DNA from: Sulfurimonas autotrophica DSM 16294
GTDB lineage: Bacteria; Campylobacterota; Campylobacteria; Campylobacterales; Sulfurimonadaceae
NCBI RefSeq assembly: GCF_000147355.1
Contig: NC_014506.1
Span: forward strand, 1,550,001-1,614,000
Direction of reading: 5' to 3'
Length of the DNA: 64,000 nucleotides
Positions 1 through 64,000 of this stretch are shown in pieces; positions within the stretch are counted from its first letter, which is position 1; each line of letters begins with the position of its first letter. A program made the position numbers and the translations under genes. A model generated the notes under the pieces. It was not told where the DNA came from, ran no database searches, and saw only the letters and a program-made list of their open reading frames with translations.

Positions 1-418
1 CTTTTAAAATGGTGACATTATCTGCTAACCATACATTATGCTCAATAGTTATATCAAGTCCATGATTAATAATGTCATTATTTTGATATATATAATGCCC
101 GTCAGATGTCATAATTTTAACATTTCTAGACAACATGCATTCATCTTTTATTAGTAAACGTTTACTTTCCTTTGCTGAGAGATAACAACCATGACCTACA
201 ATACAATTTTTCCCAATATAGATAGAGCAATTATCACCTAAAATTTCTATTTGTGTATATCTTATTGTAACTCCATCGTGAATAACTAATTTATTGTTTT
301 TTCCATTTATAGATATATCGCAATTAGCAATTTTGGCACTTGAAGATATGTTTAGGTCTACGTTACCTTTCACTCTTATTTTATTCCTAAACTTCTGCAT
401 CAATGTAAATTTTTTCAT
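1..418 (-). CDS. Hexapeptide-repeat acyltransferase, partial (C-terminus outside window)
   Basis: This open frame starts with ATG at 418 and is still open at base 1, giving about 139 residues. The translation has the irregular left-handed beta-helix pattern of LbH/maltose O-acetyltransferase-like enzymes: short turns such as GDNCSIYIGKNCIVGHG, then MLSRNVKIMTSDGH and ITIEHNVWLADNVTIL, where the aspartate-glycine-histidine segment resembles the acceptor-activating loop of serine or sugar O-acetyltransferases. The start overlaps the stop of the following GT4 gene by four bases (ATGA), so the two are probably translationally coupled. In an LPS core locus it would O-acetylate a sugar, which is inference. 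The family is fairly sure; the substrate is unknown. Confidence 0.75.
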   Translation of the reverse strand, partial: MKKFTLMQKFRNKIRVKGNVDLNISSSAKIANCDISINGKNNKLVIHDGVTIRYTQIEILGDNCSIYIGKNCIVGHGCYLSAKESKRLLIKDECMLSRNVKIMTSDGHYIYQNNDIINHGLDITIEHNVWLADNVTILK

Positions 419-1494
419 ATCATTGCCTTATAAAGTTTATCAAGCTGCTTATCCCAGTCAAATTTTTCTCTAGCTTTTAAATAACCGGCTTTTGAAATAC
501 TCTCTTTCAAATCTTTATTTTTATAAAGCAGTTCTATTTTCTCTGCCAAATCATTTATACTTCCGTCAAATAGCAATCCATCAGCACCATCTTCGATAAT
601 TTCAAGAGGACCTCCTTTATTTGTGGCAATCATCGGAACTCTATTTACCATCGCTTCAACTACAACAAGTCCAAAGGTTTCATTTTCTGTTGCTAGTATG
701 TTGACATCAAAACATTGCATATATTCATCTACATCTTTGGTAAAACCGGTAAAAATCACTTTATCTTTTAAGCCCAAATCAGAAACTTTGTCTTGTAATG
801 TCTTAAGATATTCTTCATCCATTGCTGAACCTACAATGAGCACTTTTATATCTAAATCTTTTAAAGCGTATAAAGCTTCTATAACCTTATATTGCCCTTT
901 TCCTTCTTCTATTCTGCCTACTATACCGACAATAAATTCATCTTTCAAATTGTATTGTTTTTTCAACTCAGCCACTTTTACTTCATCTATTTTTGAAGCT
1001 TTTACACCAAGATACACCATCCCAATTTTTGGTCGTATCTCTGAGGGAATAAACTTTTCAAGCTGCTCTTTTACCTGTAATGTCACAGCATGCATCATAT
1101 CTATATTTTTGTACAGCCATTTATGATAAAAATCATCTTTAAATCTTGTCATTCTCATATGTCTGCTTTGCACCAGTTTTGGTTTTTTCTTACTCAAAAC
1201 TTTTGCTAACACAGCAGTTATAATATCTCTTGTCCAGTGAAAATGAACTATATCTATATCATTTTCATCTATATATTTTGCCAGTTGCAATGCCGGTATA
1301 AAAGGAAAAAGTTTATTTCTTTGTATATGAAACTTATCAATATTTTCAAGGTAATTATCAAGTTTTGTCCCCGGTGCGACAACTACTTTACATGTAGCCT
1401 TAGAAGAAAAGTTTTCATAACAACTCGCTACGAACAACTCCAAACCGCCTAAACCGTGTGCCAAACAGAGTTCTAATATATTTTTATTTTTCAT
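415..1494 (-). CDS. Glycosyltransferase family 4 (GT-B) protein
   Basis: This is a 359-residue retaining glycosyltransferase of the GT-B fold. The N-terminal domain carries a glycine-rich acceptor loop (LAHGLGGLE, residues 11-19) and an HFHWTRD segment near residue 84. The C-terminal nucleotide-sugar domain has GRIEEGKG near 193 and the EX7E signature ending in the glutamates at 272 and 280 (ENETFGLVVVE). These are standard GT4 features. It should add one sugar to the LPS core or another cell-surface glycan on the cytoplasmic face of the inner membrane. ATG at 1494 lies inside the 3' end of the upstream GT9 gene (11-base overlap), and its stop overlaps the start of the acyltransferase. The donor sugar cannot be read from sequence. 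Confidence 0.9.
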   Translation of the reverse strand: MKNKNILELCLAHGLGGLELFVASCYENFSSKATCKVVVAPGTKLDNYLENIDKFHIQRNKLFPFIPALQLAKYIDENDIDIVHFHWTRDIITAVLAKVLSKKKPKLVQSRHMRMTRFKDDFYHKWLYKNIDMMHAVTLQVKEQLEKFIPSEIRPKIGMVYLGVKASKIDEVKVAELKKQYNLKDEFIVGIVGRIEEGKGQYKVIEALYALKDLDIKVLIVGSAMDEEYLKTLQDKVSDLGLKDKVIFTGFTKDVDEYMQCFDVNILATENETFGLVVVEAMVNRVPMIATNKGGPLEIIEDGADGLLFDGSINDLAEKIELLYKNKDLKESISKAGYLKAREKFDWDKQLDKLYKAMI

Positions 1495-2506
1495 ATAAAT
1501 TATCGACTAATTTTTTTGTAGAAGCATACACATCATCAACAGTAGGAGAGCTGTATTCTATATTGAAAACGCAATCATGTTTTGCTTCTCTTGGCCAGTA
1601 CCTAAAAGGCGGAATCTGAAAAAATATCCCCACAGTAGGCGTTTGCAAGGCAATTCCAATATTCCTGATACCTGTATCATTAGAGACTAAACACCTGCTA
1701 TCGGACAAAAACTGCATGACATCTTCTATACTCATTGTCTCTTGCAAAGCAACATTCTTTATAGGAGCCAACGGTTCATAAATTTCTAAGAACTTTTCAT
1801 TTTCTCCGATACCCTGCAAAATAACATGCTCATAATTTTTATATTCTTGGGACATTTTTTCTATCAGTTGTCTAAATTTATCTTTTTCCCAGCATTTATT
1901 TTCCGTAGAGGCTCCGGCAAAATATATAATGCGTTTTTCCTCTCTTTTTGGGTATTTTTCATTCAACCCATACTCTAAATTTGTTCTTGTTTTTGCTCCT
2001 AAAATATTGAGCATATGCAAAACAGAGACAGCTTCAACGACAAAATCACTTCTTAATGTCGCTACATCAAAAAAAGTTCTTCTTAATGCTCTATACGGAT
2101 ATCCGACTTTTAATTTTGATTTTGAAAGAGCTACTAAAAATAAACTTATAGTACTGTCCGTCAAGTCAAAGATTATATCTTGAGGGGGCAGTGTTTTTGC
2201 CTCTTTTACTCTGGTAAAAAAACCAGTCTTGGAATTATCTTCTTTATATCTGCTCATTACATGTACCTCATCTATTAAATCATAAGGTATGCCGTACATA
2301 TAATGCTTTAAAACACTTAAAGTCACTTTGGCATTTGGAAAAAATTCGCGTAATTCAATCAAAAAAGGACGTATATTCATAAAGTCCCCGATAGCTGCAT
2401 GGCGGATGACTGTTATATTTGTTATATCCTGAGGATTTTTATCTTTTAAATATTCTCGTGCTTTTTGAGATGCAAACGCGCTGCCTCTTCTAAAGTTTAA
2501 CTTCAA
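1484..2506 (-). CDS. Glycosyltransferase family 9 (heptosyltransferase-like)
   Basis: This 340-residue protein belongs to GT9, the ADP-heptose:LPS heptosyltransferase family. Seen are the N-terminal strand and glycine-aspartate loop (TVIRHAAIGDFMNIRPFL) and the C-terminal nucleotide-binding motif VSNDTGIRNIGIAL, which corresponds to the family's D-[ST]-G-x-x-H region, here with asparagine-isoleucine where waaC/waaF have a histidine-containing motif. The start is TTG at 2506, preceded by AAGG at seven bases. It opens the minus-strand operon GT9-GT4-acyltransferase, divergent from the kinase at 2567. It is one of three GT9 genes in the locus, so it probably adds a later core heptose or related sugar. 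Acceptor and donor are not determined. Confidence 0.85.
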   Translation of the reverse strand: MKLNFRRGSAFASQKAREYLKDKNPQDITNITVIRHAAIGDFMNIRPFLIELREFFPNAKVTLSVLKHYMYGIPYDLIDEVHVMSRYKEDNSKTGFFTRVKEAKTLPPQDIIFDLTDSTISLFLVALSKSKLKVGYPYRALRRTFFDVATLRSDFVVEAVSVLHMLNILGAKTRTNLEYGLNEKYPKREEKRIIYFAGASTENKCWEKDKFRQLIEKMSQEYKNYEHVILQGIGENEKFLEIYEPLAPIKNVALQETMSIEDVMQFLSDSRCLVSNDTGIRNIGIALQTPTVGIFFQIPPFRYWPREAKHDCVFNIEYSSPTVDDVYASTKKLVDNLYEK

Positions 2507-2566
2507 GCTAATGCCTTTTTATGTATAATATATGACTTATTATACAAGATTATTTATGAGAGATAT
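2507..2566. promoter_or_regulatory. Divergent promoter region between GT9 and LPS kinase genes
   Basis: This 60-base AT-rich spacer separates divergent genes. A TATAAT at 2524-2529 reads rightward and could serve the kinase gene at 2567. A TATAAT on the other strand at 2539-2544 could serve the GT9 gene starting at 2506. No good -35 boxes are visible, which is usual for sigma-70 promoters in Campylobacterota. Confidence 0.45.
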
Positions 2567-3310
2567 ATGAAATACAAAATAAATCCTATTTATGAAAAAA
2601 CGTTCAAAGATTTTTTACTCAATATACGAAAATATTTTAATCAAAATCAAAACTCCATCCACAAAGCACGCAATGAATTAAAAATAATCTCTTATAATGA
2701 TGTTGAAACTGTTGTTAAATCATTTAAAGTTCCTAATATAATAAGAAGATTATTTTATACTTACTTTCGAGATACAAAAGCCAAAAAATCTTATGACAAC
2801 TCCGTAAAAATAGGCAAGTTTACGCCTACGCCTATCGGATATATCGAATTTTTTACACAAGGGCTTTTAGCAGACAGTTATTTTGTAGCGAAAAAATTTG
2901 ATTATGATTTTACAATTAAAGAACCTATTGTCAACAAAGACTTAGTCGATAGAAAAAATATCTTTCGTGAATTTGCAAAATTTACATATGAGTTACATGA
3001 ACATAAAATTTATCATAATGATTACTCTCCGGGAAATATTCTCATCAAAAGAGATGAAACTGATTACACTTTTAAAATTGTAGATATCAACAGAATGAAA
3101 TTCAAAGAGCTTTCTTTGGATGAGAGACTGAAAAACTTTGCAAAACTTTGGCTGCTTGATGAAGACTTGACAACCATTGTCAAAGAGTATGCAGAACTTA
3201 TCCATGAAGATAAACAAAAATGTATAAATATAGCACTCAAATATTCACATGCTTTAAAAAGAAAAATAAATATGAAAAAAAGACTCAAAGGAATAGAAGT
3301 TGTTGATTAG
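2567..3310 (+). CDS. LPS-kinase-like protein (InaA/WaaP/RIO-like fold)
   Basis: This 247-residue protein has the core of an atypical small-molecule or LPS kinase. The catalytic loop HNDYSPGNILIK (HxDxxxxN) lies near residue 146, and a metal-binding loop IVDINRM (DIN in place of DFG) lies near residue 172. The N-terminal lobe is lysine-rich and lacks a clear glycine loop. InaA/WaaP/KdkA relatives phosphorylate heptose or Kdo of the LPS inner core, and the location beside heptosyltransferases fits that role. The downstream deacetylase overlaps its 3' end by 11 bases, so the pair is likely translated together. The exact substrate is inference. A general aminoglycoside or choline-kinase-like enzyme is the alternative. 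Confidence 0.75.
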   Translation: MKYKINPIYEKTFKDFLLNIRKYFNQNQNSIHKARNELKIISYNDVETVVKSFKVPNIIRRLFYTYFRDTKAKKSYDNSVKIGKFTPTPIGYIEFFTQGLLADSYFVAKKFDYDFTIKEPIVNKDLVDRKNIFREFAKFTYELHEHKIYHNDYSPGNILIKRDETDYTFKIVDINRMKFKELSLDERLKNFAKLWLLDEDLTTIVKEYAELIHEDKQKCINIALKYSHALKRKINMKKRLKGIEVVD

Positions 3311-4031
3311 TATGATGTACCATCATGTCGGCAGTGATAGATGCAGCAATGATTTGGAAATTTTTGAACAGCATTTAGCATACATCAGTAAAAATTTCAC
3401 TACTCTCTTTCCTACGCTTGACGAACTTCCTAAAAAGCCAATATGTCTCGTTTTTGATGACGGATATTATGATTTTTACAAATTTATCTACCCTCTTTTA
3501 AAAAAATACAATCTCAAAGCGCTTTTAGCCGTCACTCCAAAATATATACTTGATGATACAGACAAAGATGATGCTCTAAGACTTGGATTTGAACATAATG
3601 ATTTATTCAAAGAGTATAAAAATGCAACGTTCTGCACCTATAAAGAGCTTCAAGAGATGAGTCAAAGCAGCTTTGTGCAGGTTGTTTCACACTCTTATTC
3701 ACACAAAAATCTGCTTGAGAATGATGTAGACTTAGAAAAAGAACTCCTCAAGTCAAAAGAGTTGATAGAACAAAAGCTTGGTACGAAAGTTGAAAGTTTT
3801 GTGTATCCATTTGGAAAGTACAATCAAAAAGTGCTTGATGAGACTATGAAATATTATAAATACTCTTTTAGAATCGGTAATGGAGTCAACAAAGATTTCA
3901 GAGGCGTAAACGGTGTCATATATCGTATAGACGGCGACTTTTTACGCTCACCTGATGAAATTTTCAGTCTCAAAAATATGTTGCGATTCATCTTCAAAAC
4001 TTTTATAAAAAACATAGTGGGAAACAGATGA
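3300..4031 (+). CDS. Polysaccharide deacetylase family (NodB-like) protein
   Basis: This 243-residue protein carries the carbohydrate esterase 4 motifs. Motif 1 is VFDDGYYDF near residue 51 (metal-binding and catalytic aspartates) and motif 2 is SHSYSH near residue 124 (two metal-ligand histidines). It starts with a strand ending MYHHVG, typical of the family. I favour TTG at 3300, because AAAGGAA lies six bases upstream, over ATG at 3312, which would cut the first beta strand. There is no signal peptide, so it should act in the cytoplasm, perhaps removing an N-acetyl group from a lipid-linked glycan. Its stop overlaps the next start as ATGA, so kinase-deacetylase-GT2 form one operon. Confidence 0.85.
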   Translation: MLISMMYHHVGSDRCSNDLEIFEQHLAYISKNFTTLFPTLDELPKKPICLVFDDGYYDFYKFIYPLLKKYNLKALLAVTPKYILDDTDKDDALRLGFEHNDLFKEYKNATFCTYKELQEMSQSSFVQVVSHSYSHKNLLENDVDLEKELLKSKELIEQKLGTKVESFVYPFGKYNQKVLDETMKYYKYSFRIGNGVNKDFRGVNGVIYRIDGDFLRSPDEIFSLKNMLRFIFKTFIKNIVGNR

Positions 4032-4786
4032 GCATACAAAATATTTCAGCCGTTGTTTTAGCAAAAAACAATGAAGCGACCATCAAAAACACCCTTGAAG
4101 CCTTGCGTGAATTTGATGATGTCATAGTATATGACAATGGCTCAACTGACAAGACAATGGAGATCGCTAAAGAGTTTCCAAATGTGAATCTCATACAAGG
4201 CGAATTTAAAGGTTTTGGCTGGACTAAGAACAAAGCAGCGAGTTATGCCAAGCATGACTGGATTTTAATTGTTGATAGCGATGAAGTTGTTGATGCACAG
4301 CTCTTAGAAACACTTCAGACAAAAAAACTGGATGAAAATACAGTATATATTCTTAATTTCAGAGCCTTTTATAAAGACATCGAAGTTAAACACTGCGGTT
4401 GGAACAATCAAAAGATTAAAAGACTTTATAATAAAAAAATCACACACTACAATGACAATGATGTCCATGAAGATATTATTACGAAGGGGCTTAAAACTGA
4501 GCTTTTAGTTGGAAATATGCTGCATTACAGCTATCAAAGCATAGAGCAGTTTGTCAATAAAGCAAATACCTACTCGACACTTTTTGCCAAAAACAATGCC
4601 GGTAAAAAGAATTCTTCGCCTGCAAAGGCATTTTTCAACGGAGCTTATTCATTTATAAAAACATACTTTTTCAAGCAGGGATTTCGTGACGGTTATGTCG
4701 GGTTAGTTATTGCCTACTCACATATGGTGACGAATTTTTACAAATACATCAAACTTTATGAGCTCAATAAAGAGCTTACAAAGTAG
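4028..4786 (+). CDS. Glycosyltransferase family 2, LPS core type (WaaE/KdtX-like)
   Basis: This 252-residue GT-A fold enzyme has the N-terminal nucleotide-binding region (SAVVLAKNNEATI), the DNGSTD motif near residue 37 and a DSDEVV metal-binding DxD region near residue 82. The middle segment NQKIKRLYNKK followed by HEDI and HYSYQS matches WaaE/KdtX-type LPS core beta-1,4-glucosyltransferases. It should transfer a hexose to the inner-core heptose at the cytoplasmic membrane face. The C-terminal part contains amphipathic and aromatic helices (SFIKTYFFKQGFRDG) that probably touch the membrane. It ends convergently with the GT9 gene, overlapping it by 11 bases. Confidence 0.85.
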   Translation: MSIQNISAVVLAKNNEATIKNTLEALREFDDVIVYDNGSTDKTMEIAKEFPNVNLIQGEFKGFGWTKNKAASYAKHDWILIVDSDEVVDAQLLETLQTKKLDENTVYILNFRAFYKDIEVKHCGWNNQKIKRLYNKKITHYNDNDVHEDIITKGLKTELLVGNMLHYSYQSIEQFVNKANTYSTLFAKNNAGKKNSSPAKAFFNGAYSFIKTYFFKQGFRDGYVGLVIAYSHMVTNFYKYIKLYELNKELTK

Positions 4787-5741
4787 TAAGCTCTTGTTTC
4801 ACTGTCTCAAAAATCTTTTTTCGCTTTGCTTCATCCTGCGGCAGCATATAGTGTTGTTGCAGTTTTTCATCGCCTACACTTTTCCAACGCGCGGCACTTG
4901 CAAAGTTAGAATCCCCAAAAAATGTCAGCGTTGGCGTACCGACCAAAGAAGCTAAGTGATACGTGCCTGTCGATGTAGAAACAAAGAGCTTAAAATTACT
5001 GATAAGCTTAGCAAAATTCACTATGCCGTCATTTGAGAGATAAAAAACAGCACCTGTATCCTGCAGACGTTTTTGCATCTCCTGTTTTAAATCTTTTTCA
5101 TCCGGTCCGAACGTCAGCACGATCTGGTATTTGTTTACATGTAACACCTCACGGATCAACTCTTCATACTCATTCAAGTTCCAATTTGCATCGGAAGAAC
5201 CGCCAAATCCTACATGAAAAGCAATAACCTCTTTTGTAATATTATGTTTTTTACAAAACTCTTTATATACTTCTTTTGCATTATCAAATTGCAAAAGCGG
5301 TTTTTCATAGTTTAGGTCTATATCTGGGAAAAGTTCTTTTGTAAGAGCTAGATTATATTCAAATTCTGCCATTTTCACTTCAGAGCGTCTTTGTTTGACC
5401 CGTTTGTTGTAAAAGATCTGCGCAATTTTTGTTGCAGGGGCAATTCTCGTTTTAATGCCTGCCAAAAACTGCGCAACTGCTACTCTGGTATTTGAAAAGA
5501 GCGTCGCAGAGGCATCTATATCTGCCTCTTTTATCTTACGAGAAAGTGTATAAACAGAGTCATCTAGTTCATCGACTATGACCTCATCAATAAAGTTACA
5601 TGTAAGCGCTAATGCCTTGTTCAGCGGTGCTACAAGTGCTATGATTCTATTTTGAGGATTATGTTTTTTGAGGACATACATGGCAGGCAGTGCTGTTATA
5701 AAATCACCCAACTTATCTGTACGCACTACCAATATTCTCAT
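4776..5741 (-). CDS. Glycosyltransferase family 9 (heptosyltransferase-like)
   Basis: This second GT9 protein begins MRILVVRTDKLGDFITALPA, the typical family N-terminus with its glycine-aspartate acceptor-domain loop. I therefore place the start at ATG 5741 (321 residues), with AGGA about 13 bases upstream, and not at the in-frame codon at 5798. The C-terminal domain contains HVGFGGSSDANWN and STSTGTYHLASLVGTPTLTFFGDSNF, the expected nucleotide-sugar site with the conserved TGxxHLA histidine. It probably transfers a heptose to LPS. The gene carries two copies of the palindrome TTACATGTAA (5135-5144 and 5596-5605). Confidence 0.87.
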   Translation of the reverse strand: MRILVVRTDKLGDFITALPAMYVLKKHNPQNRIIALVAPLNKALALTCNFIDEVIVDELDDSVYTLSRKIKEADIDASATLFSNTRVAVAQFLAGIKTRIAPATKIAQIFYNKRVKQRRSEVKMAEFEYNLALTKELFPDIDLNYEKPLLQFDNAKEVYKEFCKKHNITKEVIAFHVGFGGSSDANWNLNEYEELIREVLHVNKYQIVLTFGPDEKDLKQEMQKRLQDTGAVFYLSNDGIVNFAKLISNFKLFVSTSTGTYHLASLVGTPTLTFFGDSNFASAARWKSVGDEKLQQHYMLPQDEAKRKKIFETVKQELTTL

Positions 5742-5787
5742 TTCATACAATCCTAGCTGATTTTTATGTATTTTATCGTAAAAAAGG

Positions 5788-5793
5788 TATAAT
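5788..5793 (+). promoter_or_regulatory. -10 box (TATAAT) seven bases before the ATG of the barrel protein
   Basis: The hexamer is a perfect sigma-70 -10 element. With normal spacing transcription would begin at about 5800, next to the ATG at 5801, which implies a nearly leaderless mRNA. A weak AAGG sits at 5784-5787, but it would lie upstream of that start site. Confidence 0.45.
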
Positions 5794-5800
5794 CCCACTT

Positions 5801-7090
5801 ATGAAACAACCTTTTAAATGGGATGATTATTCCGACCAACCGGCACTACTCCAAGACAAAACATATAAGAAATCAATGCGTAAAAAAGAGAGTCTCTCCC
5901 TGCTTTTTACCATATTGTCCTCATTGATTATACTTCCTTTGAGTATTTTAATGATGCCTTTTGTAAAACGGAAAGAGATTAATACAACAGATTTTTTCTC
6001 TTTGGGTGTTGATTGGCAGAAAGAACCACAAGAAACAGGTCTGCTTTTAGAAGAACTCGAAGTAAAAAGCATACTTATCCGCATTAAACTCTGGGAGATG
6101 GAAAAACTTTCCCAGCTTCAAACGTTTATAAAACAAAACAGCGATAAAAAAATCACACTTAAAATCCTGCAAGACCGCGAACATATAGAAGATTTAGAAC
6201 TGCTCAAACATGATTTACATGTAATCTTTTCAACTCTTGGAAACTCTGTAGCCATGTATGAGATTGGCTCCACAATAAACCGTGCAAAATGGGGATTTTT
6301 TTCAGTTAATGAGTATTTAAATTTCTACAAAGTCGCTTATGATTTAAAAATTTCAGAATTCCCGGACATTAAACTGCTTGGCAGCGGTGTCATTGACTTT
6401 GAGCTCTACTATACCGTACATACTCTTTTTAATTTTTGCAAATGCAAATATGACGGCGTTGCGGCACTTTTATATGTGGACAGACGCGGCGCACCTGAAA
6501 ACACACAGCTTGGATTTACATTGACAGATAAGATAGCACTGCTAAGCACCATTGTCTGGTTAAGCCCAAAAACAAAACAGGAGTTACATGTAACCGAAGT
6601 AAACTGGCCTATTTCCAACACAGCGCCTTATGCACCTACAAGTGAGCATGAATGTGTCAGTGAAGAGTTATATGCCGACTATATGCTTCGTTATTATCTT
6701 TTAAGCTTTGCATCACAGCAAGTTGATTCTATCTCCTGGCATCAGCTTATTGCACCAGGTTATGGCTTGATTGACAACAGAGAAAGCATTAGAAAAAGAG
6801 AAGCTTTTTATACCTATAAATACATGTATCAAACACTTAAAAATGCACAATTTCTACGCTTAGATATCAAAAGAGGCTATTATGTTTTTCAGGTTTTACT
6901 AGATGATCGGCTTTTACAAATTCACTGGTCGCTAAAAGAGACAACACTCAATAATGAAGATTTTTTTGAAGTCTATTCAAAAACAGGAAAAAGACTTACG
7001 CAAGATGTTTTAGACATCGGGGCATCTCCCATATATATTTTCATTACAAAAGAAGTGGGAAAACAAGTCAATGCAAGTGAGCGAATATAA
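5801..7090 (+). CDS. Membrane-anchored TIM-barrel protein resembling clan GH-A glycosidases
   Basis: This 429-residue protein has one membrane segment (about residues 32-54) followed by a domain whose strand order fits a (beta/alpha)8 barrel. The strands are LGVDW (68-72), KSILIRIKLWEM (89-100), ITLKILQD (118-125), YEIGSTINR (153-161), KLLGSGVI (191-198), DGVAALLYVD (218-227), HVTEVNW (263-269) and ISWHQL (311-316). In GH39/GH5-like enzymes strand 4 usually ends GNE, the acid/base glutamate, and strand 7 ends with the nucleophile glutamate. Here strand 7 keeps E266, but strand 4 reads GST. It sits between two heptosyltransferase genes, so a role in surface glycan metabolism or glycan binding is inferred. 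The fold is my reading of the pattern; the function is unknown. Confidence 0.6.
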   Translation: MKQPFKWDDYSDQPALLQDKTYKKSMRKKESLSLLFTILSSLIILPLSILMMPFVKRKEINTTDFFSLGVDWQKEPQETGLLLEELEVKSILIRIKLWEMEKLSQLQTFIKQNSDKKITLKILQDREHIEDLELLKHDLHVIFSTLGNSVAMYEIGSTINRAKWGFFSVNEYLNFYKVAYDLKISEFPDIKLLGSGVIDFELYYTVHTLFNFCKCKYDGVAALLYVDRRGAPENTQLGFTLTDKIALLSTIVWLSPKTKQELHVTEVNWPISNTAPYAPTSEHECVSEELYADYMLRYYLLSFASQQVDSISWHQLIAPGYGLIDNRESIRKREAFYTYKYMYQTLKNAQFLRLDIKRGYYVFQVLLDDRLLQIHWSLKETTLNNEDFFEVYSKTGKRLTQDVLDIGASPIYIFITKEVGKQVNASERI

Positions 7091-7091
7091 T

Positions 7092-8066
7092 ATGAAAATC
7101 TTGATTATTCTTCCAAACTGGCTGGGCGATGCTGTTATGGCAACACCGGCAATTGAACTTTTAGCATCACATTATCAAAATGTAAGGTTTACTTTTGTCG
7201 GCAGCTATGTAAGCACTGAGGCATTAAAGTACCATCCTTTATGTGAACGCGCCATAGTAGATGATACGAAAAAAGCACCTTCACGGCTTGTTGCAACCTA
7301 TAAACTGGCAAAAGAGTTAGGCAGATTTGACATGGCAGTCAGCTTTAGAAATCAAATCCACTCCAGCCTCTTGCTACGCTTTACGGGTACGGTTGTCTGC
7401 TGTGCAAGGGCTTCATGGCATTCAAGACTCTTACTTTCACATACCCCAAAAATCAGAACAAATCAGCATTTAGTAGAACAATATACACAAATTGCCATGA
7501 TTAATATCCATAATTTCAACGAAGAAGTTCCTCCCCTAAGACTCTATATAGAGCCAAAAAAGTTCGACAAACCCACACTTGGCATCAATGCAGGTGCAAC
7601 CTACGGCAGTGCAAAACGGTGGTACCCTGAGCGGTTTGCACAGGTTGCAGCCTTTTACAAAGACAGATATGACATTATAATATTCGGTGGACCCAATGAA
7701 GTAGAAATGGCGAAAGAGATAGAAGACAACCTCACGGCTTTACATGTAAAGAACTTCAAAAACTTAGCCGGGAAGACAAATATACAAGAGTTATGTGCAA
7801 ATATAGGTGGGTGTTCACTATTCATCACAAACGACAGCGGACCGATGCATGTAGCAGCTGCCTATCAGGTACCTACTGTAGCTATATTTGGTCCTACAAA
7901 ATATAAAGAGACCTCACAATGGAAAAATAAAAAAAGCATCATCGTACGGCATGAGCTTGATTGCAGTCCGTGTATGAAAAGAGAATGCCCCCTCAAGCAT
8001 CATGACTGCATGAAAGGTATTACAGCCTCTGAGGTTATAGAGGCTGTCAAAAAATTAGAGATTTAA
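7092..8066 (+). CDS. waaF: ADP-heptose:LPS heptosyltransferase II
   Basis: I place the start at ATG 7092, where the family N-terminus MKILIILPNWLGDAVMATPA begins; this gives 324 residues. Diagnostic features are KRWYPERFAQVA, the nucleotide-binding TNDSGPMHVAAA, FGPTKYKETSQW, and a C-terminal cysteine cluster (DCSPCMKRECPLKHHDCMK) that WaaF proteins usually carry. WaaF adds the second L-glycero-D-manno-heptose to the LPS inner core at the cytoplasmic side of the inner membrane. It follows the barrel protein by one base and its 3' end overlaps the convergent YfaZ-like gene by four bases. Confidence 0.93.
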   Translation: MKILIILPNWLGDAVMATPAIELLASHYQNVRFTFVGSYVSTEALKYHPLCERAIVDDTKKAPSRLVATYKLAKELGRFDMAVSFRNQIHSSLLLRFTGTVVCCARASWHSRLLLSHTPKIRTNQHLVEQYTQIAMINIHNFNEEVPPLRLYIEPKKFDKPTLGINAGATYGSAKRWYPERFAQVAAFYKDRYDIIIFGGPNEVEMAKEIEDNLTALHVKNFKNLAGKTNIQELCANIGGCSLFITNDSGPMHVAAAYQVPTVAIFGPTKYKETSQWKNKKSIIVRHELDCSPCMKRECPLKHHDCMKGITASEVIEAVKKLEI

Positions 8067-8638
8067 AATTCGAAATTGAACCCTACATAAGCTGATGCAT
8101 TGTACGTAAAGTCTCCTCTTGCATCATCATAATCAGTTTTTATATGTCTGTATCCAAGAACAACATGGCCATGGTCAATAACCTCAGCGTCATATTCCAG
8201 TCTATATTCAAAATATTTATTTGCATCACTGAAGCTTAATACTTTTGGTGCATAGTAAATATCTGCGCCTAATGACATAGGAACAATAGTCTTCATAGGT
8301 AAAGCATAGTCAAATACAATACCCAAAGGCAATGTCGTATAATCTTTAGTATAGTTTGCTTTTACACCCAAACCAATTTTTAGACCACTCTCACCCATTG
8401 CTTTTTTCATTAAAAAACCAACTTCATAGAGCGCATCATCATTCACTCTGTTACTGTTGTCAGCATCTAAAAATTTTATGCCAACATACATCGTCTCAGG
8501 CTCAACATTTTCATTAAACTGCCCAATATCTAGATTTGCATTTAACTCCAAATCTTCATTATTTATATTGATACCTGCACTGTTCATAGCAAATGCTGCA
8601 ACAGCCGATGCTACCATTAAAGTAATTTTTCTTAACAT
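8063..8638 (-). CDS. YfaZ-family outer-membrane beta-barrel protein
   Basis: This 191-residue protein begins with a signal peptide (about residues 1-20, ending AFAMNSA). It continues as alternating amphipathic strands typical of a small outer-membrane barrel, and ends with aromatic residues (GFNFEF), the usual outer-membrane assembly signal. Strand patterns such as YVGIKFLDAD and KIGLGVKANY with VVLGYRHIKTDY fit the YfaZ family. Function is not established for the family. It is the last gene of hldD-hldE-yfaZ: its ATG at 8638 overlaps the hldE stop by seven bases, which suggests translational coupling with heptose synthesis. Confidence 0.7.
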   Translation of the reverse strand: MLRKITLMVASAVAAFAMNSAGININNEDLELNANLDIGQFNENVEPETMYVGIKFLDADNSNRVNDDALYEVGFLMKKAMGESGLKIGLGVKANYTKDYTTLPLGIVFDYALPMKTIVPMSLGADIYYAPKVLSFSDANKYFEYRLEYDAEVIDHGHVVLGYRHIKTDYDDARGDFTYNASAYVGFNFEF

Positions 8639-10062
8639 GTCTTTCCTTGTATTTTTTCTATAGTTTTCGTTGTACTCTTGCCGTCGACAAAATCAACTAG
8701 TTTTAATTCACCAGCAAATTCCGTACCTACGACCTCTTTTCCTTCATAATCTCCACCTTTAACAAGTACATCAGGCTCTATCATTTTAATGAGCTCATAA
8801 GGCGTGTCTGATTCAAAAGGTACGACGAAATCAACCGCTTCAAGAGCAGCCAACAAATAGGCTCTGTCTTCTGCTGGATTAACTGGACGACTTGGACCCT
8901 TTAAACGAGAAACTGACTCATCAGAGTTCAGTCCGACAATCAACACATCTCCAAAACTTTTTGCAATTTGCAAGTATTTTACATGTCCTACATGTAAGAT
9001 GTCAAAACAGCCATTTGTAAAGACTATTTTTTTACCGTTTTGTTTATATCGCTGTACAATCGCATCAATCTCTTCAAAACTTTTTATATGCGCATCAGAT
9101 GTACTCTTATGCAATGATGCCTCATAATCTTCAATTTCATCAATTGTCACAGTTGCCGAGCCGATTTTACCTACAACTACACCTGCAGCAAGATTAGCAA
9201 AAGCTGCTGTTTCTTCAAGACTTTTACCGATGCTCAAAGCAAAGGCAATTGAAGCTATGACCGTATCACCGGCACCCGTTACATCGAATACTTCTTTGGC
9301 AACGGTCGGAAAGACTTTGACCTCTTTCTCATACGTAGCTATTCCGTCTTCAGAAAGAGTAATTAAAGAAACATCCAAATCACAATCGTTTTTTAGTTTG
9401 AGTAACGCTTCTTTTAAAGATGTCTCATCTTTAATGTCTATGCCGGTTGCCAAAACTGCCTCTTTTTTATTTGGCGTAAGCAGGTAAGCACCTTGGTACT
9501 TTGTAAAATCTTTTCCTTTTGGGTCAACCAAAACCTTTACCTTGTGTTTGCTGGCTAATTGTATAATACCCTGAGAAAGTTCCTCTGTTAAAACACCTTT
9601 GCCATAGTCTGATAAAATCACAATATCATAATTCTCTATACTCGTTTCAAGCGAGTCTAAAATCTTTTGTGCACTCTCCTTGAGTATATCTTCTTTGCTC
9701 TCTTTGTCATATCGTAAAATTTGTTGGGAAACAGCAATAACACGGCTCTTTTTTGAAGTCTTTCTGTTTTTTTCTATAATTAAATTCTGTGTATTTACAT
9801 CAATATCATGCAGCATTTTCACAAGTTCTTTGCCATTGGCATCATCACCCATAACACTGCAGACACTTACATTGGCTCCTAAAGCATTTAAGTTATTGAC
9901 TACATTCCCGGCTCCACCAAGCACGGTCGTCTCTTTTGCAATGTCTACAACCTGCACAGGTGCTTCAGGAGAAATACGTTCACAACTCCCCCACAGATAA
10001 TGGTCTATCATCAAATCACCGACAACTAAGATATTTGGTTTTGCTTCTTTAAATACCTGCAT
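8632..10062 (-). CDS. hldE: Bifunctional heptose-7-phosphate kinase / heptose-1-phosphate adenylyltransferase
   Basis: This 476-residue protein carries both halves of HldE (RfaE). Residues 1 to about 320 form a PfkB-type kinase, with the substrate-binding GGAGNVVNNL and the catalytic DVTGAGDT anion hole. Residues about 345-476 form a nucleotidyltransferase with FTNGCFDILHVGH, the (H/T)xGH-type motif. It phosphorylates D-glycero-beta-D-manno-heptose 7-phosphate and then adenylylates the 1-phosphate, yielding ADP-D-glycero-D-manno-heptose for LPS. It starts immediately after the hldD stop, and gmhB and gmhA, the partners in the pathway, lie 5 kb away. Confidence 0.95.
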   Translation of the reverse strand: MQVFKEAKPNILVVGDLMIDHYLWGSCERISPEAPVQVVDIAKETTVLGGAGNVVNNLNALGANVSVCSVMGDDANGKELVKMLHDIDVNTQNLIIEKNRKTSKKSRVIAVSQQILRYDKESKEDILKESAQKILDSLETSIENYDIVILSDYGKGVLTEELSQGIIQLASKHKVKVLVDPKGKDFTKYQGAYLLTPNKKEAVLATGIDIKDETSLKEALLKLKNDCDLDVSLITLSEDGIATYEKEVKVFPTVAKEVFDVTGAGDTVIASIAFALSIGKSLEETAAFANLAAGVVVGKIGSATVTIDEIEDYEASLHKSTSDAHIKSFEEIDAIVQRYKQNGKKIVFTNGCFDILHVGHVKYLQIAKSFGDVLIVGLNSDESVSRLKGPSRPVNPAEDRAYLLAALEAVDFVVPFESDTPYELIKMIEPDVLVKGGDYEGKEVVGTEFAGELKLVDFVDGKSTTKTIEKIQGKTC

Positions 10063-11070
10063 CTATTTTACTTCTGTCTCATATATACGCTTTATCTCCG
10101 GCACATACGCCTTTATGCCCTCTTCCATCTCGTAAGCCGGAGCATAGCCTAAAGCCTCTTTTGTTGTTGCTATATCTGCCTCAGTATGAAACTGATAAGA
10201 ACCGACAAAAGGGTTAGGAATATATTCACACGCTAAAGATGTTCCCAGCTCTTTTTGTAAAATATCAACAATATCTTGAAAACTTCTCGCTTTTCCCGTC
10301 CCGACATTGTAAATACCGCTCGTATTTGGCGCCATCGCTTTGATGTTTGCTTGTATAATGTCTTCTATATAGATAAAATCACGAAGAATTCTATCACTTC
10401 CTTCAAACAGTTTAGGATTTTTTCCTGCAAGTATCTGATGCCCAAACTGTAAAACCATAGAAGCCGTTGTATTTTTGAAATACTCGCGCGCTCCATACAC
10501 ATTAAAATAACGTAGCCCAACAATATTAATGTCGCAGTCCTTCATATAATCACGGCTTAAATAATCCATAGAAAGTTTTGAAAAGCCATACACATTGTTC
10601 GGTGCTTCTCTTCCAACACGCTGTGGAGATTCTGCATTTCCATAGGTTGCTGCCGAAGAAGCATAGATCATATTTGCATTATGTGCTACTGCCAAATCAA
10701 GCAAGTCTTTATAGGCATTGACATTCGTCTTAATCATCAAGTCCTGTTCTTGTGCCGTTGTGTCAGAGATAGCTGCCTCATGGAAGATATAATCAAAATT
10801 ATAATTAACTTCCAAATCAAGCAGTAAATCTTTATCATTAATATCTCCACTGATTATTTCACCGCCAAAACCTATAAGATTTTTAAAATGTCCAAAACTT
10901 TTTAAGTTCCCGTTGCTAAGTGTTTCTCCGCTTCTAAAACTGTCAAGCACCACCACTTTTGCATCCGGATGATTTTCTTGAAAATAAAATGCTAAATTTG
11001 AGCCGATAAATCCAGCTCCGCCTGTAATAAGTATAGTTTTGTCTTTTAAATCATCTTTTATGTATCGCAT
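10063..11070 (-). CDS. hldD: ADP-L-glycero-D-manno-heptose 6-epimerase
   Basis: This protein of about 335 residues is an extended short-chain dehydrogenase. It shows the NAD(P)-binding TILITGGAGFIGSN near the N-terminus, the catalytic serine in YASSAATYG and the YxxxK pair in NNVYGFSKLS. The segment LRYFNVYGAREYFK matches HldD (RfaD/GmhD). It converts ADP-D-glycero- to ADP-L-glycero-D-manno-heptose, the last step before WaaC and WaaF. I prefer ATG 11070, which follows a GGGTG purine stretch, over GTG at 11076. It is the first gene of hldD-hldE-yfaZ. Confidence 0.94.
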   Translation of the reverse strand: MRYIKDDLKDKTILITGGAGFIGSNLAFYFQENHPDAKVVVLDSFRSGETLSNGNLKSFGHFKNLIGFGGEIISGDINDKDLLLDLEVNYNFDYIFHEAAISDTTAQEQDLMIKTNVNAYKDLLDLAVAHNANMIYASSAATYGNAESPQRVGREAPNNVYGFSKLSMDYLSRDYMKDCDINIVGLRYFNVYGAREYFKNTTASMVLQFGHQILAGKNPKLFEGSDRILRDFIYIEDIIQANIKAMAPNTSGIYNVGTGKARSFQDIVDILQKELGTSLACEYIPNPFVGSYQFHTEADIATTKEALGYAPAYEMEEGIKAYVPEIKRIYETEVK

Positions 11071-11146
11071 CTTCACACCCGTTGTAATTAATTTTAATAA
11101 AATGATACCTTTTAATTCATTAACAAGTATTTAAGACTTTACCTAA

Positions 11147-11152
11147 TATAAT
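11147..11152 (+). promoter_or_regulatory. -10 box of the small cytochrome c gene
   Basis: A TATAAT lies about 30 bases upstream of the cytochrome ATG at 11183. An AAGGAAAT ribosome-binding site lies between them. No recognisable -35 box is present. Confidence 0.5.
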
Positions 11153-11182
11153 AATAATTGAATTTAAACTTAAGGAAATAAA

Positions 11183-11470
11183 ATGAAAAAAATCGTAATC
11201 GCTTCAATCGCTACATTAGCATTAGTTACAGCTGCATCTGCGGCAGTAAACGGAAAAGCATGTGCTGCATGTCATGGTGCTAACTGGGAGAAAAAAGCTA
11301 TGGGTAAATCTAAAATTGTTAAAGATATGACTCACGCTGAAATCGCTGAGGCGCTTAAAGGCTATAAAGCTGGAACTTTCGGTGGACCAATGAAAGGTGT
11401 TATGAAAGGTCAAGTAGCACGTTACTCTGATGCTGATTTAGACGCTTTTGCACAAACAATCGGAAAATAG
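11183..11470 (+). CDS. Periplasmic small c-type cytochrome (cytochrome c553 family)
   Basis: This 95-residue protein has a cleavable signal peptide (about residues 1-20, ending ASA). One haem-binding motif, CAACH, lies at residues 27-31. A methionine-rich stretch (GGPMKGVMKG) near the C-terminus can supply the sixth ligand, and the final helix (DADLDAFAQTIGK) is typical of class I cytochromes c. It matches the cytochrome c553 shuttle proteins of epsilon-proteobacteria that carry electrons from the bc1 complex to cbb3 oxidase. It stands alone on the plus strand, facing the ccoI-ccoS operon that helps assemble cbb3 oxidase. Confidence 0.9.
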   Translation: MKKIVIASIATLALVTAASAAVNGKACAACHGANWEKKAMGKSKIVKDMTHAEIAEALKGYKAGTFGGPMKGVMKGQVARYSDADLDAFAQTIGK

Positions 11471-11480
11471 TAATATTTTT

Positions 11481-11502
11481 GAGTTACCTTTTTAGGTAAC
11501 TC
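11481..11502. terminator. Hairpin between convergent cytochrome c and ccoS
   Basis: A perfect eight-base-pair stem (GAGTTACC/GGTAACTC) with a six-base loop lies 10 bases after the cytochrome stop and 10 bases before the ccoS stop. The following T-run is weak on both strands, so termination efficiency is uncertain. Confidence 0.6.
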
Positions 11503-11512
11503 ACCTTTACAG

Positions 11513-11755
11513 CTATTCAGGTTTATAAACCTTTTTTCGTAAATCTTCTTTCTTTTTTTCTTTTAACTCTTTTACTTTTTGCTCTTTTTCATAAGCATCA
11601 TTTAAATCATCTGTGCCATCGAACTTTACTGCATTTAAAAAATGCTCGGAATCATCGAACTGCCCTTTTTTTATCGCCCATATTAAAGCTACAACAGCAA
11701 TACTTCCTAAAAATATAGATACACCAAGCATCATGCCGATTACCCAACTACTCAT
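11513..11755 (-). CDS. ccoS: cbb3-type cytochrome oxidase assembly protein CcoS
   Basis: This 80-residue protein has one N-terminal membrane helix (residues 5-27) followed by the family motif KKGQFDDSE and a charged, lysine- and glutamate-rich tail. CcoS is needed to insert cofactors into the catalytic subunit of cbb3 oxidase. It starts three bases after the ccoI stop, behind a good AAGGATTAG ribosome-binding site, which is the usual ccoI-ccoS order. Confidence 0.92.
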   Translation of the reverse strand: MSSWVIGMMLGVSIFLGSIAVVALIWAIKKGQFDDSEHFLNAVKFDGTDDLNDAYEKEQKVKELKEKKKEDLRKKVYKPE

Positions 11756-11758
11756 ATT

Positions 11759-14152
11759 CTAATCCTTATACCCAAATTTAATTCTCATTGAATTTCCCAC
11801 AACTATTAAGGAACTTATACTCATAGAGATAGCTGCAATAAGAGGAATAATATATCCTGCCATTGCCAACGGGATTGTAATACCATTATAAATAAATGAA
11901 AGTGCGAGATTCTCCTTTATCATAGTAAATGTTTTTTTTGAAATTTTAAAACTATCATGTAATGAACTAAATGTATCATTTAAAAGCACCACATCACTCA
12001 CCTCTATAGCAATATCGCTTCCATTGCCCATAGCAATGGCAATATCAGAGTTTGCCAATGCCAAAATATCATTCACACCATCCCCTGCCATAACGCTCAC
12101 TTTGCCATTTTCATGCAGTTTTTCTATAAACACAGCTTTGTCTTGTGGGGTAAGTCCATACTCATATTTTTCTATTCCCACAATCTGTGCCACTTTTTTT
12201 GCACTTTTTTCATGGTCTCCTGTGAGCATAATTATCTTTATACCCATCTTTTTTATTTTTTCTATCGCCTCTTTTGCATCTTCACGCGGCATATCAAAAA
12301 GTTCATATTTGGCCAAAAGTTCTCCGCCATAAGCAAAATAAAATTCACTGTTTTTGCTTAAACTGCTTACATCAACACCTATAGCTTTCATAAGCTTTGC
12401 ATTCCCGCCTGCAAGCATTTTACCATCATACATGGCACTTAAACCCTGTGAAGGAATATTTTGAAAACTCTCCAACTCTAAAGGATCCAAATCTTCATCG
12501 AAAATATACTGTTCTACTCCCTTTGCAACAGGGTGTTTTGAGTTAAGCAGTAATGCATAAAGCAAAGATTTATGAAATGGTAGAAATATCTCCTCTTTGA
12601 CAACTTCAGGTCGCCCTTTTGTAATAGTTCCTGTTTTATCGAGCAGTAAAACATCTGCATTTGCCATTGTTTCAAGCTGAGCAGCTTCTTTAAAGAGTAT
12701 TCCCCTTTTTGAAGCAATAGACAAACCAACCAGTGTTGCAACAGGTGTTGCCAAAGCAAGAGCACAAGGACATGCTATAACAATAACTGCAATACAAATC
12801 ATAAAAGACTGCTCGAAATTGGATGAATAAATATACCACCCGATAAAAGTGATAAAAGAAAGTGCCAATATCACTTCTGAGAAATATTCACTCAGCTTGT
12901 TTGCCAACTGCTGGATTTTTGGCTTGTTATTCATCGCATTTTCAAGCAATGCGACAATATTACTCATGGTAGAATGTGCAAAATCTTTGGTTACTCTATA
13001 TTTTACATCCGCATCAATACTTACCGTTCCACTGATAATATTTTCCCCTACATTTTTAAAAATAGGCTCGCTCTCTCCGGTCAGACTTGACTCATCAAAA
13101 CTACCGCTGCCCTCTTTTATCTCACCGTCAAGAGCAACACGCTCTCCTGAATTTAAAATAACAATTTCTCCAGCATTAACATCATTGACATTTTTAGTAA
13201 TGATCTTTTTATCCACAACCACTTTCACATCATTTGGCAGATGATGATTCATAATATCCAAAGTATCAGCAATACTTTTTTTACTTAAAACCTCTAAAAA
13301 TTTTCCCACAAGCACAAAAGTTATAATCATCGTAACCGAATCAAAATAGGCCTCACCGCTGCGTGTAATGGTAATATAAATAGAATATATGTAAGTTAAA
13401 ATTGCACCTGTGGCGACAAGGGTGTCCATATTTACCGTTTTTGTCTTTATACCATAATACATTCCACGAATAAAAGGCCATCCACTGTAAAAAAGTACTG
13501 GAGTAGCTAAAACCCACTCTCCAATATTTAATATATGTTTGATATTTTCAGATATACCACTAAAATAACCGGCATACTGCGCAACCATAATAGTCATCAT
13601 ATTCATAGTTGCAAAAACAGCAACTGCCATCCGGGTATAGTACTCTTTTCGCTCCTTATCTGCTTTTTGTTCTTGCAGTGAAGCATCATAAGGGTACGCA
13701 TCATATCCGATGGCACGAATCATATCTATAATTTTAGAGAGTTTTACCGTATCATCATCCCACACAATCTTTGCTTTATTGTTTGTATAGTTGATATTAG
13801 TAGCAATAACACCTTCCATATTTGTCAAGGCTTTTTCGTTCAGCCAAACACATGCAGCACAGTGAATCCCCTCTATAACTAAAGAGACTTCAGAAAAAGC
13901 ATCTTTGTTGAGTATTACAAATCGTTCATAAAATGCCGGTGAATCAAAATTTGAAGAGTCTTCATACTGCTTAGATGGTGGGGCGAGTTTATTATTTCCA
14001 AGTTTATCATAAAAGCCATCCAGCCCTTCATTTGAGAGTAAATGAAATACTCCCTGACAGCCATTACAACAAAAGTAATGCTCATCTTCCTTTATCATGA
14101 CATCTTTTGAAAATTCTAAATGACAATGATCACAGGCAATTTTATCTGACAA
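11759..14152 (-). CDS. ccoI: Copper-exporting P1B-type ATPase for cbb3 oxidase assembly
   Basis: This protein of about 797 residues is a CcoI/FixI-type heavy-metal ATPase. It has an N-terminal cysteine-rich metal-binding region (CDHC and YFCCNGC), a heavy-metal-associated domain with GIHCAACVWL, the intramembrane CPC motif (IACPCALALATP), the phosphorylation site DKTGTITKG and the hinge GDGVNDILA. CcoI supplies copper for the CuB site of cbb3 oxidase from the cytoplasmic membrane. No ATG precedes the cysteine motif. The open frame can begin at TTG 14185, but TTG 14152 gives MSDKIACDHC and has GGGGA nine bases upstream, so I prefer it. It overlaps the asparaginase-domain gene by 11 bases. Confidence 0.92.
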   Translation of the reverse strand: MSDKIACDHCHLEFSKDVMIKEDEHYFCCNGCQGVFHLLSNEGLDGFYDKLGNNKLAPPSKQYEDSSNFDSPAFYERFVILNKDAFSEVSLVIEGIHCAACVWLNEKALTNMEGVIATNINYTNNKAKIVWDDDTVKLSKIIDMIRAIGYDAYPYDASLQEQKADKERKEYYTRMAVAVFATMNMMTIMVAQYAGYFSGISENIKHILNIGEWVLATPVLFYSGWPFIRGMYYGIKTKTVNMDTLVATGAILTYIYSIYITITRSGEAYFDSVTMIITFVLVGKFLEVLSKKSIADTLDIMNHHLPNDVKVVVDKKIITKNVNDVNAGEIVILNSGERVALDGEIKEGSGSFDESSLTGESEPIFKNVGENIISGTVSIDADVKYRVTKDFAHSTMSNIVALLENAMNNKPKIQQLANKLSEYFSEVILALSFITFIGWYIYSSNFEQSFMICIAVIVIACPCALALATPVATLVGLSIASKRGILFKEAAQLETMANADVLLLDKTGTITKGRPEVVKEEIFLPFHKSLLYALLLNSKHPVAKGVEQYIFDEDLDPLELESFQNIPSQGLSAMYDGKMLAGGNAKLMKAIGVDVSSLSKNSEFYFAYGGELLAKYELFDMPREDAKEAIEKIKKMGIKIIMLTGDHEKSAKKVAQIVGIEKYEYGLTPQDKAVFIEKLHENGKVSVMAGDGVNDILALANSDIAIAMGNGSDIAIEVSDVVLLNDTFSSLHDSFKISKKTFTMIKENLALSFIYNGITIPLAMAGYIIPLIAAISMSISSLIVVGNSMRIKFGYKD

Positions 14153-14627
14153 TTTCAAACTTCCCCAAATTTCTGTTTTTTGCAATATTTTTCCACGGTT
14201 CTACAAGCCCGCTCATGCATATATAAACACCGTTCATTTCTACTGCTTTAGCATATCCGATAGCCATGCCAAGATTTAATGATGCTTCTATATAATCAAT
14301 TTCAAACGGCTTCATAGCACCCGTCAATATAATTTTCCTGTCATCAAATACTTCGTCTAAAAATTCTGCACTCAAATCCATTGTATCAGTTCCGTGTACT
14401 ATTACAAAAGTATCTTCAGAAGATTCTCGTATTATATCGGCAAGCATACGTCTGTCGTTAGTGTCCATGTCCAGACTGTCTTTGTAGACAACTCCTGCAA
14501 GATTATATATTTCCTGTGTGCTATATAAAATTCGCTCTATAGCTGCATTATCATAAGGAACTTCAAGCTCTCCGCTGATTTCATTGTATCGTTTGTTAAA
14601 TGTTCCGCCACTGTTTAATATCAACAT
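14142..14627 (-). CDS. Stand-alone asparaginase N-terminal-domain protein
   Basis: This 161-residue protein matches only the N-terminal domain of type I/II L-asparaginases, which are normally about 330 residues. The catalytic threonine (SGGTF, T9), the second threonine-aspartate pair (HGTDT, T80-D81) and the lysine (GAMKP, K106) are all present. The C-terminal domain, which completes the active site of the neighbouring subunit in the normal tetramer, is absent. There is no signal peptide. ATG 14627 follows the gmhB stop by three bases, with GGAAG upstream. The real substrate is unknown and may not be asparagine. Confidence 0.8.
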   Translation of the reverse strand: MLILNSGGTFNKRYNEISGELEVPYDNAAIERILYSTQEIYNLAGVVYKDSLDMDTNDRRMLADIIRESSEDTFVIVHGTDTMDLSAEFLDEVFDDRKIILTGAMKPFEIDYIEASLNLGMAIGYAKAVEMNGVYICMSGLVEPWKNIAKNRNLGKFEIVR

Positions 14628-14630
14628 AAT

Positions 14631-15143
14631 TTACTTCCATATTTCATCAAGTTTATTGACAATTTTTGTCGCTTTAGATTTTTCAGTCTGTTTTGCTTCA
14701 TCAAATAAGTATGTCTCTTTTATACCTGCATTTAATGCAGCTTCAATATCCCGCTCTTTATCACCAATCATCAATGAATGTGCCAAATCTATGTTGAACT
14801 CTTTTTTTGCATCTAAAATCATTCCGGGTTCAGGTTTACGGCAACTGCACTTTTTATTGATTTGTGGATGATGAGGACAATGATACACTTTGTCAATTGT
14901 AATATTTCTTTTTTTAAACTCTTGAATCATCCACTCTGTTAAAAGATGAAAATCCTGTTCAGTATAATACTTTCTAGCAATACCGGATTGATTTGTCACA
15001 ACAAAAATCATATATCCTAAATGTTGATAATGTTCACACAAATCAAATATTCCATCAATAAATTCAAAATCCTCAATTTTATACAGGTACTCTTTTTCAA
15101 CATTGACAACACCATCCCTATCTAAAAAAAGTGCCTTTTTCAT
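14631..15143 (-). CDS. gmhB: D-glycero-beta-D-manno-heptose-1,7-bisphosphate 7-phosphatase
   Basis: This 170-residue HAD-superfamily phosphatase has the catalytic DRDGVVN (D8 and D10), motif II TNQSG near residue 50, a zinc-binding group (C89, the histidines just after it, C99 and C101) and motif IV IGDKERD. All of these are characteristic of GmhB. It removes the 7-phosphate from heptose 1,7-bisphosphate between the two HldE reactions. It lies three bases after gmhA. The length is slightly short for the family but complete. Confidence 0.95.
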   Translation of the reverse strand: MKKALFLDRDGVVNVEKEYLYKIEDFEFIDGIFDLCEHYQHLGYMIFVVTNQSGIARKYYTEQDFHLLTEWMIQEFKKRNITIDKVYHCPHHPQINKKCSCRKPEPGMILDAKKEFNIDLAHSLMIGDKERDIEAALNAGIKETYLFDEAKQTEKSKATKIVNKLDEIWK

Positions 15144-15146
15144 GCG

Positions 15147-15737
15147 TTATTCGCCAACACCCTCACCAAATATCTCTTTCTCAATAATATCACAAATAAT
15201 ATGCCCTATCAATATATGAGATTCTTGAATTCTAGGTGTTGAATTTGAGGGAACTATCAGCGCTATATCCGCTATTTTCGCCATTTCACCGCCATCGCGA
15301 CCGGTAAGAGCAACTGTCATAATGTTTTTTTTCTTTGCAGATTCAAAAGCTTTTATAATGTTAATTGAATTTCCCGAAGTAGATATACCGATAAAAATAT
15401 CGCCCTCTTGTCCCATCCCTTCAAGTTGACGAGAAAAGACCTGATCATAACCATAATCATTACCAATAGCGGTAAGATTAGAAGTATCAGTAGTTAAAGA
15501 CAGAGAAGGAATTGATGGTCTGTCAAAACCATATCTTCCAACGAGTTCAGCAGCAATATGTTGCGCATCAGCAGCACTTCCACCATTTCCTGCGAGTATT
15601 GTTTTTTTATCTGTACGGTATAAATCAACACATTTTTGCGCTACTTCTTCTATTTTATTTAATAAATCTTCATTCTCATAAATAGCTTGTTTTGTTTCAT
15701 ACGATTTTTTAATCTGATCTTTTATATATTTTTTCAT
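15147..15737 (-). CDS. gmhA: Sedoheptulose-7-phosphate isomerase
   Basis: This 196-residue SIS-domain protein contains LAGNGGSAADAQHIAAELVGRY and ISTSGNSINI, which are GmhA substrate- and zinc-binding segments, and ends with ESHILIGHIICDIIE. It converts sedoheptulose 7-phosphate to D-glycero-D-manno-heptose 7-phosphate, the first committed step of heptose synthesis. ATG 15737 is preceded by an AGGATGAT ribosome-binding site. It opens the operon gmhA-gmhB-asparaginase domain-ccoI-ccoS. A TATAAT on the minus strand at 15751-15756 may be its promoter, but read-through from the rRNA operon upstream is also possible. Confidence 0.95.
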   Translation of the reverse strand: MKKYIKDQIKKSYETKQAIYENEDLLNKIEEVAQKCVDLYRTDKKTILAGNGGSAADAQHIAAELVGRYGFDRPSIPSLSLTTDTSNLTAIGNDYGYDQVFSRQLEGMGQEGDIFIGISTSGNSINIIKAFESAKKKNIMTVALTGRDGGEMAKIADIALIVPSNSTPRIQESHILIGHIICDIIEKEIFGEGVGE

Positions 15738-15846
15738 ATATCATCCTAAAATTATATATAAAATAATATCATAGAATTGCTTAGTAAAAGGTAGATTAAG
15801 TAAATAAAATATAAAAAATGAATGGATTGTAGAAAAGAATCTGATC

Positions 15847-15965
15847 AACTAGGCAGCGACCTACATTTCCACACCTGAAAGGTGCAGTATTATCAGCGAT
15901 GAGAGGCTTAGCTTCTGGGTTCGGAATGGGACCAGGCGTTTCCCTCTCTCTATAGCCACCTAGAC
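15847..15965 (-). rRNA. rrf: 5S ribosomal RNA
   Basis: This stretch of about 119 bases reads on the minus strand as a 5S rRNA, including the conserved CCATTCCGAACCCAGAAGC segment. The closing stem is CTAGG near the 5' end with CCTAG near the 3' end. Flanking CTGATC and GATCAG extend this stem beyond the mature ends, which fits precursor processing. A pyrimidine run (TTCTTTTCT) follows the stem and may terminate the operon. The ends are estimated to a few bases. Confidence 0.93.
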
Positions 15966-16082
15966 AAGATCAGATATAAGGATAACGTTTATACTCCACT
16001 TACGCTTTAGCGACGGGAGTATCGGCATTTAGTGCCAGATATACTTATATCTAATCTCATAAAGATTAGTTGAGTGAGTTAA

Positions 16083-16100
16083 AATTGTTAAAGTCAACAA
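16083..16100. repeat. Outer 23S processing-stem arm (partner 19208-19225)
   Basis: This 18-base segment is perfectly complementary to 19208-19225. The arms lie downstream and upstream of the 23S gene, so in the precursor they can pair and loop out 23S rRNA as an RNase III-type substrate. Confidence 0.8.
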
Positions 16101-16148
16101 AGGCAATAAAGCCTAACTAAATAACTTAACATATCTCTTATTAGCGAT

Positions 16149-16170
16149 ATACACTAAATAAGGTAGTGAA
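16149..16170. repeat. Inner 23S processing-stem arm (partner 19098-19119)
   Basis: This 22-base segment pairs with 19098-19119 with a single G-U wobble, and four more pairs follow beyond a one-base bulge. It flanks mature 23S closely and is probably the main precursor stem. Confidence 0.8.
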
Positions 16171-16199
16171 GCAATTGTGTTCAAATAAATGAACGTAAA

Positions 16200-19086
<2,887 letters not shown>

Positions 19087-19260
19087 TCTATGTTGCGTTC
19101 ACTACCTTATTTAATGTATCTCTACAGAAAATAAGATGAATGATCTGTTATTGTAGTTATTTAGTTTATAAATTTATAATCGAATCTCTTCTCTTATTAT
19201 TTATAAGTTGTTGACTTTAACAATTGTAATTTAATGAACATAAAAAATTTAATTTTTATA

Positions 19261-19336
19261 TGGTGGAGAATAGCAGGATCGAACTGCTGACCTCCTGCGT
19301 GCAAGGCAGGCGCTCTCCCAGCTGAGCTAATTCCCC
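19261..19336 (-). tRNA. tRNA-Ala (anticodon TGC)
   Basis: This 76-base tRNA lies in the 16S-23S spacer. On the minus strand it begins GGGGAATTAGCTCAG and has an anticodon loop CTTGCAC with anticodon TGC. The T-arm is GTTCGATCC, and the acceptor stem closes with one G-U pair. The 3' CCA is encoded. It decodes GCN alanine codons. Confidence 0.97.
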
Positions 19337-19377
19337 ATACTGTTTAAACTTTTTTAGTAATTTATGTAAAAAAACAT

Positions 19378-19403
19378 AGATCACTGAAAACTAAGCAAGT
19401 AAG
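19378..19403. repeat. 16S processing-stem arm (partner 21226-21251)
   Basis: This 26-base segment on the 3' side of 16S is complementary to 21226-21251 in the leader, with one wobble position. It would enclose 16S rRNA in a long precursor stem. A further nine-base complementarity (ATATAACAA with TTGTTATAT) lies just inside. Confidence 0.8.
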
Positions 19404-19478
19404 GAACAGATATAACAACATATCTCTGTGAGATTTTCTTTGTAAGAATTTCAATCGAATGAAATCTCTTTACTCTAG

Positions 19479-20997
<1,519 letters not shown>

Positions 20998-21000
20998 TGA

Positions 21001-21015
21001 ATTATGTAAAGAACA
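21001..21015 (-). promoter_or_regulatory. boxA-like antitermination element upstream of 16S
   Basis: On the minus strand this reads TGTTCTTTACATAAT, close to the enterobacterial rRNA boxA core TGCTCTTTAACAA. NusB-NusE binding here would support antitermination. The assignment rests on this resemblance and the position only. Confidence 0.45.
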
Positions 21016-21326
21016 CATTACTGTGCATTACTGATCTTTGCCCAAGATTTAAAAATCATTGGCTTTATTAAGACATTAAGAGTGCTTAAGCTCTTAATGA
21101 ATATAGTTATCTATTACTATAGGGAAACTAACTATAAATAGTTAGATTTCAAAATAGAATAGACGGTTGTTGTTATATTAGTTATTTCTAAGTAATAGTA
21201 ACTAGTTGTTATTACATCTAGCTCTCTTACTTGCTTAGTTTTCAATGATCTCAAACTGATTCAAGTGGCTTCAACTCGAAGTCTCTCTAGGCCTTTTAAA
21301 CAAGGTCTCTCTGTTTGTGGATGGGA

Positions 21327-21332
21327 ATTATA
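21327..21332 (-). promoter_or_regulatory. rRNA operon -10 box (TATAAT)
   Basis: This is a perfect TATAAT on the minus strand, about 330 bases upstream of 16S and upstream of the 16S processing arm, followed by GC-rich CCC-containing sequence. No consensus -35 is seen 17 bases upstream (GCGAAT), as is common in this phylum. Confidence 0.6.
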
Positions 21333-21426
21333 GGGGAGTGTTGCTTAGAATTCGCTTAATGCTTGAAAGGATTTATGAGAAGTTTTTTTAAGAGTTTTCT
21401 TTGTTAACATATTTTAACTATACAGA

Positions 21427-22134
21427 TTATAATATATGTGCATAGCCCGTTTCAGGCTCTATTTTAATAACTATTTCATTTGCATTATTAGCACTTGTTT
21501 TTGGATTGACACAAGTATTTGTACATAACTTTACATAAATTGCAGAAATAGCCACTTTATCTACCGAATAACTTAAGGCAGCAGCAGAAGTTGAACTGGT
21601 ATTACCTCTATAAGGTCTACCTAAGTGATCAAATAAGATTCTTTTTACGTTAGATCCAGTTCCACCACCATTTACTGTAACATCACCAATACCGTATTTA
21701 TTCCCTATCGCTAATTCATTTGAAAGTTTTTTTGTTTCGGAGTTGTCAAATGAACCAAAAGCAGCACCAATTAAATATTTATCTTTACTGGCAGGATTTT
21801 GAGCCACCTCTACATCTGTATAGGTACTATTAGCGCCGGGGTTGCCATCATATGCACCGACAGAAGAAGGCGAATCTGCAAATATCATATAAGAGTTTGT
21901 TCCTCCCGCTGTAGAAAATGCCAACTGCCATTTCTGCCTATACCATAAAGGCTCATTCGCATCAAACTTATCATCAATCATAGCTAAGTGCTGTGTATAC
22001 CTAATATGTGAAACTAATTGCACTGCAACTTCTTGTAAAGAATTTGATCGGGTATTTGGAATTATCACTGCAGCTAATATGCCGACAACGACTATTACAA
22101 AAATGAGTTCTAAAAGAGTAAAAGCTTTTTTCAT
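21427..22134 (-). CDS. Type IV pilin-like (pseudopilin) protein with N-terminal methylation motif
   Basis: This 235-residue protein begins MKKAFTLLELIFVIVVVGIL, a class III prepilin signal. Cleavage is expected after alanine 4, which replaces the usual glycine; the conserved phenylalanine and the glutamate at +5 are present, followed by a membrane helix to about residue 25. The rest is a soluble beta-rich domain with a cysteine pair (CTNTC) near the C-terminus. It resembles GspH/FimT-like minor pseudopilins of epsilon-proteobacteria, which act in type II secretion or pilus and DNA-uptake machines. No other pilus genes are in the window. Confidence 0.82.
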   Translation of the reverse strand: MKKAFTLLELIFVIVVVGILAAVIIPNTRSNSLQEVAVQLVSHIRYTQHLAMIDDKFDANEPLWYRQKWQLAFSTAGGTNSYMIFADSPSSVGAYDGNPGANSTYTDVEVAQNPASKDKYLIGAAFGSFDNSETKKLSNELAIGNKYGIGDVTVNGGGTGSNVKRILFDHLGRPYRGNTSSTSAAALSYSVDKVAISAIYVKLCTNTCVNPKTSANNANEIVIKIEPETGYAHIL

Positions 22135-22189
22135 GTTTCTAGTATATCAAAATAATTTATAATTTAAAAGTAAAGAGAGGGGAAAGTTA

Positions 22190-22232
22190 AAAAATAAGAG
22201 CAAAACAGGCGAAGAGCTTAACTCTTTGCCTG
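22190..22232 (-). terminator. Intrinsic terminator of the aclBA operon
   Basis: A strong stem at 22206-22232 (CAGGC-A-AAGAG with CTCTT-C-GCCTG, one mismatch, five-base loop) lies ten bases after the aclA stop. It is followed on the minus strand by TTTT and then ATTTTTT. Confidence 0.85.
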
Positions 22233-22242
22233 AACAGTAAAA

Positions 22243-24057
22243 TTAAATTTTTTCTGCTTTTTTAACATCATAAAGGATATCATCCATTGGATGTCTGTAC
22301 ATTGGCATTGCAAGACGTTTTTCATCAAGAACGTGTCCGATGAAACCGATTGAACGACCCACTATGAAGAATGCATTCAGAGTACCTGACTCGATAAACT
22401 CATTAATTTCTTCTTCAGAGTATCCAAGAGCTCTCCACATATCAACCATTAAGATACCGATAGTACCGTCAACATTTAGAATAAGGTTCTCTTTTTTACT
22501 TGTAGTTAACGCTTCAACAGTTTTTGCATAGTCAAGAAGGGAATGACTTGGAAAATGTTCTGCTGCATAGTTCATAAGACCAGTTACACGTAAATCTGGA
22601 TTTTTCAAAGATTTAATACGGTGACCGATACCTGGGATTGGCACACCTTCTTTTTTCATATAACCTAAAAATTGAGCAGGAGTCATATTGTTGTCATCCG
22701 CATATTTAAAGTATTTAGCAGCGCCGTCAATTGCACCGCCGAAACGTGGACCAATTGTTAAAAGACCAGTTACTAATGATTCAACAACAGATTTTCCTGC
22801 ACGAGCAGTTACTTTTGCATTGTGTGCACCAGAAACTGCAGGACCATGGTCTGCAACAGTTTTGATTACAGTTTCAATAAAGTCTGTAGCCCATTTTGGA
22901 TACTGTTTTTTGAACCATAATAAAGAGATAACATCACCGATGCCTTTACCGGTGTCAGGAGTAGCAACAGAAGAGATAGGAAAACCTGCATATGTTGCTT
23001 CTTCACCTCTGTCATCAGAGATTGTACAAATAAAGTTTTTAGGACGACGTATTTTAGGAATAGTATTGATTTCAGGCTCTTCAATTTCACCGATGATTCC
23101 TTTTGATTTTAAATCATCATAAACTTCCATAATAGTTGCCGGTAAATCATTAAATGTTGCCGGAACATGGATACCTGCTTCTGCCATAGCTTTGTTTTTA
23201 GCTTCTGCAGTTTCTCTTTCAGCATTTGCTGATGCACCTGCATGACCGAATTGAACGCCTGAATCATAATATTTTGCAATTGTACCGATACACCATGCGA
23301 TGATCGGTTTAGTAATTTTTCCGCTTTTAACAGCTTCGATTACTTTATACTCTTCTGTACCACCGACTTCACCAAGTAAAATCATATATTTTACATCTGG
23401 ATTTTTTTCCATACGAAGTAAGTTGTCAATAAAAACTGATCCGACAAATCTATCACCACCGATAGCAACACCCTCAGCAATACCATCAGCATTAATAGCG
23501 ATAATATTTGAAAGCTCATTAAAAAGGCCACCTGAACGTGTTACAAGTCCACATGAACCCTCACGGTGAAGTTTTGAATTAATAATATTTTCGATTGTAC
23601 CACCAATATTGGCAATTTTAAATGCACCTGGAACAATTGCACCAACAGTTGCCGGTCCGATTACAGTAACATTTAACTCTCTTGCATATGCATTCATACC
23701 ACGAGCAAGTCTTTCAGGAATACCCTCAGCAGTAATCATGATAGTTTTAAATCCACCAATATTTAGTGCTTCCATAGTCACATCGTAAGCAGTTCTAAAT
23801 GATGCAAAGTTTAAAAGTACATCAGCTTGTGGCTGAGCAGCTTTTGCTTCCGGTGTACTTTTATAAAGAGGAATCATAATTTCATCCCCACCCCAGAAAA
23901 ATTTCTCAAATTTATTTGCGCTTGTAGGAGCTACAATAGCTGCAACAGATGGTGTTTCTCTTTTGATTGTATAATCATAATCAAGCATTCTTTGAATAGC
24001 TGTTTTGTTATTATTCCAAAAAATTGCTTGTGTATCTCTAGTAAATAATTTTCCCAT
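22243..24057 (-). CDS. aclA: ATP citrate lyase, large subunit AclA
   Basis: This 604-residue protein combines a succinyl-CoA-synthetase-alpha-like N-terminal part with a citrate-synthase-like C-terminal part, as in the two-subunit ATP citrate lyases of Chlorobium and Campylobacterota. The phosphohistidine site is in FGHAGASAN near residue 275. The citryl-CoA-cleaving domain shows FGGAIDGAAKYF and GIPGIGHRIKS. The enzyme splits citrate with ATP and CoA into acetyl-CoA and oxaloacetate, the key step of the reductive TCA cycle for carbon fixation. It lies nine bases after aclB and is followed by a strong terminator. Confidence 0.96.
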   Translation of the reverse strand: MGKLFTRDTQAIFWNNNKTAIQRMLDYDYTIKRETPSVAAIVAPTSANKFEKFFWGGDEIMIPLYKSTPEAKAAQPQADVLLNFASFRTAYDVTMEALNIGGFKTIMITAEGIPERLARGMNAYARELNVTVIGPATVGAIVPGAFKIANIGGTIENIINSKLHREGSCGLVTRSGGLFNELSNIIAINADGIAEGVAIGGDRFVGSVFIDNLLRMEKNPDVKYMILLGEVGGTEEYKVIEAVKSGKITKPIIAWCIGTIAKYYDSGVQFGHAGASANAERETAEAKNKAMAEAGIHVPATFNDLPATIMEVYDDLKSKGIIGEIEEPEINTIPKIRRPKNFICTISDDRGEEATYAGFPISSVATPDTGKGIGDVISLLWFKKQYPKWATDFIETVIKTVADHGPAVSGAHNAKVTARAGKSVVESLVTGLLTIGPRFGGAIDGAAKYFKYADDNNMTPAQFLGYMKKEGVPIPGIGHRIKSLKNPDLRVTGLMNYAAEHFPSHSLLDYAKTVEALTTSKKENLILNVDGTIGILMVDMWRALGYSEEEINEFIESGTLNAFFIVGRSIGFIGHVLDEKRLAMPMYRHPMDDILYDVKKAEKI

Positions 24058-24066
24058 CTCTTCTCC

Positions 24067-25407
24067 TTACTTTTCTTCTAGTGCCATACGCACGATGTCT
24101 GTAACATGTGTTTCTGGTCCATAAACTTCAATACTTAAACCTAATTTGTCAGCAGCTTCTTTAATATCTTTTAGACCTTTTTCATAGTTTGGTCCACCAC
24201 GACGAACGTAGATTTTAATTCCAACTTCTTTCATTTTATCAGCATACTCTTCAAAAGCCTGAATAATACCTGTAAATGTTTTTGCAACATCAGTAAAGTT
24301 TGCAATAGCTCCACCGATAATTAAAATTTTATCTCGACCTTTAGGGTCTTTTTCTCTAGTCATTAAATCAAGTAGAGTTTCTGCATAAAATTTTGTTTCA
24401 CCTGTAGTTGGACCACCTGAATACTCACCATAATTGGCAAGATCTTCTATACCTGCAAAGTCAGCAATAGTATCAGCATATACAACTGAAGCACCACCAC
24501 CGGCAACCATAGTCCAGATTCTAGCATCTGGTTTTAAAAGAGTAAGTTTTAATGAAGCACCTGTTTTTGCATCTGCTTCTTCAATCGCTTCAACTTCAGG
24601 AGATTTTGCTTCCATACCAAATGCAGTAGGATATTCAATATCACCCCACTCCTCTGTCATCATAAATCCAGCAGTATCATCAAGTTTTGCAACCATATCC
24701 AAGAGCTCGATTTTACTCCCTTGCATTACAAATGGATTGATTTCAAGGTAAGCGAAGTTTAATTTACGATACGCTTTGAAAAAACCGATTGCAAATTTCG
24801 CAAAGTTTTCTTTGTCTTCCGGTTTAACATCAGCCGGGACATTTGCTTTGATTTTTTCAGCGATTTCTTCTTCAGTTGCTGTAATTGGGAATGCTAATTC
24901 TGTAACTTTTTCATCCCAACCTTCTTCAACTTCCATACCACCTTCAGCTGATAGATAAAGAACGTCTTCATCACCAACAACAGTTGCAGAAATATAATAC
25001 TCTTCTGATTGGTCATGTGGAGTAAACGGCTCAACGATAAAGTGTGTTAATCTATCTACTTTTGGCTCACCTGTCGGAGTATCCCCATCAAATGAAAAGT
25101 ATACAGACTGATCTTCTTTTGCTTTTTCATCAATCCATGCTGCTGCTTTTTCTAAAGTAACATCACCCGGCTTTTGATCTTTAAAAAGTACAAGTCCATT
25201 TTTACCGCGTTTACCAAATAACATATCCGGTTTTACAACTAATGGCTTTTCTTTTAACCATGGTTTTTCTTTTGCAGCTTCAAGTAATTCAGCACCTGAT
25301 GTTACTAGAACTGTCTCGTATGCATAACTGAAATCTGGAAAGTATTTATTCCAATGTTTTGCTAAAATTGACTTCGCGTCATATTCTCGTATCGCTTTTT
25401 GAGCCAT
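24067..25407 (-). CDS. aclB: ATP citrate lyase, small subunit AclB
   Basis: This 446-residue protein starts MAQKAIREYDAKSILAKHW and has an ATP-grasp domain followed by a CoA-ligase-like domain (VAGGGASVVYADTIADF, GGPTTGETKFYAETLLD, IIGGAIANFTDVAKTF). It corresponds to the N-terminal third of animal ATP citrate lyase and pairs with AclA. A GGGAG ribosome-binding site precedes the ATG. It is the first gene of a two-gene operon with its own promoter, as expected for a highly expressed autotrophy enzyme. Confidence 0.96.
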   Translation of the reverse strand: MAQKAIREYDAKSILAKHWNKYFPDFSYAYETVLVTSGAELLEAAKEKPWLKEKPLVVKPDMLFGKRGKNGLVLFKDQKPGDVTLEKAAAWIDEKAKEDQSVYFSFDGDTPTGEPKVDRLTHFIVEPFTPHDQSEEYYISATVVGDEDVLYLSAEGGMEVEEGWDEKVTELAFPITATEEEIAEKIKANVPADVKPEDKENFAKFAIGFFKAYRKLNFAYLEINPFVMQGSKIELLDMVAKLDDTAGFMMTEEWGDIEYPTAFGMEAKSPEVEAIEEADAKTGASLKLTLLKPDARIWTMVAGGGASVVYADTIADFAGIEDLANYGEYSGGPTTGETKFYAETLLDLMTREKDPKGRDKILIIGGAIANFTDVAKTFTGIIQAFEEYADKMKEVGIKIYVRRGGPNYEKGLKDIKEAADKLGLSIEVYGPETHVTDIVRMALEEK

Positions 25408-25437
25408 AGAAACTCCCTGTTTTGATATTTGTGGATT

Positions 25438-25443
25438 ATTCTA
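25438..25443 (-). promoter_or_regulatory. Extended -10 promoter of aclBA
   Basis: On the minus strand the sequence reads TATGCTAGAAT, an extended -10 (TG-n-TAGAAT), about 30 bases upstream of the aclB ATG. No clear -35 is seen. Confidence 0.6.
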
Positions 25444-25494
25444 GCATAAAGTATTAAACAAATATCTTTGGTTTATATTAACTATTAAATAGAT

Positions 25495-26688
25495 TTATTT
25501 ATTGTTTAATTTAGTAACATTAGCTCTATATAGAACTTTATTTTTGTAACTTATTGTTACATTATTTTTTTGATTTGAATCTAATTCTATTTCTTTCAAA
25601 ATATTTTTATCACATTTATTAATAGAATAAAACTTTAATCTTGACTGCATATCTTTATTTGTTGTTAAACAAAATATATTCATTGCTTTTAGCTTATTTG
25701 CCAGTTCTTTTGCAATATGCATTTTATATGCAAAATGTTTTTTAGGATTGTCCAAAAGTAGATACAGCTCTTTGTTAAACAAAACAAGTAATGTATTAAA
25801 AATCAAAAACACAAATGCCAATACAAATATAGCTCTATATCTTTTTCTAAAATTTTTGAGTCTTACTCTGTATGAATGAGCAAAAGTTTTTGCGGCTAAG
25901 GGCAGAGCTAGAATCAGATAAGGAGCAAATAATTCGATCTCAACACGTTGTCTAAATGACAATAGCAAAGAAAATAATAAAGCTGTTGATGCTATATACC
26001 AAATTTTATCACTCTCATCATTCAAGTAACCGCGGTATAATATATAGAATAAATATATAAATATAATCGGTGTGAAAATAGCACTGTAAACACCTATGGT
26101 ATCTAAAAAATGGCCACTTGGAACACCGGAAATATTTAAACCGTAGATATAAATTGATAATCCGACGAGAAAAAGATTATAAAAAATTAATATTTTATTT
26201 TTTTGAAAAATATAGTATATTGCAAGTCCTAAAAACAGATATATAAAGCCTGCATCTAAAAGTGCATATGCAAATAATAATGTACATACATAATAATCAT
26301 TTAGTTTCTGACTTAAGTATATATATAAAAATAATCCAAAAATAATTAAACCCGCATGGCTGACAACAAGTGCAGCACTAATAACTCCAGGTAAAAGAAC
26401 AAAAACTACAACAAGCCACAGTCTGTTTCTTTGTAGCTTCAAGTATCTTACTGAAATCTGATATAACAGCCATGCGCTTGAGAGATGAAAAAGTATCATA
26501 ACAAATCGCAAACCAAAATCATTTTGTCCAAAAATATTTAATGAGAACTTAACAAGTTTTTGCAAAAAAGAAGTATGCTCGTATAAAAGCGCCGCTTCTG
26601 AAGGAGATATAGAGATTTGAGAGGTTTGAAAAAATAAAATAAGTGCATCGAACCCAAGTATTATGAATAAGATGATTCTGTATTTCAT
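25495..26688 (-). CDS. Multi-spanning membrane protein resembling GT-C glycosyltransferases
   Basis: This 397-residue protein has around ten hydrophobic segments and a basic C-terminal tail of about 90 residues. The N-terminal pattern is a first membrane helix, a periplasmic acidic stretch with SPSEAALLYE, then NDFGLRFVMILFHLSSAWLLYQISVRYL. This resembles ArnT/PMT-type GT-C transferases that use polyprenyl-phosphate sugars, although a canonical DD or DE loop motif is not clear. The ATG overlaps the trpG stop as ATGA. Function is unassigned. Confidence 0.55.
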   Translation of the reverse strand: MKYRIILFIILGFDALILFFQTSQISISPSEAALLYEHTSFLQKLVKFSLNIFGQNDFGLRFVMILFHLSSAWLLYQISVRYLKLQRNRLWLVVVFVLLPGVISAALVVSHAGLIIFGLFLYIYLSQKLNDYYVCTLLFAYALLDAGFIYLFLGLAIYYIFQKNKILIFYNLFLVGLSIYIYGLNISGVPSGHFLDTIGVYSAIFTPIIFIYLFYILYRGYLNDESDKIWYIASTALLFSLLLSFRQRVEIELFAPYLILALPLAAKTFAHSYRVRLKNFRKRYRAIFVLAFVFLIFNTLLVLFNKELYLLLDNPKKHFAYKMHIAKELANKLKAMNIFCLTTNKDMQSRLKFYSINKCDKNILKEIELDSNQKNNVTISYKNKVLYRANVTKLNNK

Positions 26689-27251
26689 AATTTCAGAAAA
26701 TTTCCAATAATTTCATGCCCATATTCACTCATAATAGATTCAGGATGAAACTGCACGCCGTAAATATCTTTATCTTTAATTTTTAGTGCCATTATTTCAT
26801 TATCATCCATGCTATAAGCAGTCGGTTCAATGTTCTTTGGTAATGTATTTTTATCAACAATCAAAGAGTGATAACGTGTTGCCGTAAATTCCTCCGGCAG
26901 GGCATCAAATATCTTACATGTAGAGTGTTTGATTTTAGATGTTTTACCATGCATCATATTTTTAGCACGGACAACATCAGCGCCAAAGACTTGCGCAATG
27001 CTCTGATGTCCTAAACATATCCCAAGAATCGGTAATTTATCTTGAAAATAATCTATAACATCCAAAGTTACACCTGCTTCATCAGGCGAAGCTGGTCCGG
27101 GAGAGATAATTATCTTTTGCGGGTTAAGTGCTTCTATTTCTTTGACACTCATCTCATCATTACGTATAATTTTCAAATCTGCACCAAGTTCCCTACAATA
27201 CTGAACAATATTATATGTAAAACTATCATAATTATCTATCATTAAAATCAA
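26685..27251 (-). CDS. trpG: Anthranilate/aminodeoxychorismate synthase glutamine amidotransferase subunit
   Basis: This 188-residue class I glutamine amidotransferase begins with IDNYDSFTYN. It has the oxyanion and nucleophile region GICLGHQSIAQ with the catalytic cysteine, and the HPES motif (GVQFHPESIMSEYG). It supplies ammonia from glutamine to TrpE and/or PabB in tryptophan and folate synthesis; single-copy epsilon enzymes often serve both, so pabA is an equally valid name. I keep TTG 27251, with AGGA seven bases upstream, because it gives the usual MILMIDNYDSF start; ATG 27242 is the alternative. No trpE or pabB is adjacent. Confidence 0.9.
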   Translation of the reverse strand: MILMIDNYDSFTYNIVQYCRELGADLKIIRNDEMSVKEIEALNPQKIIISPGPASPDEAGVTLDVIDYFQDKLPILGICLGHQSIAQVFGADVVRAKNMMHGKTSKIKHSTCKIFDALPEEFTATRYHSLIVDKNTLPKNIEPTAYSMDDNEIMALKIKDKDIYGVQFHPESIMSEYGHEIIGNFLKL

Positions 27252-27311
27252 AATTTTTCCTACTAACTAATCTGTAAATTTTTTGTAGTATATCTATATT
27301 GCTCTTTTATT

Positions 27312-28337
27312 TTACTTATTGATATTCTCACCTGTGTCGAGCAAGACACCAATCCATTGTGTATTTTGATTAGCATCAAAAATAATTTTTGCCATAATTG
27401 TCAAAGGAATAGATAAAAGCATACCGACTATACCTAAGAGCCATCCCCAAAACAGGAGTGAAAGAAAAATAATTAAGGTAGATAGTCCCAAACCTTTGCC
27501 CATCACCTTTGGCTCAACAATCGAACCAATTACTACATTTATTACAGTATATAATAGCGTTACCAGTAAAGCACTCATAGCGCCAAGCTGTACTAATGTA
27601 ATTAAAACAGCTGGAATAGCTGCAATAATAGAGCCTATATTTGGAATAAAATTAAGCATAAAGGCTAAGATACCCCATAAAAAAGCATAGTCTGTACCTA
27701 TAAAAGAGAGACTGAGCCACACTATGACACCTGTAAGCAGTGAGATAAGTGCCTTAAGTACCATGTAATTTTTTATTTTAGAAAAAATTGTTTCTATATG
27801 TGCTATTGTTTCCTGATGTCCATCGGCAAATTCAACTTTTTTTACAAAATATTGTGATTCAAGAAGCATAAATACAACTGTTAAAATAATAATAAAGCCA
27901 TTTGTAAACATAGAACCCATACTTTGAATAATGCTTGTTGCAAATTTCATCGCCTGTTTCATATTAATAAGGTTTGAAATATCATCCGTAGAAATTGCTA
28001 TACCTAAAGAAGCTGCATAGGTAGAAATAAGTTGATAGTATCCGGAAAGTTTTTGTGCATATGTATCAATATTGGCACTAAAGTCATGAACAGAAGTACC
28101 TATCAATTTTGCGACAAATGCTAAAAACAAAATAAAAACTGTGATAACCAGTGTTACTGATAAAATATCTGCAATACCTTTTGAGTTAAAATAATTATAT
28201 AAAGGAGAGAGAATAATAGCAATAAATAAAGAGAGTAAAAAAGGAATGATAATTACAGAAGCGCTTTTTATACCTGCTAAAACAATCACGACACTTGCCA
28301 TTACAATAAAATAATAGCCTATTTTATGTTCTTTCAT
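27312..28337 (-). CDS. AI-2E family transporter (PerM/YdiK-like)
   Basis: This 341-residue membrane protein has about eight hydrophobic segments. It contains the family's C-terminal region: LWGILAFMLNFIPNIGSIIAAIPAVLITL, then VEPKVMGKGLGLSTLIIFLSLLFWGWLLGIVGMLLSIPLT. The family includes proposed autoinducer-2 exporters and cation/proton antiporters, so the transported substrate cannot be assigned. It begins ten bases after the ABC permease gene and may share the end of the flagellar transcript. Confidence 0.87.
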   Translation of the reverse strand: MKEHKIGYYFIVMASVVIVLAGIKSASVIIIPFLLSLFIAIILSPLYNYFNSKGIADILSVTLVITVFILFLAFVAKLIGTSVHDFSANIDTYAQKLSGYYQLISTYAASLGIAISTDDISNLINMKQAMKFATSIIQSMGSMFTNGFIIILTVVFMLLESQYFVKKVEFADGHQETIAHIETIFSKIKNYMVLKALISLLTGVIVWLSLSFIGTDYAFLWGILAFMLNFIPNIGSIIAAIPAVLITLVQLGAMSALLVTLLYTVINVVIGSIVEPKVMGKGLGLSTLIIFLSLLFWGWLLGIVGMLLSIPLTIMAKIIFDANQNTQWIGVLLDTGENINK

Positions 28338-28347
28338 AATTTTACCT

Positions 28348-29145
28348 TTAGGTTTGTATCTCTTTTTGATTTGTAATTTGCTGTAAATAGTTTGAAATAT
28401 TAATAAGCGAAAACGTTACTAAAAAAATCATTAAACCCGGGAAAAAACTTACCCACCAAGCAATTTCAACAACATCTTTTCCCCCACTTAAAATTGTACC
28501 CCAACTCATTTGCGGTGCGACAATTCCTAATCCCAAAAAACTCAATCCTGATTCTGCCAGAATAGCACCTCCGACGCCGAAAGTAAAACTTACAAAATAA
28601 ATCGGAGCTAAAATTGGGGCATAATATTTAAAGAGTATTTTTAATTTATTTACTCTTGCAATATTTAAAATCTTAATAAAGGGTTGTGAAGTGATTTTAA
28701 AACTCTCAGAACGTATAAGTCTTGCTGTTGTCATCCATCCTGTAATAGATATAATAACGATTAAAACCAAGGCTGAAGCATTTACATAACTGACAAGTGC
28801 AAGCAGTAAAAAAAATGTTGGAAAGGTTAAAAACAAATCTACTGTAATGACAAATATTTTATCTACGCTTCCCCTGAAATAACCGGCCATCGAACCCAAT
28901 ATTAATCCAATGAACGAAGCAATAAATGCACTGCCTACGCCAATAATTAAAGAGACTTTGCCGCCTACAATTAAACGTGCCAGAATATCCCTTCCTAATC
29001 TGTCCGTGCCTAAAGGATGAGCCAAAGAAGGAGCTAAAAGAATTGATTTTGCATCTAAAGAATAGGGGTTGACATGGTAAAGTTCTAAACCGAAAAAAGA
29101 GAATACAAATATGAAAATAAGAATGAATATACTGAGCTTAGGCAT
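28348..29145 (-). CDS. ABC transporter permease, OppC/DppC/NikC type
   Basis: This 265-residue protein has an N-terminal membrane helix, the signature HPLGTDRLGRDILARLIVGGKVSL typical of OppC-type permeases, about five further membrane segments, and an EAA-type loop (ILAESGLSFLGLGIVAPQMSWG). Such permeases import peptides or nickel together with a DppB-type permease, ATPases and a binding protein. None of these partners is in the window, so this is an orphan or relies on partners elsewhere. It starts four bases after flgK on the same strand. Confidence 0.85.
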   Translation of the reverse strand: MPKLSIFILIFIFVFSFFGLELYHVNPYSLDAKSILLAPSLAHPLGTDRLGRDILARLIVGGKVSLIIGVGSAFIASFIGLILGSMAGYFRGSVDKIFVITVDLFLTFPTFFLLLALVSYVNASALVLIVIISITGWMTTARLIRSESFKITSQPFIKILNIARVNKLKILFKYYAPILAPIYFVSFTFGVGGAILAESGLSFLGLGIVAPQMSWGTILSGGKDVVEIAWWVSFFPGLMIFLVTFSLINISNYLQQITNQKEIQT

Positions 29146-29149
29146 AAAA

Positions 29150-31030
29150 CTATTGTTTAATGCCTAAAAGTGTCTGCATCATTTGGTCAACGGTGGTAAT
29201 TACTTTTGCCGCAGCACCGTAGGAAGTTTGGTATTTTATGAGATTTGTCATCTCTTCATCAATACTCACTTTCGTAATAGAATTATATTCCATTTCAGTC
29301 GCATTGAACTGCGTAGAAACTGTCTCATTTCTTGTGATAGCAGAATTTGTAGATATTCCTACAAATGTGCTTGTAATATCAAACATACCATACGTTGTAG
29401 CATCATACTCTTCATTTGAAACTTTAAATTTATAAGATTCGAATTGTTGTTGTACCATATCCAGAGCCACTCTATTATCACCTGCATTAGAGGAGTAACC
29501 GGCATGTAATCCTGTCGGATTATTGCTATATTGCGAATTTAATTTAATGTCTCTTGCATTAGTTCCTTCAAAGAAAGAGCCCAGACCTATAGCACCTGCA
29601 AAATTTGTGCCCGATGCAAATTTTCCATCAAGTAAATTATCGACAATTGCAAATGTATAACCTTGTGACTCAGCAAGTGTGTCCATACTCAATTCTAGTT
29701 TCGTATCACCAGTTGCACTCGGTGTATAATTAAAATTAATATAATCATCTATATCATTGTTGGCATTAGCATCACTGTTGTCATCTTTATTTGCAATAAT
29801 TTGGCCCTGAATCGAATTTGAACCACTCACACCAGACATTGAAGTTGCAGCATTTATATCTATTGTTCGTTTTGCCACTTCATTACCGTCAATATCATAC
29901 ACTATCATATCAAAAGAACCCGGGTTAATATTTAAAGAAGAACTCACTAAAGAACTTGCAGGATTTAAATTAATATTATTTGATTCCATTTTAGATCTGG
30001 CACTTTTGGCATAAAGATTATTTGTTGATTCTATTAAACCCTTTGCAAAAGCATCAAAATCTGCAACAACATTTTGCAATACACCATCTGTAGGCATACC
30101 GCTAGTTGTATCTATAGCCCCGCCTCTGAGGTTAAATATTGCTCCTATTTTTCCACCGTTTATTTTTTCTTCAAGAGGAATAAGTGTACCATCCTGCCTC
30201 TCGTATGAAAGTTCATAAAAACCATAAGGATTAGTCCCTTTCTCAATATGTAGAGGATGAAAAGTGTTTCCATCAACAAGATTAAAACCATTTACACTCA
30301 AAGTATAACTGCCTGTTCGTGTATTTGAGTTGGAATCTATTTGAATATTAGATTCTAACTGTCCTTGGTTAACTTCAGCACCAATAAGACGTGAGAGACT
30401 TTTTTCAATAATATTTCTTTTATCTCGTAAATCATTTGCACTATAACCACCACCGGATTCGGCTGTATCAATTGATATATTTAAATCTGCAAGTTGTTGC
30501 GCCAAGCTGTTGACTTCAGTGATATTTGCACTGAGCTGATCATTCACCTGCATTTGTAAATTCAAAACCTGATTTTGTGTTTGTGTAATATGTTCAGTCA
30601 GGGTCTCTGTTTGTTTTGCTAAAGCAACTTTTATAGAATCATTGTCAGGATTATCTGCAAAAGTTTGCCACATATTATAGTACTCAGCTAAATCTGCTTT
30701 AATTCCGACACCATCTACTTCAGGAAAATACGTTGAAAGTTCTTCAAGTGTTTGCCTCTCAAAATCACTATATTCTTTATCTGAAGAAATGCTGTTATAT
30801 CTGTCAAACACGAAATTATCAAACACTCTTTTAATATCTTGCACTTCAACACCGTTGCCGACATCTCCAGCACTTGTAATTAAAGGATTTGCAGCTGAAG
30901 TCACTACTCTTTGACGTGTGTAGCCTTCATTTTCCGCATTTGCAATATTGTGTCCTGTTGTATTGATCCCGACTTGTGCTGTACTCAATCCGCTATATCC
31001 GATACTGAGTGTATTAAAAATAGAAGCCAT
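29150..31030 (-). CDS. flgK: Flagellar hook-associated protein 1
   Basis: This 626-residue protein has the N-terminal rod/hook motif (LSIGYSGLSTAQVGINTTGHNIANAENEGYTRQRV) and the C-terminal helix (NLIKYQTSYGAAAKVITTVDQMMQTLLGIKQ) that assemble into axial filament structures. The middle is a variable domain. FlgK forms the first junction between hook and filament outside the cell. It follows the FlgN-like chaperone gene by one base, which fits FlgN's role in delivering FlgK for secretion. Confidence 0.95.
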   Translation of the reverse strand: MASIFNTLSIGYSGLSTAQVGINTTGHNIANAENEGYTRQRVVTSAANPLITSAGDVGNGVEVQDIKRVFDNFVFDRYNSISSDKEYSDFERQTLEELSTYFPEVDGVGIKADLAEYYNMWQTFADNPDNDSIKVALAKQTETLTEHITQTQNQVLNLQMQVNDQLSANITEVNSLAQQLADLNISIDTAESGGGYSANDLRDKRNIIEKSLSRLIGAEVNQGQLESNIQIDSNSNTRTGSYTLSVNGFNLVDGNTFHPLHIEKGTNPYGFYELSYERQDGTLIPLEEKINGGKIGAIFNLRGGAIDTTSGMPTDGVLQNVVADFDAFAKGLIESTNNLYAKSARSKMESNNINLNPASSLVSSSLNINPGSFDMIVYDIDGNEVAKRTIDINAATSMSGVSGSNSIQGQIIANKDDNSDANANNDIDDYINFNYTPSATGDTKLELSMDTLAESQGYTFAIVDNLLDGKFASGTNFAGAIGLGSFFEGTNARDIKLNSQYSNNPTGLHAGYSSNAGDNRVALDMVQQQFESYKFKVSNEEYDATTYGMFDITSTFVGISTNSAITRNETVSTQFNATEMEYNSITKVSIDEEMTNLIKYQTSYGAAAKVITTVDQMMQTLLGIKQ

Positions 31031-31031
31031 T

Positions 31032-31460
31032 TTAAACTCTTACTTCTAAGATAGTCGAGTCTTTTGATGCCACTTTATTGTATCCCTGCATTTCAGTTGG
31101 GACGAGTCTTTCTAAAAATGTATTATATAAATTACTGACTACTACCACTAATTTTGCATAATGTTTATTTACTTCTCTAAGTTCTGATAAGTTTATTTTC
31201 AATTCATCGAGTAACTGATGCTGTGTTTCATCTAATAATTGAGGAAGTTCAACATCTGGGTGAGATGTCATTAAAGAAGAAATTTCATAATCTATCATGG
31301 CTTTTTTAGCTTCAAAACTTTTGAGTTTTTCTTCTTTTATAGAAAGTCTTTCGAATTGATGATCATGTTGAGCTTGTTTAATATCTTCGATATCTGATTT
31401 TGTTATTGAAATTAAATCTTTTAAATCTTTTAAAGCATTCTGCAAATGATGACTCAACAT
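31032..31460 (-). CDS. flgN: FlgN-like flagellar export chaperone
   Basis: This 142-residue, mostly helical protein has heptad patterns throughout (DLKDLISITKSDIEDIKQA; ELKINLSELREVNKHYAKLVVVVSNLY). That length, its helical character and its position between flgM and flgK match FlgN, which binds the C-termini of FlgK and FlgL before export. Sequence similarity within this family is always weak, so the name rests strongly on context. Confidence 0.7.
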   Translation of the reverse strand: MLSHHLQNALKDLKDLISITKSDIEDIKQAQHDHQFERLSIKEEKLKSFEAKKAMIDYEISSLMTSHPDVELPQLLDETQHQLLDELKINLSELREVNKHYAKLVVVVSNLYNTFLERLVPTEMQGYNKVASKDSTILEVRV

Positions 31461-31483
31461 GTCATTCTCCTGTTAGTTTATTT

Positions 31484-31690
31484 CTAAAGTAACTCGTCTG
31501 CCATTTTTTCAGATAATGCAGACAAATCTACTTTGTAATTCCCAGAGTCTATTGACTCTTTAAGTTGATCAACTTTACTGCTCTTTTGATCTGTAGCAGT
31601 TGCTGAAGCGTTCTCTTTTTTTTGCGTATTTGAAGTTGCATTATTTGCATAAGCACTTCCTATTACTGAATTATTTACGTTTGAAATCAT
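31484..31690 (-). CDS. flgM: Anti-sigma-28 factor FlgM
   Basis: This 68-residue protein has a disordered N-terminal half rich in serine, threonine and asparagine. Its C-terminal half carries the FlgM consensus (KVDQLKESIDSGNYKVDLSALSEKMADELL), which binds sigma-28 (FliA). FlgM holds FliA inactive until the hook is complete. It has its own leader with a candidate sigma-28 promoter at 31735-31742, consistent with autoregulation. Confidence 0.88.
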   Translation of the reverse strand: MISNVNNSVIGSAYANNATSNTQKKENASATATDQKSSKVDQLKESIDSGNYKVDLSALSEKMADELL

Positions 31691-31734
31691 AATTCATCCT
31701 TTAGTTTAATTAGTTAGTTTTTATCTCTATAGTT

Positions 31735-31742
31735 ATATCGAC
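31735..31742 (-). promoter_or_regulatory. Candidate sigma-28 (FliA) promoter -10 of flgM
   Basis: On the minus strand the sequence reads GTCGATAT, which fits the CGATWT-type -10 of Campylobacter sigma-28 promoters. A degenerate TAAT-rich element lies about 11 bases upstream. The start site would be near 31728, about 38 bases before the flgM ATG. Confidence 0.55.
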
Positions 31743-31768
31743 AATAATCAGAACTTATTAAGCTAATT

Positions 31769-32077
31769 TTATGAATTCTTTTGAGATAAATAATCATAAA
31801 GCATCTGCGAAAAACCAAAGCTTCCCGCACTCGCTTTAGAAAGCTCATCTCTATACATTGATTTGTATATTTTATCCCCCGGATCATTCTGAGATGAAAA
31901 CAAATTCTTCTCATCTTTCATTGCATTGTCCATTAACATTTTAACGATAACAGACTCAAATGCATCTGTTTGCTCCCGTAACGCTTTATCTTGAGCATTA
32001 TTGTCTATCTTTGGTATAGCTTTATTATCACTAAGCATCTGCGTCTGTGCATTGATTGCATTCATTCCATAATTCAT
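31769..32077 (-). CDS. flgJ: FlgJ-like rod-binding protein (N-terminal domain only)
   Basis: This 102-residue protein contains the FlgJ rod-binding region: ALREQTDAFESVIVKMLMDNAMKDE followed by DKIYKSMYRDELSKASAGSFGFSQML. The C-terminal muramidase domain found in enterobacterial FlgJ is absent, as in other epsilon-proteobacteria. It serves as a scaffold for rod assembly in the periplasm. Its ATG shares one base with the flgI stop (TAATG), so the two are translationally coupled. Confidence 0.85.
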   Translation of the reverse strand: MNYGMNAINAQTQMLSDNKAIPKIDNNAQDKALREQTDAFESVIVKMLMDNAMKDEKNLFSSQNDPGDKIYKSMYRDELSKASAGSFGFSQMLYDYLSQKNS

Positions 32078-33123
32078 TATATTACCTTCAATTCTGCAGA
32101 AATACTGCCGGCACTTTTCATAGCTTCAAGTATAGATATAATATCTTTTGGAGAAGCTCCAAGTTTTTGCAATGAACGTACAAGATTTGCTACAGTAGTT
32201 GTGCCTTCTTTTGTATAGACTTCATTCTCGTTTAAACCGATAACCAGATTATTATCAACACTCATTGAACCCTCAGGCTTTGAAAGCTTTTTCTGCTCAA
32301 CAATCTTAATAGTAATATCTCCATGTGTCAAAACAACCGGTTTGAGTTCTATATTTACCCCAGCAACAATAGTTCCTGTTCTTTCGTTTATTATGATTTT
32401 ATCTTTTGGCTGATAGTTCATATCGATCTCTTGAACCTCTGCTAAAAATTCTATCATCGAACGATTTTGAGGGCGCTTAAGTTTTATACTTCTTGAATCC
32501 ATTGCCACGGCTACCTGCGTATGATAAAAGTGATTAATTGCTTTTTGAATTCCAACAGCATTTTTAAATCCTGATTCTTTTAGAGAAAGTGTTGCATACT
32601 GCTGATGAAACAGATCAATATTGATTTCTCTTTCAATAAAACCGCCATTAAAGACAACTCCTGTTGTCGGGTGAGATTCACTTCCTGCACCTCTTGAATT
32701 TAATCCGCCTATACTAAGAGCACCTTGCGCTAAAGCATAGATTTTTCCATCAACTCCTTTTAAAGGTGTCATTAAAAGTGTTCCGCCTTCTAAAGATTTT
32801 GCATCACCAATAGAAGAAACCGTAACATCAAACTTATCCCCTTGTCTTGCAAAAGGTTTCATTGTCGCCGTCACAACAACAGCAGCAACATTTTTAGATT
32901 TTATATCTATAGGATTCATATCTATATTCATCGCTTTGAGCATATTTGAAATAGACTGCAGTGTAAATTTTGAGGTAGTTCCATCTCCGGTTTTTTTAAG
33001 ACCGACGACAAGCGAATATCCTATAATCTGATTCTCTCTCACCCCGACAATATTTGATACATCAGATATTTTCGTTGCATTGAGTGTAGAGAAAAAAAGT
33101 ATAAAAAGTAAAATATATTTCAT
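32077..33123 (-). CDS. flgI: Flagellar P-ring protein
   Basis: This protein of about 348 residues starts with a signal peptide (MKYILLFILFFSTLNA) and has typical FlgI segments (VRENQIIGYSLVVGLKKTGDGT, LLMTPLKGVDGKIYALAQGAL, NERTGTIVAG). FlgI polymerises into the P-ring around the rod in the peptidoglycan layer. I choose ATG 33123, which has AAGGA six bases upstream; the ATG at 33129 directly abuts that ribosome-binding site. A sigma-54 promoter lies just upstream. Confidence 0.94.
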   Translation of the reverse strand: MKYILLFILFFSTLNATKISDVSNIVGVRENQIIGYSLVVGLKKTGDGTTSKFTLQSISNMLKAMNIDMNPIDIKSKNVAAVVVTATMKPFARQGDKFDVTVSSIGDAKSLEGGTLLMTPLKGVDGKIYALAQGALSIGGLNSRGAGSESHPTTGVVFNGGFIEREINIDLFHQQYATLSLKESGFKNAVGIQKAINHFYHTQVAVAMDSRSIKLKRPQNRSMIEFLAEVQEIDMNYQPKDKIIINERTGTIVAGVNIELKPVVLTHGDITIKIVEQKKLSKPEGSMSVDNNLVIGLNENEVYTKEGTTTVANLVRSLQKLGASPKDIISILEAMKSAGSISAELKVI

Positions 33124-33151
33124 TGCCATTCCTTACATGTAAGTAAGAATT

Positions 33152-33167
33152 AGCAAATTTTATTCCA
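33152..33167 (-). promoter_or_regulatory. Candidate sigma-54 (RpoN) promoter of flgI
   Basis: On the minus strand it reads TGGAATAAAATTTGCT: GG and GC separated by exactly ten bases, close to the TGGCAC-N5-TTGCT consensus. Transcription would start near 33142, about 20 bases before the flgI ATG. It overlaps the last codons of rsmD. Confidence 0.7.
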
Positions 33168-33759
33168 TATTTTCACTTATAAGGTATGTTAAAGTAGTAT
33201 TGCCGAATTTTTTAAATTTTTTTATTCTATATACGCCTAGTTCTTGAGGAATTTCCAAACCGCTCATATGTTCTATAATAATCAACTTTACATTTGATTC
33301 GGGTAATGCTTTGATTAGCTGCATTGTTTTTTCATAAATGTCTTCCATCCCTTCTCGAATGCTAAAAGGCGGGTCAATATAAAAGTAGGCATCTTCATTG
33401 GATTTTTTCAACCTTGCAAGCACTGCGTTAATATTTGTAAAACTGTCACCTGCAAAGACTTCACATGCATTTGGATCAGTTTGCGCAATATTTTGTTTTA
33501 ATGTTTTTACTGCGTTCGAGTCTTTTTCCATGAAATATATTTTTTTTGCACCACGACTTAGTGCTTCAAGTCCTATGGAACCGCTGCCTGAAAAAACCTC
33601 AACAAAATTTGCATCTACGATATCAAACTGCAATGTATTAAAAAAAGACTCTAATACTATTGACTTTGAACTTCTCGTTGTGGTTTTTGACGGCAATAAA
33701 AGTGTTTTTCCTTTATATTTTCCTGCAATAATTTTCTTGGTTAATTGTTTATTTTTCAT
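33160..33759 (-). CDS. rsmD: 16S rRNA (guanine(966)-N2)-methyltransferase
   Basis: This 199-residue SAM-dependent methyltransferase has the N-terminal IIAGKYKGKTLLLP, the SAM-binding VEVFSGSGSIGLEALSRGA and the catalytic YIDPPFS, which match RsmD. It methylates G966 of 16S rRNA in the small subunit. It is the last gene of a minus-strand chain of overlapping genes (35807 to 33160) and overlaps the upstream gene by 11 bases. Confidence 0.92.
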   Translation of the reverse strand: MKNKQLTKKIIAGKYKGKTLLLPSKTTTRSSKSIVLESFFNTLQFDIVDANFVEVFSGSGSIGLEALSRGAKKIYFMEKDSNAVKTLKQNIAQTDPNACEVFAGDSFTNINAVLARLKKSNEDAYFYIDPPFSIREGMEDIYEKTMQLIKALPESNVKLIIIEHMSGLEIPQELGVYRIKKFKKFGNTTLTYLISENME

Positions 33760-34123
33760 AAAATGCTTTCACTGCTCTTAATATATTTTCTTGATACTCT
33801 TGTGTTAATAATTCAATTCTTTTTTCTAATATTTCAAAGTTCATAGTCTCTTCAACATCTTCTTCTTCAACTATACTTTTTGAGCTTTGAGGATACAGGT
33901 CATTATATTTTTTTTCCAATGCTAAAATAAGTTGTGATTTTGAAAAAGGTTTTACCAAATCTGCATTTTCATCACTGGAGATATAAAAACATCTGCTTTC
34001 ATTCAAGCACTCTTCATCGCGAATAATAATATCACTCTTCTTTGATGAGCTTAAATGTTTTGCTAAAAAAAGCTCCAATGATTTTTGTAAAAGCGGAGAT
34101 TGGCATTCAACGGCTATTCTCAT
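33749..34123 (-). CDS. Small protein with a shortened, degenerate receiver-like domain
   Basis: This 124-residue protein has no close family that I recognise. Residues 1-75 follow a response-regulator receiver pattern: strand MRIAVE, helix SPLLQKSLELFLAKHL, strand SDIIIRD, strand CFYISSD, then DLVKPF and the helix SKSQLILALEKKY. The KPF at residues 58-60 is the usual receiver lysine-proline-phenylalanine. One strand-helix unit is missing and the acidic pocket is not intact, so phosphorylation is doubtful. The remaining residues form an acidic linker (VEEEDVEE) and a helix. It is co-transcribed with rsmD and the exonuclease gene. The receiver reading is inference. Confidence 0.55.
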   Translation of the reverse strand: MRIAVECQSPLLQKSLELFLAKHLSSSKKSDIIIRDEECLNESRCFYISSDENADLVKPFSKSQLILALEKKYNDLYPQSSKSIVEEEDVEETMNFEILEKRIELLTQEYQENILRAVKAFYEK

Positions 34124-34127
34124 AAAA

Positions 34128-34829
34128 TTATCCTCTCATATAATACTCAAGTGAGTACTTTAAATCTTCATCTAACTCTTTTAAACTTAACATCCATGCA
34201 ATATAACTTCTGTCATTTAGAACTATTTCTTCTATGTATTTTCCCTTATATTTCCCAAATGTAAACTTCTCTAAAAGTACATTTTGGAAACTAAGTTCTT
34301 TCATCTCTTTAACTGTTGCATACTCCAACAGATATTCAAACAATAATTTTGTCACAAGAACATCACTCAGTGCTTTATCTGTGCATAAAGCATCTTTAAT
34401 GCCATACTTTTGCTTTATCTCATTTTCTTGCATATAAAGTTTTAGCTCATATCGTAAAAACTCCAAAGAAAACAATTCACACTCTTTTATCAAATGTTTT
34501 GTCACTTTTAGAGTATCAATGATATCACCCTGCCAATGTAGACCGGCAGCTGCTAGTTTTTCTAAATCAAATTTTATATTATGTGCTATTAAAGTATTTT
34601 TAGGGTTGTTATTTTGTTCTAAAAAATCATGCACTTCACTCTGTATAAAAAGCTTTTTATCCTGAATCATTTCATTTGTTATATGATGAATACTTGAAGC
34701 TAAGGGCGGTATTTTTTTCCCTTCATTGAGTAACTCATACATCACTTTATCTTCACTTAACAATGCTATGCCACACATAACATCATCTGCTTCTAAACCG
34801 GTTGTTTCAATATCTGTAAATATTAACAT
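34128..34829 (-). CDS. DnaQ-like 3'-5' exonuclease with ExoX-type C-terminal domain
   Basis: This 233-residue protein begins MLIFTDIETTGLEADD, the Exo I motif with its metal-binding aspartate and glutamate. It continues with an Exo II-like NTLIAHNIKFDLEKL and an Exo III-like region. The C-terminal segment FTFGKYKGKYIEEI followed by RSYIAWML is the small domain found in exodeoxyribonuclease X-like proteins. I choose ATG 34829, because the in-frame GTG at 34853 would overlap the upstream gene by 31 bases and add residues before the first catalytic strand. It probably acts in DNA repair or end trimming. Confidence 0.82.
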   Translation of the reverse strand: MLIFTDIETTGLEADDVMCGIALLSEDKVMYELLNEGKKIPPLASSIHHITNEMIQDKKLFIQSEVHDFLEQNNNPKNTLIAHNIKFDLEKLAAAGLHWQGDIIDTLKVTKHLIKECELFSLEFLRYELKLYMQENEIKQKYGIKDALCTDKALSDVLVTKLLFEYLLEYATVKEMKELSFQNVLLEKFTFGKYKGKYIEEIVLNDRSYIAWMLSLKELDEDLKYSLEYYMRG

Positions 34830-35395
34830 TTTGTTATCCGCACTTTTTTGCACTTTATGTTCAGGGCAATAAAAGAAAAATATCCTGCTATTAAAATAAA
34901 AATATATAACAGATAAATATTAAACCAGTCAAAAATATTTTCATACGAACTAAACAGCTTCATAATAACTAAAGCTAAAATCATCTGCGCAGCTACAATC
35001 CAAATAATGAGCATAAACCATTTACGCCAGACTTTAAGTAAATCACCGTAGCCTATATTTACTATTATTTCTCTTGTCTGCTCTTTTTTGTCTTCTTTGG
35101 GACATGTAAGAAGATTAAACTTATAGCTCCCAATACATTTATTGAAAATATACTTTAAACTTCTAAATAAAATGATTAAAAGTGCAAAACTCCATGACAA
35201 AACAAACCAAAACTTGAATATTGCAAGAAGTGCCGTACTTATTTCACTGTCCAAAGGTTTCAGCCCTTGATTAATATATATACCCAGAGTAATAACAATT
35301 GCCATAAAAAAAGCTAATACGAATGTATAGAATGTTAATTTAACTGCCCATTGCAGCCATATAAAAAAATAAAATCTACTCACTCTTTTGTCCAA
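34823..35395 (-). CDS. Hypothetical membrane protein with four predicted helices
   Basis: I do not recognise this 190-residue protein. It has four clear hydrophobic segments at about residues 18-38, 50-68, 118-142 and 154-178, with a basic cytoplasmic-looking loop (residues 70-110) containing CPKEDKKEQTRE. The C-terminus is rich in lysine and cysteine (NIKCKKVRITKC). It overlaps its neighbours at both ends (20 bases upstream, 7 bases downstream), so it is a genuine member of the rsmD chain. Confidence 0.6.
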   Translation of the reverse strand: MDKRVSRFYFFIWLQWAVKLTFYTFVLAFFMAIVITLGIYINQGLKPLDSEISTALLAIFKFWFVLSWSFALLIILFRSLKYIFNKCIGSYKFNLLTCPKEDKKEQTREIIVNIGYGDLLKVWRKWFMLIIWIVAAQMILALVIMKLFSSYENIFDWFNIYLLYIFILIAGYFSFIALNIKCKKVRITKC

Positions 35396-35807
35396 AATTA
35401 TTTAGCATATCATGATAATGTTCAAGTGTCATAAAACTTTTTTCAAATCTGTAGCGAATAACAAATTCAACCACCTTCTCTTTCAATTCATTTTCAACAT
35501 TTTCAACTCTGCCAAAATAAGCCAAAGAAATATTTTTACTTTTTTGCGTGGCATTTTTATCATAACTTATCGCCAGTATTTGCAGATATCTGCCCTTTTT
35601 AATTTCACCAAGATTTCCGTCACTCAATGAAACACCCGAAAGGTTGACAGCTTTAAAATCAAATAAATCTTCAAATTTTTCAACTTTTTTATTTATACCC
35701 AGTTCTTTAAATAAATCTTTTAATATTTTTAAGTTTTGTTTTCTTGCAGTTTCATAACTAGAAATTTTATTTGTTAAATTTTTCAATCTGTCCAGTGCTG
35801 AACTCAT
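35376..35807 (-). CDS. Hypothetical protein with a coiled-coil N-terminus and weak PilZ-like features
   Basis: This 143-residue protein starts with a helical region (ALDRLKNLTNKISSYETARKQNLKILKDLFKEL), then a beta-rich domain. The segment FKAVNLSGVSLSDG loosely resembles the NxSxxG motif of PilZ domains, and the last strands (GRVENVENELKEKVVEFVIRYRF) resemble a PilZ end, but the arginine motif that binds cyclic di-GMP is not evident. It opens the minus-strand chain leading to rsmD and is divergent from murA. Function is unknown. Confidence 0.55.
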   Translation of the reverse strand: MSSALDRLKNLTNKISSYETARKQNLKILKDLFKELGINKKVEKFEDLFDFKAVNLSGVSLSDGNLGEIKKGRYLQILAISYDKNATQKSKNISLAYFGRVENVENELKEKVVEFVIRYRFEKSFMTLEHYHDMLNNFGQKSE

Positions 35808-35862
35808 TATATTTTCCTTTAAAAAATTAAGTATATCAAAAAAAAACTTTTAAATAATTAGA

Positions 35863-35868
35863 TATAAT
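35863..35868 (+). promoter_or_regulatory. -10 box of murA
   Basis: A perfect TATAAT lies 34 bases before the murA ATG at 35902, preceded by long A and T runs in place of a -35 box. A ribosome-binding AAAGAGA is present between them. Confidence 0.55.
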
Positions 35869-35901
35869 GTCAATTATCAATTAATTAAAATAAAGAGACC
35901 T

Positions 35902-37164
35902 ATGGACTATTTAAAAATACAAAATGTAGCTTCACTTGAAGGTACTATAGATATCTCAGGTGCGAAAAATGCATCTTTACCTCTTATTGCAATGTGCATA
36001 CTTGCAAATAACAGTGTACATATGAAAAATTTGCCACAGGTGGTAGATATAAGAACTCTTTTAAAGCTATTATCAAACCTCGGCGCTACATGTGAGTTTT
36101 TAGATGACAGAGTTGTCGTAAATACTACAAACCTGCACGAAACGAGGGCAACCTATGATATAGTTAAGACAATGCGTGCTTCTATTTTAGTACTCGGTCC
36201 TATTTTAGCTCGATTTGGACATTGTGAAGTCTCTTTACCCGGAGGTTGTGCCATAGGGCAACGTCCGATTGACTTACACCTCAAAGCCTTGGAGCAAATG
36301 GGTGCAAAAATAAATATAAAAGCCGGATATATTGAAGCAACTACACCTAACGGGCTTCAAGGATGTGAAATTATTTTTGACAAAGTGACTGTTACGGGTA
36401 CTGCAAATATCGTTATGGCTGCAGCACTTGCAAAAGGGGTTACAACCATCACAAACGCAGCAAGAGAACCTGAAGTAGTCCAACTTTGTGAAGTACTTAA
36501 TGCAAGCGGTGCTGTAATCAATGGCATAGGAACCGCAATACTCGAAATTCACGGAACAGACGGGAAACTACTCAACATTGAAGAATTTTCTGTTATACCT
36601 GATAGGATTGAAGCAGGAACTTACCTATGTGCCAGTGCTATTACAAAATCAGAACTTACACTGACAAATGTAGAGCCCAAGCATTTAGGAGCAGTAATTT
36701 CTAAGCTAGAAGAGATGGGAAGCACATTCACTCTTTCAGATGATACTATAACTATTCATCCTGCACAAGAGATCAAACCCGTAAAAATTGTAACACAGGA
36801 GTATCCGGCATTCCCGACAGATATGCAGGCTCAATTTGTAGCACTTGCAACACAGGCAGACGGTGTTTCCATTATAGAAGAGAGACTTTTTGAAAATAGG
36901 TTTATGCATGTGAGTGAACTGCAGCGTATGGGTGCAGATATTACACTAAATGGTCATACTGCAACTGTTAATGGAAAAACTAAACTATGCGGAACTGATG
37001 TTATGGCAACAGATTTACGTGCTTCAAGTGCATTGGTCCTTGCTGCTCTTGTTGCAACAGAAGAAACAAATGTACACCGTATATATCATTTAGACCGTGG
37101 TTATGACTCGTTAGAGAGAAAATTAAAAGATGTCGGGGCAAAAATACAAAGACTTAAAGAGTAA
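35902..37164 (+). CDS. murA: UDP-N-acetylglucosamine 1-carboxyvinyltransferase
   Basis: This 420-residue enzyme shows the MurA two-domain fold. [10 protein letters not shown] near residue 19 carries the substrate-binding lysine-asparagine pair, and [15 protein letters not shown] carries the catalytic cysteine (C116) that fosfomycin alkylates. The later segment [15 protein letters not shown] with [15 protein letters not shown] is also typical. It transfers enolpyruvate from PEP to UDP-GlcNAc, the first committed step of peptidoglycan synthesis in the cytoplasm. It ends convergently with hspR, with both stop codons in one hairpin. Confidence 0.97.
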
Positions 37165-37182
37165 AAACAACTTACTCTTTAA
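37154..37182. terminator. Shared hairpin between convergent murA and hspR
   Basis: A perfect eleven-base-pair stem (TTAAAGAGTAA/TTACTCTTTAA) with a seven-base loop contains the stop codon of murA in one arm and that of hspR in the other. It lacks a long T-tract, but the U-rich arms could serve termination in both directions. Confidence 0.65.
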
Positions 37183-37546
37183 AAACGATCATTTCATATA
37201 AACTTTTTTTTGTAACGAGTGACTTCTCTGGAGCAACAGAATGCGCACTTTTTGCCGTTTGTACTTCATGACGCAGATCTGCTATCTCTTTTTCCATACT
37301 GTCTATTGTCTCTTTTAAATTGAGAATAATATCCACACCTGCTAAATTTACTCCCAACTCACGTGTTAATCTCAAAATTAATTTAATTTTGTCAATATCT
37401 CGCTGTGAATAGAGCCTTATACGCCCGTCCGAACGAGAAGGATTTATCAGGTTTTCCCTCTCATACTGGCGCAGAGTTTGAGGGTGAATATCTAATATTT
37501 TAGCAACAATACTAATTAAATAAACCGGTTCATCATAATGGTGCAT
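37172..37546 (-). CDS. hspR: Heat-shock repressor HspR (MerR family)
   Basis: This 124-residue protein has an N-terminal MerR-type winged helix (YLISIVAKILDIHPQTLRQYERENLINPSRSDGRIRLYSQRDIDKI) and a coiled-coil C-terminal part (KETIDSMEKEIADLRHEVQTA). HspR binds HAIR operators (CTTGAGT-N7-ACTCAAG) and represses chaperone genes, usually with DnaK as co-repressor. A perfect AGGAGGGG ribosome-binding site precedes the ATG, 15 bases after cbpA. HAIR-like sites occur upstream of cbpA and of grpE-dnaK in this window. Confidence 0.92.
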   Translation of the reverse strand: MHHYDEPVYLISIVAKILDIHPQTLRQYERENLINPSRSDGRIRLYSQRDIDKIKLILRLTRELGVNLAGVDIILNLKETIDSMEKEIADLRHEVQTAKSAHSVAPEKSLVTKKSLYEMIVFKE

Positions 37547-37561
37547 TTGTGTCCCCTCCTT

Positions 37562-38458
37562 TTATATTGTTTTAGGTAGTTTTTCTTTCATAACTTCAAC
37601 CAATTCAGAGTCTAAATCTTCAACTTTCGGTAAAACGATATTTGCTTTTAAATATAAGTCCCCTCTTTGTTTCGTTTTACGATTCATAGCCCCCATGCCT
37701 TTGACGCGGAATCTTTGTCCATTTTTCGTATTTTGCGGTACTTTTAGTTTAATCTCTTTTTCTAGAGTCTGCACAGCTATTTTATCGCCAAAGAGTGCAG
37801 CATATAGAGGGACATCAATAGTTTTTACTAAATCATCCCCTTCTCTTTCATACTCTGGGCTTGGTGCTACATGTATACGCAAGAAAAGGTCACCGACTCT
37901 ACCGTTTTGCGCATGCCCTTTTCCTTTGACACGCATTCGTTCACCGTCTTTAACACCGGCTGGAATTTTAATATCAAAGCGCTCACCATTGACTGAAACT
38001 GAGTGTGAGCCACCTAAAATTGCTACTGCAAATGGGATTGTGACGTTTGCTTCTATATCAAGATTTGGTTCCTGGTAACGTTGTTGTCCACCAAAACCAG
38101 AACCTCCAAAGCCGGATGCTCCAGCTCCACCGAAACCGCTGAAGCCACCGCCACCGCCGCCTGAAAACATTTGACGTAATATTTCATCAAGGTCGACATT
38201 TCCGCCTTGACTTTGTGAAAAATCATGGAAATTTTGACCGCCGAACATTGCATCACCATATTGGTCATACTGTGCTTTTTTCTCTTTATCGCTAAGAACT
38301 TCATATGCTGCATTAATTTCTTTAAATTTATCTTCAGCACTCGGATCTTTATTTACATCCGGATGATATTTACGTGCTAATTTTCTGTATGCTTTTTTAA
38401 TTTCTGATTCACTCGCACTTGGAGATACTTCAAGTGTTTCGTATAATGATTTGCTCAT
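37562..38458 (-). CDS. cbpA: DnaJ-class co-chaperone CbpA
   Basis: This 298-residue protein has a J domain (residues 1-70) with the HPD motif at 32-34, a glycine/phenylalanine-rich linker (about 85-130), and two C-terminal substrate-binding domains. The cysteine-rich zinc centre of true DnaJ is missing, which identifies the CbpA type. It stimulates DnaK ATPase activity and delivers unfolded substrates. It forms an operon with hspR, the arrangement known from Helicobacter and Campylobacter, and is transcribed from a strong consensus promoter overlapped by a HAIR-like operator. Confidence 0.93.
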
Positions 38459-38508
38459 GTTTCATTCCTTCTGACTTATTTAATTATATATAGATTTTTG
38501 TTAGTGGA

Positions 38509-38538
38509 ATTATATCATATAAGTTGAGCGTATGTCAA
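38509..38538 (-). promoter_or_regulatory. Consensus sigma-70 promoter of cbpA-hspR
   Basis: TTGACA (38533-38538) and TATAAT (38509-38514) are both perfect on the minus strand, with an 18-base spacer. This is the strongest kind of promoter in the window and suits a repressor-controlled heat-shock operon. Confidence 0.8.
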
Positions 38539-38543
38539 TCAAG
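38523..38543 (-). promoter_or_regulatory. HAIR-like HspR operator of cbpA-hspR
   Basis: On the minus strand the half sites CTTGATT and GCTCAAC flank exactly seven bases and match CTTGAGT-N7-ACTCAAG at 11 of 14 positions. The site covers the -35 box, so HspR binding would block RNA polymerase. A separate 8-bp inverted repeat (38538-38558) abuts it. Confidence 0.7.
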
Positions 38544-38562
38544 GTGAAAAACCTTGATATCT

Positions 38563-40101
38563 TTAGTGTAAGAAGTGGCGAATAGCTGAGAAGTAAAGAC
38601 TCATACCAAATTCATCGGCTGCGGCAATAATTTCATCATCACGAATAGAACCGCCCGGTTCAATAACATTTTTTACACCTGCTGCTGCTGCTGCATCGAT
38701 AGAATCACGGAAAGGAAAAAATGCTTCTGAAGCCAAAGCAGCACCACTTACATCAAGTCCCATCTCTTTTGCTTTTTTCAATGCACATTGTGCCGCATCA
38801 ACACGGCTTGTCATTCCCATACCAACTGCAACCATAGCCGAATTTTTCACATATACAACACAATTTGATTTTGTTAGTGAAGCTACTTTATAAGCGATTT
38901 CCAAATCTTTCATCTCTTCAGAAGTTGCCGCTTTTTTACTCATCAGTTTTGCATTTTTCACTTCATCATCTTTTACTTTATCTGCATCTTGAAAAATAAA
39001 TCCGCCGTCAATATGTTTAAAATCTTTTTTATCATTTGCAAGTATTAACTTATCTGCACCCATTTCAAAGAGTTTTATACGTTTTTTCGCAGCAAATACT
39101 TCTTGTGCTTCTTCTGTAATACGTCCTGCTATAATTACTTCAATAAAGATTTCATTCATTTTCTGCGCTAGTGCTTTATCAACCGTGCCATTTACTGCGA
39201 CAACGCCGCCAAAGGCAGATACCGGATCACACTTTAGTGCTTCTGTATAAGCCTCTAAAAGTGTTTCTTTAATAGCAAATCCACATGGATTCCCATGTTT
39301 TGAAATACAAACAGCATTATCACTTCCAAATGCAGCAGCAATTTTTACTGCACCGTTTAAATCATTTAAATTGTTAAAACTTGCTTCACCTTTAAGTGTA
39401 TTAAAATTATTTGAAAAATGTTTGTCAAATTCATAGAGTGCGCCTTTTTGATGAGGGTTTTCACCATAACGCGTGTTCATAACTTTATTTCCGACAACAA
39501 ACTGCTTCTCACCGAAACCTTCATTGAAACGTTCATTCATATAGTTTGCAATCATTGAGTCATAAGCTGCTGTATGCTCATATGCTTTTATCATAAAACC
39601 TCGACGGAACTCTTTTGTATTTTTTTCATTTTCAATAGCATCTATTACGACATCATAATCCTCTACATCTGTTACAATAATAACTGAGTCAAAGTTTTTT
39701 GCAGCCGAGCGAACCATTGCCGGACCACCGATATCGATATTTTCAATAATATCATCAAAATCATCAGTTCTTTCAATCGTTTCTTTAAATGGATAAAGGT
39801 TTACACAAACCAAATCAATCGCCTCAACACCAAGTTCTTTTGCCTGATCTAAATGTGACTGCTTGTCACGACGGTGTAAAATTCCACCGTGAACGTAAGG
39901 ATTTAGAGTTTTTACACGCCCTTCAAAACATTCAGGAAATTTTGTCACCTCATCAATTTCAACAGCATCGACGCCGTTCTCTTTTAAAAGTTTGTATGTT
40001 CCACCGGTTGAAATAATTTCATATCCGTTTTTCACTAATGATTTACAAAAATCAACTACACCGTTTTTATCGCTTACACTTACTAACGCTCTTTTCTGCA
40101 C
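38563..40101 (-). CDS. purH: Bifunctional AICAR transformylase / IMP cyclohydrolase
   Basis: This 512-residue protein starts [18 protein letters not shown] (the IMP cyclohydrolase domain, to about residue 195). It continues into the transformylase domain with [17 protein letters not shown], the catalytic lysine-histidine region SKHGNPCG, and a C-terminus ending [17 protein letters not shown]. It catalyses the last two steps of purine synthesis to IMP. The start is GTG 40101, with GGAG six bases upstream. It is divergent from pfkA. Confidence 0.96.
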
Positions 40102-40265
40102 TCTTTCTCCTTTTTCTAAAGCAAAGCTTCATAAAAATTCCTCTCACTAAAGCTTTGCCGAACGGCAAGATTTATTCAAGCCTTGATTTAAAATATTAAT
40201 GCCATTTTATCTAAATAGAGTTTAGAAGATGGTAAACTTAAAAAAAATAAATAAAGAGAAAGATC

Positions 40266-41225
40266 ATGAAACAAAATATTGCGATTATTTGTTCAGGCGG
40301 TGATGTATCAGGTATGAACCCTGCATTAAAACGATTTGTCGAATACAGTTTTGAACAGAATCTTACACCCTACTTTGTATATGACGGGTATGAGGGACTC
40401 ATTGACAACAATATAAAAAAAGCAGATTATTGCGATGTTGCAGGTATTATCAATCGTGGAGGCACAAAAACAGGGAGTGCCAGAAGCAAAAGATTTATGC
40501 AAAAAGAATACCGAACTATTGCAAAACAAAATCTTGATAACTTACATGTAACTATGTTAATAGTACTTGGGGGTGATGGCTCTTTTAAAGGATTACATGA
40601 ATTTTATAAAGAACATAAAATAAAATTTTGTGGTATTCCTTCGACTATTGACAACGATATTTCCGGTACTGATTATTGCTTAGGTGTGGATACAGCACTT
40701 AATATGATAAAATTTTCAATAGATTCTATAAGAGATACGGCATCCTCATTTAAAAGAGCTTTTGTGATTGAGACTATGGGTAACAAGTGCGGTTATCTAG
40801 CGCTTGTATCACATCTAACATCAGGTTCTGAACTTTGCCTTATTCCAGAGATACCATATAATTTGAATGATTATGAAGAAAAATTCAAACGAGAAATAAA
40901 AAATGGTCGTAGATATTTTATAGCTGTGGTTGCAGAAGGTATAAAACAAGATTCTGCCGAAATAGCTAAGTGGTTTGAAGAAAAAATTGGTATTGAGTCA
41001 AGAGTGAATATTCTAGGACATTTACAGCGTGGAGGCAATCCAACAGTAAAAGATAGACTTATGGCTTATAAATTTATAACATATGCCATTGATGGTTTAA
41101 TGAAAAATAAAAATGAAAGTATTATTTGTTATATGGAGAGTGGATTTGAATATAAAGAAATTGATGCGGTCGTGAACACGCCGTATCAATTAAATCATGA
41201 GCTTATAAAATATATAAGCTCATAA
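40266..41225 (+). CDS. pfkA: 6-phosphofructokinase
   Basis: This 319-residue protein has ICSGGDVSGMN for nucleotide binding, LGGDGSFKG (the glycine after GGD favours ATP over pyrophosphate), and the catalytic STIDNDISGTDYCLG with the active-site aspartate. ETMGNKCGYLA and LGHLQRGGNP follow, all typical of PfkA. It phosphorylates fructose 6-phosphate. In an rTCA-cycle autotroph it may work during glycogen breakdown. ATG 40266 follows an AAGAGAAAG purine stretch. The gene carries one TTACATGTAA (40542-40551). Confidence 0.92.
   Translation: MKQNIAIICSGGDVSGMNPALKRFVEYSFEQNLTPYFVYDGYEGLIDNNIKKADYCDVAGIINRGGTKTGSARSKRFMQKEYRTIAKQNLDNLHVTMLIVLGGDGSFKGLHEFYKEHKIKFCGIPSTIDNDISGTDYCLGVDTALNMIKFSIDSIRDTASSFKRAFVIETMGNKCGYLALVSHLTSGSELCLIPEIPYNLNDYEEKFKREIKNGRRYFIAVVAEGIKQDSAEIAKWFEEKIGIESRVNILGHLQRGGNPTVKDRLMAYKFITYAIDGLMKNKNESIICYMESGFEYKEIDAVVNTPYQLNHELIKYISS
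41197..41223 (+). terminator. Hairpin overlapping the pfkA stop codon
   Basis: A perfect eleven-base-pair stem with a five-base loop (ATGAGCTTATA/TATAAGCTCAT) ends inside the pfkA stop codon. No T-run follows on the plus strand, so it may protect the 3' end instead of, or as well as, terminating. Confidence 0.55.
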
Positions 41226-41233
41226 AAGCATCA

Positions 41234-41248
41234 GTGACTAGAAGTCAC
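41234..41248 (-). terminator. Hairpin at the end of the DUF302 lipoprotein gene
   Basis: A six-base-pair stem (GTGACT/AGTCAC) with a three-base loop includes the stop codon and is followed on the minus strand by TGATGCTTTTA. Confidence 0.5.
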
Positions 41249-41825
41249 CTTGTGCTGCACGTTCAGGAATTTTTTCCATTGCTGTTTTAACAAGAGTTGC
41301 CATTTTTAACATTTCTGGAGGAAGTGTATAACCACCATGAATCGCAAGCGTCATATCCATACTGATTAAGTAAGCATCTCCGTTTCCATAACGAATATAC
41401 ATAATTCTACATGGCATAAATCCACCATAGTATCTTGAATAGTTTAAGAAGACTTTCGCTGTAGTAAGGTTACATAAAGACCAAATTCTTGCTTCTTTTA
41501 CTTCATTCGGCTTTGCATCTTCTTTTGTGTACATTTTCACATAACCAGTAAGTCTCATGTTATACTCTTCAGTAAGTGCCGCTATAGATTCTCTAACATC
41601 ATCACCGCTGATACCTTCATCAACTTTCCACTCTTTCATCATTGCACGAGCAGGGTCGCCATACTTTGCAACTTTTGTAAACATATCGTCATACGCCGGC
41701 ATTGCACCATCATCAAGCTTATGCTGTTGAGTCACAGCAGTCCATCCCATATGCATTGTTGAACATCCTGTTGCAAAGAATGCGACACTTAATGCAATTA
41801 ATGCAGTAATTATATTTTTTTTCAT
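41238..41825 (-). CDS. DUF302-like lipoprotein
   Basis: This 195-residue protein has a lipoprotein signal peptide (MKKNIITALIALSVAFFATGC, with the acylated cysteine at residue 21). The second half resembles the DUF302 fold, with the conserved MPCRIMYIRYGNGDAYLISMD strand pair. DUF302 proteins have no agreed function, though some bind haem or small ligands and many are periplasmic. It stands alone between convergent pfkA and the purL region. Confidence 0.7.
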   Translation of the reverse strand: MKKNIITALIALSVAFFATGCSTMHMGWTAVTQQHKLDDGAMPAYDDMFTKVAKYGDPARAMMKEWKVDEGISGDDVRESIAALTEEYNMRLTGYVKMYTKEDAKPNEVKEARIWSLCNLTTAKVFLNYSRYYGGFMPCRIMYIRYGNGDAYLISMDMTLAIHGGYTLPPEMLKMATLVKTAMEKIPERAAQGDF

Positions 41826-41922
41826 TCGTTTTCCTTTATCTAAATTACGTGATATTATACATTGATTAATATAAAATTAAATTGAGTTTTTAAATTTCAT
41901 TTTTATATAATAAATATAAGTT

Positions 41923-44139
41923 TTATATATCTTGCTCTATTACTTGTCTAAATGTATTAAAATAGCTGTCTTTGAGTGTTTCCATATTCATACTTATATC
42001 ATTAATGCGAATATTATCTCCGCCGACCGTACCGATTTTCTCAATTGACATTGATTCATCCAGCATTGCTTCAAAAGCTTCACAATTTTCAGGTTTTACT
42101 TCGATGATTGCACGACTCATGCTCTCTGAGAAAATATCTCTGTCATCAGATACACCCATCTCTACATCACATCCAAGCCCGCTTGTTGCTGCCATTTTAG
42201 CAAGCGCTATTGCAACACCGCCGCTGCTTGCATCTTTTGCACATTCTAAAAGATGTTTTTTATTTGCTTCTATTACTAAATCCCAAAGTGCAAGCTCTTG
42301 TTTGTAATCAATCTCAGGCATAACACCTGCTACAGTATCATATAACTCTTTCATATATAAAGAACCGCCAAATTCAGATTTACTCTCACCTACTAAATAG
42401 AGTGCATTTCCTTCAGATTGAAAACTTGACATCAAGACATTGTTTTCATCATCATTTACACCGACAGTTGCAATAGAAGGTGTCGGAAAAACCGAAACAC
42501 TATTTGTTTCATTATAAAGAGAAACATTTCCACCGATGACAGGAGTTGTAAGCTGGGCACATGCTTCTTTAATACCTAAACAACCTTCACCAAACTGCCA
42601 CATGACTTCAGGGTTTTCAGGATTACCATAGTTGAGACAATCCGTAATTGCCAACGGTCTTGCTCCGCTCATTGCAACATTACGACCAGATTCTATAACT
42701 GCAGCCGCTCCACCCATTTTTGGATCAATGTAGCAGTAACGAACATTACAGTCAGCTGACATTGCCAAAGCTTTTTTATTCTCTTTTACACGAATGACCG
42801 AAGCGTCAAGTGTCCCGCCATTTTTGATTGTATTTGTTTGCACCATCGAATCATATTGTGTATAAATCCAAGATTTATCTACAACTTCCATAGATTTTGT
42901 TAATGTCTCAAATGCTTCTTGGTTTGAAACTCTGTCAAAGTCATCAATACTTACTTTATGTATATCTTCCAAATAGGCAGGTTTTTTCATCGGACGGTTG
43001 AGTTCAGGTGCTTCTTCACTTACAGGGTCAACCGGAACCTCTGCACATTTTTCTCCATGCCAGAAGAGTTCCATGTTTCCTGTGTCAGTAACTTCACCCA
43101 CAACAGCAGCATCTAAATCCCATTTTTCAAAAATATCAATAATTGCCTGTTCTGAACCTTTTTTAGCACAAAGGAGCATACGCTCTTGAGATTCACTGAG
43201 CATAAAGTCATAAGGTGTCATGCCTTCTTCTCGGGCAGGAACCTTATCTAAATGCATAATCATTCCGGAACCTGAACGCCCTGCCATCTCGAATGCAGAC
43301 GAGGTAAGCCCGGCAGCTCCCATATCTTGAATACCAACAACATGGTCAGTTTTAAAGAGTTCTAAACATGCTTCTAAAAGTAGTTTTTCAGTAAACGGAT
43401 CACCAACTTGTACAGTAGGACGAAGAGATTTACTCTCTTCAGTAAAAGAATCTGAGCTCATAACAGCCCCGCCAAGACCATCACGACCCGTTTTTGCACC
43501 GACATACATTACAGGGTTTCCTGTTCCTTCTGCTTTACCATAGAAGATTTCATCACTTTTAGCAATGCCCAGTGTAAATGCATTGACAAGAATATTTCCA
43601 TTGTAACATTCATCAAAGCTTGTCTCACCACCGATAGTCGGAACACCCATACAGTTTCCATAACCACCGATACCCTCAGTTACACCACGTACTAAATAAC
43701 GTTGATGTTTAGAGATATCATCTTTGTTTAAAACATTACCAAAACGCAGTGCATTTAAGTTCGCAACAGGACGTGCACCCATTGTAAATACATCACGCAT
43801 AATCCCGCCGACACCCGTTGCAGCACCTTGATAAGGTTCAATAAAACTTGGATGATTATGTGATTCCATTTTAAAAACAGCCGCATAGCCATCTCCAATG
43901 TCAATAACACCGGCATTTTCGCCTGGACCCTGAATAACCCAAGGTGCTTTCGTCGGAAAACCTTTCAAGTGTATTTTAGAGGATTTGTACGAACAGTGTT
44001 CACTCCACATAGCTGAAAATATACCCAGTTCAACTAAATTCGGCTCACGCCCTAAAATCTCTTTTATGTGTTTGTAATCTTCTTGTGAAAGTTTATGGTT
44101 TGCTAACTGTTCATCAATGTTTTCAAGTTGTTGGCTCAC
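41923..44139 (-). CDS. purL: Phosphoribosylformylglycinamidine synthase subunit PurL
   Basis: This 738-residue protein is of the small, three-subunit type of FGAM synthase. It shows [13 protein letters not shown] with the catalytic histidine, [14 protein letters not shown], the metal-binding [22 protein letters not shown] and the second repeat's [11 protein letters not shown]. It converts FGAR to FGAM using ATP and ammonia from PurQ. PurS and PurQ are not adjacent. The start is GTG 44139, just after a purine-rich GGAAAC. Confidence 0.96.
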
Positions 44140-44201
44140 GGGTGTTTCCTAAAAATTGGTTTTTAAAGAGGGATTATATCTAAGGAATGGTAAAAGTTGT
44201 T

Positions 44202-44726
44202 TTAATGAAAAGAAAAATCGCTTTTTGAACGAATATTTTTTTTCAATGAAAAGATATTTTTATACTTTATTTTTTGAATTTCATACTCTTTGAGAGCATT
44301 CGGCAGTTGTATTTTGAATTCATCTCCCTCTTTTTTGCCAAGCATAGCTTTAGCCAGAGGTGAATGTATAGAAATCAGGCCATTTTCAGGCTCACTCTCC
44401 AATACCCCGCAGATAGTATAAATTTCTTCATCTTCCGTATCAATATTTACAAGCGTAACACTGCTGCCAAAGGCAACCTGCTTATGCTCATGCAGAGAGG
44501 GGTCGATTATATGCGAACTTTGAATCATTTTGTTGAGATAAAAAAGTCTCTTATCAATAAAACGCAATTTCTCCTTTGCAGCTTGATAATCCGCATTTTC
44601 ACTTCTGTCACCAAGTGCTGCTGCAACAAGTTTTTCATGTGCGACCTTGGGTTTTTCAACTTCTAACAAATATTTGAATTCTTCTATAAGCTTGTCATAT
44701 CCTTCAATACTCATCGGCTCTTTCAT
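44202..44726 (-). CDS. greB: Transcription elongation factor, GreB-like
   Basis: This 174-residue protein has the Gre coiled-coil with LGDRSENADYQAAKEKLRFIDKRLFYLNKMI, where the aspartate-glutamate tip residues and the IDxRxxYLxK pattern favour GreB over GreA. A C-terminal FKBP-like domain follows (ISIHSPLAKAMLGKKEGDEF). It rescues backtracked RNA polymerase by stimulating transcript cleavage. It has an additional basic tail of about 15 residues (SLKKNIRSKSDFSFH). It follows the small unknown gene by nine bases. Confidence 0.85.
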   Translation of the reverse strand: MKEPMSIEGYDKLIEEFKYLLEVEKPKVAHEKLVAAALGDRSENADYQAAKEKLRFIDKRLFYLNKMIQSSHIIDPSLHEHKQVAFGSSVTLVNIDTEDEEIYTICGVLESEPENGLISIHSPLAKAMLGKKEGDEFKIQLPNALKEYEIQKIKYKNIFSLKKNIRSKSDFSFH

Positions 44727-44735
44727 TTATTTTCC

Positions 44736-45062
44736 CTAATGCTCATATCCTAAAATATAATATGTTTCTTTATTTGGCAGTTTGTCTGTTTTTACTTTAA
44801 ATTTATCACTGAAATGTTGTATTTTTTCATGTGCTTCTTGAGCCAATTCAGGCGTTGGTGACTCTACTTTTATTTTAAAATAATCTTTTGTATTTGACAA
44901 AGCAACATATGCATTGTTTACCTTGAGATGATCATTTAAATCTAAAATATGCTTCTCGATTTTTTCATACCCTGAAGTATTCTTTTGAATTCTTTTGAGT
45001 TGTTCTACCAAAGCATCATTTGGTACATATCTTAGTTGAGTCAGCATTGCATCATTTTGCAT
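44736..45062 (-). CDS. Small conserved protein of unknown function
   Basis: I do not recognise this 108-residue protein. It has a helical N-terminal half (LVEQLKRIQKNTSGYEKIEKHILDLNDHLK) and a C-terminal alpha/beta part (YFKIKVESPTPELAQEAHEKIQHF and YYILGYEH). No membrane segment or cysteines are present. ATG 45062 has an AAGGAAAT ribosome-binding site. It is followed by the greB-like gene nine bases later, so they probably share a transcript. Confidence 0.65.
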   Translation of the reverse strand: MQNDAMLTQLRYVPNDALVEQLKRIQKNTSGYEKIEKHILDLNDHLKVNNAYVALSNTKDYFKIKVESPTPELAQEAHEKIQHFSDKFKVKTDKLPNKETYYILGYEH

Positions 45063-45141
45063 ATCTATTTCCTTGTAAATTTTTAATGAAAAATAATAAC
45101 AGTTTTTTGTAAATATTCAGTATGTATTTAGCTATTGATAC

Positions 45142-45147
45142 TATAAT
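45142..45147 (+). promoter_or_regulatory. -10 box of the HDOD-protein gene
   Basis: A perfect TATAAT lies 45 bases before the ATG at 45192. The -35 region is not recognisable. Confidence 0.45.
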
Positions 45148-45191
45148 TAGATTACAAAGACTATATTCTAAATATTAAAGAGAGAAATGCA

Positions 45192-45992
45192 ATGACTGAA
45201 GATATATTAAAAAAAATTAAACAACTACCGCCACTTCCTAAATCTGCTCTTCAAATAGAAGAAGTTTATAAGAATCCAGATAGTACATTTAATGACATGG
45301 CAAAAATTTTGGAAAAAGACCCACTTTTGACTGCAGATATTTTAAAAGCGGCAAATTCGCCTCTTTATGGTTTTTCAAGAGAAATAAACGCCATTAGTCA
45401 GGCAGTCGGTCTTTTTGGTATGGGTACCGTTCGTGGATTTGCATTGGCTTCTATTGTAAAGAAGAGCTTTAATCTGGATTTATCACCTTATGGTATAACA
45501 AATGAGATGTTCTCAGAGCTTTCAAAAAAACAACATGCACTGACTACTTCGTGGTGTTTAAAAAAAGAAAATAGACTTTTGGGCGTTTTATCACCTGCTG
45601 CTTTTTTAGTAGAAATCGGAAAAGTGCTTATCGCTCAACAAATTATGGCTGATAAAAAAGAAGCAGAATTTAAAGCAGCTATGAAGGAACTTAAAGATGC
45701 TGAAGCTGCAGAGAGAGAAATAGTAGGTGTTGATACACCTGAAGTAAGTGCCACAATTTTCGCGCAATGGAAATTTGAAGAGGGGCTTATTGATATTATA
45801 AAAAACTGCCAAAACCCTGATGCAGCAAAAGAAGAAGATAAAAAAGCTGCACAAATTCTTCATGTAGTACGAGTTGCCGTTCCTATCAATGGAGTAGTTA
45901 CAAATGAGAGTATTCAATCTGCCAAAGAGTTAATACAAAAGTATAAACTTGATATGGACAGCTTTGATATGGCTATTGAACACATAGAATAA
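45192..45992 (+). CDS. HDOD-domain signalling protein
   Basis: This 266-residue protein consists of an HDOD domain. It starts KIKQLPPLPKSALQIEEVY and continues with DPLLTADILKAANSPLYGFSREINAISQAVGLFGMGTVRGFAL, the characteristic segment. The HD metal ligands are absent, as in all HDOD proteins. Such proteins act in signalling, often of motility or stress, by binding partners and not by hydrolysing cyclic di-GMP. It is upstream of rnr by 13 bases. Confidence 0.88.
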   Translation: MTEDILKKIKQLPPLPKSALQIEEVYKNPDSTFNDMAKILEKDPLLTADILKAANSPLYGFSREINAISQAVGLFGMGTVRGFALASIVKKSFNLDLSPYGITNEMFSELSKKQHALTTSWCLKKENRLLGVLSPAAFLVEIGKVLIAQQIMADKKEAEFKAAMKELKDAEAAEREIVGVDTPEVSATIFAQWKFEEGLIDIIKNCQNPDAAKEEDKKAAQILHVVRVAVPINGVVTNESIQSAKELIQKYKLDMDSFDMAIEHIE

Positions 45993-46005
45993 AGAATAAA
46001 ATTAA

Positions 46006-47946
46006 TTGAAATCATTACTAATACGACTCACTCATGGTTTGAGTGAGCAAGACATCACAGAAGAAGAACTTCCTCTAGTACGTGAATGGCTTGTAAAAAA
46101 ATACCTTACAAACAAACATAATATATATAAATTTAATTCCAAGTATCGTGCCGGAGTATTGGGACTAGTACAAAAAGGAACAGCCTACTTACATGTAATA
46201 GGTGAAAATATAAAAGACCTTTTTATCAATGAAAATAATTTAGGTCTGGCTACGGAAGGCGATCTTGTGATTGCACAAAGGCTTCTTGGGCACAGAGGTC
46301 CTCCTAGTGCCAAAATTATAGAAATTGTCGGTCGAGAACAAACATATAGTGTTGCTTACATTATTTTAAAAGAGGGACGCAAAACTTTAGTTGAATTAAA
46401 AACAGAGTACCCCATCGGGGCTGAAATGACACCTGAAGAGCTCAATACTTATGAAGTTGGTGACTTATTTAAAATAGATAATCATGAAAACAAAATCATG
46501 GAAAAAATCGGCAATATAAAGGACCCAAAAGCTGATGAAAAAATTGTTCTTGCCCAATTTAACAAGCATGATGAATTTGAGGAAGAAGTTTTAAAAGCCG
46601 CACCTTCTTTTAAAGAAGTAGATGCTTCAAAGTACCCAAAAAGAAAAGATTTAAGAGATTTGACTTTTTGTACGATTGACCCGGTAACTGCAAAAGATTT
46701 TGACGATGCTATATATTGGGATGATAAAAATGCAACATTGTATGTTGCCATTGCCGATGTCAGTGAATATGTCACTCCTTTTGGTCCAATAGACACAGAA
46801 GCAATTTACAGAAGTTTTTCTATTTATCTGCCGCATCGTTCTATTCCTATGCTGCCGCGACAACTGAGTGAAACATTATGTTCCCTGCAGCCGCATGTAG
46901 ACAGACTGGCTTACGTATTTGAAATCAAACTCGATTTACAAACACTTGAAGTTGTAAAATCTGAGGTGTATGAAGCACTTATGCATTCCGACAGAAGATT
47001 TAACTATGAAGAGATTGATCTCTTTTTTGAAGGAAAACTTCACGCAAAGACAAAAGAGGAAAAAGAAATATTTGCATGGATTGCAAAACTCAAACCGGTA
47101 ACAGACAGATTAAGAGAAAAACGTCTGCAGGATGGCTTTGATTTTCATTCTACTGAAATAGAAATGACCCTGGATGAAAATACAAATCTTGTATCCACTA
47201 CGGTTGCGCAGGAGACTCCGTCTCACGGACTTATTGAAGATTGTATGCTTTTAGCAAACAAAGAAGCTGCAAAACGTTACAAAAGAGGGCTTTTTAGAAT
47301 TCATGAACCGCCAAGCCAGGCAAAACTCCAAAAGCTCTATCAAGAACTAGCCGGTATAGGCATACATGTAGAAATTAAAAACACCATAAAAGAGACGATT
47401 GATGCCATCCAAAAACAGGCAAAAGAGATGGATATTGCGCCTGAAGTAGATACGCTTATTATTCAGTCACAAATGCAGGCACGCTACTCTCCTATAAATG
47501 TCGGTCACTTTGGACTGGGTTTTAAGGAGTATACGCATTTCACTTCACCTATTAGAAGGTACAGTGATTTAATCGTTCACAGACTCTTAAAAGCCATCAA
47601 CAGAGGCGATACACAAGAACAGTCTTATGTTTTAAGAAATATTGAGTCACTCAGTATGGCTATCAGTGAGAAAGAGCGTGAGGCAATGATTATTGAATCT
47701 GAATATAAAGCACGAAAATATGCCAGATGGGCGCAAGACAATCTCAATAAAGAGTTCAAAGCAAGAATTACAGCAACAGACCCTGAACTGCGGGCAGAAC
47801 TCCATGATGAAATTATTGGTGCAAAGCTTCATTTTACAGCCGGATCAGATGTTATATTGTTTGAGGATGTCCTAATCAGAATTGATAAAGTCAATATAGC
47901 AAGAGCAAGAATATATGCATCAGTGGTTGGGAAATTAGACAAATAA
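46006..47946 (+). CDS. rnr: Ribonuclease R (RNB-family exoribonuclease)
   Basis: This 646-residue protein has cold-shock-like RNA-binding segments in its N-terminal third. The RNB catalytic domain carries TIDPVTAKDFDDAIYWD, the four-aspartate metal site, near residues 222-238, and HFTSPIRRYSDLIVHR later. The C-terminal S1 region is short, as in Helicobacter RNase R. It degrades structured RNA from the 3' end. The start codon is TTG at 46006 with only a weak AAAGAAT upstream. It carries one TTACATGTAA (46189-46198) and overlaps holA by one base. Confidence 0.93.
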   Translation: MKSLLIRLTHGLSEQDITEEELPLVREWLVKKYLTNKHNIYKFNSKYRAGVLGLVQKGTAYLHVIGENIKDLFINENNLGLATEGDLVIAQRLLGHRGPPSAKIIEIVGREQTYSVAYIILKEGRKTLVELKTEYPIGAEMTPEELNTYEVGDLFKIDNHENKIMEKIGNIKDPKADEKIVLAQFNKHDEFEEEVLKAAPSFKEVDASKYPKRKDLRDLTFCTIDPVTAKDFDDAIYWDDKNATLYVAIADVSEYVTPFGPIDTEAIYRSFSIYLPHRSIPMLPRQLSETLCSLQPHVDRLAYVFEIKLDLQTLEVVKSEVYEALMHSDRRFNYEEIDLFFEGKLHAKTKEEKEIFAWIAKLKPVTDRLREKRLQDGFDFHSTEIEMTLDENTNLVSTTVAQETPSHGLIEDCMLLANKEAAKRYKRGLFRIHEPPSQAKLQKLYQELAGIGIHVEIKNTIKETIDAIQKQAKEMDIAPEVDTLIIQSQMQARYSPINVGHFGLGFKEYTHFTSPIRRYSDLIVHRLLKAINRGDTQEQSYVLRNIESLSMAISEKEREAMIIESEYKARKYARWAQDNLNKEFKARITATDPELRAELHDEIIGAKLHFTAGSDVILFEDVLIRIDKVNIARARIYASVVGKLDK

Positions 47947-48914
47947 TGTATAAAAACGAATTCGATAAACATATACAGAACAAGAGTATCTCAAACAGTT
48001 TTGTTTTCTTTGGTGAAAGTAGTTTTTTGATAGACATGTATACAAAAATGCTTACAAATATAGAAAACACAAATATACTCAGTTATTACCATGACGAGTA
48101 TGACTTTAATTCTGCAAAAGCCCATCTTTCACAGGGTTCACTTTTTGGAGATAGAAATATTCTCATCATTAAAAGTGAAAAAAAAGTTCCCAAAAAAGAG
48201 CTTGACATACTTTTAGAGTTATGCGATAAAAATCCGGACAATATTTTTGTATATGCCTATTATGGTTCAGATCATAAAACTTACAATAATAAAAAAGCTT
48301 TTGCCAAGACGAAGGCCATGAATGTAAGATTTTTTCATCCAAAAGAGTATGAAGCACAAAATATTGTTTTTCAACTTGCACAGGAAAAAAATGTCAATAT
48401 TGATAAGTTTACAATCTCACATCTGCTTAAAATTCATAACGGTGATGTCGCACTTGCATCAAATGAAATAGATAAATTTCGTGTATATGACAAAGCAATT
48501 ACAACAAAAGATGTCGACAATTTGGTTTATGGGCTTGCAAGTATTAATCTTGATGATTTTATAAAAAAATTGCTTGACAAAAAAGATTTTCGAGATGATT
48601 TACTAAATATACTAGAACATGGCGAAGATGAAATAAGAATTATCAGTGCTATAACTGCTTACTTAACGCAACTTTATATGTTTAATATTTACATTCGTAT
48701 AAACGGTGCGCCTAATGCTTTAGAAATTTTAGGTTACCCTGCTCCATCATTTATTGTTGAACAAAAAGCATCTGCAGCGATTAAAATCAAACCACAAACG
48801 TATTCAAAACTTCACGAGCTACTCTTAAATAGCGAACTTCAGATGAAAAGTTCAAATGTAGATAAAAGTGCAATTCTCCTTTCAAGCTTAATCCGATTAC
48901 AAAAACTGCTTTAG
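47946..48914 (+). CDS. holA: DNA polymerase III delta subunit
   Basis: This 322-residue protein has the delta-subunit pattern: an N-terminal degenerate AAA+ part beginning YKNEFDKHIQNKSISNSFVFFGESSF, then GSLFGDRNILIIKSEKKV, and a helical C-terminal collar domain. The central segment ISHLLKIHNGDVALASNEIDKF is a typical HolA sensor region. Delta opens the sliding clamp within the clamp loader. It starts one base into the rnr stop, so the two are coupled. Confidence 0.85.
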   Translation: MYKNEFDKHIQNKSISNSFVFFGESSFLIDMYTKMLTNIENTNILSYYHDEYDFNSAKAHLSQGSLFGDRNILIIKSEKKVPKKELDILLELCDKNPDNIFVYAYYGSDHKTYNNKKAFAKTKAMNVRFFHPKEYEAQNIVFQLAQEKNVNIDKFTISHLLKIHNGDVALASNEIDKFRVYDKAITTKDVDNLVYGLASINLDDFIKKLLDKKDFRDDLLNILEHGEDEIRIISAITAYLTQLYMFNIYIRINGAPNALEILGYPAPSFIVEQKASAAIKIKPQTYSKLHELLLNSELQMKSSNVDKSAILLSSLIRLQKLL

Positions 48915-48940
48915 AAAACTATTTTTAAATATTTATAGTG

Positions 48941-48946
48941 TATAAT
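48941..48946 (+). promoter_or_regulatory. -10 box (TATAAT) seven bases before the ATG of the Fur-family gene
   Basis: With standard spacing transcription would begin at 48953, exactly the A of the ATG. No Shine-Dalgarno sequence is visible, so the mRNA may be leaderless. Confidence 0.5.
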
Positions 48947-48952
48947 TACATT

Positions 48953-49360
48953 ATGAATAATTATACAGACATATTACGACAGCACCATTTAAAGGCAACG
49001 CCTCAAAGATTAGAAATTGCAAATGCACTTGGTTGTAATGGACACATGACAATAGAAAAGCTGTATGAAGTCATGTTAAAAAAGTTTAATTCAATTTCAC
49101 TTGCTACTATTTATAAAAATATTAATCTGATGATAGAGAATGCTTTTATACAAGAAGTAAAAATTCCAAATGAAAAATCAGTATATGAACTTACAAAAGA
49201 GATGCATTCACATATAGTATGCAGACAATGTAATGAAATTCATGACATTACACTGGACTTGTCGCAAACAGCACAACTTGCTTCACAAACTTCTCATTTC
49301 AAAATTGACAAAGCAGATTTGGTTTTATCCGGACTTTGTCAAAAGTGCCAACAGATTTAA
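48953..49360 (+). CDS. Fur-family metalloregulator (PerR/Fur-like)
   Basis: This 135-residue repressor has the Fur winged helix (ATPQRLEIANALGCNGHMTIEKLYEVMLKKFNSISLATIYKNINLM) and the dimerisation domain with the histidine metal site (EMHSHIVCRQCNEIHD). The structural zinc cysteines are C90/C93 and C129/C132, as in PerR and Fur. The pattern resembles epsilon PerR-type proteins more than Fur, but I cannot decide the metal or the regulon. I choose ATG 48953; a GTG at 48938 would add five residues across the -10 box. Confidence 0.88.
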   Translation: MNNYTDILRQHHLKATPQRLEIANALGCNGHMTIEKLYEVMLKKFNSISLATIYKNINLMIENAFIQEVKIPNEKSVYELTKEMHSHIVCRQCNEIHDITLDLSQTAQLASQTSHFKIDKADLVLSGLCQKCQQI

Positions 49361-49419
49361 CATACACTCAGAACAATTTCTGTATAATACAGCATTAATT
49401 TTTCCAAGAAGGAATACCA

Positions 49420-50346
49420 ATGCGTGGTTATAAGATTTTTGCTGGTTCTGCCAGTGTTGATTTTGCAAAAGAAATTTGTAGTATTTTAGATGTTCCATTA
49501 GCAAAAGCTGATGTTAAAAAGTTTAGTGATGGTGAAATTTCAGTTCAAATTGCTGAATCTGTTCGTGGTCGTGATGTGTTTATAGTGCAATCAACAGGGG
49601 CACCATCAAATGACAATTTAATGGAACTGCTGATTATGACAGATGCCCTAAAACGCTCATCTGCTTCAAGTATCACAGCCGTTGTACCTTATTATGGCTA
49701 TGCAAGGCAAGACAGAAAAGCTGCTCCCCGCGTACCAATTACTGCAAAACTTGTAGCAAATTTATATGAAACAGCAGGAATTGACAGAGTCGTTACTATA
49801 GATCTTCATGCAGGGCAAATCCAAGGCTTTTTTGATATTCCTGTTGATAATCTCTATGGTTCTATCACTTTTGAACAGTATATTAAAAGTAAAAATCTGA
49901 AAAATCCTATTATTGCTTCTCCGGATATCGGTGGTGTTGCACGTGCCCGTTATTTTGCAAAACGTATGAATTTAGAAATGGTTATTGTCGATAAACGCCG
50001 TGAAAAAGCAAATGAGAGTGAAGTTATGAACATTATAGGCGATGTTGAGGGTCATGACGTTATTATGATAGATGATATGGTCGACACGGCAGGCACAATG
50101 GTTAAGGCTGCAACTGCACTTAAAAACAAAGGCGCGACATCTGTTATGGCATGTGCAACACATGGTGTACTCAGCGGAAAAGCCTACCAAAATCTTGAAA
50201 ACGGTGAACTTGATGAATTAATCATCACAAATACACTAGAATCGCAACCCAATACCAAAATAAAAGTCTTGACAGTTGCACCGCTTTTTGCTGAAGTAAT
50301 TCGCAGAGTTTATCATAATGAGAGTGTTAACAGTCTTTTTGCATAG
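49420..50346 (+). CDS. prs: Ribose-phosphate pyrophosphokinase
   Basis: This 308-residue enzyme shows the PRPP synthase segments: [50 protein letters not shown], the catalytic [10 protein letters not shown] and the PRPP loop [12 protein letters not shown]. It makes PRPP from ribose 5-phosphate and ATP for nucleotide, histidine and tryptophan synthesis. A TATAAT at 49383-49388 and an AAGGAAT ribosome-binding site precede the ATG. It is followed by lepA after eight bases. Confidence 0.96.
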
Positions 50347-50354
50347 GAATATCA

Positions 50355-52145
50355 TTGAAAAATATTAGAAACTTCTCAATCATTGCCCACATTGATCATG
50401 GGAAAAGTACCTTGGCCGACAGAATCATACAAGAGTGTGGTTCAGTTACTGAGCGAGAAATGGGCACGCAAATGATGGATACTATGGATATAGAACAAGA
50501 ACGTGGTATTACTATTAAAGCACAGTCAGTTCGACTTGATTATGTCAAAGACGGGGAACATTACATTCTCAATCTTATAGACACACCGGGCCATGTTGAC
50601 TTTTCATATGAAGTAAGTAAATCTTTGGCATCTTCTGATGGAGCATTGCTGATCGTTGATGCTGCACAGGGTGTGGAAGCCCAAACTATTGCCAATGTTT
50701 ATCTCGCGCTTGACAATGACCTTGAGATCATTCCTGTTATTAATAAAATTGACCTCCCAGCAGCTGATCCCGACAAAGTAGCTGAAGAAATAGAAACTTC
50801 CATAGGTATAGATGCTACAGATGCTGTACTCGTAAGCGCAAAAACAGGTGTAGGTATACGTGAGCTCATTGACGCGATTGTGGAAAGAGTGCCTGCACCG
50901 CAAGGTAATCCAGAGGCACCAACAAAAGCAATCATTTATGATTCTTGGTTTGACCAGTACCTTGGTGCCTTGGCTCTTGTTCGTGTATTTGATGGAGAAA
51001 TCAAAAAAAATCAAACTATCAAGCTGATGTCTAACAATGAAGAGCATCAAGTACTTGATTTAATGTATCCGCATCCTCTGAAAAAGATTAAAACACCGGC
51101 TATAAAAAGCGGTGAAATTGGTATTGTAGTTCTTGGTCTCAAAGAAGTAAGCGTTGTCAATGTTGGTGATACTATTACCGATGCGAAAAATCCTACAGCT
51201 GAACCGGTAGGTAATTATGAACCTGCAAAACCTTTTGTTTTTGCAGGACTTTACCCAATAGATACAGATAAATTTGAAGAGCTTAGAGATGCACTTGATA
51301 AACTCAAGCTTAATGACTCATCACTCTCTTATGAGCCTGAAACTTCAATAGCTCTGGGTTTTGGTTTTCGTGTAGGATTTCTTGGAATGCTTCATATGGA
51401 AGTTATCAAAGAACGTCTGGAGAGAGAATTTGGACTTGATTTAATCGCTACAGCACCCTCTGTTGTTTATCATGTCTACCTTAACAATGGTGATATGATT
51501 GAAGTACAAAACCCTTCAGAACTACCCGAAGTCAATCATATAGACAGAATTGAAGAACCGTATGTCAAAGCAACTGTTATTACACCAAGTGAATACCTTG
51601 GAAATATTATGAATCTTTTAGTATCAAAACGTGGTATTCAAAACAAAATGACCTATCTCAACGAAGACAGGGTTATGCTTGAATATGAAATACCGATGAA
51701 TGAAATCGTCGTTGATTTTTATGATACTCTTAAATCAATTTCTAAAGGGTACGCTTCTTTTGATTATGAACCGACAGACTTTAAAGAGGGAGACCTTGTA
51801 AAACTTGATGTAAAAGTTGCCGGAGAAGTCGTTGATGCACTGAGTGTCATAGTGCCAAGAACTTCTGCCCTTTCACGCGGACGGACACTGGTAAAAAACA
51901 TGAAAGAGCTTATTCCCCGCCAGCTTTTTGAAGTAGCCGTTCAGGCATCACTGGGTAATCAGGTAATTGCTCGTGAAACTGTAAAATCAATGGGGAAAAA
52001 TGTAACTGCCAAATGTTACGGCGGAGATATTACTCGTAAACGTAAACTACTAGAGAAGCAAAAAGCCGGAAAAAAACGTATGAAATCTATCGGTAAAGTA
52101 CAACTTCCGCAAGAGGCTTTTATGTCCGTTCTTAAGATGGACTAA
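50355..52145 (+). CDS. lepA: Elongation factor 4 (LepA)
   Basis: This 596-residue translational GTPase has the G1 loop [21 protein letters not shown] (G3) and NKIDLP (G4), followed by the EF-G-like domains. The LepA-specific C-terminal domain ends [24 protein letters not shown]. It acts on stalled or mistranslocated ribosomes at the membrane. The start codon is TTG 50355, with TAGGAAT about six bases upstream. It is co-directional with prs and comF. Confidence 0.96.
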
Positions 52146-52155
52146 AGCATATTTT

Positions 52156-52731
52156 ATGAAATGTATATTGTGTGAAAGTTATGCCTTTACACATATATGT
52201 TCTACATGTCAGACAAACTTTCTTTCCCCCTCTCTATACAAAAGAAAACTCTCTAACGGTGTTAATATCATTTCTTTTTACAATTATGAAGAAATAAAAG
52301 AACTGCTTTTTACCAAACATACTGATATAGGTTTTTACATTTATAATATTTTGGCTCAACTCAGCTTTAAGAAATTTGCTGGGGAATTTCATACAAAAGA
52401 AAAATATATATCTTTAGCAGTGGATGATACAAGCAAAAGCGGCTATTCGCATACGGCAATATTAAACCATGCTCTTAAAACATATAATATCAACCCGCTG
52501 CATAATAAGCTTCGAGCGAAGAACAGTGTTTCATACTCAGGAAAGAGCAAAATGTTCAGGCAGGAGAATCCAAGAAATTTTCAATTAAAAAAGTTTAAAA
52601 GTGATAATATAATTTTGGTAGATGATATTGTTACAACAGGCCAAACGCTTACTCAAGCCTGTGCAAAAGTTGAAGAACAAGGCAAAACCGTCAATTTCTG
52701 CCTTACCTTAACAGATGTCAGTCTAAAATAG
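52156..52731 (+). CDS. comF: ComF-family phosphoribosyltransferase-like protein
   Basis: This 191-residue protein has an N-terminal zinc-finger-like CxxC pair (MKCILCESYAFTHICSTCQ) and a C-terminal phosphoribosyltransferase loop (IILVDDIVTTGQTLTQA). This matches ComF, which takes part in DNA uptake in naturally competent bacteria, although its biochemical role is unclear. It overlaps the convergent AsmA-like gene by nine bases. It hints that the organism may take up DNA, but no other competence gene is nearby. Confidence 0.85.
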   Translation: MKCILCESYAFTHICSTCQTNFLSPSLYKRKLSNGVNIISFYNYEEIKELLFTKHTDIGFYIYNILAQLSFKKFAGEFHTKEKYISLAVDDTSKSGYSHTAILNHALKTYNINPLHNKLRAKNSVSYSGKSKMFRQENPRNFQLKKFKSDNIILVDDIVTTGQTLTQACAKVEEQGKTVNFCLTLTDVSLK

Positions 52732-54744
52732 ACCTTTTAAAAGATTCCCGACATCTTTTCCTATTCTTTTTTGTATCTCTTTTTTAATAGCTTTCGTTGC
52801 CTCTTTTTTGATGATTTTTTTCGCATCTACTCCAATTTTTGGTCTGTTAATATTCCCTTTTAAAGTAACACTCAAAGGATTACCGTTAGCATTAATATCA
52901 ATTTTTGAATCAATTGTATTGGCTTTAGAGTCTACTCTTGTATTTTTGGTCTGAATTGATGATGTATTTGATTTTAAATCCAAGGAAGCAATGATTTTTT
53001 CTTTATTAATTTTTGCATTCACATCGCCTTTAAAATGTTGTTTATATAAATCAATATGTGCATACTGTTTTGTCAAATCAAGTACCTGATTACGCATAAA
53101 TGTACCATTTGAAAGCAAGCCTTTAAAATCACCTTTGGCATCGGCTAAATTATATACCAGTTTGCCGTCTATTGAAGATTTAAATACTTTTGGATAAATC
53201 AGCATATCTAGAATATCTAAAGTCTGCAATGCATTTAAATTTGCTACAAAATCATCGTTATGCAGTTTAGCATCAAGTTTTCCGCCGGCTACATTAGACA
53301 AAAGTGTGAAATTAAGATCTTTTGCTTTTTTTAACTCTCCATTTGCAGATAATGCACCTTTTAAATGTCTTTGCGTTGCAAAATAGAGTCTGTCAAGATT
53401 ATGAACCTTTACTTTATAATCACTTTTTAAAGAAGCATCTTTTGTATTAAAACGTGCCCCTTTAATATCAAAATTTGCAAGATTTGATACAAAGTTTAAT
53501 TTTGTATCTATTAAATTTTTATTTAAAGTTGTATAAGTGACAGCACTAAAAGTCGTTCTTGGTATTCTACTTTTAAACTTATAAGCTTTTGTTACATATT
53601 TTGAATCTACAACTCCCTTTGTTATCTGAGATTTTACAATACCGCTTAAATTTTTAGGATCAGCATTTGTAATTTTCACATTCATATTAAATAAAGCATC
53701 TGCGAAATGCGGCTGTTTTACCATATAAAGCAGTTTTTGAAGTTTTAAACCTTTTATATCAGCTTCAACGCTTTTAGGTGCAAAATCATGCAAAGTTGCT
53801 GAAAAAGTTGTATTTGAAGATGCTAAGTCACTTTTTCCTTTTATAACCATTTTTGCTTTATTCCCGTGGACAGTACCGTTGAGATTCAACTTTCCTCTGA
53901 TATCAGCCGAAGTTATTGGTTTTAGTACTGCCAACTCCTTTACATGTAACGCATACTTTGCATCAACCTTTAGAAGCTCGGGAACTATTTTACCGCCGGA
54001 AGTTATTTTTGCAAGATTAGAGTTTAATATATATGTATAGTCTACATTATCCCCTTTGAGTTTAGCATCTAAATTCATCGCAAAAGCCGTTGCGGGAATA
54101 GTAATATTAAAATCTTTTTTCATCACTCTTGAATTTAATTTCCCGTTTTTTGTAATTAGGAGAATATCACCATCAAGTTTATGCGGTGTAATATTTTTAA
54201 AATTAACATTTAAATTCACATCGGCACTTGCATACAATTTCTGATTGAGTATATGTAGCAAAGACTGTAAATCAGCTGTATCTACTTTTGCCATGATTGA
54301 ACTTGGATTTAAGTCTGTCATAACAACTTTGTAGTCTGTTTTACTTTTGGCAACATCACTCTTTCCTAAAACAGTAAAAAGCTTATCATTGCCTTTAACA
54401 GTTCCATCTGTAAAAAAAGAGTCCTGCAGCTGCATTGAAGTCAAAGGCTGCAAAGTTTTAAGCTCTTGTAAATTAACACTATACTTTACATCAAAAGATT
54501 TTGAAAAAATCGAATACGTTCCTTCAACTTTGATTGTATTATTCTTATTAAGCTGCAAAACTATTTGAAAATCATTTATCGACAAAGAAAAAACTTTCAG
54601 TTTTGAGTCAAGTTTTGTCTGCTCTTTAATTTTATCCTCTATAACAGACTTTATTATAGAATTTCCAAAACCTGTAAAGGCTGTAACATATACTGCTATA
54701 AGTATTGCAGCAACGGCACCAATTAACCAAGTTAAATATTTCAT
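52723..54744 (-). CDS. AsmA/TamB-like periplasmic protein with three internal repeats
   Basis: This 673-residue protein has one N-terminal membrane helix (MKYLTWLIGAVAAILIAVYV) and a long periplasmic beta-rich domain, as in AsmA-family phospholipid-transport proteins. I choose ATG 54744, preceded by GGAGA. The sequence contains three copies of a module of about 177 residues starting at about residues 88, 264 and 443, each with a Y-x5-L start, a G-(T/E)-(V/L) turn and a two-part beta layout. The tail is lysine-rich with a helix (KKIIKKEATKAIKKEI). It is divergent from grpE. Confidence 0.72.
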   Translation of the reverse strand: MKYLTWLIGAVAAILIAVYVTAFTGFGNSIIKSVIEDKIKEQTKLDSKLKVFSLSINDFQIVLQLNKNNTIKVEGTYSIFSKSFDVKYSVNLQELKTLQPLTSMQLQDSFFTDGTVKGNDKLFTVLGKSDVAKSKTDYKVVMTDLNPSSIMAKVDTADLQSLLHILNQKLYASADVNLNVNFKNITPHKLDGDILLITKNGKLNSRVMKKDFNITIPATAFAMNLDAKLKGDNVDYTYILNSNLAKITSGGKIVPELLKVDAKYALHVKELAVLKPITSADIRGKLNLNGTVHGNKAKMVIKGKSDLASSNTTFSATLHDFAPKSVEADIKGLKLQKLLYMVKQPHFADALFNMNVKITNADPKNLSGIVKSQITKGVVDSKYVTKAYKFKSRIPRTTFSAVTYTTLNKNLIDTKLNFVSNLANFDIKGARFNTKDASLKSDYKVKVHNLDRLYFATQRHLKGALSANGELKKAKDLNFTLLSNVAGGKLDAKLHNDDFVANLNALQTLDILDMLIYPKVFKSSIDGKLVYNLADAKGDFKGLLSNGTFMRNQVLDLTKQYAHIDLYKQHFKGDVNAKINKEKIIASLDLKSNTSSIQTKNTRVDSKANTIDSKIDINANGNPLSVTLKGNINRPKIGVDAKKIIKKEATKAIKKEIQKRIGKDVGNLLKGLF

Positions 54745-54823
54745 AATATTTCTCCATAAATTTTGTAATATAATGATACTCAAGATAAGCTTCACAATAG
54801 TTTTAAGTCACCAATAAGATAAA

Positions 54824-54844
54824 CTTGACAGTATTTGACTAAAG
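54824..54844 (+). promoter_or_regulatory. Upstream HAIR-like HspR operator near grpE
   Basis: CTTGACA-N7-ACTAAAG matches the HAIR consensus CTTGAGT-N7-ACTCAAG at 11 of 14 positions with exact spacing. It lies 49 bases upstream of a second, similar site. Confidence 0.6.
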
Positions 54845-54872
54845 TTAATTTATATAAAAAACAGAACTACTA

Positions 54873-54902
54873 CTTGACATTGTTACACTCAATGTGTATA
54901 AT
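54873..54902 (+). promoter_or_regulatory. Consensus promoter of grpE-dnaK overlapped by a HAIR-like operator
   Basis: TTGACA (54874-54879) and TATAAT (54897-54902) are perfect, with a 17-base spacer. A HAIR-like site, CTTGACA-N7-ACTCAAT at 54873-54893, covers the -35 and most of the spacer and matches the consensus at 11 of 14 positions. HspR binding would block the promoter. Confidence 0.75.
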
Positions 54903-54940
54903 ACGTTATCTTTTCAATAAAAAAGGAGAAATTAATAATT

Positions 54941-55474
54941 ATGTCTGATAAAGAAAATGTAAACAATAATAACGAAACGGATGCTAATGAAGTCGCTGCT
55001 GAGGCTGAAGCAGTTGAAAATGAATTAGATTTACTGCAAAAAGAACTTGCAGAGTTAAAAGACAAATATGCACGTGTTCATGCTGATTTTGATAATATCA
55101 AAAAAAGATTGGAACGTGAAAAATATACAGCGGTTGAATATGCAAACGAAAAATTTGCAAAAGATATGATACCTGTTGTTGATTCTCTTGAGATGGCTTT
55201 AAAATCTGCTGATTCTGATGCAGACCCACAAGAGCTTATGAAAAAACTTAAAGAGGGAATCGAGCTCACTCTGAAACAATTCACTACAGCGCTTGAAAAG
55301 CACGGTGTAACAATGGTATCACACGAAGAACCGTTTGATCCAAATATACACAATGCAGTACAAAGTGTTGACAGTGAAAATGTTGAAAGTGGAGAGATCG
55401 TCCAAACTTTTCAAAGAGGTTATAAGTATAAAGACAGACCTCTGAGAGAAGCTATGGTAGTAGTAGCAAATTAA
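54941..55474 (+). CDS. grpE: Nucleotide exchange factor GrpE
   Basis: This 177-residue protein has an acidic N-terminus (MSDKENVNNNNETDANEVAAEAEAVE abbreviated), a long coiled coil (ELAELKDKYARVHADFDNIKKRLEREK) and the GrpE beta domain (HEEPFDPNIHNAVQ, then FQRGYKYKDRPLREAMV). It exchanges ADP for ATP on DnaK. AAGGAG lies about 12 bases before the ATG. No hrcA gene precedes it, unlike the hrcA-grpE-dnaK operons of many relatives. Confidence 0.96.
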   Translation: MSDKENVNNNNETDANEVAAEAEAVENELDLLQKELAELKDKYARVHADFDNIKKRLEREKYTAVEYANEKFAKDMIPVVDSLEMALKSADSDADPQELMKKLKEGIELTLKQFTTALEKHGVTMVSHEEPFDPNIHNAVQSVDSENVESGEIVQTFQRGYKYKDRPLREAMVVVAN

Positions 55475-55584
55475 ATTTGCTTAATGCAACTTAGGTTGCA
55501 AAAATAATTTTTAAAACTTTGTATAATTACACCGTAATAAAAATTAAAAATAAACAAAAATAAAACAAAAAAAAGGAAGTTAAT

Positions 55585-57474
55585 ATGTCAAAAGTAATAG
55601 GTATAGATTTAGGAACAACAAATTCATGTGTGGCAGTATATGAAGGTGGTGAAGCGAAAATTATTCCAAATGCGGAAGGGAAAAATACAACTCCTTCGGT
55701 TGTTGCATTTACTGATAAAGGGGAAGTTTTAGTTGGTGACCCGGCAAAACGTCAAGCTATCACAAATCCAGATAAAACAATTTCATCTGTAAAAAGAATC
55801 ATGGGTCTCATGATGAATGAAGAAAACGCGAAAATTGCACAAAGCAAAGTAACATATAAAATCGTAGACAAAGATGGTATGGCAGCTGTTGATGTTGCAG
55901 GAAAAGTATATACACCGCAAGAGATTTCAGCAAAAATTCTTACAAAACTAAAAGAAGATGCTGAGTCTTTCTTGGGAAGCAAAGTAACTGACGCAGTTAT
56001 TACAGTTCCGGCATATTTCAATGACAGCCAAAGAAAAGCGACAAAAGATGCGGGTACAATCGCAGGACTGAATGTTCTTCGTATTATCAATGAGCCGACT
56101 GCATCAGCGCTTGCATATGGTTTAGAGAAGAAATCTGATGAAGATGTATTGGTTTATGATTTTGGTGGTGGTACATTTGATGTAACAACACTTGAAATCA
56201 GTGATGGTACATTTGAAGTTCTTTCAACTGATGGAAATGCATTCTTGGGTGGTGATGACTTTGACAACAAAATTGTTGACTGGTTAGCAGCTGAATTTAA
56301 AGGAAGTCACGGAATTGACCTTAAAAATGACAAAATGGCATTGCAACGTTTAAAAGATGCTGCTGAAAATGCTAAAAAAGAGTTAAGTTCAGCGACTGAG
56401 ACTGAAATCAACTTACCGTTTATCACAATGACAGAGGCTGGTCCACAACACTTAGTTGTAAAACTGACTCGTGCAAAATTTGAAGGTATGATTGACCCAC
56501 TTGTTGATGAGACAATGGATCACGTTAATACTGCGATGAAAGATGCAGACTTAAGCAAAGGTGACATTAAAGAAATCATCATGGTTGGTGGTTCTACTCG
56601 TGTTCCTTTAGTACAAAAAAGAGTTTCTGACTACTTTGACGGTAAAGAGTTGAACAAATCAGTAAACCCTGATGAAGTTGTTGCTGCAGGTGCTGCTATC
56701 CAAGGTGGTGTATTACGCGGTGATGTTAAAGATGTTCTTTTACTTGATGTTACTCCATTGTCACTTGGTATTGAAACACTTGGCGGTGTTGCGACTAAAG
56801 TTATTGAAAAAGGAACTACGATTCCTGTAAAAAAATCTCAAATCTTCTCAACTGCAGAAGACAACCAGCCAGCGGTAAGCATTAACGTTGTGCAAGGTGA
56901 AAGAGAATTTGCTAAAGATAACAAATCTTTAGGTCTGTTTGAATTGACTGATATTCCGGCAGCTCCTCGCGGTGTGCCTCAAATTGAAGTTACATTCGAT
57001 ATTGATGCAAACGGAATACTGACAGTTTCAGCAATGGATAAAGGAACTGGCAAAGAACAAAAAATTACAATCTCTGGTGCTTCAGGATTAAGTGAAGAAG
57101 AGATTAACAAAATGGTTCAAGATGCAGAAGCGCATAAAGCTGAAGATGAAGCTAGAAAAGCTGTTGTTGAACTTAAAAACCAAGCAGATGCATTGATTGC
57201 ACAAACTGAAAAATCAATGACAGAAATGGGTGAGAACCTTGCTGCTGATGAAAAAGCAAAAATTGAAGCAGCTATAACTGATCTTCAAGAAGTTCTAAAA
57301 GATGATAATGCTACAAAAGAACAAATTGAAGAAAAAGTAAAAGTACTTACAGAAGCTAGCCACAAAATGGCAGAGCAGATGTATAAAAAAGAACAAGGCG
57401 GTGAAGCTGGAGCAGGAGCTGACTCAGCGAAGAAAAAAGATGACGAGGATGTTATCGATGCAGAGATAGAGTAA
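55585..57474 (+). CDS. dnaK: Chaperone protein DnaK (Hsp70)
   Basis: This 629-residue Hsp70 begins [19 protein letters not shown] and shows the full set of ATPase motifs ([28 protein letters not shown]), the interdomain linker [18 protein letters not shown], the substrate-binding domain and the C-terminal lid ending [11 protein letters not shown]. It folds and protects proteins with GrpE and CbpA. AAAAGGAAG precedes the ATG. A 110-base gap separates it from grpE. A perfect 24-base palindrome overlaps the stop. Confidence 0.98.
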
Positions 57475-57486
57475 TTACTCTATCTC
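57463..57486. terminator. Palindromic hairpin at the end of dnaK
   Basis: A perfect 24-base palindrome spans the dnaK stop codon and could form a long stem with a tiny loop. It lies between dnaK and the convergent NosL-like gene, and is followed by CACCCCTTTCTTAATT on the plus strand. Confidence 0.6.
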
Positions 57487-57496
57487 CACCCCTTTC

Positions 57497-58009
57497 TTAA
57501 TTAAAATCCTTTTTGGCAATCTGCCAAGCAGAATAAAAATCAACTATTTTTCCACCATTTTCAGCCTGAAAAACTTTTGCATCAGCTAAAGACTTAAAAG
57601 CATATTTGCTTACTCTACTCATAGTAGCAGGTTTTTTACTTCCAACAACATAGTAAGCTTCAGTTACCGGTATGAATTTTAAAGAACTCACATCAACAAC
57701 CTGAGGATTTTCAAGTTGGGCACCTTCTTTGATGTCTTTAGTCAAACAATGAATTGAGCAGTATTGATGCTCCACATCACCCTCTTTTGCAGCATGGCTT
57801 GTTTTATAGAATTTAACCAAATTCATGCCGCAGATATGGCAATATTCTCTGTTTTTACCTTTTTGAAGTAAAATTGCCTGCTCTCTTGAGACACTCTGAA
57901 ACATTTTATGCTTCATCTTTTTTACTTTAGACGGAGCTGCTTTCTTTGGTGCAGTACTGCACCCTGTTATCATCATTAACGATAGTGAAATAAGTATTAA
58001 TTTAAACAT
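57497..58009 (-). CDS. NosL-like copper-binding lipoprotein
   Basis: This protein of about 170 residues has a lipoprotein signal (lipidated cysteine at residue 17 in MITGC). Its NosL-like domain carries YCHICGMNL (cysteines 57 and 60 and methionine 62), then HQYCSIHC, and ends with a DFYSAW segment. NosL proteins bind Cu(I) and serve nitrous oxide reductase or other copper enzymes in the periplasm. No nos genes are in the window, so the client is unknown. I choose ATG 58009, preceded by AAGGAAGG, over an in-frame start at 58030. Confidence 0.8.
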   Translation of the reverse strand: MFKLILISLSLMMITGCSTAPKKAAPSKVKKMKHKMFQSVSREQAILLQKGKNREYCHICGMNLVKFYKTSHAAKEGDVEHQYCSIHCLTKDIKEGAQLENPQVVDVSSLKFIPVTEAYYVVGSKKPATMSRVSKYAFKSLADAKVFQAENGGKIVDFYSAWQIAKKDFN

Positions 58010-58072
58010 TAACCTTCCTTTATTTTTCAATATTTTATCAGTTTATTATTACATTAGTGTTAAGCTGACGTC

Positions 58073-58570
58073 ATGAAAAGTAAAATAAAACATTATATGA
58101 AAGAAATTATCTTTTTTTTTGTCCTTATGACAATTTTAGCAAATGCAATAAGTTTCTATAAAAGTCAGGACTTAAGTCAAAAACCCTTAGCTATACAAAG
58201 CTTTAAACTCATTAATTATCAAGAATATAAAATACCGGACAAAAAACCGGTTTTAATACATTTTTGGGCTACCTGGTGTCCTACATGTAAACTTGAAGCA
58301 TCTAATATAAACTTTTTAGCCAAACATTTTGAGGTTGTTACCATAGCCGTTAAATCCGGTGGTGATGATTCTGTAAAAAAGTATATAAATGAACATAACT
58401 ACACCTTTAAAGTCGTTAATGATAAGAACGGCAAACTCTCTTCACAATTTCATATAGCAGGCTTTCCCACTACGTTTATTTATGGCAAGAATAAAAAGCT
58501 TCTCTTTAGCGATGTCGGATATACAAGCACACTGAGCTTATACTTAAAAATGTGGTGGGCGAGTTTATGA
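58073..58570 (+). CDS. Membrane-anchored thioredoxin-like (TlpA/ScsD-type) protein
   Basis: This 165-residue protein has an N-terminal membrane helix (about residues 10-28) and a periplasmic thioredoxin fold. The active site HFWATWCPTCK (C69-P-T-C72) and the cis-proline AGFPTTFIYG are present. TlpA/ScsD/ResA-like proteins reduce periplasmic disulfides, often for cytochrome c or oxidase assembly. It faces the cytochrome c gene, overlapping it by six bases at the 3' end. Confidence 0.87.
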   Translation: MKSKIKHYMKEIIFFFVLMTILANAISFYKSQDLSQKPLAIQSFKLINYQEYKIPDKKPVLIHFWATWCPTCKLEASNINFLAKHFEVVTIAVKSGGDDSVKKYINEHNYTFKVVNDKNGKLSSQFHIAGFPTTFIYGKNKKLLFSDVGYTSTLSLYLKMWWASL

Positions 58571-58927
58571 GCCGAATCCGCCTAATATATCATCCTCTAC
58601 ATCCTCTACATGTACCTTTTTATGTGCAGAGAGGAAAAAGCTCAAATCGTCTATATCTTTATCAGTTAATTTTTTCGCAAATTGTGCCATCATTTGTTGG
58701 GAGACACTCTTTGCCTTACCCGCTCTAAAATCAATTAACTTTTTTTTCAAATACTCTTCTTTTTTGTTTGCAAGTCGCGGGTAAGTACTGCTTCCTTCAG
58801 CAGAGGGTCCATGACAGCTAGAACAAGCATTGGCAAAAAAAAGCATCTCGCCTCGATTGTAAGCATCTTCATCTCCATATATTTGTACTATTAGAATAAT
58901 AAATAATAAAATAAATCTCACTCTCAT
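58565..58927 (-). CDS. Small periplasmic c-type cytochrome
   Basis: This 120-residue protein has a signal peptide (to about residue 18) and a single haem site, CSSCH, at residues 35-39, followed by GPSAEGSSTYPRLANKKEEYL and a methionine-containing QQMMAQFAKKL that can bind haem iron. DKDIDDLSFFLSAHK matches the final helix of class I cytochromes c. The acidic tail is short. It may exchange electrons with periplasmic enzymes; the partner is unknown. It is divergent from the Bat operon. Confidence 0.85.
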   Translation of the reverse strand: MRVRFILLFIILIVQIYGDEDAYNRGEMLFFANACSSCHGPSAEGSSTYPRLANKKEEYLKKKLIDFRAGKAKSVSQQMMAQFAKKLTDKDIDDLSFFLSAHKKVHVEDVEDDILGGFGS

Positions 58928-58938
58928 CTCCTCTTTGC

Positions 58939-58944
58939 TATAAT
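58939..58944 (+). promoter_or_regulatory. Extended -10 promoter of the Bat operon
   Basis: TTTGCTATAAT contains a TG-n-TATAAT extended -10 element, with a predicted start near 58951. It is 23 bases before the TTG start at 58967. Confidence 0.55.
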
Positions 58945-58966
58945 TGTATCAAAAAGTAGTCACAAA

Positions 58967-59878
58967 TTGAATAATTTTGCGTTTGAATATCCTTATGTTT
59001 TAATACTTTTACTTTTAGTAATTTGTATATATAAATGTCCTGTTACCCTGAAGCAGATTATTTTTCCGCACATTCACCTTTTTTCAAAAAAAACTTCTTT
59101 GATAAATAAAGAAAAATTACTCTATTCTCTTATACTTACATTGCTGATATTTTCTCTTGCCTCGCCAATTATTTATGATCAAAAAACTTCGAGCAAACGA
59201 AAAGGTCGAGATCTGGTTTTTGCACTTGATACCAGCGGTTCCATGGCAGAGAGCGGATTTAACCCTGAGAATGTGCAAAATAGGAAATTTGATGCACTCA
59301 AAGAACTCCTCAGATCCTTTATAACAAAACGTTACAACGATAATGTCGGTGTATCAATATTTGGTACCTATGCCTACCCTGCCATTCCTCTGAGTTATGA
59401 TATGGGCAGTGTCGCATTTTTACTTGATTTTTTTGATGTCGGCATTGCCGGAGACAGCACGGCAATAGGCGAAGGGTTGGCAATGGCTCTTAAAATACTT
59501 AAAAAAGGGGAAGCCAAAGAGAAAGTGATTATTCTCATTACTGACGGCTATCAAAACAGCGGTGCCGTTTCTGTCAAAGAGGCAGTTCAAAAAGCAAAAA
59601 AGCAGCATGTAAAGATTTATACCATAGGTATAGGCGACCGCTCTGCCTTTGATGCGAACCTTCTTCAACTCATTGCAAAAAATACTGATGCAAAAATGTT
59701 TGAAGCCAAAAATGTAAAAATGCTGCAGGATATCTACAAAGAGATAGATAAACTTGAACCGAGTGCCATTCGTTCAAAGCATTATCTTAACAAACAAAAT
59801 CTTTACATGTACCCTCTATCTTTAGCATCTTTACTGCTTCTTTATCTTGTGTTAAAGAGAAAAAAGGAGCTTTTATGA
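58967..59878 (+). CDS. batA: BatA-like von Willebrand factor A membrane protein
   Basis: This 303-residue protein has two N-terminal membrane helices, a VWA domain with an intact MIDAS motif (DTSGSM starting at D88, later TDGYQNSG) and a C-terminal membrane helix. It is the BatA type of the Bacteroides-aerotolerance family. The probable start is TTG 58967, as no ATG precedes the first helix. No moxR-type ATPase or DUF58 gene lies upstream, unlike the usual operon. It overlaps the next gene by four bases. Confidence 0.85.
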   Translation: MNNFAFEYPYVLILLLLVICIYKCPVTLKQIIFPHIHLFSKKTSLINKEKLLYSLILTLLIFSLASPIIYDQKTSSKRKGRDLVFALDTSGSMAESGFNPENVQNRKFDALKELLRSFITKRYNDNVGVSIFGTYAYPAIPLSYDMGSVAFLLDFFDVGIAGDSTAIGEGLAMALKILKKGEAKEKVIILITDGYQNSGAVSVKEAVQKAKKQHVKIYTIGIGDRSAFDANLLQLIAKNTDAKMFEAKNVKMLQDIYKEIDKLEPSAIRSKHYLNKQNLYMYPLSLASLLLLYLVLKRKKELL

Positions 59879-61440
59879 CGCTTTTATATCCTTGGGTTCT
59901 CTTTGTGCTTATTCCTCTGTATTTTTTATATAAGAGGGATACACAGCCCAAAGAGAAAAAAAGACAAAAAAACCTGCTCTATATTGCACTCTTTTTTACC
60001 CTGCTTACCTTGAGCAGACCGGTTATAATAAATGCGCCGAGCGAACAAAAATTCGATGCAAAAGATTATATTATTGCACTTGATGCCTCATTTTCAATGC
60101 AGGCGGACGACTTAAAACCAACACGCTATGAGGTGGCAAAGAAAAATATTGCGCATATTATCAAAAGCTTAAGCAAGGACAGATTCAGCATATTTGCTTT
60201 TACCTCAAATGCCATGCTGATATCACCGCCGACAACCGACAGTGCTATCAGTATGATGGCATTAAATTCGCTTGAGCCCAAATATATACTGACAAAAGGA
60301 ACATCTTTGCTTTCTTTGTTTAAGACCATTGCCAAGACATCCTACAAAGAAAAAAATCTTATAATATTTACGGACGGTGGAGAAGACAGAGACCTTTCAA
60401 AACTTGTCAAACTATGTAAGAAAAATTCCATTATTCCTTATATAGTAGCAACTGGTTCAAACAGCGGGACAACCCTGAAACAAGATGATAAACCAATTTT
60501 AGACAACAATAAGAATCTTGTAATATCAAAAATAAATCCTCTTCTAGAACCTTTGGCAAAAGAGTGCGGCGGAAAGTATTATGAATTAAATACAAATAAA
60601 GATATAGCCGATGAAATTATTGCTGATATAAAAAAGCAAAACAGCACTATAAAATCGACTACAAAAGTCTTAAGTTACAAAGAACTTTTTATGTTCCCTC
60701 TTTTTATAGCCCTTCTTAGCTTCTTTATCTCTGTTACAAAACTACATCAGTTCTTTGTATTTTTACCCCTGCTCTTTTTACCCTACCCGGGTCATACGGC
60801 ATCATTTTTAGATTTTTATCACAATAACAAAGCCAATCAGGCATATAAAAGTAAAAAGTTTATTACAGCAGCAAAAGAGTTTCAAAAACTTTCACCCTCG
60901 CCTAAGAGCTACTACAACAATGCAGTTGCTTATTACAAGGCAAAAAATTACAAAAAGTCAATAAAGCTTTTTTCACAAATAAAATCTACAAATCCAAAGC
61001 TCAAGCAAAATATCTTTTATAATCTTGGTAATTGTGCCGTAAGTTTAAAAAAATACAACAGAGCAAAGCACTATTATCAAAAAGCATTGGCTCTTGGGTT
61101 TGATAAAGATGCTTTTTATAATCTTTCTCTTTTATATAAATTGGGACTAAAAGAGCAAAAAAATCTCTCTGATATGCTTCCTAAAAAAAGCACGCAAAAA
61201 AAACAAACAGCTAAAGAGCAACAAAATGAGAAAAAAGATGCAAGTAAAAGCGGCTCATCCAAATCAAATCAAAAAGCTTCGCAAAAAAGCAGCGGCAGCG
61301 GTAAAAATAGCAAAAAAAAGAAACAAGAAAACCAAAACTTACAACTGGTAAAACATAAAAACAAATCAAAATACAAATTAGGCTATAAAGCCTATGAACT
61401 TATAAACAAAGGATACACAAATGAAAAACACCCTTGGTAA
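59875..61440 (+). CDS. BatB-BatC fusion (VWA domain plus TPR)
   Basis: This 521-residue protein joins what are often two genes. Residues 1 to about 270 are BatB-like: two membrane helices and a VWA domain whose MIDAS is DASFS (D70) with FTDGGED later. After a further hydrophobic stretch the second half (about 300-430) holds TPR repeats (ANQAYKSKKFITAAKEF, NIFYNLGNCAVSLKKYNRAKHYYQKAL) as in BatC. A low-complexity lysine, serine and glutamine tail follows. The protein probably organises a periplasmic complex with BatA and BatD. Confidence 0.85.
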   Translation: MTLLYPWVLFVLIPLYFLYKRDTQPKEKKRQKNLLYIALFFTLLTLSRPVIINAPSEQKFDAKDYIIALDASFSMQADDLKPTRYEVAKKNIAHIIKSLSKDRFSIFAFTSNAMLISPPTTDSAISMMALNSLEPKYILTKGTSLLSLFKTIAKTSYKEKNLIIFTDGGEDRDLSKLVKLCKKNSIIPYIVATGSNSGTTLKQDDKPILDNNKNLVISKINPLLEPLAKECGGKYYELNTNKDIADEIIADIKKQNSTIKSTTKVLSYKELFMFPLFIALLSFFISVTKLHQFFVFLPLLFLPYPGHTASFLDFYHNNKANQAYKSKKFITAAKEFQKLSPSPKSYYNNAVAYYKAKNYKKSIKLFSQIKSTNPKLKQNIFYNLGNCAVSLKKYNRAKHYYQKALALGFDKDAFYNLSLLYKLGLKEQKNLSDMLPKKSTQKKQTAKEQQNEKKDASKSGSSKSNQKASQKSSGSGKNSKKKKQENQNLQLVKHKNKSKYKLGYKAYELINKGYTNEKHPW

Positions 61441-62572
61441 GGCCATTTTTCTCTTTATGCTCTTTGGAATATCACTTCTGGGAAGCACACAGCTAGCAAG
61501 CTATAAGCTCACAACTAATAAAAAAAGTGTTCATACAAAAGAGCCTCTGCTTATCACCTTTACAGCCAAACAAAAAAATCATAGTGACAACATGTTTTTT
61601 TCCTTTAATGTCCCCAAGAGTCCTGATTATGAAGTAAAACTCCTACATAAAACCATACAAGACAACGGCTACCATAATACTATAACAACTTTTGAATATA
61701 TTCTCTTTGCACTTAAAGAAGAAACCTTACATGTAAACTTTGACTTTATCATACGCACTGCCAGCGATAAAGCGGTCAAACAAAGTTATGTAGATGACCA
61801 TGATGATAGTATAGCCATCAGCACCTATGATACAAAAGTAAAAATTAGGCCTTTAACAATAAAAGTAAAAAAACTAAGCAAAGATGTAGATTTAGTAGGA
61901 GATTTCAGACTTAATTCTCAAATAGATACAACAGAGATTGACCAATATGGTGCTGTTAATTTACATTATATCCTTAGCGGAAAAGGCTACAAAGAACCTC
62001 AATTAAATCTGCTCAGAAAACAAATTAAAAATGTAACGATTTTTTCAAAAATAAAAAACAATATTTCCAAACTGACAGAAGAAGGCTATATTATAAATAC
62101 CGAGTATATCTATGCCTTGACTTCAAAAGAGGATTTTAGAGTTCCTGCTCTGGCTTTAGAGGTATATTCTCCAACAAAAAATAGATACTACACACTCCAT
62201 ACAAAAGCCTATACAATCAAAGTCAAAAAAATAGATACCACAGTGTTAATAGATAAAACGAATGCGCCAAAAGCAAATAACTTTGTAAATATAGAAGCCG
62301 TGAAAAAGTTTTTTATCTATGCCCTGCTCTTTTTAAGCGGTTTCTTAGCAGCAAAATTGAGTGAAAAATCATTTATAAAAAGAGAAAAAAAAGAAGAATT
62401 TAAAGATATTAAAAATGCAAAATCAGTAAAAGAGCTGCTTACACTACTCATCATGCATTATCAAGACAAAGGGCTGGATGAGTATATTTTCAAGCTTGAA
62501 GATAGTCTCAATAATAAGCAGCCTCTCAATCTCAATAAAATAAAAAAAGAAATAGTTGCAGAACTTACGTAA
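61421..62572 (+). CDS. batD: BatD-like periplasmic protein
   Basis: This 383-residue protein has a signal peptide (to about residue 22), an oxygen-tolerance domain of beta-sandwich type (SYKLTTNKKSVHTKEPLLITFTAK, AVNLHYILSGKGYKEPQLNLL), a membrane helix near residues 290-310 and a cytoplasmic tail (KSVKELLTLLIMHYQD). This matches BatD. It starts 20 bases inside the upstream gene, so the two are coupled. The Bat proteins are linked to oxidative stress tolerance, but their biochemical role is unknown. Confidence 0.8.
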   Translation: MKNTLGKAIFLFMLFGISLLGSTQLASYKLTTNKKSVHTKEPLLITFTAKQKNHSDNMFFSFNVPKSPDYEVKLLHKTIQDNGYHNTITTFEYILFALKEETLHVNFDFIIRTASDKAVKQSYVDDHDDSIAISTYDTKVKIRPLTIKVKKLSKDVDLVGDFRLNSQIDTTEIDQYGAVNLHYILSGKGYKEPQLNLLRKQIKNVTIFSKIKNNISKLTEEGYIINTEYIYALTSKEDFRVPALALEVYSPTKNRYYTLHTKAYTIKVKKIDTTVLIDKTNAPKANNFVNIEAVKKFFIYALLFLSGFLAAKLSEKSFIKREKKEEFKDIKNAKSVKELLTLLIMHYQDKGLDEYIFKLEDSLNNKQPLNLNKIKKEIVAELT

Positions 62573-63023
62573 AAAATTCTACGTAAACCTTGTCAAGATA
62601 TTTTTTTGCTTTTTGTGCTTTTTGAATTTTTGGTTCAAAGAGCTCTTGCATCGCAGGATATTTTTGTGAATACTCTTTATATAACTCACATTTCATGTCC
62701 ATATGACTTTTAAATTGATCGACAACTGAGAGCATATCTTCAGGTGTAGCAATCCACTGCATAAAATTTTTAAACATTCTCTCGCGAACATCTATGGCAA
62801 ATGATTCATCAAGTTCTGCAGCCATACGCTTTAAATCCCATCGTGAAAAATAAATACCGCTCTTCGCAGGAGGCATTATCTCTGCGTAAATAGCTTTTAA
62901 ATAATCCGGGTAGTCTTCATATTCATCTTCTACGCAGCTTCCATCCTCACAGGCAGCCTGCATTGCCTGTTGTTGCATCATTTCAAATTCATTTCTTAAT
63001 TCGTTTAAATCTTTTATATCCAT
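62565..63023 (-). CDS. Helical protein of unknown function
   Basis: I do not recognise this 152-residue acidic protein. It contains a CEDGSC cysteine pair near residues 25-30, is mainly helical (EFEMMQQQAMQAA; FEPKIQKAQKAKKYLDKVY), and has an aromatic central region with GIYFSRWDLKRMAAEL. There is no signal peptide or membrane segment. It overlaps batD by eight bases at the 3' end and follows the next gene on the minus strand by ten bases. Confidence 0.55.
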   Translation of the reverse strand: MDIKDLNELRNEFEMMQQQAMQAACEDGSCVEDEYEDYPDYLKAIYAEIMPPAKSGIYFSRWDLKRMAAELDESFAIDVRERMFKNFMQWIATPEDMLSVVDQFKSHMDMKCELYKEYSQKYPAMQELFEPKIQKAQKAKKYLDKVYVEFFT

Positions 63024-63033
63024 TCTTCTCTCC

Positions 63034-63471
63034 CTATTTTATATATTTTTCAAATATTTCTTTGGCTAAAGCTTCGCCTAGCAATGTTTTATTTTTTTCT
63101 AAATACGTTCCTATCAATCTTTCTCCATCTCTTAGAACAAAATCACATTTATTGTACACCTGTACGAATTCATCTGCTTCATCCAAAAGCTCAACCACAT
63201 TTTCTTGATATTCTTCGGCAATATATGCTCCGTTTACATGTGATTTTTTCATATTTGAAAGCGTAAAATAAAAATCATCTTCACGTATATTCATAGGTAT
63301 CATCATAGCATCAGCATTGTTTACTTTTATCTCTTTATTGAGCATAACAAAGAGTCTGTTTGGACTGGCATGTTCTGCAATAAGACCAAAGAGTTTTGTC
63401 TCTTTTTTAATCCCGTCATCAGCATTCATTGTCTCTACTTCAGCCATTCTTTCACTCATTTGATCCCCCAT
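63034..63471 (-). CDS. Protein of unknown function
   Basis: I do not recognise this 145-residue soluble protein. It has a mixed alpha/beta pattern with strands such as NRLFVMLNKEIKV, ADAMMIPMNI and FYFTLSNMKKS, and a helical C-terminus ending LGEALAKEIFEKYIK. The true start may be methionine 5. Its 5' end overlaps the ferredoxin gene by 16 bases, which ties it to redox metabolism only by position. Confidence 0.55.
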   Translation of the reverse strand: MGDQMSERMAEVETMNADDGIKKETKLFGLIAEHASPNRLFVMLNKEIKVNNADAMMIPMNIREDDFYFTLSNMKKSHVNGAYIAEEYQENVVELLDEADEFVQVYNKCDFVLRDGERLIGTYLEKNKTLLGEALAKEIFEKYIK

Positions 63472-64000
63472 AATTCTTTTGCTTCTTCTTCTTCAATTCT
63501 ACATCTGTTACAGATTTTTTCTCCGCCTTGATAAGCAAAGAAATTACCGCATTCATCGCATCTTTTTATATCAAAACGCACCAAAGTTTCAATTTTCGGC
63601 TCAAAAAAGCTGCTAAGAGAAAAAGTTTTTCGTAACGTTAAAGAGTCAGGTTCACATACATCATGACAACTGTGGCACTGCACACAGGCAAGCGGATTAA
63701 AATTAATCACACTTCCTCTCACATCAGAACTCAATGCGCCTGTCGGGCAGATTCTATAACACATTTGACAATTTGTGCATGTCGTCTCATTTAAATCTTT
63801 TTGTGAAATAAATGAAATATCTTTTATATCAATGGTATGAAAAACTTCCGGTACGCTTGCACGCTTCATAGCCATAAGGAGTAAACTACGTCTATCAGGA
63901 ATGTTCTTCTCTTTTATTTTCATAATATCTTGCGCAGTAACTGTATGTGTTTTTACATTTTCATCACTGGAGTCAACTTCATTTTGAAGTTGCTGTTTAA
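63456..64000 (-). CDS. Ferredoxin-like protein with two 4Fe-4S clusters and a zinc ribbon, probably truncated at the window edge
   Basis: Counting from the internal ATG at 63923, cysteines 49, 52, 55 and 59 (CTNCQMCYRICP) and 80, 83, 86 and 90 (CVQCHSCHDVCE) form two 4Fe-4S binding motifs. Cysteines 122, 125, 138 and 141 (CDECG and CNRC) look like a zinc ribbon. The reading frame stays open from 63923 to base 64000 with no stop. No ribosome-binding site precedes the ATG at 63923, so the real start probably lies beyond the window. If the internal ATG is used, the protein has 155 residues. Such proteins pass electrons to molybdoenzymes or hydrogenases; no partner is visible. Confidence 0.7.
   Translation of the reverse strand, partial: KQQLQNEVDSSDENVKTHTVTAQDIMKIKEKNIPDRRSLLLMAMKRASVPEVFHTIDIKDISFISQKDLNETTCTNCQMCYRICPTGALSSDVRGSVINFNPLACVQCHSCHDVCEPDSLTLRKTFSLSSFFEPKIETLVRFDIKRCDECGNFFAYQGGEKICNRCRIEEEEAKELWGIK

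Follow-up and report, generated by a model that had tools for sequence, protein, structure and literature searches.

Tandem HAIR-like sites and a predicted HspR-only grpE-dnaK promoter in Sulfurimonas autotrophica

The genome of the sulfur oxidiser Sulfurimonas autotrophica DSM 16294 is complete and consists of a single contig of 2,153,198 bp. The window, which is the whole 64-kb stretch of DNA that was analysed, contains grpE and dnaK, and it also contains hspR behind a DnaJ/CbpA-type gene (Table 1). The latter is called cbpA after the Helicobacter/Campylobacter operon, its best NCBIfam DnaJ models being below their cut-offs. HspR additionally has a MerR-type DNA-binding domain (PF13411, 57.3 bits versus 21.6). 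The two genes have a HAIR at their shared promoter, a layout found in all 26 genomes of the family. An earlier, sequence-only reading had remarked that the usual hrcA is missing before grpE, and this is so: the place is occupied by a divergent open reading frame (690 aa as listed, 673 aa as scanned) that has no Pfam match at E <= 1 and is not hrcA. Genome-wide, two Sigma70_r2 proteins were found at E <= 0.01, one of 718 aa (RpoD-like by length) and one of 235 aa (FliA). There is no third sigma-70-type factor and no RpoH-type (sigma-32) factor among these matches.

Table 1. Genes, promoter elements and predicted HspR operators, in window coordinates
Feature	Position	Strand	Basis
HAIR site 1, upstream operator (predicted)	54824..54844	+	CTTGACAGTATTTGACTAAAG; 11/14 to HAIR
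HAIR site 2, operator over -35 (predicted)	54873..54893	+	CTTGACATTGTTACACTCAAT; 11/14 to HAIR
-35 hexamer TTGACA, grpE-dnaK promoter	54874..54879	+	sequence; 79/79 rows
Near-invariant centre of site 2, TTGTTAC	54880..54886	+	79-row alignment
-10 hexamer TATAAT, 17-nt spacing	54897..54902	+	sequence; 78/79 rows
grpE	54941..55474	+	NF010747, 184 bits, over cut-off
dnaK	55585..57474	+	NF001413 and TIGR02350, over cut-off
hspR, only MerR_1-type gene found in genome	37172..37546	-	NF047375 HeatShock_HspR, 117 bits vs cut-off 105
cbpA-like co-chaperone gene (J domain, DnaJ C-terminal domain), upstream of hspR	37562..38458	-	PF00226, PF01556 over cut-off
HAIR site of cbpA-hspR promoter	38523..38543	-	CTTGATTGACATACGCTCAAC; 3 mismatches; contains -35; TATAAT 38509-38514

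Two sites fitting the HspR consensus had been proposed before grpE, the second of them over a consensus -35, and both parts of this claim hold. Measured against the pattern CTTGAGT-N7-ACTCAAG, sites 1 and 2 are present with three mismatches each, 49 bp apart. The -35 hexamer falls within site 2, and the -10 hexamer follows 17 nt further on. Both sites are imperfect and resemble the HAIR-like sites described for Campylobacter, and a matrix built from the family supports both.

A match at this level is common. The window has three HAIR matches at three mismatches or fewer where 3.39 are expected, at least three occur in 69 of 100 shuffled windows, and the whole genome has 83 compared with 101 for the reversed pattern, with no genome-wide enrichment. 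A fit at 11 of 14 positions alone therefore proves nothing. A loosened pattern (12 fixed positions, three mismatches) was rejected as too permissive, matching 1265 places compared with 973 for its reversed control. Of the three matches in the window, two are the grpE sites and the third is the cbpA-hspR promoter. When the 205-bp region upstream of grpE was shuffled 5000 times, two matches never arose (0/5000) and one match arose 48 times. The observation of two HAIR-like sites is confirmed by their place, pairing and conservation rather than by the match count.

Conservation was assessed in an alignment of related grpE loci on the promoter core, in which 78 of 80 loci and the window gave 79 rows; the two loci dropped had nine mismatches to the 30-bp core (L077) or too little upstream sequence (L094). 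Both grpE sites are kept across Sulfurimonas, the genus to which the nearest named relatives by GrpE belong. At site 1, mean pairwise identity is 0.754 in the left arm and 0.725 in the right arm, and 0.462 in the 7-nt spacer, which takes 67 forms in the 79 rows. Since fourfold sites of grpE have an identity of 0.416 in the same rows, this spacer is close to free, and site 1 fits the HAIR signature of kept arms around a variable spacer. At site 2, identity is 1.000 in the left arm (identical in 79/79 rows) and 0.947 in the right arm (ACTCAAT in 67/79), with the -10 at 0.996, values to be read in the knowledge that the row filter (at most eight mismatches to the core) selects for a conserved site 2 but not for a conserved site 1. 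The spacer of site 2 is near-invariant, with an identity of 0.924 and seven forms, so that the free spacer expected of a HAIR is found at site 1 and not at site 2.

Position weight matrices built without any sequence of the genome itself were also used to rank 127,960 positions of the window. When 20 clpB sites from other genomes were used for training, site 2 came first (24.8) and site 1 second (23.7); TTGACA, also a -35, accounts for some of the score at site 2 and of the clpB matrix, the rule by which the clpB training sites had been picked containing this hexamer. With clpB and cbpA sites combined (45 sites), the top three were the cbpA-hspR site, site 1 and site 2, and a matrix from the site 1 orthologues alone (78 rows) ranked site 1, then the cbpA-hspR site, then site 2. 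The matrix from cbpA sites only (25 sites) put site 1 sixth and site 2 outside the top six. A moderate matrix match on the minus strand at window 40747-40787 (CTTGTTACCCATAGTCTCAAT, site at 40767) lies in a coding region and is probably due to chance.

The search for hrcA elsewhere in the genome depends strongly on the model used. PF01628 (HrcA) gave nothing in the genome, and over 298 genomes of the class it gave no match over the cut-off and one at E <= 0.001, which is not a true HrcA. It was rejected as a test for HrcA, being blind in this class although hrcA precedes grpE in many of its genomes. The absence of HrcA is not readable from Pfam because of this result, and absence calls that rest on PF01628 are unsafe in Campylobacterota (0/298 versus 226 with NF003033). 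We instead chose NF003033 ('HrcA family transcriptional regulator', NCBIfam), which matches the proteins encoded directly before grpE in relatives. This model is positive in 226 of the 298 genomes, with HrcA detected down to E of about 1e-25, and gives no match at E <= 0.001 in the genome of S. autotrophica or in any of the 26 genomes of its family.

The 72 HrcA-negative genomes comprise all 26 of the S. autotrophica family (f1), all 19 of family f4, all 17 of genus g7 in f2, both of f9, two of three in genus g33 of f2, two of three in genus g10 of f5, and four of genus g14 in f3. HspR was found in 293 of the 298 genomes, including 26/26 of the own family and 69 of the 72 that lack HrcA. Neither regulator was found in three genomes of f4 (G176, G195 and G283).

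CIRCE (TTAGCACTC-N9-GAGTGCTAA) was likewise reported missing by the sequence-only reading, and there is none in the 64-kb window at three mismatches or fewer. The best fits have eight mismatches upstream of grpE and nine upstream of groES in S. autotrophica, and six to nine in the 26 groES promoters of the family. For comparison, we took 43 loci of 11 families, chosen from 100 other genomes (L126 being counted as hrcA-bearing). A CIRCE fit with at most five mismatches precedes hrcA or grpE in 23 of 27 hrcA-bearing loci versus one of 16 hrcA-less loci, and in this one the fit spans the ribosome-binding site and the start codon. HAIR-like sites are present in hrcA-bearing and hrcA-less loci alike. 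Tandem HAIRs 48-52 bp apart, each with at most five mismatches, occur in 9/16 hrcA-less loci (f1, f4 and f9) and in 5/27 hrcA-bearing loci, all of f3; pairs at L246, L259 and L260 were left out of this count on the ground that one of the two sites shared bases with CIRCE, was placed behind the promoter or was weaker than a further site. Because tandem HAIRs also occur in hrcA-bearing relatives, control by HspR alone probably arose by loss. The ancestral state was presumably dual control, from which some lineages dropped hrcA along with CIRCE.

HAIR-like sites also occur at other heat-shock operons of the family. A HAIR covers the -35 of cbpA in 26/26 genomes, and it covers that of clpB in 21/26 genomes with 21 different spacers; in one of the five without a clpB site (L171) the upstream sequence available was 29 nt, too short to reveal one. 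None of the ClpB proteins of the 26 genomes exceeds the TIGR03346 cut-off (best 1200 versus 1232 bits), and as full-length matches they are still called ClpB. In S. autotrophica the clpB site is at C1:1665648-1665668, with three mismatches. A HAIR-like repeat lies 3-5 nt before the -35 of groES in 21/26 genomes, leaving 5/26 without a site by the rule used; the groES and cbpA rules were derived from the same sequences on which they were counted. The conserved groES site of S. autotrophica, at -90, has four mismatches, and a three-mismatch match 152 nt before groES (C1:636004) was set aside in its favour, as it is not conserved. The groES operator (L133-L158) appears as a variant of HAIR with T for G and a longer arm, TTTAGTC-N5-GACTAA, that ends 3-5 nt before the -35.

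In the genome of S. autotrophica itself, htpG (NF003555) has a HAIR with two mismatches 74 nt upstream (C1:1365169-1365189; L220:1501-1521), which suggests that Hsp90 belongs to the HspR regulon there. HAIR matches with at most two mismatches occur at five places in the genome, one of them at htpG and three inside reading frames. The fifth (C1:112665) is followed after 43 nt by a possible start of a 233-aa reading frame, but is itself located in the tail of a 101-aa frame. In 19 of 20 stretches around other strong HAIR matches, no clear further target was seen.

Taken as a whole, the data are in our judgement probably best explained by a grpE-dnaK promoter that is repressed by HspR and has lost its HrcA arm. 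In this model, HspR would bind the two HAIR operators 49 bp apart. As the -35 of this near-consensus sigma-70 promoter falls within site 2, HspR bound there would bar RNA polymerase, and site 1 might cooperate with it by helping to anchor a longer HspR complex, like the multiple HAIR-like sites in C. jejuni. Heat would inactivate or titrate HspR, and the promoter would fire. As in other HspR systems, a loop linked to DnaK or CbpA is likely behind the release by heat. HspR would also control its own operon, clpB, groESL and probably htpG. In relatives, HrcA at CIRCE would act as the second repressor of the hrcA-grpE-dnaK promoter; in the family of S. autotrophica, hrcA and CIRCE appear to be gone, which would leave HspR as the sole recognised heat-shock regulator. 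The suggestion that dnaK control may rest on HspR alone is supported in sequence terms. It is favoured by the lack of recognisable HrcA, of CIRCE at the own promoters and of a third sigma-70-type factor, by a single HspR gene and by HAIRs at the expected operons, whereas the invariant centre of site 2 may leave room for a further factor.

This frozen centre is the most interesting residue of the finding. It reads TTGTTAC in 62/79 rows and TTATTAC in 10/79. At clpB the same layout, CTTGACA-N7-ACTCAA, has 21 different centres in 21 genomes, so neither the HAIR nor the promoter spacing explains the centre of site 2. A palindrome, ATTG-N7-CAAT, was dropped as the cause of the invariance, since its G varies (65/79) and the partner C is invariant. 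The element TTGAC[AT]TTNTTAC occurs in 10/26 groES promoters, outside the HAIR-like repeat, and in 0/25 clpB and 0/26 cbpA promoters. Its 73 matches in named loci (811 kb) all lie at grpE. The element is missing from the sampled loci of families f4 and f9, and from sampled hrcA-less loci outside the family such as L116, L122 and L130. HspR itself may read the centre, since binding of H. pylori HspR to Pcbp is nearly lost upon a change of the HAIR spacer (PMC6102357, in excerpt). Alternatives to HspR as the reader are a contact of RNA polymerase or a third factor.

One objection to an HspR-repressed promoter is that both sites arose by chance, the promoter DNA being AT-rich. Matches at 11 of 14 positions are indeed no commoner than expected in the window and in the genome; the conservation data refute this reading, the independent matrix ranking and the shuffles without a paired match also speak against it, and we give it next to no credence. 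It is very improbable that a divergent HrcA was missed by the searches and still acts on a degenerate CIRCE at the own promoter. The HrcA of Campylobacterota is divergent enough to evade PF01628 entirely, yet NF003033 detects it in most of the class and in none of the family, a complete single-contig genome included. With no CIRCE below eight mismatches at the own promoters, such a regulator is already largely refuted.

The remaining alternatives concern site 2. Only site 1 might be an HspR operator, with site 2 a strong, conserved sigma-70 core promoter in which TTGACA mimics the left HAIR arm. TTGACA and TATAAT would account for the left arm and the -10, and the invariance of the whole 30-bp core goes beyond the needs of a HAIR. 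We consider this unlikely, given that the right arm ACTCAA is conserved although sigma-70 has no sequence requirement in the promoter spacer, where this arm is located, and that CTTGACA-N7-ACTCAA recurs with ever different spacers at clpB and is found in many hrcA-bearing loci of other families. Instead, HspR could be joined by a third factor that reads TTGAC[AT]TTNTTAC at grpE and groES and that in effect replaces HrcA in Sulfurimonas. The near-invariant spacer of site 2 and the distribution of the element, which is found at grpE and in part of the groES promoters and is missing from those of clpB and cbpA, point in this direction. Such a factor is decidedly unlikely: there is no candidate protein, 16/26 groES promoters are without the element, its lack in sampled hrcA-less loci of other families means that it does not track the loss of HrcA generally, and HspR may read the spacer, as H. 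pylori HspR does on Pcbp (PMC6102357, in excerpt). A broader version, to which we assign a rather low probability, is that, once HrcA was lost, TTGAC[AT]TTNTTAC was acquired or became fixed directly behind the -35 of the Sulfurimonas grpE promoter and of many groES promoters. It would be an operator inside the HAIR, with either another regulator or HspR, in a mode specific for the spacer, as its reader. HspR as the sole repressor remains the preferred reading, and the frozen centre offers a target for testing, base by base, whether HspR reads a HAIR spacer.

The dnaK operon of Streptomyces, in a different phylum, is under HspR and is not known to be controlled by HrcA, which is used there for groE. 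With several inverted repeats controlled by HspR, its dnaK promoter is similar to the Sulfurimonas promoter, for which such control is predicted (the HAIR consensus is cited in excerpts of PMC7464140). Closer systems are those of C. jejuni and H. pylori, in which HspR binds HAIR-like sites on heat-shock promoters (excerpts of PMC7464140 and PMC6102357). The arrangement in S. autotrophica is like that of C. jejuni (Phrc, Pgro, Pclp and Pcbp) in having hspR behind cbpA and HAIR-like sites, several per promoter, at the cbpA, clpB, groES and grpE-dnaK promoters (PMC7464140, in excerpt). According to the same excerpts, several HAIR-like sites on C. jejuni Phrc are bound by HspR, which covers the core promoter at Pclp and Pcbp; in Sulfurimonas such coverage is predicted from the sites, with one of the two grpE HAIRs, in distinction from C. 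jejuni, sitting on the -35 (PMC7464140). Unlike Sulfurimonas, C. jejuni has hrcA before grpE, and the CIRCE bound by its HrcA lies over the start of Phrc and Pgro (PMC7464140). H. pylori is similar in having HspR and HAIRs at the cbpA-hspR, groES and hrcA-grpE-dnaK promoters, and differs in having one HAIR per region and HrcA as a second repressor; binding of its HspR spreads past the HAIR and needs the HAIR spacer on Pcbp (excerpts of PMC6102357). The contrast with Helicobacter and Campylobacter drawn from the sequence is borne out for HrcA. It does not extend to the HAIR sites, given the tandem HAIRs in hrcA-bearing loci of f3 and the several HAIR-like sites on C. jejuni Phrc (PMC7464140, in excerpt).

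HrcA has been reported absent from acidophilic Epsilonproteobacteria, in a genome set that lists Sulfurimonas autotrophica DSM16294 as a neutrophile (PMC10490939, in excerpt). The missing hrcA beside dnaK is common to that report and the present case; by term search HspR is absent from its main text, and the excerpted passages hold no operator analysis. A vent study found hspR in all samples and discussed the hrcA of Nautiliales (excerpts of PMC10696704). The search of the open-licence literature found no papers on HspR operators in Sulfurimonas. The absence of HrcA in acidophilic Epsilonproteobacteria is already in print, and the present case is a variant of a known circuit, by way of the loss of the partner repressor.

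What is known of heat shock in Campylobacterota comes from two host-associated genera, where control is shared by HspR and HrcA. In the large free-living group to which Sulfurimonas belongs, a single repressor seems to suffice, and its relatives, graded with and without hrcA, form a natural experiment on the contribution of a second repressor. The mirror image of the Sulfurimonas case, HrcA without HspR, was seen in two genomes of family f7 (G044 and G217). The sampled hrcA promoter of G044 (L128), which has no HAIR below five mismatches, carries a perfect CIRCE and a second CIRCE-like repeat.
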